Below, piece by piece: positions 1-36,514 of a DNA stretch of 36,514 nucleotides. The notes under the pieces are model-generated. The model did no database searches. It saw nothing but the letters and a program-made list of their open reading frames with translations, and was not told the DNA's origin. The stretch lies in the NCBI GenBank assembly GCA_947453715.1, contig CANGHX010000008.1:1-36514 (forward strand), written 5' to 3'. The stretch comes from Flavobacteriales bacterium. GTDB lineage: Bacteria > Bacteroidota > Bacteroidia > Flavobacteriales_D > Crocinitomicaceae. Each line of letters begins with the position of its first letter. Within the stretch, counting starts at the first letter, position 1. The translations under genes were made by a program, and so were the position numbers.

Positions 1-1458
1 GAAATTAAACTAGCAATTTTAGAGAAAAGTGGAGAGAAAATTGATCAAGTAAAAGAAAATGATCCCGAATCAATCATTTGGAAAAATTATGATTCAAAAA
101 GCCCTTTGCAACCAACACGCTTAAATCTGATGGCGATTCAGGCAAAAGATCAATACGATATTCCAATGCATGAAATCATTGGAGATGAATTGACTGTAAT
201 TACGGGTTCAGGTAAAGATTTATGGAAACATTATAATGAATTTCGAAATAATATTTGTCATCTAGTTGGAACATATGAAATTGGAGAAAAAAAGTATTCG
301 TTCAATCCAACGAATATCAACCAGTTTAAAGATAACAACGAATTAAACTCATTAGTCGAAAAATTAATCGCTAAAAATACGATCAACACCAACGAAGATA
401 AAGAAGTCTTAAAACAACTTTATACGGAACTTACAAAAAACGAACGATACAATACGGAAGAAGAAAAAAACATACATTGGATCGGTAAAACATTTGATCA
501 CTCCCCGCTCGTTGCAGCAATTGCTTCGTTGACTTCGATGCAACAAGAAATATTAACGGCAAGAGCTACTGCCTTAGCTCATATCAAAGGAAAAGTAACT
601 GTTGGTGATTATAGCTTTAATAAAGTTACAGCATTAGCTTATGGTCCAGTTTCAGTAAACCAAGGTGATAATATTGATGTGAAAGTCATGATGGCTGCTT
701 ATGATTCAGATAATCAACCAATTGTCACATTCAATGGAAATCCAGTTAAAAACATTCAAGATGGTTATGGAATTGTCACCACAAGAGCTGGTTCAGGGAA
801 TGAAATGAAATTGAGCGGAACTGTTTCAATACGAAAAAAATCAGGTGAAATGAAAACAGAAAAATGGGAAACTTCAGTTGTTGTAATGAAACCTCAAGGT
901 ACAATTTCAATTCCTGCTTACAATATACTTTATAAAAACTATCCCAATGAAATTGAAGCAGTTGCTTCTGGTTTTGATGAGACATTTGTAACAGGAACGG
1001 CTGGAATGAAATTCACTAAAAAAGGAACGAAATACATTGTTGATCCAGGTTCAGCAAGAATTTGTAGTATGACGATTTATGGAAAAAACAAAAAAGATTC
1101 GTCTAGAAAAATGCTTGGGACTTTCAATTACAAAGTCGCTGCTTTGCCAACACCACAACTCTATTTTGGCTCACTTTCAAATGGATCTAAAGCAACTGTT
1201 TCTTTAATCAAAACAATCAAAAGATTGAAAAATGCATATGATCCTTCGAGTCCATTGAATATACCATTTAACACTGGAGAATGGAGTTTTTCGGTGGAAA
1301 ACACACCACTTAGAGGTAAAGGAACTGGAGAACTATTAAATCAAGATGCAATAAGTAAATTAAAACAAGTTAAAAAAGGAGATAAAATAATTTTCTCATC
1401 AAAAGCATTTGGTGCTAAAACAAGCTCTTTCACGAGTTGTATTATTATTGCAGAATAA
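1..1458 (+). CDS. gldM: GldM, T9SS/gliding motility inner-membrane motor-linked subunit (5' truncated by window)
   Basis: GldM (PorM) spans the periplasm above the GldL proton-driven motor and couples it to the outer-membrane type IX secretion and gliding apparatus. The frame is open from base 1, so the gene enters from outside. 485 residues are visible against a usual length of about 510-520, so roughly the first 30 (the membrane helix) are missing. An in-frame TTG at 106 is an internal leucine, not a start. Family hallmarks seen: a helical N-terminal domain with the segment DIPMHEIIGDE; the W-x-x-x-F-(x)-P-x-x-A-x-I-A-S-L-T-x-x-Q stretch near residue 160; then beta-rich domains with VMMAAYDSDNQPIV, NILYKNYPNEI and the C-terminal LPTPQLYFG region. 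Recognition is by these family patterns. Unusually, gldN does not follow; the next gene is gap. A hairpin terminator lies just downstream. Confidence 0.88.
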   Translation, partial: EIKLAILEKSGEKIDQVKENDPESIIWKNYDSKSPLQPTRLNLMAIQAKDQYDIPMHEIIGDELTVITGSGKDLWKHYNEFRNNICHLVGTYEIGEKKYSFNPTNINQFKDNNELNSLVEKLIAKNTINTNEDKEVLKQLYTELTKNERYNTEEEKNIHWIGKTFDHSPLVAAIASLTSMQQEILTARATALAHIKGKVTVGDYSFNKVTALAYGPVSVNQGDNIDVKVMMAAYDSDNQPIVTFNGNPVKNIQDGYGIVTTRAGSGNEMKLSGTVSIRKKSGEMKTEKWETSVVVMKPQGTISIPAYNILYKNYPNEIEAVASGFDETFVTGTAGMKFTKKGTKYIVDPGSARICSMTIYGKNKKDSSRKMLGTFNYKVAALPTPQLYFGSLSNGSKATVSLIKTIKRLKNAYDPSSPLNIPFNTGEWSFSVENTPLRGKGTGELLNQDAISKLKQVKKGDKIIFSSKAFGAKTSSFTSCIIIAE

Positions 1459-1482
1459 ATTTTCCTGTACCTAAATCAGTTT

Positions 1483-1508
1483 AATAGCGGTTAGAAATAA
1501 TCGCTATT
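1483..1508 (+). terminator. Rho-independent terminator after gldM
   Basis: A 7-bp stem (AATAGCG with CGCTATT, positions 1483-1489 and 1502-1508) closes a 12-nt loop and is followed by further T residues. It sits 24 bases past the gldM stop and before gap. This suggests gldM ends its transcript here rather than continuing into gap. Confidence 0.6.
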
Positions 1509-1588
1509 TTTCGTTGAACTATTTTCTTTTATATTACAATTTCTTTTTCTACCTTTAGATTGAAAACACAACAATAAACCGACGAGAA

Positions 1589-2578
1589 ATGAAACAAATT
1601 GGAATAAATGGATTTGGGAGAATTGGAAGATATTTTACTCGTCTAGCTCTTGATCGAAACGATATTAACGTTACAGTAATTAATGATTTAGCAGATGTAA
1701 AAACATTGGCTCATCTTCTAAAATATGACAGTGTTCACGGAAAATTAAATCATCCTTTCACCATTCAAGACAATAAAATAGTTTTTGAAAATGGGAAAGA
1801 AATACTTTTTATTAAAGAACGTAATCCAGAATTAATTCCTTGGAAAGAATACGGTGTTGAAATTGTATTAGAATCAACTGGATTATTTTTATCACATGAT
1901 GATGCTAGCAAACATTTAGTTGGTGGTGCAAAAAAGGTAATAATATCTGCGCCTGCTAAAACAGAAGATGTGAAAACGGTTGTATTAGGTGTGAATGATC
2001 AGTTATTAGAAGATTCTGATGTAATTGTATCAAATGCTTCTTGCACTACAAATTCGGCAGCTCCTTTGATTAAAGTCTTGTTAGAATTAGGTGAAATTGA
2101 ATCTGCATTCATCAATACAGTTCACAGTTATACTTCTGATCAACGTTTACATGATGCTCCACATTCTGATTTGAGAAGAGCTCGTGCGGCTAATCTTTCA
2201 ATTGTTCCAACAACAACTGGAGCGGCAAAAGCAATTACCAAAATTTTCCCTGAACTTGAAGGGAAAATGGGTGGTGGCGGAATGCGAGTTCCTGTTCCAG
2301 ATGGATCTTTAACTGACTTAACAGTTGTGATGAAAAAACCATTAACGGTTGATCAAATCAACGAAGCAATGAAAAAAGCGGCTAATTCTACTTTGAAAAA
2401 TATTTTAGCCTATACAGATGAACCTTTGGTTTCAATTGATATCGTTGGAAATCCACACAGTTGTATTTATGACTCAGAATTGACAAGTGTGATTGGTAAC
2501 ATGGTGAAAATTGTAGGTTGGTACGATAATGAAGCTGGTTATTCCAATAGATTAATAGATTTAGCGATTAAATTATAA
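1589..2578 (+). CDS. gap: Type I glyceraldehyde-3-phosphate dehydrogenase
   Basis: Catalyses oxidative phosphorylation of glyceraldehyde-3-phosphate to 1,3-bisphosphoglycerate with NAD(P)+ in cytoplasmic glycolysis, or the reverse in gluconeogenesis. The protein has 329 residues, normal for the family. The N-terminus carries the Rossmann dinucleotide motif GINGFGRIGR. The catalytic cysteine is at residue 152 in SNASCTTN, with the active-site histidine in the following NTVHSYTSDQ segment. The C-terminal WYDNEAGYSNR motif is complete. It is a single-gene unit: terminators flank it on both sides. A possible -7 element (TACCTTTA) lies about 38 bases upstream of the ATG, but I see no matching -33 TTG, so the promoter is not called. 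Confidence 0.97.
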   Translation: MKQIGINGFGRIGRYFTRLALDRNDINVTVINDLADVKTLAHLLKYDSVHGKLNHPFTIQDNKIVFENGKEILFIKERNPELIPWKEYGVEIVLESTGLFLSHDDASKHLVGGAKKVIISAPAKTEDVKTVVLGVNDQLLEDSDVIVSNASCTTNSAAPLIKVLLELGEIESAFINTVHSYTSDQRLHDAPHSDLRRARAANLSIVPTTTGAAKAITKIFPELEGKMGGGGMRVPVPDGSLTDLTVVMKKPLTVDQINEAMKKAANSTLKNILAYTDEPLVSIDIVGNPHSCIYDSELTSVIGNMVKIVGWYDNEAGYSNRLIDLAIKL

Positions 2579-2582
2579 AGAA

Positions 2583-2633
2583 TATTAAACATAAAAAAAC
2601 CGAGTTAATAACTCGGTTTTTTTATGTTTATTA
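2583..2633. terminator. Bidirectional terminator between gap and the HU/SPOR gene
   Basis: A 24-bp perfect stem (2583-2606 with 2610-2633) closes a 3-nt loop. The core is AACCGAGTT/AACTCGGTT flanked by seven A on the left and seven T on the right. It therefore gives a U-tract in both directions and serves the convergent genes on each side. Confidence 0.9.
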
Positions 2634-2646
2634 ATTTCAAGTAATC

Positions 2647-4347
2647 TTATTTTTGTTTAAAAATCCAGCCTTTAACACCTATTGTTTTAGATTCAGCTAT
2701 TGCATCGCCTTTAGTGGAATATGAACCAATACTTACAACATACATTTTATCAATTCTACCTAATAATTTAGCATCCAATCCTTTTGCAATCATTTGACTA
2801 ACAAAATGTTCTGCATTGGCTTCAACTGAAAATGAACCGCCAATAATATGATATTTACCTCCTGATGAACTTGCAACAGGTGCAGAAACTACTGGAGCTG
2901 GCTTTGGTTTAGGAGTTGCTTTTGGTTTTTCAACTGGCTTCACTTCTTCTACTGGCGCTGGAGTTTCTTCTTCCATAGCTGGTGCTGAAACCTCTTCAGT
3001 ATTCGATGTTTCAACAACAACAGTCGTCGATGATTCCTCTTCTGGTGCAGAATCAGCTTCAGTCAATTCAATGTTTTTATTATTCTCAGCTAAAACTTTT
3101 GGTTCAACTAACTTTGGAGCAGAAATGTCACCAGAATTATACAAAATAAATCCTAAACCTCCTAAAAGTCCAACCGCAATAATACTCACCGCTAAAACAA
3201 TTGAAGACTTTTGATTTGCCGTTTTTTGAACGATAAAAGATCTTTTCGGTTCTTTAACTTCTTTCTCTTTTTTCGGAGTAGATTTAGCTTCTTCTTTTAC
3301 TGTCGCTTTAACTTCTTCTTTTGCAGCTTCTGTTTTCGGAGCTTCTTCCTCTTTTGCCTCTTCAGGCATTCCTTTCATTGCTAATTTTTCCATACGTTCA
3401 GCTAAACGTCTTTCTCGTTCAGCTTCACGCTCAGCATTTTTAATTCTTTTTGCCTCTAATTCTTCTGGAGTTAATTCTGCTTTTGGTTTTGGAGGAGCCA
3501 CCGGTTCCGTTTGAACAGGTGCAGTCGCTTCAGGAATAATTTTTTCTTCTTTAATCTCTACTTTTGGCTCAACAACTGGACGTTCTCTTTTTTCTTTGAC
3601 AACAGGCGTTGGCTTTACAATTTCAGGTTTTGGCAACGTATCAGCATAATTCTCCATCAAAATGCCATCTTTCAACATTTCTACTGGACCTGCTTTACGA
3701 ATTGCAATTACATGCTTCTCACCAATTTGAATTTCTAAATCCTTGCTTGAATTAATTGTAATACCATCTATATCATTTTGATATCCAGAGCCATTATTAT
3801 TATTTTGAACGATCTCAGTTGGTAAAACTTCATTCGTAACTTGAACCAATTCTTCTGTGACTTCAACTTGTTCAACAACAGTTTCAGCTACGATAACAAC
3901 TTCAGGTTCTTTTACTTCAACCACTTCAACAATTGGCTCGGCTTCTATTTTAATTTCTGGCTCAGCGACTTCAATTTTTTCCTCAACAACAGGAACAATG
4001 ACCTCATCTTTTTTAACTTCAGAAGGCATTGAACCATCCCAGTTTCTAAAAATAACATCACCTGATTTATCTTTTAAAAATGTTCCAAATTGAAACATAT
4101 CATAAGACTCTCCTCTATCTAAAACTGCTTGAACATCGCGAACATATTTTGAAATTAAATTTTTAGCGTCATTTAATTCAAACCCTTCTTTTTCAGAAAT
4201 ATAGGCAGCTAATTTACCGTCATCATATTTCAAATAAGGCATAAACATTATTTCACCAGTTGAGTGATTTGTAATTGTTAAAGCACCCAAATCAGGGATA
4301 ATTATCGTATTTACTTCCTTTAATAGTAACAATAAGTATTTATCCAT
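2647..4347 (-). CDS. HU-CCDC81 and SPOR domain membrane protein
   Basis: Predicted single-pass inner-membrane protein of 566 residues with a periplasmic peptidoglycan-binding end. Residues 1 to about 105 resemble the paired HU-like (CCDC81-type) domains of Bacteroidota (VNTIIIPDLGALTI; YDMFQFGTFL). A long acidic Glu/Val/Pro-rich linker and a charged, Lys/Glu-rich helical stretch follow (roughly 285-375). One hydrophobic segment lies at about 380-403, then a second Pro/Glu/Thr linker, and a SPOR domain occupies the last 70 residues (YHIIGGSFSVEANAEHF; MYVVSIGSYS). SPOR domains bind denuded glycan strands at division sites. The HU-like half would face the cytoplasm, so a link between nucleoid or division machinery and the wall is an inference. 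It is not a classical DNA-packaging HU. The gene ends at the shared terminator with gap. Confidence 0.82.
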   Translation of the reverse strand: MDKYLLLLLKEVNTIIIPDLGALTITNHSTGEIMFMPYLKYDDGKLAAYISEKEGFELNDAKNLISKYVRDVQAVLDRGESYDMFQFGTFLKDKSGDVIFRNWDGSMPSEVKKDEVIVPVVEEKIEVAEPEIKIEAEPIVEVVEVKEPEVVIVAETVVEQVEVTEELVQVTNEVLPTEIVQNNNNGSGYQNDIDGITINSSKDLEIQIGEKHVIAIRKAGPVEMLKDGILMENYADTLPKPEIVKPTPVVKEKRERPVVEPKVEIKEEKIIPEATAPVQTEPVAPPKPKAELTPEELEAKRIKNAEREAERERRLAERMEKLAMKGMPEEAKEEEAPKTEAAKEEVKATVKEEAKSTPKKEKEVKEPKRSFIVQKTANQKSSIVLAVSIIAVGLLGGLGFILYNSGDISAPKLVEPKVLAENNKNIELTEADSAPEEESSTTVVVETSNTEEVSAPAMEEETPAPVEEVKPVEKPKATPKPKPAPVVSAPVASSSGGKYHIIGGSFSVEANAEHFVSQMIAKGLDAKLLGRIDKMYVVSIGSYSTKGDAIAESKTIGVKGWIFKQK

Positions 4348-4390
4348 ATCAGTGAAAAATTAATTTTTAGCAATCATGAAAGTACAAAAA

Positions 4391-5248
4391 TTATTTAAAT
4401 AATTCTGAAAATTGAAAAGTTTCATTTAATCTTATTCCAGAAGGTGTCGTCTGAAGTGTGCAACATTCATTTACACTATCATGTTCCAAGAACAAAACAT
4501 ACTCATTTTCAGCTGCTTTATTTAAAAATTTAAATTTTTCATCCAACGTTAATAGCGGTCTAGTATCATAACCCATAACGTAAGGCAAAGGAATATGTCC
4601 CGTGCTTGGTAATAAATCAGCCATAAATACCAACGTTTTTCCTTGATATTTGATATGTGGAATCATCATACTTTCAGTATGCCCATCTACAAAAAGCACA
4701 TCCATGCCTTCAAAAACATTTTCAGTATAATCTCCTTTGCGTTCAATGAATTTTAACTGACCACTTTCTTGAATTGGTAAGATGTTTTCTGATAAAAAAG
4801 AGGCTTTTTCACGAGCATTTGGTTCTGTTGCCCATTTCCAATGATTCTCTGTGCTCCAGTAATTTGCTTGCTTAAAAACCGTCTCAAAACCTGTTTGATC
4901 TTTGTTCCATTTTACCCCTCCTCCACAATGATCAAAATGTAAATGTGTTAAAAACACATCTGTAATATCATCATGAGAAAAACCTAATTTATGAAGATTC
5001 GAATCTAAACTATCATTCCCATTCAAATGATAATGAGAAAAAAACTTTTCAGATTGTTTATCTCCAATTCCAGTATCTATTAAAATAAGCTTATTTCCAT
5101 CTTCAATCAATAAACTTCTCATTGACCAATTGCAAAGATTATTTTCATCTGCCGGATTTGTTTTTTGCCACAACGTTTTAGGAACAACTCCGAACATTGC
5201 ACCACCATCTAACTTGAAATTTCCTGTGTTTAAAGTATGAATTTTCAT
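4391..5248 (-). CDS. MBL-fold metallo-hydrolase
   Basis: Metallo-beta-lactamase-fold hydrolase of 285 residues. The metal-binding motif THLHFDHCGG (HxHxDH) is intact; a later GH in VDGHTESM, an Asp in FMADLLPS and a His in LFLEHDS supply the remaining ligands. The arrangement is like the lactonase-type MBL group, but the substrate cannot be assigned. I chose the ATG at 5248 (MKIHTLNTG). A longer reading to 5320 would add 24 residues that overlap the end of ribD and lack family character. With this start the gene lies 4 bases after the ribD stop, so the two are probably co-transcribed. No signal peptide is apparent, so it is probably cytoplasmic. Confidence 0.85.
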   Translation of the reverse strand: MKIHTLNTGNFKLDGGAMFGVVPKTLWQKTNPADENNLCNWSMRSLLIEDGNKLILIDTGIGDKQSEKFFSHYHLNGNDSLDSNLHKLGFSHDDITDVFLTHLHFDHCGGGVKWNKDQTGFETVFKQANYWSTENHWKWATEPNAREKASFLSENILPIQESGQLKFIERKGDYTENVFEGMDVLFVDGHTESMMIPHIKYQGKTLVFMADLLPSTGHIPLPYVMGYDTRPLLTLDEKFKFLNKAAENEYVLFLEHDSVNECCTLQTTPSGIRLNETFQFSELFK

Positions 5249-5252
5249 TCGC

Positions 5253-6290
5253 TTATTTATTTTTACTATAAATGTATATTTTGTCTGTTGAAAAACTAAA
5301 TTTTTCAATCGGTAAATCATTGATTTTTGGAGCCTTTAAACCATCTTTAAAAGTTGTATTACCAACAATGACTCTCGCTTCATCCCATGAATTATCAATG
5401 ATGAAATGTTGTAATGTTTTACTTCCTCCTTCAATAAAAACAGATTGAATATTTAAATCATAAAGTGCTTCTAGAATTGAAGCTGTATTCAAATCTGATA
5501 ATTTAACCCACTGACAATTTGCTGATTCTTCAGATTTTATTTTGTTTAAAATAATCGTTTTGGCTTCCGAATTAAAAATATTCGAATCGCTTGAAATTCT
5601 CAATTGACTATCAATCAAAATTCGAATTGGATTTTTACCATCTACTTCTCTTACAGTCAAACTTGGATTGTCGTTTTCAACTGTTTTTCTACCGACCAAA
5701 ATGGCTTGCTCTTCGGAACGCCATTGATGAACCAAAATTTGAGTTTCAGGAGAACTTATCCAATTCACACCTTTTGAAGCTTCTTCTCTATTTTTATCTA
5801 AAAATCCGTCTTGAGTTTGAGCCCATTTTAAGATGATGTATGGTCGTTTCTTTTCATGAAAAGTAAAGAATCGTTTATTTAAAAATCTACATTCTTTTTC
5901 TAATACACCAACTACCACTTCAATTCCAGCATCTTTTAATCGTTTAATTCCTTTACCTGAAACTTCTGAAAAAGTATCTAAACAACCAATTACAACTTTT
6001 TTGAAATAATGATGAACAATTAAATCTGCACATGGAGGTGTTTTTCCGAAGTGAGCACAAGGTTCTAACGAAACATAAATCGTTGCTTCTTTTAAGGAAT
6101 CTTTATTCAAAACCGAATTAACAGCATTTACCTCTGCGTGTGCTTGTCCATATTCCCGATGATAACCTTCTCCAATAATTTTTCCATTCAAAACAATTAC
6201 AGCACCAACCATCGGATTAGGAGCAACATTGCCTTCCCCTAATCGAGCTAATTCAATACAGCGTTGCATGAAAATTTCATCTGTCATCAT
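5253..6290 (-). CDS. ribD: Bifunctional riboflavin biosynthesis deaminase/reductase RibD
   Basis: Carries out two consecutive steps of riboflavin synthesis: zinc-dependent deamination of the pyrimidine and NADPH-dependent reduction of the ribosyl side chain. 345 residues, normal for the fused enzyme. The N-terminal cytidine-deaminase-like domain shows HAEVNAV and PCAHFGKTPPCADLI, which supply His, Glu and two Cys around zinc. The C-terminal reductase domain begins near residue 145 (RPYIILKWAQTQDGFL) and contains the nucleotide/substrate region ILVGRKTVENDNPSL and FIEGGSKTL. The start is one of two adjacent ATGs. It lies upstream of the MBL hydrolase and is divergent from the MFS gene across 87 bases. 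Other rib genes are not in this window. Confidence 0.95.
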   Translation of the reverse strand: MMTDEIFMQRCIELARLGEGNVAPNPMVGAVIVLNGKIIGEGYHREYGQAHAEVNAVNSVLNKDSLKEATIYVSLEPCAHFGKTPPCADLIVHHYFKKVVIGCLDTFSEVSGKGIKRLKDAGIEVVVGVLEKECRFLNKRFFTFHEKKRPYIILKWAQTQDGFLDKNREEASKGVNWISSPETQILVHQWRSEEQAILVGRKTVENDNPSLTVREVDGKNPIRILIDSQLRISSDSNIFNSEAKTIILNKIKSEESANCQWVKLSDLNTASILEALYDLNIQSVFIEGGSKTLQHFIIDNSWDEARVIVGNTTFKDGLKAPKINDLPIEKFSFSTDKIYIYSKNK

Positions 6291-6377
6291 ATTGCGAATA
6301 TACTGAATTGTATTTCTAAATTAATTGAAATAGAAAAGATAATTCTTCATTTTTAAAATTCCACTATCTTCGTATTT

Positions 6378-7625
6378 ATGAAAACATTCACGCGAGAAGA
6401 AAAATTTAAACATTTATTTAGCCTTCCAGTTATTGTAGCTGCGTTGGGCTATTTTGTAGATATCTATGATTTATTACTTTTTGGAATTGTTCGAATTCCA
6501 AGTTTAGAAGCAATGAATCTAGATCCAGATGTTGCTGGAAGTATTATCAATAATTGGCAAATGTTTGGTTTGCTTCTTGGTGGAATCTTGTGGGGTGTCC
6601 TTGGTGATAAAAAAGGTCGACTATCTGTGCTTTTTGGTTCTATTTTAGTTTATTCTTTAGCTAATATTGCTTGTGGATTTTTGCCTTCAATAAATTTTAT
6701 GGACAAAACATATGCATATGCAGGTTTGAGATTTATCGCTGGAATTGGTCTAGCTGGTGAACTTGGAGCAGGAATCACTTTAGTTGCTGAATCATTACCA
6801 AAAGAATTAAGAGCAATTGGAACTTCATTGGTTGCTGGATTTGGATTGTTTGGAGCTGTTGTTGCCAATTTCACCGTTAAACTTTCAGGTGATTGGACCT
6901 ATGCTTACATGATTGGTGGAGGTTTAGGTTTATGTCTTTTATTACTTAGAATTGGAGTATTAGAATCTGGTATTTACAAAGACATTTCAAGTGATTCTGA
7001 AATTAAAAAAGGAAATTTCTTCTCCTTTTTTACAAATTGGGAACGCTTTGTAAAATACATGAAATGCATTGGAATTGGATTACCAACTTGGTTTTGCATC
7101 GGAATTTTAGCATTTTTCGCCAATCAAGTTGGAAAGGATTTAGGTATTATTGAAGAGGTTAATCCAGCACAAACAATCATGTGGGCTTATATTGGTATTT
7201 CAGCTGGAGATTTTTTAAGTGGATTTTTAAGTCAATGGTTAAAATCACGCAAGAAAGCCATTATCTATATGATGTTTTTTACTTTAATCGGTGTTATTCT
7301 TCTGTTATTTGGAGGTACAAAAAGTGCAAACATGTATTATTTTTATTGTGTTTGGTTAGGTTTAGGCACAGGCTATTGGGCAATGTTCGTGACCGTTGGA
7401 GCTGAGCAATTTGGAACGAATATTCGTTCTACTGCAACTACTACAATTCCAAATATTGTAAGAGGAACGGTTATTTTAATGACTTTCTTATTTGATTTCT
7501 GCAAACCATCAACTGGGGTTGTTTATTCAGCTGTTATTGTTGGAATATTAGCTTTTGGAATTGGTATTTACTCCACGTTAACAATCCCGGAAACGCACGG
7601 GAAAGAGTTGGATTTTGTGGAATAA
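6378..7625 (+). CDS. MFS family transporter
   Basis: Twelve-helix major facilitator superfamily permease of 415 residues in the inner membrane. The family signature between helices 2 and 3 is seen as GVLGDKKGRLSVLFG (GxxxDxxGR), and an Asp pair typical of proton-coupled MFS symporters lies in helix 1 (FVDIYDLLLFG). The substrate is unknown. The overall look resembles the metabolite:H+ symporter-like group, but sugar or organic-acid transport cannot be told apart by eye. A TATCTTCG element (6365-6372) ends 5 bases before the ATG. If it is a -7 box, the mRNA would be nearly leaderless, but no -33 element supports it. The gene is divergent from ribD and followed by a 163-base AT-rich gap without an evident terminator. 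Confidence 0.87.
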   Translation: MKTFTREEKFKHLFSLPVIVAALGYFVDIYDLLLFGIVRIPSLEAMNLDPDVAGSIINNWQMFGLLLGGILWGVLGDKKGRLSVLFGSILVYSLANIACGFLPSINFMDKTYAYAGLRFIAGIGLAGELGAGITLVAESLPKELRAIGTSLVAGFGLFGAVVANFTVKLSGDWTYAYMIGGGLGLCLLLLRIGVLESGIYKDISSDSEIKKGNFFSFFTNWERFVKYMKCIGIGLPTWFCIGILAFFANQVGKDLGIIEEVNPAQTIMWAYIGISAGDFLSGFLSQWLKSRKKAIIYMMFFTLIGVILLLFGGTKSANMYYFYCVWLGLGTGYWAMFVTVGAEQFGTNIRSTATTTIPNIVRGTVILMTFLFDFCKPSTGVVYSAVIVGILAFGIGIYSTLTIPETHGKELDFVE

Positions 7626-7788
7626 AACAATTATACTAAATCGATATATTAAATATTTTGTTAAATTTGTATTAAATTAACTTGAATCAAACCAACTATT
7701 TTACTTTTATTTCGTTACTATTGTTACCGAGGTATTTTTTCAACACTATTCATCTTTAATTAATTTTAATTTATAATTATGATTGGTT

Positions 7789-10700
7789 ATGGAAAATTTT
7801 AAATATATATATGTATTATTAATCAGTATATTCCTTACTAGTTATTCAAGTAACGCTGCTGCTCCTACAACTCAGACTTCTGTCATCTATTTTTCTGCAA
7901 TCTCAACAACAAGTTTAACCATTAAATGGACAAGTGGAAATGGTGCTAATAGAGCAGTTTTTGTAAAATCTGGTTCTGGTGCAATTACAAATCCGACGAA
8001 TAATACAACCTATACTGCCAATACTGCATTTGGATCAGGTACTCAATTAGGGGTATCGGGTTATTACTGTGTTTATAATGGTGCTAGCACTACTGTTACT
8101 GTTACTGGATTAACGCAAGGGACAACTTATTATGTTCAATCTTTTGAATATAATGGAGGTGCAGGTGCTGAAACATACTATACGGCTACAGCAACTGCCA
8201 ACCCAAATTATCACGAAGCTGCACCAACAGGAACAACTTATTTTACAGTAGGCTCAGGTGCTCCTACTTATAGCGCTATTGAAACGGCTCATAACGCTGC
8301 AACTGGTGCTAATCCATATATAATAGAATTACTTCCAAATTATTCTTATGCTTCTGAAACATTACCAATTACATTAAATTGGCAAACAAATAGAAGTAAT
8401 ACAAATACAATTACAATTCGACCGCAAACGGGAGTTACATCAATTAGCATGAGTGGTTCAAGCTCGGGAGCTACAATTTTTGATTGGGAAAATAAATATG
8501 TTACACTGGACGGAAGAGCAGGAAGTACTGGGAGTTCAGTAATGACAATTGAAAATACAGCTACCGCATCAACTTCAACAGCATTCGATATTAATTCATC
8601 AAGTAATGGGCCAGTTGATTATTCTACTATTCAGTATTGTACGATAAAAGGTTCAAACTCGAATTATACTGGCACAAACGATCCTGGTGTTATCCATATT
8701 CGTGGATATTATAGTACTGGGGTAAATTATTTAACGATTGATAATTGTACAATAGCAAATGGTTCAGGCGGTAATCCCGGCATGCTTATTTGTACATATA
8801 ATGGTTCATTATCATCAGGTTCTGTGAATAGTAATATTAGCATAACAAATAATACTTTTTCAAATTTTAAAGTCTATGCTATTTATTTAAAGTCTAGTGA
8901 AACATCAAATACTTGGACTATCACAGGAAATAGTTTTTTCCAATCTGCTTCACAAACTCCTATAAGTGATGTTCAAGTAATTTCAATTAACAGTGGTTCA
9001 GGTCATACTATTACTGGAAATTATATTGGTGGTCAAGCAGCCAACTGTGGAGGAAGCGCTTATACTCTATCAACATCTGCTTTCGGTTTCAATGGAATTT
9101 ACTTTAGCTCACTTTGCTCAGGAGGCTCAACTAACACAATAAGTAATAATACAATTTCAAATTTGAGTATTACAAATTCAAGTGCCGATCCTTTTTATGG
9201 CATTAAAGCTGATGGAAGTTCAACTTTTACAATTGGGTCATCAGGAAATGGAAATGTTGTAGGTTCAACCTCAGGGACAGGAAGCATTACCATTTCAACT
9301 TCATATGCTGGCACTTGTTACGTGATAATGATTTCAAACAGATCTTCAGGAAGTTCAAACACCATTTCTTATAATACAGTTGGAAGTATTACTTTAAGTG
9401 GTACAGCAACAGCCTGTTATTTAGAAGGAGTAGAATTATTATCTGCTGGTACTTCAACAGTAAGTTACAATACAATTGGAAATTCGACTGCTTCAAACAT
9501 AACTATATCTTCCTCAAATTATGGATATGTAGCTATTTATAGTGATGCAGGTTCAAATACAACTGTAACTTACAACACGATTCAAAATTTCAACGTTTCA
9601 CAAACAGGATCAACAATATATGCTATGGGGATTTATCTTCCAGGTTCAAGTACCAATTCAGTTACATACAATACAATAGGAAATTCGACATCAAATAACA
9701 TGACCTTTGCAATTAATGACAATGTTCAAGGAATATATTCATCAGCAGGCACAAATACAATTTCTAACAATACAATACAACAACATCAATTAACTTCAAC
9801 AAATACATCAGCCCAATTTGAAGGTATTTATATTACCAATGGTTGTTCAACTGCTCAAACTATTTCTTCCAATACTATAAAAAATATAACTTCTTCTGGA
9901 ACTAATACTTCAAGCACATCATTAACAGGTGTATGTGGGATTTATTTCAGTGGAATTACGGGCAATACCTCAATAACAAGTAATAGAATTTCAAATTTAT
10001 CAATTACAGCTACTGCATCTAGCTATACAATCACAGGAATTAATATTAATTCAGCCTCAGGAACACATACAATTAGTAAAAATAAGTGTACAGGTTTTAA
10101 TAATGCTGGTAATAATGCCTCTTCAATCATTGCAGGTATTTACTTACAAAATGGTACAACTAATCTTTATAATAATGTCATTTTATTAAATAATGGCGCA
10201 AATACAGGATTGTCAATAAACATTTACGGAATCAGGTATGAAACGACTTTAACAGGAGTAATTTATCATAATACTATTAAAATTTATGGTACAGCTACAT
10301 CGCTTTCAGGATTATCTGCTTGTTTATGGAACAATGTATCTTCTACATTAACTGTGAAAAATAATTTATTTCAAAATGTTAGAACAAATTCTGGTGGTTC
10401 TGGTTCTCATTATGCAATATATTTTCAAACAAATCCTGGAACATTAACTGAGGATTACAATTATTTAGAAGGTTCAGGGACTGGCGGATTCATCGGGTAT
10501 TATGGAGCAAACAAATCTACTATTGCAACTTGGAGAACTGCTTCTAGTAAAGATGTAAATTCTAAATCAACAACTATTACAGTCGATCAATTTGGTGCTG
10601 TGCCTGCGGCTTCGGCTTCTGATGTAAAAAATACAGGTACAAATCTTTCCGCAACAGTGTCAACAGATTTTGATGGTAATGCAAGATCAACAACACCATA

Positions 10701-11283
10701 TATGGGTGCATTTGAAACAGGAACAGCTTTACCTATCAGTTTGTTTTCATTTACCGCAGAAATGATTCGTAATACATATGTTGAATTAAATTGGATTACC
10801 GCAAGTGAAATCAATAATGATTATTTTACGATCGAAAAAACGCAAGATGGTTTAAATTATGAAGTAGTTGATATTGTTAAAGGAGCTATAAATAGTCAAC
10901 AAAAAATTCATTATTCATTAAATGATTGGAAACCTTATTCAGGTCTTTCCTATTACAGATTAAAACAAACTGATATTAACGGTAATTTTACTTATTCAAA
11001 ACTAATTTCAGTTAATAAAACAATCGAAAATGAAACTAAAACGATAATATATCCAAATCCAAATAATGGGGAAGAGTTTGTTATATCTTTTAATTATCCC
11101 ATAGTAGAAGTTTGTTCAATTGAAATTTACAATCAGTTATCAAATAAAGTTTCTGAATTTGAAAAATTACCCATTAATAATGAAATTAAAATTCAAAGTT
11201 CACAACAACTAAAAAGTGGAACCTATTTTATTTTAGTAAAAAATTCATTTGAACAACAAATATTAAAAATGGTTGTTCAATAA
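7789..11283 (+). CDS. Secreted beta-helix-like repeat protein with T9SS type A sorting domain
   Basis: Large exported protein of 1164 residues. The ATG at 7789 gives a clear signal peptide (MENFKYIYVLLISIFLTSYS, cleavage near SNA-A). A TTG 6 bases earlier is the alternative. An FN3-like domain follows (about 25-130; TSVIYFSAISTTSLTIKW, TGLTQGTTYYVQSFEYNG). A long Ser/Thr/Asn/Gly-rich region (about 150-950) has degenerate repeats such as SNTISYNTIGN, SNNTISNLSIT and TNTISNNTIQ. These match the pattern of right-handed parallel beta-helix (PbH1) coils seen in polysaccharide lyases and adhesins. Near 980 comes LPISLFSFTAEMI, the usual lead-in to the C-terminal region. The last 80 residues (IIYPNPNNGEEF ... 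KSGTYFILVKNSFEQQILKMVV) are a T9SS type A sorting domain, cut off at export through the Gld/Spr system. Target ligand or substrate unknown. Confidence 0.88.
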   Translation: MENFKYIYVLLISIFLTSYSSNAAAPTTQTSVIYFSAISTTSLTIKWTSGNGANRAVFVKSGSGAITNPTNNTTYTANTAFGSGTQLGVSGYYCVYNGASTTVTVTGLTQGTTYYVQSFEYNGGAGAETYYTATATANPNYHEAAPTGTTYFTVGSGAPTYSAIETAHNAATGANPYIIELLPNYSYASETLPITLNWQTNRSNTNTITIRPQTGVTSISMSGSSSGATIFDWENKYVTLDGRAGSTGSSVMTIENTATASTSTAFDINSSSNGPVDYSTIQYCTIKGSNSNYTGTNDPGVIHIRGYYSTGVNYLTIDNCTIANGSGGNPGMLICTYNGSLSSGSVNSNISITNNTFSNFKVYAIYLKSSETSNTWTITGNSFFQSASQTPISDVQVISINSGSGHTITGNYIGGQAANCGGSAYTLSTSAFGFNGIYFSSLCSGGSTNTISNNTISNLSITNSSADPFYGIKADGSSTFTIGSSGNGNVVGSTSGTGSITISTSYAGTCYVIMISNRSSGSSNTISYNTVGSITLSGTATACYLEGVELLSAGTSTVSYNTIGNSTASNITISSSNYGYVAIYSDAGSNTTVTYNTIQNFNVSQTGSTIYAMGIYLPGSSTNSVTYNTIGNSTSNNMTFAINDNVQGIYSSAGTNTISNNTIQQHQLTSTNTSAQFEGIYITNGCSTAQTISSNTIKNITSSGTNTSSTSLTGVCGIYFSGITGNTSITSNRISNLSITATASSYTITGININSASGTHTISKNKCTGFNNAGNNASSIIAGIYLQNGTTNLYNNVILLNNGANTGLSINIYGIRYETTLTGVIYHNTIKIYGTATSLSGLSACLWNNVSSTLTVKNNLFQNVRTNSGGSGSHYAIYFQTNPGTLTEDYNYLEGSGTGGFIGYYGANKSTIATWRTASSKDVNSKSTTITVDQFGAVPAASASDVKNTGTNLSATVSTDFDGNARSTTPYMGAFETGTALPISLFSFTAEMIRNTYVELNWITASEINNDYFTIEKTQDGLNYEVVDIVKGAINSQQKIHYSLNDWKPYSGLSYYRLKQTDINGNFTYSKLISVNKTIENETKTIIYPNPNNGEEFVISFNYPIVEVCSIEIYNQLSNKVSEFEKLPINNEIKIQSSQQLKSGTYFILVKNSFEQQILKMVVQ

Positions 11284-11291
11284 ACTAAAAA

Positions 11292-11312
11292 AGCCACGAA
11301 TTATTCGTGGCT
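11292..11312 (-). terminator. Terminator of the peroxiredoxin gene
   Basis: A 9-bp perfect stem (AGCCACGAA with TTCGTGGCT) closes a 3-nt loop. A six-A run on the left gives a U-tract only for minus-strand transcription, so it mainly serves the peroxiredoxin gene. It starts 9 bases after the stop of the convergent beta-helix gene, for which it would be a weaker terminator. Confidence 0.8.
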
Positions 11313-11331
11313 CCTAAAATAAATATTAGTT

Positions 11332-11964
11332 TTAATGTTTCGCTAAGTAATCAGCAACTCCATCAAAACTAGCTGTCATTCCAGCATCTCCTTTTGTCCA
11401 GTTTGCAGGACAAACTTCTCCGTTTTCTTCGAAAAATTGTAATGCATCAACCATTCTTAAGGCTTCATCAACGTTTCTTCCTAATGGGAAGTTATTTACC
11501 AATTGGTGCATAACAACTCCATTTTTGTCAATTAAGAATAAACCTCTGTATGCGATCATTGGACCATTTGCAGTTAATTTACCTTCCATATCGTATTCGT
11601 ACTCTCCAGCTAAAACACCATAAGCTTCAGAAATTGTTTTATCTGTATCAGCGATAATTGGATAAGTTACTCCTTGAATACCACCTTGTTTTTTAGGAAC
11701 TTGTAACCATCCCCAGTGAGACTCTTCAGTATCTGTTGAAGCTGCAACAACTTTTGCACCTCTAGCTTCGAATTCAGCTAATTGCGCTTGAAATGCATGT
11801 AATTCAGAAGGACATACAAATGTGAAATCTTTTGGGTAAAAGAATAAAACCACTGGATTTTTTCCAATGAATTGATCTAATGAAAAATCTTTAACAATTT
11901 CTCCTCCGTTTACTACTGCAGCCGCTTTAAATGACGGTGCTTTTTTTCCTACTAAAACTCCCAT
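11332..11964 (-). CDS. Typical 2-Cys peroxiredoxin (AhpC/Prx1 group)
   Basis: Thiol peroxidase of 210 residues that reduces hydrogen peroxide and organic hydroperoxides in the cytoplasm. The peroxidatic cysteine is Cys51 in FYPKDFTFVCPSE, and the resolving cysteine is Cys185 in GEVCPANW, so both half-sites of the 2-Cys cycle are present. The downstream extension (DGVADYLAKH) is typical of the Prx1/AhpC class; no ahpF reductase is adjacent. A divergent oxyR gene lies about 0.5 kb away with one small gene between, which fits peroxide-inducible control. A TAAATTTG -7-like element lies at 12004-12011, in the gap before the gene, but its best upstream TTTG is 27 bases away, longer than usual. Confidence 0.95.
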   Translation of the reverse strand: MGVLVGKKAPSFKAAAVVNGGEIVKDFSLDQFIGKNPVVLFFYPKDFTFVCPSELHAFQAQLAEFEARGAKVVAASTDTEESHWGWLQVPKKQGGIQGVTYPIIADTDKTISEAYGVLAGEYEYDMEGKLTANGPMIAYRGLFLIDKNGVVMHQLVNNFPLGRNVDEALRMVDALQFFEENGEVCPANWTKGDAGMTASFDGVADYLAKH

Positions 11965-12054
11965 GTTTATTTTATTTATTATGATTATTAAAATTTACTT
12001 CCCCAAATTTAACGATAAAGCATTAATTAATTATTAAGCAAACCATTAAACATT

Positions 12055-12408
12055 TTATTTCTTTTCATTGTATAAATTATCATTGTAAGAACTGTTCATT
12101 ATTAAATCTGAGATAATTTCAGATTCAAAAACTCTTTTTATTTCTACAACATATTTTTTTTGTTTTTCTTTTATTAATTCTATCTCAATATTTTCATTAT
12201 CAGAAGCTTGATCAAACGTTTTTTTATTTGGCCAAAGTGCATATCCTAAAAATAAATTTGAATCGATCTTTTGCAACCTAGAACCTAAACTTCCTTCAAA
12301 CTTATAAATCAAATTAGTCAGCTCTTTCCAACTTTCGATAAACTCATTTTCAAATTCAGAATGAATTTTAAATGAATAAATAACTGAAAAGTTGTTTGAA
12401 TTTTCCAC
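12055..12408 (-). CDS. Small ABM-like (dimeric alpha/beta barrel) domain protein
   Basis: 117-residue soluble protein resembling the antibiotic biosynthesis monooxygenase (ABM) fold. The supporting pattern is an N-terminal strand (SVIYSFKIHSEFENEFIESW), a helix and the turn YKFEGSLGSRLQKIDSNLFLGYALWPNKKTF, then a final strand region. ABM-domain proteins include quinone- and heme-linked oxygenases and many stress proteins, so the catalytic role is unproven. The start codon is GTG (12406-12408); no upstream ATG exists in frame. The gene lies between the peroxiredoxin gene and the divergent oxyR, sharing an 82-base intergenic region with oxyR. An oxidative-stress role is inferred from position only. 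Confidence 0.68.
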   Translation of the reverse strand: MENSNNFSVIYSFKIHSEFENEFIESWKELTNLIYKFEGSLGSRLQKIDSNLFLGYALWPNKKTFDQASDNENIEIELIKEKQKKYVVEIKRVFESEIISDLIMNSSYNDNLYNEKK

Positions 12409-12490
12409 TGTAAAGATTTATACTGCAAAGATGTACATTTTACATATATTGTTTTTATTGATTATATTTATATTTCAATAGATAATTTTT

Positions 12491-13417
12491 ATGATTACAA
12501 TTCAACAGATGAATTACATCTTGGCTTTAAATGATACCCGTCATTTTCAGCGTGCTAGTGAGCAATGTTTTGTTACCCAACCAACATTATCGATGCAACT
12601 AAAAAAGGCAGAAGATGATCTTGGCTTTCAAATTTTTGACCGATCAACAAATCCACTATCATTGACAAATTTTGGGATGGAATTTATTCCTATCATCCGT
12701 GAAATCACCAATGATGTTTCTAAAATTGAACATCTAACTAAATCAATGAAAGGACTTTATACAGAAAAAATTAGAATTGGAATTATACCTACCATTTCCG
12801 CCTACTTGGTTTCTGATATGTTTAAAGTTTGGAAAGAAGAATTAATAAATTCTCAAGTAGTAATAAAAGAATTGAAAACAGAAGATCTATTAATCGCAAT
12901 TGAAAAAAAAGAAATTGACTTAGGAATATTGGCAGGACCGATAAATGAAACAAGTTTAAGAACAACTCCAATATTTAAAGAAGAAATAAAAGCATATATC
13001 AAAAATCATAAAGATTCAAAAATTTCATCGAGTTCGTTAAGTAAATTACATCCTTGGTTGTTAAGTAAAGGAAACTGCTTAAGAACGCAGATGGTACACT
13101 TTTGCAGTATCCAAACTGAAAAAGAAGATAATTGGAATTATGAAGGAGGAAATATTGAACTTTTAATCCGAATGGTTAATGAAAACGGAGGGTATACACT
13201 TATTCCGAGTGAACTAGAAAGGATTCTTAATCTTAAACCAACCGATTGTATTCAAATTTTTTCAGATGATGTAAATGAAAATCCAGCTCGTGAAATCATT
13301 GCAATTTCACCAAATAGATCAACAAAATGGAATTCTATCGAAAAAATAATTCGCTCTTGCCAACATTTTTACAATAAAATTGAAAACAAAAATCTAAAAA
13401 TATTGGATTGGAAATAG
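12491..13417 (+). CDS. oxyR: OxyR-type hydrogen peroxide-sensing LysR regulator
   Basis: LysR-family transcription factor of 308 residues. The N-terminal winged helix-turn-helix is clear (ALNDTRHFQRASEQCFVTQP, TLSMQLKKAEDDLG). In the C-terminal sensor domain the stretch GNCLRTQMVHFC places cysteines at residues 196 and 205. Their spacing of nine and surrounding LR-Q-x-x-x-F match the redox pair Cys199/Cys208 of E. coli OxyR, which forms a disulfide on peroxide exposure. This makes OxyR more likely than a generic LysR protein. It lies divergent from the ABM-like gene and near the 2-Cys peroxiredoxin, its probable target. Its TAG stop directly abuts the stop of the convergent di-heme gene. Confidence 0.9.
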   Translation: MITIQQMNYILALNDTRHFQRASEQCFVTQPTLSMQLKKAEDDLGFQIFDRSTNPLSLTNFGMEFIPIIREITNDVSKIEHLTKSMKGLYTEKIRIGIIPTISAYLVSDMFKVWKEELINSQVVIKELKTEDLLIAIEKKEIDLGILAGPINETSLRTTPIFKEEIKAYIKNHKDSKISSSSLSKLHPWLLSKGNCLRTQMVHFCSIQTEKEDNWNYEGGNIELLIRMVNENGGYTLIPSELERILNLKPTDCIQIFSDDVNENPAREIIAISPNRSTKWNSIEKIIRSCQHFYNKIENKNLKILDWK

Positions 13418-14776
13418 CTATAACGACTTCAAAAATTTAATTAAAGCAGCTCTGTCTTTAACATTTAACTTTTTAAAATAAAGTTTTGCATTTATAGCTT
13501 CACCCCCATGCCATAGTATAGCTTCTGTTAAATTTCTGGCTCTACCGTCATGTAAAAAATTACTATGTCCATTAACAACTTCGGTTAATCCAATTCCCCA
13601 CAAAGGTGGTGTTCTCCATTCGCTTCCATCGGCTAAATATTCTGTTCGATTATCAGCCAAACCTGCACCCATATCATGCAACAATAAATCTGTATAAGGA
13701 TATATTGTTTGATTTGAAATCGATTTAAAGGCAACATTCACAGCTGTTTTTTGCTTTGGAACATGACACTTCACACAAGAAGCTTCACTAAACAATTGTT
13801 TTCCCCGAATCACTTCTGAATCATTTACATTCCTTTTTGCTGGCACCCCTAATGTCTTTAAATAAAAAGTCAACGAGTAGATCAAACTATCGGATATCTC
13901 TTTTTGGACACCAAGATTTTGATTGTATAAATTATTTTCTATTGGGAATAAAAAGTTTGTTAAACCGATATCTTCTGAAAAAGCAAAACCTACTTGTTGA
14001 AGCAATGTTGGTGAACCTGCTTTCCACCCAAATCGCCCGATAGACATCTTTTGATCTTTTACATTCCATACTGAATTTGCCTTTCCTGATATTCCATCTC
14101 CATTTGAATCAAATAAATCTTGATTAGCTAACAAAGCCCATTCTGGAATTGCTTCTAATAATCCCAAACCGAAAACAGGTCTCGATAATCTAGGAGAAAT
14201 CATTGCGTCTGATGGAAATGACATATATGAATTTAGAATAGTAAAAGTTGGTTGTCGTAATTCATATAATTCACCGTCATCAAAATTTCCTTGTAAATAA
14301 GTATATGTAACACTTACGTTTCCTTCTGAGTTCATTCCAGCTATTGCTCTTGGTTGAAATTGTAATCCAAAATTAGGAACGGCTATAGGACCTCCATGCT
14401 CATTTTCTCCAGGAACACTAATCCTCAATAATAAATTATGGATATTATCTCCTTCTTTAGGTGAGATATTTCGACCATCGGAAGGATGACAAGAAACACA
14501 AGAAACAGCATTAAAAATAGGTCCTAAACCTGGATTTATTGGAGATGGCGAGCTTACAAAAGATGATTCAAAAAGTTTATCTCCTACTCCATGAATTAAT
14601 TCTTGAGCAGCGGTCAGACCATTAAATGTATTTGAGTATGCACCTCCACTTTGATCAAAAAAAGTTTGACTCCCTCCTAAATACCAATCTTTTTCGTCAA
14701 CAGTTTCAATTACTGCTGCCTTTTTACAACTTATTAAAACAATAACAATTCCAAAAAATAATAAAATATATTTCAT
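13418..14776 (-). CDS. Di-heme oxidoreductase (DUF1111/DHOR) lipoprotein
   Basis: Envelope c-type cytochrome of 452 residues in the di-heme thiol-oxidoreductase/peroxidase-like family. The signal peptide ends in a lipobox (GIVIVLISCKK), so the protein is probably a lipoprotein. Two heme-c sites are visible: CVSCHPSDGR near residue 92 and CVKCHVPKQ near residue 333. Family motifs near the end are present (FLHDGRARNLTEAILWHGGEA). The start overlaps the imelysin stop by 4 bases (ATGA), indicating translational coupling. It is the last gene of the porin-Rieske-imelysin operon. In other bacteria DHOR genes often sit beside imelysin genes in iron-regulated loci, so a role in handling ferrous/ferric iron or electron transfer is inferred. 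The catalytic reaction is not established. Confidence 0.9.
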   Translation of the reverse strand: MKYILLFFGIVIVLISCKKAAVIETVDEKDWYLGGSQTFFDQSGGAYSNTFNGLTAAQELIHGVGDKLFESSFVSSPSPINPGLGPIFNAVSCVSCHPSDGRNISPKEGDNIHNLLLRISVPGENEHGGPIAVPNFGLQFQPRAIAGMNSEGNVSVTYTYLQGNFDDGELYELRQPTFTILNSYMSFPSDAMISPRLSRPVFGLGLLEAIPEWALLANQDLFDSNGDGISGKANSVWNVKDQKMSIGRFGWKAGSPTLLQQVGFAFSEDIGLTNFLFPIENNLYNQNLGVQKEISDSLIYSLTFYLKTLGVPAKRNVNDSEVIRGKQLFSEASCVKCHVPKQKTAVNVAFKSISNQTIYPYTDLLLHDMGAGLADNRTEYLADGSEWRTPPLWGIGLTEVVNGHSNFLHDGRARNLTEAILWHGGEAINAKLYFKKLNVKDRAALIKFLKSL

Positions 14777-15846
14777 TTAATATAAGTATTAATAAAAGGT
14801 AATAATCTTGATTCTAATTCATCTCTTAGGTTATTAATGTCATCAATTGCATTTTGAACTTGAATAGGAGAATTAATAATTGCATCACCAAAAGAACTTG
14901 GTATTGCATCAAGAGCAGATAAAGCATTAGCGATTTTCGATTTTATTGTATTGTCGAGAGATAAATTATTTGCCCGAACAAGATCTTCTAGTCCTTTTCC
15001 GTCAACTGAGTATTTTCCTAAATAAACATTTTGAACACTTTTAATATTGTTTTTGAAATCAGTAATTGAATTAAAAGCAAACGGCGACTCTTCCAATAAT
15101 GGATCTTGTGCGACGAAAGGCTCTTTTATTTTTCCATTTGCTACCTCATCACAAATACCTATTAAGGCATTTACAATTTCTAAATATACCAAATTTAATG
15201 AAGTGTAAATTGGATTTGAAGAACTCGGACTTTTAAAATAATTAACATAATTAGTTGATACATTTACATCCCAACTCGTAACTAGTGAGTTTGTTAATTC
15301 CTTTAAATTTAGCGCTAAAGCTATCAAATAGGACTTTTCTCTACTCGTAAATTCAGAAACTGTTTTTGAACCATTTTGACCGAATAGCAAATATTCAATT
15401 GGATGAAAACCTTTCAAAGCATCATCTAACTCACTTATTTCAGTTGGAGAGAAAGAATTAGAACTTGCTAAAACAATCTCTAATGCATTATAATCAACAG
15501 GCCAAGTATCAATTCTTGGATCAATATTGTCTGTTGAAACAGGTCCATATAAAAACCCTTCAGATTGCTCCCAAATTTGTCGAGACTTTTTCCATAAATT
15601 TCTACAATTCGCTAATCCTTGTTCAGTTGGATTAGAATTAAAACTTTGAATTTCTGAATATAACACTATTGTTGTTTGAGCTAAATCATTATAAGAACTA
15701 ATGATAACATTGGTTGACAAATCAGCCAAAACTAATTTTTGAAGTTCTATAAATGATTCTGCTCTTTGCTCTTCATGATTGCTTTTTTTACATGAAAATA
15801 GTATGATTCCTATTAGGAAAACAAGGCTAACAAATTTAAAATGCAT
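14773..15846 (-). CDS. Imelysin family lipoprotein
   Basis: Envelope protein of 357 residues of the imelysin (M75, EfeO/IrpA-related) family, built from helical bundles. The characteristic GxHxxE motif is present as GFHPIEYLLFG near residue 148. The signal peptide ends with the lipobox IILFSCKK. Imelysin proteins, despite the peptidase name, are best known as periplasmic or surface iron-associated proteins; the His/Glu of the motif are the proposed metal ligands. The gene is tightly packed: the Rieske gene stops 1 base upstream and the di-heme gene overlaps its end by 4 bases. Paired occurrence with a DUF1111 cytochrome supports an iron-linked function. Confidence 0.9.
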   Translation of the reverse strand: MHFKFVSLVFLIGIILFSCKKSNHEEQRAESFIELQKLVLADLSTNVIISSYNDLAQTTIVLYSEIQSFNSNPTEQGLANCRNLWKKSRQIWEQSEGFLYGPVSTDNIDPRIDTWPVDYNALEIVLASSNSFSPTEISELDDALKGFHPIEYLLFGQNGSKTVSEFTSREKSYLIALALNLKELTNSLVTSWDVNVSTNYVNYFKSPSSSNPIYTSLNLVYLEIVNALIGICDEVANGKIKEPFVAQDPLLEESPFAFNSITDFKNNIKSVQNVYLGKYSVDGKGLEDLVRANNLSLDNTIKSKIANALSALDAIPSSFGDAIINSPIQVQNAIDDINNLRDELESRLLPFINTYIK

Positions 15847-15847
15847 T

Positions 15848-16282
15848 TTAGTTGTATTTAACCGTGATTAAATCATTTGATAATGTGACAGGAAATTCCT
15901 TTAAATTTTTAGATGCGGGAGTAGTAATTACTTTTCCACTTAAATCAAAAGTACTTCCATGTAAACCGCAAACAAAAGATGATTTTGTAGCAATTAATGA
16001 ATTATCTTGGTGGGTGCATTTTAATTCAAAAGCTTTAAACGTATTATCTTTTTGTTTTACCACTGCTACTTGATATTCCAATGATTTATCCTTAATAATT
16101 ACCATATTTGAATCCGGTACGAATGAGGAAATCGGCACTTTTAATTCGCCATTTGATAAAGTAGTCGAATAATAATTAAGTGGAGCACATCCTTCTAATG
16201 AAGAGGCCACTAACGAAATACCAACAATACTAGCACAAAGCTTACATGTCTCTCTTAAAAACTCTCTTCTATCTGTATTCAT
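15848..16282 (-). CDS. Tat-exported Rieske [2Fe-2S] lipoprotein
   Basis: Small Rieske iron-sulfur protein of 144 residues, probably an electron carrier on the periplasmic side. The cluster motif is complete: CTH near residue 89, then after 13 residues CGLHG (C-x-H ... C-x-x-H). The N-terminus has a twin-arginine motif (DRREFLRE) followed by a hydrophobic stretch and a lipobox-like LEGC. Export of the folded cofactor protein by Tat and lipid anchoring are both likely. It is too short for a ring-hydroxylating oxygenase and lacks the catalytic domain. It sits second in the operon, 4 bases after the porin stop and 1 base before the imelysin start. Pairing with the di-heme cytochrome suggests electron transfer between them (inference). 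Confidence 0.88.
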   Translation of the reverse strand: MNTDRREFLRETCKLCASIVGISLVASSLEGCAPLNYYSTTLSNGELKVPISSFVPDSNMVIIKDKSLEYQVAVVKQKDNTFKAFELKCTHQDNSLIATKSSFVCGLHGSTFDLSGKVITTPASKNLKEFPVTLSNDLITVKYN

Positions 16283-16286
16283 ACCA

Positions 16287-17495
16287 TTAAAAACTATATC
16301 CGATTCCTAAATTAATATAATGTTGTTGCTTAAAAAATGGCTGACTTTGAGGGTATGGATTGACTACTAATGCTTGATTTTGCTCACCTGTTAATCGATA
16401 ATAGTAATCTGCTTTTACAATAACTCCTTTATGAGGCTGAAATGAAATTCCTGTTACTAAATACTGCTGATTCAGCACTTTATTTTCGATGCCATTTTCA
16501 GGTAATTTTAAGTTTAAATTTAAATTTTCATAGCGTGCAAACAAGGTGAAATTTTTATCTGTTTTATGTAATAAATTGTAACCAATTTCAACATAATATC
16601 CAAGTATTTGTTCTGGTGTGTTATTGGCATATGCTCTATTAATTTCAAAAGCGTTTGAGATATTAACCAATGATGCTAATGCTTTTACAACAAAACCTTT
16701 ATTTCTATATTGAACATTAGCTTCAATTAATTCTACAGGTGTTCCAAATGAACCATAATCTAATTGCAAACTATCGGCCTCTCTTTTAGTCAAACCGGCA
16801 CTCCCTCCCAAATACCCGGAAAGTTGAAGCCTAAAATGACTTTTAAAATATAATAATGAACCATTTAATGCTAAGCAAGAAGCATTAGCTCCACTGCCTT
16901 CATATCTTCCGCCTCTTATGCCAGATCCACTTTCGAAACCAGCACTATTTAATCCATTCATTAATGCTAGTGTGTAATTTAATCCAGGTATTCTTATACT
17001 TGTTCCGTAGTAACCAATTCCAATCTCTCGCCAAGTTGCAGGGATAATAAATTGCTCAACAAATGGTCGATCATTTCCATTAAAAGTCGTTGGTAAATGG
17101 TTCTCATTGATCATTCCAATTCTCGGAATAAACAATCCAGCAGTTATATAATTAAAATGATTAATATCAAACTTTAAAAAAGCTTGTTCAATAGCAAATT
17201 CACCACCTAACTCACCACCTGCTACTTTAGCATCTTCAATTTCTAACTCTGAAAAAAAAGTGATTTTTTTATTGAATTTATGCCCAACAAACAAAACTAA
17301 ACGGTCAACATTTGCTGAAGCTTTCTTTTCCGTTAAATTATTTGAATACTTAACATTTCCGTAGCCTGAAATAACTGTAGTTGAATTTGTAGCAACTAAA
17401 CCTGCTGACAATGAATCTTCTCTTGTAAGTATTTGTCCAAATAAGGCATTAAAGGTTAAAAGGCTAATCGCAACTATTAATATATATTTATTCAT
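16287..17495 (-). CDS. Outer-membrane porin (phosphate-selective porin O/P-like)
   Basis: Outer-membrane beta-barrel of 402 residues, first gene of the operon. It has a signal peptide (MNKYILIVAISLLTFNALFGQ), alternating amphipathic strands throughout, and a terminal aromatic residue (INLGIGYSF), as expected for a barrel protein. Motifs such as FFSELEIEDAK, AGLFIPRIGMINENH and REIGIGYYG resemble the porin O/P-type family of Bacteroidota. No plug or TonB box is visible, so it is a diffusion channel rather than a TonB receptor. Its substrate is unknown; the Fur-like operators upstream suggest a metal species. The promoter, described separately, has both -33 and -7 elements. Confidence 0.82.
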   Translation of the reverse strand: MNKYILIVAISLLTFNALFGQILTREDSLSAGLVATNSTTVISGYGNVKYSNNLTEKKASANVDRLVLFVGHKFNKKITFFSELEIEDAKVAGGELGGEFAIEQAFLKFDINHFNYITAGLFIPRIGMINENHLPTTFNGNDRPFVEQFIIPATWREIGIGYYGTSIRIPGLNYTLALMNGLNSAGFESGSGIRGGRYEGSGANASCLALNGSLLYFKSHFRLQLSGYLGGSAGLTKREADSLQLDYGSFGTPVELIEANVQYRNKGFVVKALASLVNISNAFEINRAYANNTPEQILGYYVEIGYNLLHKTDKNFTLFARYENLNLNLKLPENGIENKVLNQQYLVTGISFQPHKGVIVKADYYYRLTGEQNQALVVNPYPQSQPFFKQQHYINLGIGYSF

Positions 17496-17514
17496 GATCT
17501 ATTTTTTGATGTTG

Positions 17515-17542
17515 CAAATCTAGAATCATTCTAGATAAACAA
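17515..17542 (-). promoter_or_regulatory. Bacteroidota-type promoter of the porin-Rieske-imelysin-DHOR operon
   Basis: On the minus strand the -7 element TAGATTTG (17515-17522) matches TAnnTTTG exactly. A TTG (17540-17542) lies 17 bases upstream as the -33 element; a second TTG three bases further gives spacing 20. The expected start of transcription is near 17508, about a dozen bases before the porin ATG at 17495. Confidence 0.75.
17518..17536. promoter_or_regulatory. Fur-family-like operator, proximal copy
   Basis: A perfect 9-1-9 inverted repeat, ATCTAGAAT-C-ATTCTAGAT. The inner part, TAGAATnATTCTA, has the 7-1-7 geometry of Fur/PerR/Irr-type boxes. It fills the spacer between the -33 TTG and the -7 box and overlaps the -7 by five bases, so a bound protein would block RNA polymerase. 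Confidence 0.65.
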
Positions 17543-17543
17543 C

Positions 17544-17563
17544 AATACCATAAAAATGGTATT
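17544..17563. repeat. 20-base inverted repeat between the two operators
   Basis: An 8-4-8 perfect inverted repeat (AATACCAT, AAAA, ATGGTATT). It lies just upstream of the -33 element and touches the distal operator by one base. It could be a binding site for a second regulator or a chance A/T-rich palindrome. No function is assigned. Confidence 0.4.
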
Positions 17564-17579
17564 TTAGAATCATTCTAAA
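17563..17579. promoter_or_regulatory. Fur-family-like operator, distal copy
   Basis: A perfect 8-1-8 inverted repeat, TTTAGAAT-C-ATTCTAAA, sharing the TAGAATCATTCTA core with the proximal operator. The centres are 44 bases apart, about four helical turns, so the two sites face roughly the same side of the DNA. Confidence 0.65.
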
Positions 17580-17584
17580 TAAAA

Positions 17585-17614
17585 AAAGGGTTGCTAACTT
17601 AATAACAACCCTTT
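17585..17614 (-). terminator. Terminator of the 54-residue membrane protein gene
   Basis: A 9-bp perfect stem (AAAGGGTTG with CAACCCTTT) closes a 12-nt loop. Runs of A to the left give a U-tract on minus-strand RNA only. It separates the small membrane gene from the operator/promoter region of the porin operon. Confidence 0.8.
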
Positions 17615-17633
17615 AAATATGGTTTTAAAGAAA

Positions 17634-17798
17634 TTATTTTTCTTCTGTCTCTTCTTCGTCAAAAACTCTTTTCGGACGCATTTTTGCAAAAGCACCTAAT
17701 GTAATCCAATAAGGAACTACAAATCCTAATAAAAATAACAACATCCAAAATGCCATACCTGCTATTAAAAGAAATAATACTATACCGAAAATACTCAT
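17634..17798 (-). CDS. Small membrane protein, uncharacterised (54 residues)
   Basis: An ATG-started frame of 54 residues. Two closely spaced hydrophobic stretches (IFGIVLFLLIAGMAFWMLLF and LLGFVVPYWITLGAF) could form one long or two short membrane helices. A basic patch (KMRPKRV) and a very acidic tail (DEEETEEK) follow. The basic patch and tail would be cytoplasmic by the positive-inside rule. It is a real gene rather than a chance frame because a well-placed terminator follows 20 bases after its stop and the composition is strongly membrane-like. A TATCTTTA -7-like element lies about 30 bases upstream. I do not recognise a family or function. Confidence 0.68.
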   Translation of the reverse strand: MSIFGIVLFLLIAGMAFWMLLFLLGFVVPYWITLGAFAKMRPKRVFDEEETEEK

Positions 17799-17910
17799 GT
17801 CTCTTTATTTTAAATTCAATAATGTTGTAAAGATAATAATATTTTTAAAAAAAGATTAAAATTTAAGGTGAAAGTAAACATTAAGATAGTAAAAAAAATA
17901 ACTAAATTGA

Positions 17911-19848
17911 TTAATAGATAGTTAAATCAGAATTTGATATTGAAATGTTTTCTTTATTAGGATTCCAAAAGTAAATTTTTAATTCACTTGACTTCGAATC
18001 TATTTTGGGAAGACTAAATAAATTATAATTCTGATTCCAAACTTTTTTAGAATTAAAATACAATGAAAAACATTTATAGTAAATCAAAGAATCATTATAA
18101 ACTAATGAAACTACTAAAGAAACATCCTTTAAGGGATTTCCCTTACTATCAAAGGTGTATTTAACAACTCTATTTTTAGAAAATTGCTTATCATTTTTTG
18201 CATTAAACAACATAACAAATTCTTGAGATGCTAATATTTCAACATTTCTGTATTTCGCGCTTTTCAAATCTACTATTGGTATTTTATTATCTAATTTTAA
18301 AAACTGTTCTAAGTTTTGATTTGACTTCTCTTTTTCACAAATAGTAATTTTACCATTTGTTGCTATCATTTTTAGATGTTTAATAATTTGAGGATAATGT
18401 GCATAGATATCTTGAAGAAAAAACTCATTCTGAAAAATGTAATACTTTGAAGGAAAATCCAATGATTTTTTGATTGCTGAGTAATTTGAATACATATTAC
18501 AGTATCCTGTCCTATTCATTAATAAAAAAGGAATATTTGGAGTATAACTTCCAAGAACAAATACTTTTTCATTCTCAGAAATTCCATATCGCTTTAAAAA
18601 TGACTCAGAATTTCGAAAATTTAAAATTGATTCATTGACAATATCCCAAGTTCCTGTTATCCTTTTTTCTTTCTGCATAAAATGAGCATTCACAAATAGT
18701 AAAAAAGTAGCAATTGATAAAATGGGAATAATAATGTTTTGAATTTTTTTAAAATTAAAAAATTCAAATAAAACGATCGTAAGTATTATAATGGGCAGGT
18801 AAAAAGTATCTAAAAAATAATAATCATGATTTTCAAATTGTTTGGCCATTAAAATGAAAAAGATACTATTCCCAATAAATAACATTATTAATAGTAATAC
18901 GATTAATTTACGATCTTTTAAAAACTGAGTTATATTCTTTCTTTTGAAAATTAAAACTGAAAATAAAATCACAGAAAAAATAAAATAGTGTATCCATGAA
19001 AAATAATGGAAAGTCCAACGTTGAAGCATTATCTTAATTATCTCTAGATATTCTGCAAAATTATCTGCCATTTTGAAACTAAAAAGGAACATTGCTCCAT
19101 AAGTCTTTCTTAAATAGATATTATAAATCACATAAAAAAGAATCGCTAAAAATGAAAATAATCCAATGAAAATAACTTTCAAATTGATTTTTTTCTTGTG
19201 AATCATAGTAATTAATTCTACCATCAAAACGGCAAACAATGGGATTAAAAAAGTTGTTCTTGCTAAAGCTGATAATGTTAAAAATAGAATACCTATACTG
19301 AAAACTTTAAATCGCTTTGTTTCTCTATAAATTAAATAAAAATAAATACCAATTATTGAGTTTGATAACGATGGAATTGAAGGTATAAAGCCACTTTGAT
19401 AATATACAAAAACTGGTGAAGTAGCTGCTAAAATTGTAATAAAAAAAGAAATCAAAATAGAATTTCCAAGTTGCTTTGATAATTTATATAAAAACAATAA
19501 CCCTAAAAAACCATATAAAAGAATATATGTTCTGAAAAAAAACGGCGATTTATTACCAGCTATTTTCATAAATATTGCAGGAATATAATCATGTATCGGA
19601 AAATCCACAGCAGTGATGCGAGTACTATCAGCAGTGTCCCATTTATTTGGAATTGGATGATTGTAAACTAATGTTTGAGGTTTAAAAAAATTCAAATCAT
19701 TATCAACAAAACCATTTGCTAAAGCATAACGATCTGATTGTGACCAAGCATGAGTAAAAGACGGAAATTCATTAATATATTTATAATGAAAAACGAAAAA
19801 AACAGTAAGTAAAAAAGTAAAAAAACCTAATTTTTCAACTTTACTCAT
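17911..19848 (-). CDS. GT39/ArnT-like integral membrane glycosyltransferase
   Basis: 645-residue polytopic membrane protein. The N-terminal helix is followed by a large first periplasmic loop containing HAWSQSDRYALANGFVDN and ITAVDFPIHDYIPAIF. The acidic residues here match the pattern of the catalytic Asp/Glu in GT-C enzymes of the PMT/ArnT type (glycosyltransferase family 39-like). About ten further hydrophobic segments follow up to roughly residue 395, then a soluble C-terminal domain of about 250 residues. Such enzymes transfer sugars from polyprenyl-phosphate donors to lipid or protein acceptors; donor and acceptor cannot be told here. It stands alone, with no surface-polysaccharide genes nearby. 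The run of hydrophobic, A/T-biased codons is normal for such proteins. Confidence 0.75.
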   Translation of the reverse strand: MSKVEKLGFFTFLLTVFFVFHYKYINEFPSFTHAWSQSDRYALANGFVDNDLNFFKPQTLVYNHPIPNKWDTADSTRITAVDFPIHDYIPAIFMKIAGNKSPFFFRTYILLYGFLGLLFLYKLSKQLGNSILISFFITILAATSPVFVYYQSGFIPSIPSLSNSIIGIYFYLIYRETKRFKVFSIGILFLTLSALARTTFLIPLFAVLMVELITMIHKKKINLKVIFIGLFSFLAILFYVIYNIYLRKTYGAMFLFSFKMADNFAEYLEIIKIMLQRWTFHYFSWIHYFIFSVILFSVLIFKRKNITQFLKDRKLIVLLLIMLFIGNSIFFILMAKQFENHDYYFLDTFYLPIIILTIVLFEFFNFKKIQNIIIPILSIATFLLFVNAHFMQKEKRITGTWDIVNESILNFRNSESFLKRYGISENEKVFVLGSYTPNIPFLLMNRTGYCNMYSNYSAIKKSLDFPSKYYIFQNEFFLQDIYAHYPQIIKHLKMIATNGKITICEKEKSNQNLEQFLKLDNKIPIVDLKSAKYRNVEILASQEFVMLFNAKNDKQFSKNRVVKYTFDSKGNPLKDVSLVVSLVYNDSLIYYKCFSLYFNSKKVWNQNYNLFSLPKIDSKSSELKIYFWNPNKENISISNSDLTIY

Positions 19849-20085
19849 AATAATTAATGTAAAAAAGTAAAGTACAATTCTAATAAAAACAATTCATAAT
19901 TTTAATTTAATTAATAAGTTATTCGAAACTAAAGTTTTAAACATGAAACAAAGCACTGTTTTATAACTACTTAATATTACAGATAGACTTAGATCATCAA
20001 TCCGCTAGATTAATTTTAGGTTATTTCATTCGTTTAAAAAAAACTAGACGAAAAATTAATTAAATTCGCATAGATAACACTAGTA

Positions 20086-20517
20086 ATGAGTAAATCTAAA
20101 AAACACATTCTTTCTTTAGATAACGATTATGAATATGAGATGATTGGAATTTGCTCTCATCACAATGATTATCGTTTAGTTTGGGGAATCAATAATGTTT
20201 TAGCCTTACATTTAAGTAAAGCGCATGAAGATTTCATTGTGGTCAATAAAAAAGGGACCTATTTATCTCAACATTCACTCTACGAATATAAAGATGAAGA
20301 TAATTTATTAGAATACTATCTGATTAAAAACAAGCACTTTGGTAAGTTTTTAATTCATGAGAAGCCAAGTATAGATTACTTTTTATTTATTTATGGAATT
20401 GATTATGAAGATTTAGATGGAATTAGCCAAAAATTGAAACAACTTTCAAGTGTATTAGCAATATTTCCTCTTGATCCAATGGAAATTGAATCAACTGAAA
20501 ATTTAATATTTAGATAA
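20086..20517 (+). CDS. IPExxxVDY family protein
   Basis: 143-residue cytoplasmic protein of a Bacteroidota family named for the motif IPExxxVDY, here seen in the related form LIHEKPSIDYFLFIYG near residue 91. The function of the family is unknown. It lies 32 bases upstream of pyk on the same strand, an arrangement I recall for this family, and the two are probably co-transcribed. No signal peptide or membrane segment is visible. A regulatory or metabolic link to pyruvate kinase is suggested only by position. Confidence 0.85.
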   Translation: MSKSKKHILSLDNDYEYEMIGICSHHNDYRLVWGINNVLALHLSKAHEDFIVVNKKGTYLSQHSLYEYKDEDNLLEYYLIKNKHFGKFLIHEKPSIDYFLFIYGIDYEDLDGISQKLKQLSSVLAIFPLDPMEIESTENLIFR

Positions 20518-20549
20518 AACTCTAGCTTGCTAGAATTAAATAAAAAATT

Positions 20550-21968
20550 ATGAAAAAAACAAAAATAGTAGCAACATTAGGTCCAGCTTCAAGTGACAAA
20601 GAGACGCTGAGACAAATGTTCATTGAGGGATTAAATGTATGTCGTTTAAACTTCTCTCATGGAGGACATGAAAACCATGAAAAAGTAGTGAAAATCATCC
20701 GTGAATTAAATGATGAGACTGGATTAAATGTTGCTATTTTGGCAGATTTACAGGGTCCTAAAATCAGAACGGATGAAATGGAGAACAATGGTGTTGAATT
20801 AGTTTCAGGATCAAAAGTTCTTATTGTAACAGAAAAAATCATTGGTACAGCTCAAAAATTTTCGATCAATTATTCAAAACTTCCTGCCGATGTGCATCCA
20901 GGAGAAAGAATCTTATTAGATGATGGAAAATTGATTTTAGAAGTTATTAAAACAGACGAAATCAAAGAAATTGAAGCAATCGTCATTCATGGTGGAATTT
21001 TATCATCTAAAAAAGGTGTAAATTTCCCGAATACAAAAATTTCTATGCCTTCTTTAACGGAGAAAGATAAAGAAGATTTAAATTTTGCATTACAACAAAA
21101 TGTTGATTGGATTGGTTTATCTTTCGTGAGAAATGCTAGAGATATTATTGAATTAAAGCATATCATTAGTCAACAACATGGTAAAGCAAAAGTAGTTGCA
21201 AAAATCGAAAAACCAGAAGCGATTGATGATATTGATGAAATCATTAATGTAAGTGATGCATTAATGGTTGCTAGAGGAGATTTAGGAGTGGAAGTTCCTT
21301 ACCAAAGCGTTCCGTTAATTCAAAAAATGTTGATTAAAAAATGTGCGCTTCAAGCAAAACCAATTATCGTTGCAACTCAAATGATGGAAAGTATGATCAA
21401 AAATCTTACACCATCTAGAGCAGAGGTTAATGACGTAGCAAATGCAGTTTTAGATGGCGCTGATGCAGTTATGTTGTCTGGTGAAACCTCGGTAGGTGAT
21501 CATCCAATTGAAGTGATTAAAACGATGACAAAAATTGTAACAGAAATGGAATCGTTTGAAGGAATTTACAACAAAGAAGAATTACCTGACAAAACACAAG
21601 ATCGTTTTATTTCTGACTCAATCTGTTTCAATGCTTGTAGATTAGCTCAAAGAGTTGAGGCTGATGCAATTATTACAATGTCATTTTCAGGATATACAGC
21701 TTACAAAATTGCTTCTCAAAGACCAAAAGCACCGATTTATGTTTTTACGAGCAATGAACAAATTTTGACTCAATTAAATTTGGTGTGGGGTGTGAAGGGT
21801 ATTTTTTATGATAAACGTATTAGTACTGACCACAGTATAGCAGACATCAAACACATTTTAAAAACAAAGAAAATATTGAAAGTCGGTGATTTAGTAATCA
21901 ACTTGGCTTCCATTCCTTTAGAAGAAAATGGGAAATCAAATATGTTGAAATTAAGTTATATTGAATAA
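20550..21968 (+). CDS. pyk: Pyruvate kinase
   Basis: Converts phosphoenolpyruvate and ADP to pyruvate and ATP, the last step of glycolysis, in the cytoplasm. 472 residues, within the usual range. Motifs: KIVATLGPAS at the start, RLNFSHGGHENH, ADLQGPKIR, the active-site region KIEKPEAIDDIDEI, metal/substrate site MVARGDLGVEVP, and TQMMESMIKNLTPSRAEVND. A C-terminal allosteric-type domain (about 340-472) is present. It follows the IPExxxVDY gene and ends at a very strong bidirectional terminator. Confidence 0.97.
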   Translation: MKKTKIVATLGPASSDKETLRQMFIEGLNVCRLNFSHGGHENHEKVVKIIRELNDETGLNVAILADLQGPKIRTDEMENNGVELVSGSKVLIVTEKIIGTAQKFSINYSKLPADVHPGERILLDDGKLILEVIKTDEIKEIEAIVIHGGILSSKKGVNFPNTKISMPSLTEKDKEDLNFALQQNVDWIGLSFVRNARDIIELKHIISQQHGKAKVVAKIEKPEAIDDIDEIINVSDALMVARGDLGVEVPYQSVPLIQKMLIKKCALQAKPIIVATQMMESMIKNLTPSRAEVNDVANAVLDGADAVMLSGETSVGDHPIEVIKTMTKIVTEMESFEGIYNKEELPDKTQDRFISDSICFNACRLAQRVEADAIITMSFSGYTAYKIASQRPKAPIYVFTSNEQILTQLNLVWGVKGIFYDKRISTDHSIADIKHILKTKKILKVGDLVINLASIPLEENGKSNMLKLSYIE

Positions 21969-21985
21969 TCTCCGTTTATTCAATA

Positions 21986-22035
21986 TAATAGATATTAAAA
22001 AAGGCCTCAATTGAGGCCTTTTTTAATATCTATTA
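21986..22035. terminator. 50-bp perfect palindromic bidirectional terminator
   Basis: Positions 21986-22010 are the exact reverse complement of 22011-22035, giving a 25+25 bp palindrome with no spacer. The GC core AAGGCCTCAATTGAGGCCTT is flanked by A and T runs. It terminates pyk rightward and the acidic-protein gene leftward. Confidence 0.95.
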
Positions 22036-22042
22036 ATTTATC

Positions 22043-22399
22043 TTATTCTTCGTCATCATCATCCTCTGCAGGTTCATCCGCAGGCTCATCATAACTATCA
22101 TCTGTGTCATCATCAACATCTTCGTCTTCGTCTTTGATGTCAGCTAATTTTTCGATTTCTAAATCCTCAAAATCATCGTCATCATCATCATCTAAAATTG
22201 GACGAGCCATTGCTTTCGTGATTTTAACTAAATAGATAATTTCATCAGTTTCCCAAATCAAAGCATCTTGAGCTTCACCTGTTGCCGTCATAATCGTTGT
22301 TAAATGATTACCATATCCATCAGGAAAGTCTCTTAAGATCTGTTTTTTTTGATCAATGGTTAACTTATCGTAGCTTATAATTGAACGCTTTTTTCCCAT
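22043..22399 (-). CDS. Small protein with long acidic C-terminal tail, uncharacterised
   Basis: 118 residues. The first ~68 residues form a compact domain (KLTIDQKKQILRDFPDGYGN, TTIMTATGEAQDALIWETDE, IIYLVKITKAM). The rest is almost wholly Asp/Glu, including a run of seven Asp, giving a strongly negative tail. Acidic tails occur on DNA mimics, histone-like chaperones and RNA polymerase delta-like proteins, but I cannot assign a family. The upstream 95-residue gene stops 11 bases before its start and both probably share a promoter. No membrane segment or signal peptide. Confidence 0.75.
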   Translation of the reverse strand: MGKKRSIISYDKLTIDQKKQILRDFPDGYGNHLTTIMTATGEAQDALIWETDEIIYLVKITKAMARPILDDDDDDDFEDLEIEKLADIKDEDEDVDDDTDDSYDEPADEPAEDDDDEE

Positions 22400-22410
22400 A
22401 ATCCTTTTTA

Positions 22411-22698
22411 TTAAATTTCTAATTTTATGATTCGTCTAATTGGAATAATTACATTTTGCTTCAATAATACTGAAGAATCTGTAATCCCCCAAATTGTAGT
22501 ATTTACAACTTTTTTACCTTTATCATCAGCGAAAAATATTTTCACTTTGAAATGTTCTAGATTACCTAATGCAATTGCACGGTCTAATTCAAATTGTCGC
22601 GCTTTTTTGTCAACTTCATTTTCTAAAATCTCACCTTCATGAAAGTGACAATTTGGAATTGTTTCTTTTTCGACTATTTGAAATTCGTTGGTATTCAT
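22411..22698 (-). CDS. Conserved-looking 95-residue hypothetical protein
   Basis: Short soluble protein. The N-terminal half is charged and helical (ENEVDKKARQFELDRAIALG). The C-terminal half alternates strand-like stretches (HFKVKIFFADDKGKKVVNTT, IWGITDSSVLLKQNVIIPIR, RIIKLEI). The pattern of a bent sheet ending in IPIRRI reminds me of small beta-barrel (Sm-like) proteins, but that is a guess. It is the first gene of a two-gene unit with the acidic-tail protein. A full -33/-7 promoter precedes it, which supports it as a real gene. Confidence 0.72.
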   Translation of the reverse strand: MNTNEFQIVEKETIPNCHFHEGEILENEVDKKARQFELDRAIALGNLEHFKVKIFFADDKGKKVVNTTIWGITDSSVLLKQNVIIPIRRIIKLEI

Positions 22699-22719
22699 TC
22701 TTTATTTCTGATTTTGGAG

Positions 22720-22749
22720 CAAAAATAAATGAAATGATTTAGAAAGCAA
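22720..22749 (-). promoter_or_regulatory. Bacteroidota-type promoter of the two small uncharacterised genes
   Basis: On the minus strand TTG (22747-22749) is followed after 19 bases by TATTTTTG (22720-22727), an exact TAnnTTTG match. The start of transcription should lie near 22713, about 15 bases before the ATG at 22698. Confidence 0.65.
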
Positions 22750-22825
22750 GTAAATTCTTAAGAGAATCCGTAAAAAATTTAAACTTTTTTTCTTTTTTGA
22801 TTTTGCAATATTCTAAAAACAAAAA

Positions 22826-22845
22826 AGGAGCTAATATTAGCTCCT
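22826..22845 (-). terminator. Terminator of the DUF3108 gene
   Basis: A 20-base perfect palindrome (AGGAGCTAAT/ATTAGCTCCT) begins 5 bases after the gene's stop. Its left flank is A-rich, giving a U-tract on the minus-strand RNA. Confidence 0.82.
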
Positions 22846-22850
22846 CATTA

Positions 22851-23639
22851 CTAGTTAATTTTACTTGTTAAGTCATTTTTCAAGCCTTCCCATTCTACAA
22901 GGTGAAGTTTTACAATCCCAACCGGAATTTTTGCTTTCACTAAAATTGGAATACGATTTTCGTCTTTCGTTACCCAGAAATTCACATCATCCTCACTTTT
23001 GAAATAACGACCTGTTTGAACAACTGGAACGAATTTTAAACAATTAAACTTTCCTTTTCGGATGTGTATTTGTTCATCACCAACATATTTTACTTTCAAA
23101 TTATAAATTTCATCGTCCATGAAACATTTGAATTCAAACGTATCATTTTTCTTTAAATTTTTAAAGTTCATCGTACGAGCATAATAAAAAGAAGAAATCA
23201 TATCTTGAATTGCTAATGGCGTTTTAAATTCTTTTCCATCACCATTATCTACTTTTAATTTATCTTGTTTAAAAGCATAATCTTGATTGATTTTATATCC
23301 TCCTTCATCTACACGACGAACAAAATACCATGGAAAAACACCTTTTTTATCGATGTAACTTTCGTATTTGTCTACCACTTTAAAAAATGCATTAAATCCT
23401 CCCAACGTTCTTCCTGTTCCTCCTACTTGAAGTAATTCTCTATCACCACCTTTTTTAGTCGTCGATTTTACTTCTAAAACGGCTTCACCTGCATCCATAA
23501 ATCCATAGGTAATTCTATATCTCAACTTCTCTCCTACTTGGAATGCTTTATTTGAAACTGAAGGTAAAGAAACCGTGTCTCCACTTGTTAAGGCTACAAA
23601 TACTCCAATAAATCCGAAAAAATAAACAACCCTTTTCAT
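22851..23639 (-). CDS. DUF3108 domain protein, exported
   Basis: 262 residues with an N-terminal signal peptide (MKRVVYFFGFIGVFVALTSG), so it acts in the periplasm or envelope. The body matches the DUF3108 pattern: FQVGEKLRYRITYGFMDAGE near the start, DKYESYIDKKGVFPWYFVRR, IQDMISSFYYAR in the middle, and FWVTKDENRIPILVKAKIPV with GIVKLHL near the end. The fold is a beta-rich, lipid-binding-like domain in many Bacteroidota and Proteobacteria, with no established function. It is monocistronic by its terminators on both sides. Confidence 0.85.
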   Translation of the reverse strand: MKRVVYFFGFIGVFVALTSGDTVSLPSVSNKAFQVGEKLRYRITYGFMDAGEAVLEVKSTTKKGGDRELLQVGGTGRTLGGFNAFFKVVDKYESYIDKKGVFPWYFVRRVDEGGYKINQDYAFKQDKLKVDNGDGKEFKTPLAIQDMISSFYYARTMNFKNLKKNDTFEFKCFMDDEIYNLKVKYVGDEQIHIRKGKFNCLKFVPVVQTGRYFKSEDDVNFWVTKDENRIPILVKAKIPVGIVKLHLVEWEGLKNDLTSKIN

Positions 23640-23724
23640 AACTCAATAATTTTAGTTAATTAACCTATTTCAAACTGTATGCCAAAAAATTAGATTATGT
23701 ATTCTATAACTATTAAAACAAAAA

Positions 23725-23748
23725 AAAGGAGAAAATATTTTCTCCTTT
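23725..23748 (-). terminator. Terminator of the M42 peptidase gene
   Basis: A 24-base perfect palindrome (AAAGGAGAAAAT/ATTTTCTCCTTT). A run of A to its left gives the U-tract on minus-strand RNA. It lies 14 bases past the peptidase stop. Confidence 0.8.
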
Positions 23749-23761
23749 CTAAAATAAAATT

Positions 23762-24811
23762 CTAAAATTTCCAATCATAACTGTCAAGCTCAGAAACGCA
23801 AGCTACTAACAAATCAATACTTCCTTGAATGTCATCTTTATTAGCCATTTCAATAACTTGATGTAAATGTCTTGTTGGAATTGAAACTGCTCCGGCAATT
23901 GATCCACCTTCTACCATTCGCTGAATCCCTGCTGTATCAGTTCCTCCAGCAGTTAAAATTTCAGACTGCCATTTGATATTATGTTTCGTTGCTGTTTTTT
24001 TCATAAAATCAACCATTCTGTAATCACAAATTGTTGATGCATCCATAATTTTAATAGCTGTTCCTTCACCCAATTTCGTAATCATCTCGTGCGCAGCAGC
24101 TCCAGGTAAATCAAAAGCAATTGTTGTATCTAATCCAAAACCGAAATCTGGTTTAATTCTTAATGCTGAAACATTCGCTCCACGAATCCCTACTTCTTCT
24201 TGAACTGTGAAAACACCATAAATATCATAAGGAACTTCTTTCCCTTTCAATTGTTTTAATGTCTCTATTAAAATGAAAACTGCTAAACGATTATCTAAAG
24301 ATTTACCATTCACACAATTTCCCATCTCGATAAACTCGCGTTCTCTCGTGATTGGATTTCCTATTTCAATTAATTCTTTTACTTCTTCAGCTGTTAAGCC
24401 TGTATCAATGAAATAATCTGAAAGATTTGCAACTTTATTTCGTTCATCTGGCGTCATCACGTGAATTGGTTTTGATGCCATCACTCCAATAACATCTTCT
24501 TTCCCATGAATAATTACACGCTGAGCCGTTAATGTTTTTGGATCAAATCCACCTAAGGTATGAAAACGAATAAATCCTTTATCATCAATATGTGTAACGA
24601 TGAATCCTATTTCATCCATATGCGCCCCAATCATGACTTTTTTGTCAGATTTTCCTTTTTTAATGGCATAAACATTACCCATATTATCGACTTGAACTTC
24701 ATCTACTAAATCTTTGATTTCTTCAAGTACAACCTCTCTAATACGTTGTTCAAATCCAGATACGCCTGGTGTTGTGCAAATTTTTGATAAAAGCTTAGTA
24801 TTAATAGCCAT
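23762..24811 (-). CDS. M42 family metallo-aminopeptidase/glucanase-like peptidase
   Basis: Cytoplasmic zinc aminopeptidase family (M42; FrvX/YsdC-type), 349 residues. I chose the ATG at 24811 (MAINTKLLSKICTTPGVSGF), which places the conserved SGFE segment as in the family. The longer reading to 24850 adds 13 residues of no family character. Metal ligands and catalytic residues are visible: MIGAHMDEIGFIV, SLDNRLAVF, the EE in TVQEEVGIRGA, FGLDTT and the final RHLHQ. Members form large tetrahedral (TET) particles that degrade peptides. It lies 57 bases after the TPR gene on the same strand. Confidence 0.93.
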   Translation of the reverse strand: MAINTKLLSKICTTPGVSGFEQRIREVVLEEIKDLVDEVQVDNMGNVYAIKKGKSDKKVMIGAHMDEIGFIVTHIDDKGFIRFHTLGGFDPKTLTAQRVIIHGKEDVIGVMASKPIHVMTPDERNKVANLSDYFIDTGLTAEEVKELIEIGNPITREREFIEMGNCVNGKSLDNRLAVFILIETLKQLKGKEVPYDIYGVFTVQEEVGIRGANVSALRIKPDFGFGLDTTIAFDLPGAAAHEMITKLGEGTAIKIMDASTICDYRMVDFMKKTATKHNIKWQSEILTAGGTDTAGIQRMVEGGSIAGAVSIPTRHLHQVIEMANKDDIQGSIDLLVACVSELDSYDWKF

Positions 24812-24867
24812 ATAATTTAGAATTTTTGAAATTGGTTTTTCTCTGTACAATAAATTTGATGAAGCAT

Positions 24868-26700
24868 TTATTCTAAATCATCAACATCTAATTTATCACC
24901 TCTTAATAATCGATAACGTTTTCGTGCATCGACAACATGTAAACTGCCTTTGTAATTGAATAGAATTTTTTTATAGTATTCTGCTGCTTTTTCCTTATCA
25001 TTCAAATGATTTTCATATAAATCACCTAACATAAACAACGCATCATCTGCTAAAATGTCTTCAGAATAATACTTTAATAATTCTTCCAAATAAGGAACCG
25101 CTTCCTGCCATTTACCTTGAGATTCCATTGCTTTTGCTTTTTTCAATAGAATATCATCACTCAAACTATGATAAGCAAACTTTTTTGTTATACTATCAAA
25201 CAAAGCGAATCCTTCTTGAAACTTATGCTGTTCAACTAATAAATCTCCATTTGCGAAAAATTGCATGGCTTCGTAATTACTATCTAAACCGTAATTTTCA
25301 GTAATCAAAAGCGATAAATCCATCGCATCATTTGCAATTAATTTGGTTGTTGACTCTTTTAAAATACTTAATTGTGATTGTGCAAAATCAAATTCTCCAT
25401 CGTAATAAAAAATACGTGCATTTTTAAACTTTGCTTCATGTCCAATCGGTTCAAATTTAAAATCTTTATCAATTTGCATGTAATATAAAGAAGCATCCCA
25501 AATTTCTCCTTTTAAAACTAAAATATCAGCCAATTCCATTTTGATTTCAGCACGCATCATATCTGTCAACGATGGAAATGTCAACGCTTCTTCTAATTGA
25601 ACAATTGCACTGTCCACTTGATTCCCATAATACGCTTCAATGTGACTCAATTCGATAATCAATGGAATACTAAACTTTTTTCTTCCTGGTTTTGATAAGG
25701 CTGTTTTATATTCTTGAATTGTATTTGCAATTTCTTCTGCAGAATAATTACGATTTGTCGTCACTTCTTGATATCTACTGTTCAAGATAGAACCTTCAGC
25801 TTCGTAAAAAAACATATTTTCAGGTCCATATTGCATAACATATTTAAAAGCATTTCTTCCAGCTTCAAATTCTTTGTTTTCGATGCAAATTGTTCCCAAT
25901 TCATACACCATTTTACCTTCACCTCTTATACGTTTGTCTAAGGCTTGAGCTTGAATAATAGCAGCTTTAAAGTTTTTCTTTTGAATAAAAAGCCAAGTTA
26001 AAAGTTCCGAATAGATAATGTCATCTGGATGCTTTTGAATTTTTTCAAGTAATTTTTGTTTTAAAATATCATACTCTGGAGAAATCTCTTTTGTGAAATC
26101 GATTTGTTTAGACAAGATAGATTCTACATTTTCTAGATAATTAGACTGAATTTGAAGTAAATCCAAATATTCATCCACCATCTTCGTGTAATTGTTTTGA
26201 AGGAAATATAATTCACCAAATTGAACATTTAAAGGATAACTTTCTTTGAAAACCTTACGTCCTTTCTCCAATGCTTTTGAAGCATAATCCAATTTATTCT
26301 TTTGCTTCAAGGCGTCATAAACCGAAATCACCATCATGGGATTGGTTTTTATATCATCTATTAAGCCATCATAAATTTTATCAGCTTTTTGATTCTCTTC
26401 TGTTTGCTCATAAAATTCAGCCAACAATACCACTAATTCAATATTTTCAGGTTGAGAAGATATTTGTTTTTTAATCAGTTTTTCAGCTTCTTTTTGATGA
26501 TTGGTTTTTAACAAACATTCATAATAGCGATTAAAGTTGAATCCATTTTGATCTTTCCCGAATATTTTCTCGTAATAACCTAGCGCCTTATCGAATTCAC
26601 CATTTCCATAATAATATTGAGCCAATTGCTGATCAGTTTCACCTTGAGAATAGCTCAAGAATGAAATAAACAAACTAACGACCAATACTAGATTCTTCAT
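24868..26700 (-). CDS. Exported tetratricopeptide repeat protein
   Basis: 610 residues from the ATG at 26700 (MKNLVLVVSLFISFLSYSQG), which gives a clean signal peptide. A start at 26730 would put ten extra residues before it and overlap the upstream gene. The mature protein is a run of helical TPR-type repeats, for example AQYYYGNGEFDKALGYYEKI, LAEFYEQTEENQKADKIYDG and ALFMLGDLYENHLNDKEKAA near the end. TPR arrays act as protein-binding scaffolds. Neighbours: a lipoprotein gene whose stop lies 4 bases upstream, implying an operon. An envelope-complex role is inferred, and the partner may be that lipoprotein. Confidence 0.88.
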   Translation of the reverse strand: MKNLVLVVSLFISFLSYSQGETDQQLAQYYYGNGEFDKALGYYEKIFGKDQNGFNFNRYYECLLKTNHQKEAEKLIKKQISSQPENIELVVLLAEFYEQTEENQKADKIYDGLIDDIKTNPMMVISVYDALKQKNKLDYASKALEKGRKVFKESYPLNVQFGELYFLQNNYTKMVDEYLDLLQIQSNYLENVESILSKQIDFTKEISPEYDILKQKLLEKIQKHPDDIIYSELLTWLFIQKKNFKAAIIQAQALDKRIRGEGKMVYELGTICIENKEFEAGRNAFKYVMQYGPENMFFYEAEGSILNSRYQEVTTNRNYSAEEIANTIQEYKTALSKPGRKKFSIPLIIELSHIEAYYGNQVDSAIVQLEEALTFPSLTDMMRAEIKMELADILVLKGEIWDASLYYMQIDKDFKFEPIGHEAKFKNARIFYYDGEFDFAQSQLSILKESTTKLIANDAMDLSLLITENYGLDSNYEAMQFFANGDLLVEQHKFQEGFALFDSITKKFAYHSLSDDILLKKAKAMESQGKWQEAVPYLEELLKYYSEDILADDALFMLGDLYENHLNDKEKAAEYYKKILFNYKGSLHVVDARKRYRLLRGDKLDVDDLE

Positions 26701-26704
26701 ATTA

Positions 26705-27244
26705 TTAATTCTGTGAAATTGAATTTGCAAATTGTTCTAAATCAATTTTGTGTTTTTCATAAACGGAGATTGCCTCTTCTCTTTTATTCGTGTAAGTTAA
26801 CAATAGATTTTTTAAGTCATTTACTTTTTTGATTTCGACTTCTACATTTTTAGAATAATTAACTCTTTCTCCATTACTACTTGTAATATCATTTTCTAAA
26901 TTATGTAAAACCTTCAATTCATTTTTAAAATCTAAGTGCAACTTTTCATTCATCTCTTTTAACGGACGAAATGAAAACCTTATTTTTTTTAATGCATCTA
27001 ATTTTTTGCCAAGATCCAAATTAATGGTATCTGTTGATTTTAAATTCAACTGAATTCTTTCTTCATTTTGAGCGAAGTCATAACTAATCTCCTCAATTTT
27101 ATCAATTGGATATTCTTCTAAAACAATAGAAAGACTATCGATCGTTTTAGTCATTTTTTCAATTGAACCAAGTTGTCCAGATTTTCCAAAATCGGAACAA
27201 GAATAAAGCACTAAAAAGAAACTAAAATAAATATATTTTAACAT
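26705..27244 (-). CDS. Coiled-coil-rich lipoprotein, uncharacterised
   Basis: 179 residues with a signal peptide ending in a lipobox (FFLVLYSCSDFG), so predicted to be lipid-anchored. The rest is highly charged and helical with heptad-like spacing (IEKMTKTIDSLSIVLEEYPI, NEKLHLDFKNELKVLHNLEN, VNDLKNLLLTYTNKREEAIS). No known family is recognised. Its stop lies 4 bases before the TPR gene start; the serS terminator lies just upstream of its start. The lipoprotein-TPR pairing suggests they form a surface or periplasmic complex (inference). Confidence 0.8.
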   Translation of the reverse strand: MLKYIYFSFFLVLYSCSDFGKSGQLGSIEKMTKTIDSLSIVLEEYPIDKIEEISYDFAQNEERIQLNLKSTDTINLDLGKKLDALKKIRFSFRPLKEMNEKLHLDFKNELKVLHNLENDITSSNGERVNYSKNVEVEIKKVNDLKNLLLTYTNKREEAISVYEKHKIDLEQFANSISQN

Positions 27245-27281
27245 TGAATAAAAATAGTGATTTGATTTTTAATAAAAAAGA

Positions 27282-27304
27282 AAACCGCTCTATTAAAGCG
27301 GTTT
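27282..27304 (-). terminator. Terminator of serS
   Basis: An 8-bp perfect stem (AAACCGCT with AGCGGTTT) closes a 7-nt loop. A-rich sequence to its left gives the U-tract on the minus-strand RNA. It begins 6 bases past the serS stop. Confidence 0.8.
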
Positions 27305-27310
27305 CTTATA

Positions 27311-28582
27311 TTAATTGATGATGTCGAATCCTGTATATTTTCTTAATGCTTCAGGCACAATTACTCCTTCTGGCGTTTGATGATTTTCTAACAATGAAGC
27401 AACAATTCTTGGTAATGCCAAAGCACTTCCATTTAACGTATGACACAATTGCGTTTTCTTATCAGCTGTTTTAAATCTTAATTTCAAACGAGTAGATTGG
27501 AATGTATCAAAACGAGAAACTGAACTTACTTCCAACCATTTTTCTTGAGCTGCTGAATAAACTTCAAAATCATATGTCATAGCAGAAGCAAAACCTGTAT
27601 CACCACCACATAATCTTAAAATTCTATAGTGAAGTCCTAATTTTTCTAACAAACCTTTCACGTGATCAATCATTTCTTCTAACGCTTTCTCAGAATTTGA
27701 AGGATGCTCGATACGAACGATTTCTACTTTATCGAATTGATGTAAACGATTTAATCCACGAACATCTTTTCCATAAGAACCTGCTTCTCTTCTAAAACAA
27801 GGCGTATAACCTGTCATTTTAATAGAGAAATCTTCAGATGGTAAAATCACATCTCTGTAAATATTTGTCAAAGGAACTTCAGCTGTTGGAATTAGATATA
27901 AATCATCTTCATTCACATAATACATTTGTCCTTCTTTATCCGGAAGTTGACCTGTACCATATCCACTTGCTTCATTTACAACTAAAGGTGGAATAAATTC
28001 TTCGTATCCTGCTTTTTCTGCCTCTTCTAAAAAGAATGCGATTAATGCTCTTTGTAATTTTGCTCCTTTACCTTTGTAAATTGGAAAACCAGCTCCAGTG
28101 ATTTTAACACCTAATTCAAAATCAATCAAATCGTATTTTTTAGCTAAATCCCAATGTGGAACTGCTTCAAAATCATAAATTCTTTTTGATCCAACTTCTA
28201 AAACCGTAATGTTATCCAATTCATTTTTACCTGCTGGAACTAATTCATTTGGAACATTCGGTAATTGATATAATAATTGCGTCATTTCAGCATCTAACCC
28301 ATCAACTTTCGTTTTTAAAGTCGATTCTTTTTCTTTTAGATCAGCTGTCTTTGACTTTGCTGCATTTGCTTCTTCTTGTTTACCTTGTTTGAATAAATCA
28401 CCTATTTCTTTTGCGATTTGATTCAATTCTGCCGAAATACCTTCTAATTCAGCTTTTGAAAGTCTCCATTCTTGGTCTACTTCCAATAATTTTGTAATTG
28501 TTGCGGTTGCATCAATATTTCTTTTTTTTAAGCCTTCTAAGACAGCTTCTTTTTCGTTACGAATACGTTGTAATTCGAGCAT
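27311..28582 (-). CDS. serS: Seryl-tRNA synthetase
   Basis: Class II aminoacyl-tRNA synthetase of 423 residues that charges tRNA-Ser. The N-terminal ~110 residues form the long coiled-coil arm that grips the tRNA variable loop (KSTADLKEKESTLKTKVDGL). Catalytic motifs are present: TAEVPLTN, the motif 2 region PCFRREAGSYGKDVRGLNRL followed by HQFDKVE, and motif 3 LNGSALALPRIVASLLENHQ. It follows rplU-rpmA on the same strand with the rpmA terminator between them, so it probably has its own promoter. Confidence 0.97.
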   Translation of the reverse strand: MLELQRIRNEKEAVLEGLKKRNIDATATITKLLEVDQEWRLSKAELEGISAELNQIAKEIGDLFKQGKQEEANAAKSKTADLKEKESTLKTKVDGLDAEMTQLLYQLPNVPNELVPAGKNELDNITVLEVGSKRIYDFEAVPHWDLAKKYDLIDFELGVKITGAGFPIYKGKGAKLQRALIAFFLEEAEKAGYEEFIPPLVVNEASGYGTGQLPDKEGQMYYVNEDDLYLIPTAEVPLTNIYRDVILPSEDFSIKMTGYTPCFRREAGSYGKDVRGLNRLHQFDKVEIVRIEHPSNSEKALEEMIDHVKGLLEKLGLHYRILRLCGGDTGFASAMTYDFEVYSAAQEKWLEVSSVSRFDTFQSTRLKLRFKTADKKTQLCHTLNGSALALPRIVASLLENHQTPEGVIVPEALRKYTGFDIIN

Positions 28583-28650
28583 GATAAAAAGTATTTTTGG
28601 GAACTAAGTTAATTATTATCTTGTTATATCTTTCAAAATTTAAAGCAAAA

Positions 28651-28683
28651 AAAAGCGAGTCAACCATATTGGGACTCGCTTTT
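28651..28683 (-). terminator. Terminator after rpmA
   Basis: An 11-bp perfect stem (AAAAGCGAGTC with GACTCGCTTTT) closes an 11-nt loop, with more A to the left as U-tract on the minus strand. It ends the rplU-rpmA transcript before serS. Confidence 0.9.
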
Positions 28684-28703
28684 AAATTTTATAATGCAAT
28701 CAA

Positions 28704-28973
28704 TTATGCTTCAGCTGTCTCAAATGGAACTACTGATACAAACGAACGATTATCTTTTTTCTTACGGAATTCTACTAAACCATCAGTTAAAGCAAATAAC
28801 GTGTGATCTTTACCGATCCCAACATTAGCTCCTGGGTGATGACTTGTACCTCTTTGACGAACGATAATGTTACCTGCGATAGCAGCTTGTCCACCAAAAA
28901 TTTTAACACCTAATCGTTTGCTTTCAGACTCACGACCATTTTTCGAACTACCGACTCCTTTTTTATGTGCCAT
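28704..28973 (-). CDS. rpmA: 50S ribosomal protein bL27
   Basis: 89 residues, normal length. The sequence begins [20 protein letters not shown] and contains [20 protein letters not shown] and [20 protein letters not shown], all diagnostic of bL27, whose N-terminus reaches the peptidyl-transferase centre. No Firmicutes-style cleavable N-terminal extension is present. It follows rplU by 49 bases in the usual L21-L27 pair. Confidence 0.97.
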
Positions 28974-29022
28974 TGTTTTTCAATTTACCTTCTGATAATA
29001 AATTAGCAGAAGAAGTTCAATA

Positions 29023-29334
29023 TTAAGCTTTAATGTCAGTAATAGTTATCGTAGTAAAACTTTGACGATGACCATTTCTTTTCTTGTAACCTTTACGTCT
29101 CTTTTTACGGAAAACGATTACTTTATCACCTTTAACGTGATCATTTACTTCTGCAGAAACCGAAGCTCCTGATATAGCTGGGGCGCCAACATTGATTTTA
29201 CCACCATTGTCTACTAAAAGAACTCTGTCGAAAGAAACTTTCGCTCCGATTTCTTCTTTTAAACGGTGTACAAAAATCTTTTGATCTTTTTGCACTTTGA
29301 ACTGCTGCCCTGCTATCTCTACAATTGCGTACAT
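29023..29334 (-). CDS. rplU: 50S ribosomal protein bL21
   Basis: 103 residues. Begins [20 protein letters not shown] and contains [20 protein letters not shown] near the end, both typical of bL21, a 23S rRNA-binding protein of the large subunit. It heads the rplU-rpmA operon. An ideal promoter lies 44-74 bases upstream, leaving a leader of about 37 bases, too short for a large autoregulatory structure. Confidence 0.97.
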
Positions 29335-29377
29335 ATAGCTTGTTTTAAATTATTTATTTTTCCTATTATAAGGATGG

Positions 29378-29408
29378 CAAAGATAGGAATTAATTTTATA
29401 CTACAAAA
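29378..29408 (-). promoter_or_regulatory. Bacteroidota-type promoter of rplU-rpmA
   Basis: On the minus strand TTTTG (29404-29408) is followed after 18 bases by TATCTTTG (29378-29385), an exact TAnnTTTG -7 match. This is the best promoter seen in the window and fits a highly expressed ribosomal operon. Confidence 0.8.
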
Positions 29409-29445
29409 TGTTATGAACAATTATTTATTGAATTCTTTAAAAAGA

Positions 29446-29473
29446 AAATGCTTGCAGAAAACTACAAGCATTT
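29446..29473 (-). terminator. Terminator of ppa
   Basis: A 9-bp perfect stem (AAATGCTTG with CAAGCATTT) closes a 10-nt loop. The minus-strand RNA continues into a U-rich tail. It begins 18 bases past the ppa stop and lies upstream of the rplU promoter. Confidence 0.78.
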
Positions 29474-29491
29474 AATATTCAATTATAATAA

Positions 29492-30178
29492 TTATTTCAA
29501 TGCAGCTAAAATCTCGTTTACCAAGTTTTCATTTACATTACCATATTTTGCATCGTAATCTTCAGATGAACGTTTAATTACCTCAAACGCTTCTTCTTTT
29601 CCATAAACGTGAGTTACTTCAACATTTTTTGCTCCACCGTCTAAATCTTTATATGTTAAAAAGAAATGTCTTACTCTATCAATAACCATTTTAGGCATTT
29701 CAGAAATATCATTAATATCTCCGTAAGCTTGATCTCCTTTTAAAACAGCAATAATTTTATCATCTGCTTCTCCTCCATCGATCATTCTTAAACCACCGAT
29801 TACTTTTGCTTCACATAAAATATTTCCGTGTAAAAAACCTCTTTCACTTAAAACACAGATATCTAATGGATCATTATCTCCTTCGATATCAGTTCTTCCT
29901 GTTTTCTCATTGCAGAATTCAGCAACTTTCTTATCACATAAAGTTTTAGGAACAAACCCATATAAACATGGCATATTGTTAGACAATTTTTGAGGTCTGT
30001 CTACCATTATATGTCCTGAAGGTTTGTCTATTTCATATTTGATTGTATCAGCAGGAATAATTTCAATGTACGCATTTAAAATTGCTGGACTTTTTTCTCC
30101 AATTTCAATACCATGCCAAGGATGAGATACAAAACGTTTTGCCATTGCATCAACTATTTTCTCTACTGATTCTTTCAT
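29492..30178 (-). CDS. ppa: Inorganic pyrophosphatase (family I, Bacteroidota type)
   Basis: Hydrolyses pyrophosphate to phosphate in the cytoplasm, pulling biosynthetic reactions forward. 228 residues, longer than the ~175 of E. coli Ppa, as in Bacteroidota. Key features: HPWHGIEIGEKSPAILNAYI, the substrate site YEIDKPSGHIMVDRP, the metal-binding EGDNDPLDICVLSE and KGDQAYGDINDISEMP, and VRHFFLTYKDLDGG. A -7-like TACTTTTG (30219-30226) lies upstream, with the nearest TTTG 25 bases further, a little long. Confidence 0.95.
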   Translation of the reverse strand: MKESVEKIVDAMAKRFVSHPWHGIEIGEKSPAILNAYIEIIPADTIKYEIDKPSGHIMVDRPQKLSNNMPCLYGFVPKTLCDKKVAEFCNEKTGRTDIEGDNDPLDICVLSERGFLHGNILCEAKVIGGLRMIDGGEADDKIIAVLKGDQAYGDINDISEMPKMVIDRVRHFFLTYKDLDGGAKNVEVTHVYGKEEAFEVIKRSSEDYDAKYGNVNENLVNEILAALK

Positions 30179-30348
30179 TTTTATGTTTTTAAAAAATTAT
30201 TATTCTTTCTTTGGTCTGCAAAAGTATTATTTTTTATAGAAATTATGTATTCAAACAGAGAATTTGAAGCAAAGAAACAATCAATTCAGTTACTAAAAGG
30301 ATTTAAATTGAGAATTAGTAATTAAATTTGAAATAAAATTATTAGAAT

Positions 30349-30891
30349 ATGGCTATTTTAAGTATCCCTTCAACTGGAGTTCAAATAACAGAGGCTGCAG
30401 AAATAAAATCTTTTTTAAATAAAAGAGGTGTCTATTTTGATCAATGGACATGTGATGTTGTTTTTGAAGATACAGCAACACAAGATGAAATCTTAAAGGC
30501 TTATGAAAAAGATCTAAAACCATTCATGCAACATGGTGGATATTTAGATGCTGATGTAATTTCAATAAATAAGTTGACTGAGAATTATGATGCCATCAGA
30601 GCTAAGTTCTTAGCAGAACATACTCACTCTGAAGATGAAATTCGTTTTTTTGTAGATGGTAAAGGTATTTTCTGGTTTAATTTAGAAAATGAAGACCCAA
30701 TTTTTAATTTATTATGTGAAAAGGGTGATTTAATTTCTGTTCCAACAGGTACAAAACATTGGTTTGATGCTGGAGAAACAAATCCATTCGTTAAAGCAAT
30801 TCGTATTTTTAGCGACACTAAAGGTTGGACACCTGATTATACTGGTTCTAAAATTGAAGAAAACTTTGCTGATTTCGTGAGCCCAAGATAA
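30349..30891 (+). CDS. mtnD: Acireductone dioxygenase (ARD/ARD')
   Basis: Cupin-fold metal dioxygenase of 180 residues acting on acireductone in the methionine salvage pathway; Fe gives the salvage product, Ni the off-pathway product. Metal ligands are visible: EHTHSEDEIRFFVDGKGIFW supplies two His and a Glu, and PTGTKHWFDAG supplies the last His. The C-terminal FSDTKGWTPDYTG is also typical. No other methionine-salvage gene lies in the window, so it may act with genes elsewhere or in another role. It is a single gene, divergent from ppa and convergent with the OmpA gene. Confidence 0.92.
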   Translation: MAILSIPSTGVQITEAAEIKSFLNKRGVYFDQWTCDVVFEDTATQDEILKAYEKDLKPFMQHGGYLDADVISINKLTENYDAIRAKFLAEHTHSEDEIRFFVDGKGIFWFNLENEDPIFNLLCEKGDLISVPTGTKHWFDAGETNPFVKAIRIFSDTKGWTPDYTGSKIEENFADFVSPR

Positions 30892-30918
30892 TACGAAATA
30901 TTCAAACTTTATAAACAC

Positions 30919-30955
30919 AAAAAAGCCTTGGGAACATAATTCTCAAGGCTTTTTT
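30919..30955. terminator. Bidirectional terminator between mtnD and the OmpA/LysM gene
   Basis: A 12-bp perfect stem (AAAAAAGCCTTG with CAAGGCTTTTTT) closes an inner region that can extend the pairing through a G-T pair. The A and T runs give U-tracts in both directions. Confidence 0.9.
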
Positions 30956-30972
30956 AGTAATTCTATATTTGA

Positions 30973-32778
30973 TTATTTAACCAATAATTTTTGTCCTACT
31001 TTAACTTCATTATTAGTCAATCCATTCAATCTTTTTAAAGTTTCAATTGGAATACCTGTATGTTTATGAACTCTAAATAATGTTTCTCCTGGTTGAACAA
31101 TGTAAAAACCTGCTTGTAAATCTGCTTTTTGTTGAGCTGTCAATGGCTTCATTGGAGCAGCAACGAAAGTAGAAGTCGACCCAACAGATTCTGTTAGATT
31201 TTTCAATTTCGGATTTTTCTTGTAATCAACAATTTTTGGAGTAATGTTATCAGATTTAGGAATTTTAGTTGGATCATTTGATAAAATGATAAATTCTGTT
31301 CTTCTGTTTAATTGGTGTTGATCTTCTGGACAACTAGAAACAACTGGACCTTCACATGGACAGTTTACTTTTAGTTTAGATTCACCATAACCTTTTCCGT
31401 AAATTCTATTTGGATTTTTAATTCTTGCTTTGATATAAGCAGCAGAAGAAGCAGCTCTATTTTGTGATAAACGTAAGTTAAACGCTGCAGCACTTCTACA
31501 ATCCGTATGTGAACCTAATTCAACAACAATATTTGGATGTTCATTCATAAATGCAACAATACGATCCAATTCAGATGCAGCATCCGGACGAATTGACCAA
31601 CCTCCCAAATCAAAATATACAATCACCTCCGGATTTAACATTGCTGCGATATTATCACCCGCTTTGATCTCTGGTTCATTAATAGTTACTGTTACCTCTT
31701 TTGTTTGATTAAAGGCATCTGTAACAATTACAGTGTAATCACCTTTTTCCAAACCTTCAACATCTTCTGTTGTTGCTCCATTTGACCATTTAAACGTATA
31801 TGGCGCCACACCTTCAGAAGGAGTTAAATCGATTTTACCATCTCTTCCTTGAAAAATAGTCACATCTTTCCCTACAGCACTTGCTAATAATGGAGGTGTT
31901 GGAATTTTATGTGCGTAATAAATATCATCTTTTGCTGTTTCAGCTCTATTGCTAGACCAGAATAATTGATTCCCAGACATGCTAAAATAAGCATCAAATT
32001 TTGGTGAATTTACTTTAGCTCCTAAGTTTTTTGGAGTTGACCAATTAGTCCAAGTATCATCTAATCGCACAGAAAAGAAAATATCTGCATCACCTAAACC
32101 ACCTAAACCATTACTTGAGAAAAATAATGTATCAGTCCCTTTTGATAAAAAAGGAGATATTTCAAATCCAGTCGTATTAATAGTTGCCCCTAAATGAATC
32201 GGTGTCCCCCACGCTTGACCTTCTTTTTTACTTACATATAAATCCTCTTCTCCTAATGAAGTTGGTCCTTTGTATGAGATAATCATGAATGTTTCAGCTT
32301 CATTGACATGAAAACCGTAAAAATCACCTTCGATATCTAACGTAGGAATTGTTACGTGTTCAGGAATTGACCAAAATTTTCCTTTTTTAGTAGCTTTTGC
32401 ACAACCTTTCATTAAATCCTTTTTCCCTTCGTATGCTTCTAACAAGTAGATTGTATTTCCATCTGCACTAATTCCGAAAATTGAATTTTTGAATTTGTTG
32501 TTTATACCTGGTACTTTTTCACATTTACCGTAATTCCCAGCTTCATCCTTTTTACTATACCAAATATCTTGATCGTTTTCCTTTCCTGTATTTGCTGGAT
32601 CAAACGAACGAGTAAAATAAAGGATAGAACTGTCTTTCGAGAAAATAGGCATACTTTCATCTGCACCAGTATTTACATCACCTTTTAATAATTGTGGTTC
32701 TGTAATGTCATAAAATTGAGCATTTGCACCAATGCTTACGATTAAAATATAAGCTAATAGTAATAGTTGTTTTTTCAT
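30973..32778 (-). CDS. OmpA family protein with PD40-like repeats, SprB-like repeat and C-terminal LysM
   Basis: 601-residue exported outer-membrane-associated protein. Signal peptide (LLLLAYILIVSIGANAQ). Residues ~25-290 contain WD40/PD40-like beta-propeller repeats (DSSILYFTRSFDPANTGKEN, GTDTLFFSSNGLGGLGDADI). A SprB-repeat-like segment follows (YTFKWSNGATTEDVEGLEKG). The OmpA domain (~380-500) shows VIVYFDLGGWSIRPDAASEL and VELGSHTDCR with the NRRTEFIIL end; it should bind peptidoglycan. A LysM motif (~556-600, YIVQPGETLFRVHKHTG) ends the protein, so two separate wall-binding modules are fused. It is last in the adhesin-SprF-OmpA operon, 14 bases after the PorP/SprF stop-to-start gap. Role: anchoring the surface complex to the wall (inference). 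Confidence 0.92.
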   Translation of the reverse strand: MKKQLLLLAYILIVSIGANAQFYDITEPQLLKGDVNTGADESMPIFSKDSSILYFTRSFDPANTGKENDQDIWYSKKDEAGNYGKCEKVPGINNKFKNSIFGISADGNTIYLLEAYEGKKDLMKGCAKATKKGKFWSIPEHVTIPTLDIEGDFYGFHVNEAETFMIISYKGPTSLGEEDLYVSKKEGQAWGTPIHLGATINTTGFEISPFLSKGTDTLFFSSNGLGGLGDADIFFSVRLDDTWTNWSTPKNLGAKVNSPKFDAYFSMSGNQLFWSSNRAETAKDDIYYAHKIPTPPLLASAVGKDVTIFQGRDGKIDLTPSEGVAPYTFKWSNGATTEDVEGLEKGDYTVIVTDAFNQTKEVTVTINEPEIKAGDNIAAMLNPEVIVYFDLGGWSIRPDAASELDRIVAFMNEHPNIVVELGSHTDCRSAAAFNLRLSQNRAASSAAYIKARIKNPNRIYGKGYGESKLKVNCPCEGPVVSSCPEDQHQLNRRTEFIILSNDPTKIPKSDNITPKIVDYKKNPKLKNLTESVGSTSTFVAAPMKPLTAQQKADLQAGFYIVQPGETLFRVHKHTGIPIETLKRLNGLTNNEVKVGQKLLVK

Positions 32779-32792
32779 AATCTACGTAATTC

Positions 32793-33767
32793 TTATTTTC
32801 TTCCTAACATTATTCCCAAAACTAATTCGTGTCCTCCAGTACTATATTGGTTAAATCTTGACACTGAATAATCGTAAGAATAGCCAAATTTAAGTTTTTT
32901 ATTAATATTAAGACCAATCATTCCAACAATTGCATCCGTATTTCTATAAGAAAATCCTGCCCACAACCATTCTTTGTACTCAATTTGAACCGTGCCTTCT
33001 ATCGAAATCGGCGCTGGATTCATGTATTTTACAATAAATGCTGGTGTAATAGTAATATTGTCATTTGCTCTTAACTTTATACCTCCTGTTGCATTAAAAT
33101 ACATTTGAGGATCAAAATTTGCAGAAGCTGAACCAAAACTAACCATATTTTTTGTTAATTGATCAGCAGCAATTCCAAAGAAAAATTTATTTGAATAAAC
33201 ATATAATCCTGCTCCAATATCTAAAATATTTTTACGAGAATTGTTACTTGTGTAATCTACATACGTTTTATCATTTGTTGGATCTAAAACAACCGCTCTA
33301 CTTTGGATAAAAGCATTATTTGATAAACCAACCTTTGCACCAAATGACAAATTAACCGTTTTTGACAATGGTAAATGAACAGCATAAGTACCAGCAAATT
33401 GCATTTTACGAAAAGCACCATATTGATCTGCCAATACTTGACCTCCAACTGCATGTTTGAATTTCCCTGTTCCAACTTCTGGATTTTTCACTGGTCCACT
33501 ACCCGTTCTAATTCCCGGGTCATAACGAACTTTAGGATTTCTGCCGATCGGCGATGCAATCGATAAATAAGAGGTCATCGGGGCATTATCAAAACCTGTC
33601 CATTGAGATCTTCCCGACAATGTTACATCTGTAAAATCATAAACTCCTGCTGCAGCTGGATTTGCCATGAATTGGTTTCTCAAATATTGACTATATTGAG
33701 GGATTTGTTGTCCAAACGAATTTGAAAACAAACCTAAAAATCCAACTAATATTATTCTCTTTTTCAT
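32793..33767 (-). CDS. PorP/SprF family T9SS outer-membrane protein
   Basis: 324-residue outer-membrane beta-barrel of the PorP/SprF family, with a signal peptide (MKKRIILVGFLGLFSNSFGQ) and the family start QQIPQYSQYLRNQFMANPAAAG. Later family patterns: SGRSQWTGFDNAP, GAGLYVYSNKFFFGIAADQL, KLKFGYSYDYSVSRFNQYSTGGHELVLGI. SprF-like proteins are needed for secretion or surface attachment of cognate type B CTD adhesins. It lies 17 bases after the adhesin stop, exactly the expected gene order, so it is most likely the partner of that adhesin. Confidence 0.93.
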   Translation of the reverse strand: MKKRIILVGFLGLFSNSFGQQIPQYSQYLRNQFMANPAAAGVYDFTDVTLSGRSQWTGFDNAPMTSYLSIASPIGRNPKVRYDPGIRTGSGPVKNPEVGTGKFKHAVGGQVLADQYGAFRKMQFAGTYAVHLPLSKTVNLSFGAKVGLSNNAFIQSRAVVLDPTNDKTYVDYTSNNSRKNILDIGAGLYVYSNKFFFGIAADQLTKNMVSFGSASANFDPQMYFNATGGIKLRANDNITITPAFIVKYMNPAPISIEGTVQIEYKEWLWAGFSYRNTDAIVGMIGLNINKKLKFGYSYDYSVSRFNQYSTGGHELVLGIMLGRK

Positions 33768-33784
33768 TACTCTTTTACTAATTA

Positions 33785-36514
33785 TTATTTTTTAATAATT
33801 GTTACAGTTCCTTTTTTAGTCTCTGTTTTTCCATCATTGTATTCAATGACATAAAAATAACTTGCAACAGGTAATTCACTTCCATCTATTTTTCCATCCC
33901 AAGGATAAGTTTCATATTTTCCTTCTTTGGATTCAAATACAATATTACCCCATCTGTTATATATTTTAACTTTATTTAAAGGATAATTTACATCTAAATA
34001 TTTTAATTCCCAACTATCATTTACTTTATCTTCATCAGGAGTAAAAGCTGATGGGATTTCAATTTCACAACTATGAATTGTTATCGTAACTGTACTTGAT
34101 AAACTTTCACAAGTCGGAGAAGCTGTTGTATTCGTTTCAGTTACATAGTAAGTTGCAGTTGAAGAACTTGGCATAAACGTCAAGCCTGTACCTATTAAAT
34201 TTGATAAAGAATTATCAGAATACCAAGATATTAATCCTCCATTATGAGCACTTGCATTCATGTTAACTAATGTTTCAGATAAACAGTAAGTTGTATCAGT
34301 ACTCAACGTTGGTGCAACTGGTGTAATATTTACAATAATTGGTAAAATCAGTGTATCTGGACAAGTACCATTCGTAATATACCTAACTGGATACGTATTA
34401 CCTCCAACTTCATTCGTAATAACGCCAGTTGTTGGATTAATTAGAGCCCCATCTGATACAGCAGGATTAAAATCAAAAGATCCTCCAGGTGTTGCGATTG
34501 CTAATGGTCCATTTGCTGAGCCTTCACAGAATGAATTGAAAATAAATGTCGGATTTTGCGTACTTGAAATCACTACTGAAAAACTTTGTTCACTATGACA
34601 ATTTGAAACTGAATCATAAATGTATATCAAAGGAACTGAATTTAACAATAAATCACCTGGAAAATATTGAGCACTTGTCCCATTTGAACCTAAATAATAT
34701 GCTTCATTTCCCGATAAATTTGTCCCTGTAATTGGTGGTAATTTTAAAGAATCACACTCACTCGTAAAATCAGGAATATCATTTACAGCAGGTGTAACAT
34801 TTATCACAACATTAAAGCTGTTTTCAGTATGACATGAAGGAATAGTACCTGTTGTTGCATAAACAAATATCGTTTGATTTGAATGTAAAACTGTTCCTAC
34901 TGCAATTGGACCTGAGCCATTAGTTGCTGTAAAATAATTACCAACCGATAAGGCAGGCAAAGTGTAAGCATCACAAGCCTGCACATCTATTGGAGAATCA
35001 GCAATAGGTGTAGTATTTATTGTAATGTTAAAACTATTCTCAGAAACACAATTAGGAACCGTTCCTGAAGCCGCATATACATAAACAGATTGTGTAGAAG
35101 TAATTGTCTCCCCAGCAAACAAAGCTGTGCCTGTTCCACCTGTTAGTGAAAAATAATTCCCATTAGTTAAAACTGGTAAAGTATATGTATCACATGCCGT
35201 AACATTAGAAGGTGAATCAGCTAATGGAGTAATATTAATAGTTACATGAACAGGTTTTATATCTGAACACGTTCCATTATCTGCTTTGATATAATATGTA
35301 TTTGATGTCGAAATTGCAGTTGGATTAACTAATGAGCTTAGTGCACCAGCATCATTCCAATAGGTTAGAGAAACTACACCCGTACTCCCTACTGTTACAG
35401 AAGAAGCAGTGATATCAACTGTTGAAGGTGAACAAACCGCAGTAGGATCAGTTATTGTTAAAACTGGTGCGCCAGGATTGACAAGGGTTACAGTTGTAGA
35501 TGGAGAACTTATACATCCTGAAACAACATTTGTAATCGTAAATGTATATATACCTGAAGATAAACTACTCAAAGTATAATCACCAATTCCATCTGTAGTA
35601 AATGCAGAAGAGCTAACTGCTGGAGAAGTATAATTTATCGTGTAATTTGTTGAATTTCCTAAATTGTGTAAACTTAAAGTTCCATTGGTACCATTACATG
35701 TTGTAGGCGAAACAAAAGTTGAAGTGTAAGTTGGTTTTGGGTTTACAGTAACAACAAAGTTTACTGGTGTGCCAACACATGATGTTGCCGCTGGCCCTGT
35801 TGGTGTGATTACATATGTCACAGTTCCTAAAGTACTTGTTGAATTCGTCAATGCTTCAGAAATATTTCCTGTTCCACTTACACTAAAACCTGTAACTGTT
35901 CCTGATGTTAAAGATGCTGTCCAAGCAAATGTTGTACCTGCAACTCCTGATGTTGGAGTAAATGTTGCACTTGAACCTGAACAAATTGCTTGTGTTAATG
36001 ATGCATTTGTTACCGTTGGAATTGGATTTACCGTTACTACAAAGTTAACTGGTGTTCCTAAACAACTAGTCGTTGCTGGACCTGTTGGTGTAATAACATA
36101 TGTTACTGTTCCTGCTAAATTTGTTGAATTAGTTAACACATTTGAAATATTTCCTGTTCCACTTGTACTAAAGCCTGATACTGTTCCTGAAGTCAATGAT
36201 GCTGTCCAAGCAAATGTTGTACCTGCTACTCCTGATGTTGGTGTAAATGTTGCACTTGACCCTGTACAAATTGCTTGTGTTAATGTAGCATTCGTTACCG
36301 TTGGAATTGGATTTACTGTAACTACAAAGTTTACTGGTGTTCCAACACATGAAGTTGCGGCTGGTCCAGTTGGTGTGATTACATATGTTACTGTTCCAGA
36401 AGTAGCAGTTGAATTCGTTAAGACATTTGAAATATTTCCTGTCCCACTTGCACTAAAGCCTGTTACAGTTCCTGATGTTAATGATGCCGTCCATGCAAAT
36501 GTTGTACTCGCTAC
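33785..36514 (-). CDS. Repeat-rich T9SS type B CTD surface adhesin (5' truncated by window)
   Basis: The C-terminal 909 residues are visible. The minus-strand frame is open to the window edge, so the start lies outside; an in-frame TTG at 36196 is an internal leucine. Order from the N-side: at least two and a half copies of a 95-residue PKD-like repeat (GTTFAWTASLTSGTVTGFSV ... VTYVITPTGP ... PVNFVVTVNPIPTVTNA); a SprB-like segment (CNGTNGTLSLHNLGNSTNYT); an Ig-like segment; three copies of a ~72-residue repeat (ADSPIDVQACDAYTLPALSV); and the gliding-motility-associated type B CTD in the last 90 residues (IPSAFTPDEDKVNDSW, LNKVKIYNRWGNIVFESKEG, YPWDGK, VASYFYVIEY). Such SprB-like adhesins are moved or displayed on the surface for gliding or attachment. 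It is followed by its SprF and OmpA partners. Confidence 0.92.
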   Translation of the reverse strand, partial: VASTTFAWTASLTSGTVTGFSASGTGNISNVLTNSTATSGTVTYVITPTGPAATSCVGTPVNFVVTVNPIPTVTNATLTQAICTGSSATFTPTSGVAGTTFAWTASLTSGTVSGFSTSGTGNISNVLTNSTNLAGTVTYVITPTGPATTSCLGTPVNFVVTVNPIPTVTNASLTQAICSGSSATFTPTSGVAGTTFAWTASLTSGTVTGFSVSGTGNISEALTNSTSTLGTVTYVITPTGPAATSCVGTPVNFVVTVNPKPTYTSTFVSPTTCNGTNGTLSLHNLGNSTNYTINYTSPAVSSSAFTTDGIGDYTLSSLSSGIYTFTITNVVSGCISSPSTTVTLVNPGAPVLTITDPTAVCSPSTVDITASSVTVGSTGVVSLTYWNDAGALSSLVNPTAISTSNTYYIKADNGTCSDIKPVHVTINITPLADSPSNVTACDTYTLPVLTNGNYFSLTGGTGTALFAGETITSTQSVYVYAASGTVPNCVSENSFNITINTTPIADSPIDVQACDAYTLPALSVGNYFTATNGSGPIAVGTVLHSNQTIFVYATTGTIPSCHTENSFNVVINVTPAVNDIPDFTSECDSLKLPPITGTNLSGNEAYYLGSNGTSAQYFPGDLLLNSVPLIYIYDSVSNCHSEQSFSVVISSTQNPTFIFNSFCEGSANGPLAIATPGGSFDFNPAVSDGALINPTTGVITNEVGGNTYPVRYITNGTCPDTLILPIIVNITPVAPTLSTDTTYCLSETLVNMNASAHNGGLISWYSDNSLSNLIGTGLTFMPSSSTATYYVTETNTTASPTCESLSSTVTITIHSCEIEIPSAFTPDEDKVNDSWELKYLDVNYPLNKVKIYNRWGNIVFESKEGKYETYPWDGKIDGSELPVASYFYVIEYNDGKTETKKGTVTIIKK
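35745..36514 (-). repeat. Tandem 285-bp (95-residue) PKD-like repeats in the adhesin
   Basis: The same phrase (GCAAATGTTGTAC) recurs at 35925, 36210 and 36495, exactly 285 bases apart both times. The unit therefore has 95 codons with no length drift. The array runs off the window end, so the copy number is unknown. Nucleotide similarity between copies is high enough for recombination or assembly collapse. Confidence 0.9.

Follow-up and report, generated by a model that had tools for sequence, protein, structure and literature searches.

A porin, Rieske and di-haem envelope module of Bacteroidota with a probable role in obtaining iron or manganese

Exported pairs of an imelysin and a di-haem protein are known from the iron- or Fur-regulated loci PA4370-PA4373, IrpA and VC1264-1266 (PMC3143127, in the part of the paper considered here). 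They resemble the operon described below in this pairing, but that part of the paper mentions no Rieske protein and no porin of the family found in our operon, and in the present module the imelysin is optional. EfeUOB likewise joins a periplasmic imelysin-type protein and a haem protein in a metal-uptake setting. The present operon differs from it in having neither an EfeU/FTR1 gene nor a cupredoxin domain among its four genes, and its imelysin scores 21.5 bits with the EfeO model against a cut-off of 270, so that by score the EfeO likeness drawn in a preliminary description of this DNA does not hold. The importers FeoAB, MntH/Nramp and ZnuA/ABC-3, under DtxR/MntR control, share gene runs with one form of the module (type B, see below) in 6 of 41 loci, and DtxR genes have an operator-like box in common with that form. 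We know of no outer-membrane and periplasmic redox parts described as components of these importer systems, and to our knowledge it is largely unsettled how Gram-negative ferrous and manganous importers receive their metal through the outer membrane and in reduced form. Finally, in the MliR regulon of Bizionia, a Rieske protein and a cytochrome c with neighbouring locus tags drop together with an imelysin in the mutant of this iron regulator, all three being among its strongest losses (PMC9478572). This Rieske protein and cytochrome c may correspond to the redox pair of type B; the authors of that study read them as respiratory.

The operon lies on the minus strand of a 36,514-nucleotide stretch of a Flavobacteriales genome, the whole of which is called the window here. 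Its tightly packed genes code for a porin-like barrel, a Tat-lipoprotein with a Rieske cluster, an imelysin and a di-haem protein of the DHOR family, the last three assigned by Pfam (Table 1). The packing of four minus-strand genes, separated by 4 and 1 bases and in one case overlapping by 4, as claimed previously, was confirmed on the ORFs; the Rieske, imelysin and DUF1111 families named at that time all score above the Pfam cut-offs, and both the GxHxxE motif of the imelysin and the two CxxCH motifs of the DUF1111 protein were located. On balance, we favour the view that this operon represents one version of an envelope module by which Bacteroidota acquire redox-active metal under metal starvation.

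Table 1. Genes of the operon and sequence elements of its promoter region (positions in the window).
Feature	Position	Strand	Remarks
Outer-membrane porin-like barrel, gene 1	16287..17495	-	402 aa; distant Porin_O_P relation
Tat-exported Rieske [2Fe-2S] lipoprotein	15848..16282	-	144 aa; CTH...CGLH, without disulphide cysteines
Imelysin (PF09375) lipoprotein with GFHPIE	14773..15846	-	357 aa
Di-haem DHOR (PF06537, former DUF1111) lipoprotein, two CxxCH	13418..14776	-	452 aa
TAGATTTG, fits Bacteroidota -7 element TAnnTTTG	17515..17522	-	TTG 20 bases before; overlaps Fur-like box
Fur-like box, perfect 19-bp palindrome ATCTAGAATGATTCTAGAT (minus strand)	17518..17536	.	motif scan
Second operator-like palindrome AATACCATTTTTATGGTATTG	17543..17563	-	ends in the TTG assigned to the putative promoter
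Upstream Fur-like box ATTTAGAATGATTCTAAAA (minus strand)	17562..17580	.	motif scan
Terminator-like hairpin upstream of operon promoter	17585..17614	-	1 found vs shuffle mean 0.1

The Rieske protein matches PF00355 at 48 bits (cut-off 20.3). Its N-terminus, as read from the sequence, carries a Tat RR motif and an invariant Cys32, and the ligands C89, H91, C105 and H108 are invariant in the alignment. The authors of the Bizionia study assign their Rieske protein to complex III (PMC9478572). A respiratory role of this kind, or one as an MtrAB-like wire that leads through the outer membrane by way of porin and cytochrome, nevertheless appears extremely improbable for the present module. The window protein scores 29.2 bits with the bc1 model TIGR01416 against a cut-off of 97.4, and has CTHQ/CGLH without the disulphide cysteines that some type B members possess; on these two grounds its identity as a complex III Rieske protein was rejected. 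No cytochrome b gene adjoins the operon, and the MtrAB-like conduit was discarded on account of a DHOR with only two CxxCH motifs and a barrel of 400 residues.

At a threshold of 1e-3, no Pfam family matches the window porin. With Porin_O_P (PF07396) it reaches 17.5 bits, under the cut-off of 20.9 that its homologue L070 barely passes (21.0 bits), and this model matches 4 of 27 homologues at E<=0.01. In the alignment of 27 operon porins, E83-x-E85-x-E87, E103, H133 and R143 are invariant (27/27), and E99 and D241 are kept in 25. This acidic set was compared with ten other Porin_O_P matches, from 6 of 10 module genomes searched. Among these ten, L166 (slightly below the cut-off) has the complete set and L165 much of it; the set therefore marks a porin subfamily and is not unique to module operons. 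The AlphaFold model of the porin is strand-rich, with a pLDDT of 48.5, and that of DHOR has a pLDDT of 29.5, both too poor for use.

Both the imelysin (PF09375, 195.6 bits, cut-off 23.5) and DHOR (PF06537, 336.1 bits, cut-off 22) have SCKK lipobox-like ends, as read from their sequences. Among four genus members aligned, residues G146, H148 and E151 of the imelysin motif G146-F-H148-P-I-E151 are invariant, as are the two CxxCH motifs of DHOR (C93-H97 and C334-H338). No solved chain matched DHOR at E<=0.01. An imelysin is also included in the Riemerella Fur table (PMC5609570). Two imelysins of known structure showed no binding of haem or of ferric ion when examined by melting assay (PMC3143127, in the part considered), which counts against a metal-acquisition reading.

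Conservation was assessed on the best Rieske matches (n=34, E<=4.8e-25) in 395 Bacteroidota genomes. A porin of the present family adjoins 33 of these 34 and a DHOR likewise 33, the exceptions being L119, without DHOR, and L118, with a contig end; none of the seven weaker Rieske matches fetched (L131-L137) has an adjoining porin or DHOR. The preliminary description had proposed a neighbourhood check for co-occurrence of the families, which these counts bear out for porin and DHOR. The gene order recurs in further genera and families and is therefore not due to chance. We distinguish type A, porin-Rieske-imelysin-DHOR as in the window, from type B, DHOR-Rieske-porin, which lacks imelysin and makes up 41 of the 59 loci classed. 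In the nearest relative of the window (93% Rieske identity), the same site holds porin and Rieske only, without imelysin and DHOR. On both observations, a central place for imelysin in the system was rejected: imelysin is optional, and the core is porin-Rieske-DHOR. Porin-Rieske without any DHOR match occurs in 4 genomes, and DHOR therefore cannot be the sole electron partner. The gene set is widespread in Bacteroidota and apparently undescribed, as no description of a porin-Rieske-DHOR system was found in the literature searched, including MntR/manganese and Rieske/feoB/DtxR.

These layouts bear on the possibility that DHOR oxidises Fe2+ to Fe3+, which the imelysin would then bind, as proposed for Efe/FTR1-type systems. 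Imelysin adjoins DHOR in type A, and imelysin-DUF1111 pairs are likened to EfeUOB in the part of PMC3143127 considered here. In the type B majority, however, no imelysin adjoins, and the importers in type B runs are FeoB, Nramp or ABC-3, which take divalent ions; nor was an EfeU/FTR1 gene noticed beside the operons. We regard such oxidative capture as distinctly unlikely.

In the window promoter, two Fur-like boxes flank the second palindrome, AATACC-N8-GGTATTG, and the region contains a match to the Bacteroidota -7 consensus TAnnTTTG. A Fur consensus was predicted in PMC5609570, where Fur also bound promoters with putative boxes by EMSA. The presence of these predicted boxes inside what appears to be an iron-regulon promoter supports the earlier suggestion of an iron-responsive operon. 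The earlier interpretation thus held for the co-occurrence of the families and the Fur-like operators, and failed for imelysin as the core and for the EfeO analogy. Exact AATACC-N8-GGTATT sites number two in the window's own genome, one at the window operon and one beside sufA. Thirteen other Fur-like sites of this genome (1-2 mismatches) were looked at: one each precedes the genes for SufA, SOD, a multihaem cytochrome and a disulphide isomerase family protein, and no evidently iron-related gene follows the remaining 9.

A Fur-like box (<=3 mismatches) was found in 6 of 11 type A and 4 of 5 type C loci (shuffle means 0.20 and 0.08); within this limit none was seen at L073, L075, L124, L126 and L127 (type A) or at L119 (type C). 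Of the promoters, 8 of 12 in type A, 4 of 5 in type C and 0 of 40 in type B contain AATACC-N8-GGTATT (<=1 mismatch), against shuffle means of 0.05 (A), 0.00 (C) and 0.03 (B). Of the 31 loci with this palindrome that were read, 29 have as neighbours porin(-Rieske), DUF4856-like/imelysin, HmuY-like, TonB or Fe-S assembly genes, and in relatives the palindrome is mostly accompanied by a Fur-like box. Type B loci carry TTTAG-N6-CTAAA (<=1 mismatch) in 26 of 40 cases against a shuffle mean of 1.43; these come from 18 of 30 genera, and the same half-sites occur at other spacings in 0-3 loci. This box also stands, without mismatch, directly before the DtxR genes of all four further DtxR loci fetched. 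Promoters without the box scored for their type amount to 5/11 in type A and 14/40 in type B. The Fur-like box of L069, at a distance of 244 bases upstream, is possibly that of the divergent HmuY-like gene.

The DHOR family is annotated as 'putative peroxidase', and genes for an OxyR-like regulator and a peroxiredoxin adjoin the window operon. DHOR might thus be a periplasmic di-haem peroxidase supplied with electrons by the Rieske protein, removing H2O2 during Fe2+/Mn2+ intake and avoiding Fenton damage. We consider this unlikely: the boxes that we found belong to the metal-starvation class, porin-Rieske exists without DHOR, and among the loci examined only the window, L032, L036 and L092 have an OxyR neighbour, for which reason the adjacent OxyR was also rejected as a general regulator.

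The link of the module to metal is well supported. In the six type B loci whose gene run includes a FeoB, Nramp or ZnuA/ABC-3 transporter, L122, L123 and L130 read DtxR - DtxR/FeoA - FeoB_N - FeoB_C - DHOR - Rieske - porin; L118 has the same order, its porin end lying beyond the contig; L098 has DHOR-Rieske-porin-ZnuA/ABC-3 beside FeoB and DtxR; and L129 has DHOR-Rieske-porin-Nramp-DtxR. Uncorrected for kinship, 12 of 57 genomes, from 12 genera, have a DtxR gene within 6 kb of the module where 0.25 would be expected, and 5 of 57 have FeoB_C (expected 0.17). By the queries used, no importer gene stands beside the module in 35 of 41 type B loci or in type A loci. The window's own genome (92.7% complete) and ten others of the 57 have no FeoB match; the former carries a DtxR-ZnuA-ABC-3 operon. 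What is established, in silico, is the gene set with its conservation, the presence of operator-like sites and a linkage to genes for metal import and sensing. Strong matches to CusA/CzcA-type efflux genes lie in the fetched stretches of ten type B loci and of two plasmid loci (Haliscomenobacter and Hymenobacter), which could mean metal detoxification, or efflux-linked redox chemistry, instead of uptake. Type A has no such linkage except for a weaker match in L124, and Fur-like and DtxR-like operators, as found here, normally lead to expression at low, not high, metal; detoxification seems to us very unlikely.

We return to metal acquisition: the module probably helps cells to obtain iron or manganese. 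The mechanism that we infer, with its operator function, lumen orientation, redox step and hand-over, would run as follows. In type A, iron shortage would turn the operon on through the Fur-like boxes and the second iron-regulon operator. The porin, with its glutamate row presumably facing the lumen, would pass metal ions or small complexes across the outer membrane. The Rieske lipoprotein and the di-haem DHOR may act as a periplasmic electron-transfer pair that changes the oxidation state of the metal, most likely by reducing Fe(III) or, in type B, Mn(III/IV) to the divalent form that FeoB, Nramp and ABC-3 importers take as substrate. The imelysin of type A, judging from its family, may bind iron or pass it on. 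More specifically, and tentatively, DHOR-Rieske-porin could be a dedicated reductive system, a cation porin with a di-haem/Rieske reductase, which makes Fe2+/Mn2+ for FeoB, Nramp or ABC-3 under the control of Fur and a putative activator reading AATACC-N8-GGTATTG (type A) or of an MntR-like regulator (type B). Two haems and a 2Fe-2S cluster are costly under iron shortage, which counts against the metal-starvation reading.

If correct, this proposal would assign a function to DHOR and to the small Tat Rieske lipoproteins, two families whose role is not settled, and would reveal a further operator in an iron regulon of Bacteroidota. The module is also relevant to the question why imelysin and DHOR occur side by side, and the sharing of operons between a porin, a redox pair and FeoB, Nramp or ABC-3 in some genomes makes the question of importer supply testable.

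Imelysin-DHOR pairs were also seen at L015, L019, L026 and L030, with neither porin nor Rieske within the 1.5-kb flanks. L080, a match in genome G292, is a Rieske fragment of 60 residues that has neither porin nor DHOR and speaks against the pattern. An exact AATACC box stands directly upstream of this fragment.

The four minus-strand genes of the window operon are closely packed: 4 bases and then 1 base separate the first three, and the last two overlap by 4 bases; the preliminary description had reported this packing, and re-measurement gave the same values. Pfam assignment is clear for the Rieske protein, the imelysin and the di-haem lipoprotein (DHOR, PF06537, formerly DUF1111). The first gene has zero Pfam matches at E ≤ 0.001. 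Its product scores 17.5 bits against Porin_O_P and its homologue at locus L070 scores 21.0 (cut-off 20.9), and it appears to be a distant relative of that family. The window imelysin matches the solved imelysins 3n8u and 4ecg. The window Rieske has no disulphide cysteines and falls well short of the complex III models in score.

Features of the window operon and its surroundings
Feature	Position	Strand	Remark
ORF 1, porin-like	16287-17495	-	apparent distant relative of Porin_O_P
ORF 2, Rieske	15848-16282	-	Pfam
ORF 3, imelysin	14773-15846	-	Pfam
ORF 4, DHOR	13418-14776	-	Pfam
Fur-like box ATCTAGAATGATTCTAGAT	17518-17536		upstream of porin; perfect palindrome
Fur-like box ATTTAGAATGATTCTAAAA	17562-17580		upstream of porin; matches Riemerella Fur consensus
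Second operator-like box AATACCATTTTTATGGTATTG	17543-17563		between the two Fur-like boxes; palindrome
Putative promoter -7 element TAGATTTG	17515-17522	-	
OxyR-like block	11332-13417		adjoins operon
Small ORF	~17615-17800	-	read by eye

The finding proved real and broader than the preliminary description had it, with relatives elsewhere in the phylum. An order-wide Rieske profile search of 299 genomes gave 22 matches at E ≤ 2.4e-15, of which 21 have the porin alongside, 19 a DHOR and 6 an imelysin; the sole match with none of the three is a fragment in genome G292. All three were absent around the three weaker matches inspected (L090, L091, L094). Phylum-wide (395 genomes, 34 matches at E ≤ 4.8e-25), a porin adjoins 33 of the 34, the remaining one (L118) being cut by the contig end, and a DHOR adjoins all except L119; neither was present at the seven weaker matches inspected (L131-L137, best 9.6e-25). 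The families do co-occur, with porin-Rieske-DHOR as the core and imelysin as an optional member. Two main layouts are seen in the final set. Type A, porin-Rieske-imelysin-DHOR as in the window, accounts for 12 loci, in one of which the contig stops short of the porin end; type B, DHOR-Rieske-porin, accounts for 41. A further 6 loci with porin-Rieske alone are termed type C. Types A and B are both present in G006, a genome of the same genus as the window. Named examples of the module are plasmids of Haliscomenobacter hydrossis and Hymenobacter radiodurans, with efflux genes near; their third genes, annotated as hypothetical, match the porin profile at 5.4e-148 and 4.4e-132, respectively. On the Hymenobacter plasmid (L172) the annotation splits the DHOR into two overlapping ORFs, which may reflect a frameshift or sequencing error, and a ferritin gene adjoins it.

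The imelysin-DHOR pair behaves as an optional half. At locus L032, where the Rieske is 93% identical to that of the window, the OxyR-like gene seen in the window lies 19 bases beyond porin-Rieske, so the pair is missing at the same site. Four genomes carry porin-Rieske and have no DHOR match (G315, G316, G099 and G281, the last counted once with G318; completeness is not given for G315 and G316), and three of them also lack an imelysin match. G317 has porin-Rieske at one place and, at another, porin-imelysin-DHOR without Rieske, preceded by two perfect Fur-like boxes. In a Rieske tree of 68 rows, the A and C rows form one group (support 86/87, not starred), and within it the C rows are spread among those of A (4 label changes), which fits repeated loss of imelysin-DHOR. 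The nine "other" Rieske rows stand apart (98/92), with the type B row L130 among them. The G292 fragment (L080, 8221-8468; about 60 residues) lies directly behind an exact AATACC box, with neither porin nor DHOR, and may be what is left of a type A or C operon.

Beside the window operon lie an OxyR-like regulator, whose stop abuts that of the DHOR, a 117-residue protein that matches no Pfam family, and a peroxiredoxin. Of the loci examined, L032 and L092 retain this block; L036 has the OxyR part, then the contig end. The L032 and L036 contigs are syntenic with the window (L036 Rieske 51% identical), and their public MAG records are titled Chryseobacterium gleum and Actinomyces viscosus, titles that look wrong.

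Fur-like boxes were scored against the Riemerella Fur consensus with up to three mismatches. The whole window holds just two, ATCTAGAATGATTCTAGAT and ATTTAGAATGATTCTAAAA; at least two arose in 5 of 100 shuffles. Promoters of type A carry such boxes in 6 of 11 cases (shuffle mean 0.20), those of type C in 4 of 5 (0.08). Of 13 sites inspected elsewhere in the window's own genome, one stands before an SOD and one before a SufA-like gene, but nine lead to nothing evidently iron-related; the whole genome has 137 sites at up to three mismatches against 74 for a reversed control, so about half of the weak ones may be noise. A different palindrome, TTTAG-N6-CTAAA, is present at 26 of the 40 promoters of type B, from 18 of 30 genera (shuffle mean 1.43), and without mismatch just before DtxR in all four further DtxR loci examined, one of them in the own genome. 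The stretch that separates the window operon's terminator-like hairpin from the gene beyond it holds a small ORF for a membrane-like protein of about 54 residues.

The terminal TTG of AATACCATTTTTATGGTATTG lies 20 bases before TAGATTTG. This AATACC-N8-GGTATT(G) box, with at most one mismatch, stands upstream of eight of the 12 type A operons, L169 among the 12 (shuffle mean 0.05), of four of the five of type C (0.00) and of none of the 40 of type B (0.03). Exact sites number two in the own genome, at the window operon and beside sufA, the latter with another Fur-like box close by; at least one exact copy occurs in 107 of 120 family genomes (reversed control, 6 of 120). We read 31 such loci, the two own-genome ones and 29 returned by the family search, and ran Pfam on eight representatives plus the own-genome sufA. 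Five lead into porin(-Rieske), 14 into DUF4856-like or imelysin genes, three into HmuY-like secreted proteins (of two tested, one matched HmuY and the other just a secretion tail) and one into a TonB receptor; six adjoin Fe-S assembly genes, and at five of these sufA flanks the near-symmetric box from the opposite side; two are ambiguous. AATACC and Fur-like boxes stand together at DUF4856-like lipoprotein and/or imelysin genes in L181-L186, L189, L196-L198, L200-L202 and L206, so DUF4856 is probably an iron-starvation protein. MliR of Bizionia is described as an activator, and in its absence transcripts for Rieske, cytochrome c, imelysin, SOD and TonB receptor fall (PMC9478572); on functional grounds only, MliR is a candidate reader of the box.

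Neighbours of type B were identified by Pfam in L098, L122, L129 and L130, and elsewhere by similarity to those proteins. In L122, L123 and L130, DtxR, a second DtxR/FeoA protein, split FeoB, DHOR, Rieske and porin run in one direction, and L118 is arranged likewise with its porin off the contig. In L098, FeoB and a divergent DtxR stand to one side, and ZnuA and ABC-3 permease genes come after the porin; the DtxR protein there resembles SloR, ScaR and further metal-dependent regulators whose structures are solved. In L129, Nramp and DtxR follow the porin. With these proteins as queries, an importer lies within the gene run in 6 of 41 type B loci and is absent from it in 35. The 57 module genomes hold 75 DtxR-type matches; 12 of these genomes, from 12 genera, have one no more than 6 kb from the module (expected 0.25), and 5 have FeoB_C at that range (expected 0.17), both expectations ignoring kinship between genomes. 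The own genome also has a DtxR-ZnuA-ATPase-permease operon (L139, 5986-10493) with an N6 box in front and one ABC-3 permease fused to a DtxR-type metal-binding domain.

In silico, the operon presents a conserved exported gene set with starvation-type boxes, sharing gene runs in some genomes with divalent-metal importers and sensors. It is probably a form of the known uptake loci for iron and manganese, and its redox-porin core is apparently undescribed: the literature searched, with supplements and most subscription journals outside its scope, holds no description of the operon. We infer that metal would pass through the porin, that DHOR and Rieske would pass electrons to or from the metal, and that the end product would be a divalent ion. 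FeoB, Nramp and ABC-3 systems take in divalent ions, and iron-short cells should make iron-rich proteins only if these pay back; for both reasons metal reduction is preferred as the direction of the redox step. The main rival reading is a peroxidase guard.

When 27 operon porins covering all types are aligned, R65, E83, E85, E87, E103, N130, H133, R143, P152, T154 and R321 are identical throughout, and E99 and D241 are conserved in 25. Glutamates that alternate along a single strand would be expected to point into the barrel lumen and so to favour cations; the porin structure model is poor. One of ten other Porin_O_P matches from the module genomes searched shares the full residue set; this porin stands alone and has Fur-like boxes upstream. 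Locus L167 (7217-8395) holds a solo porin of the same subfamily, outside any Rieske operon, with two Fur-like boxes upstream.
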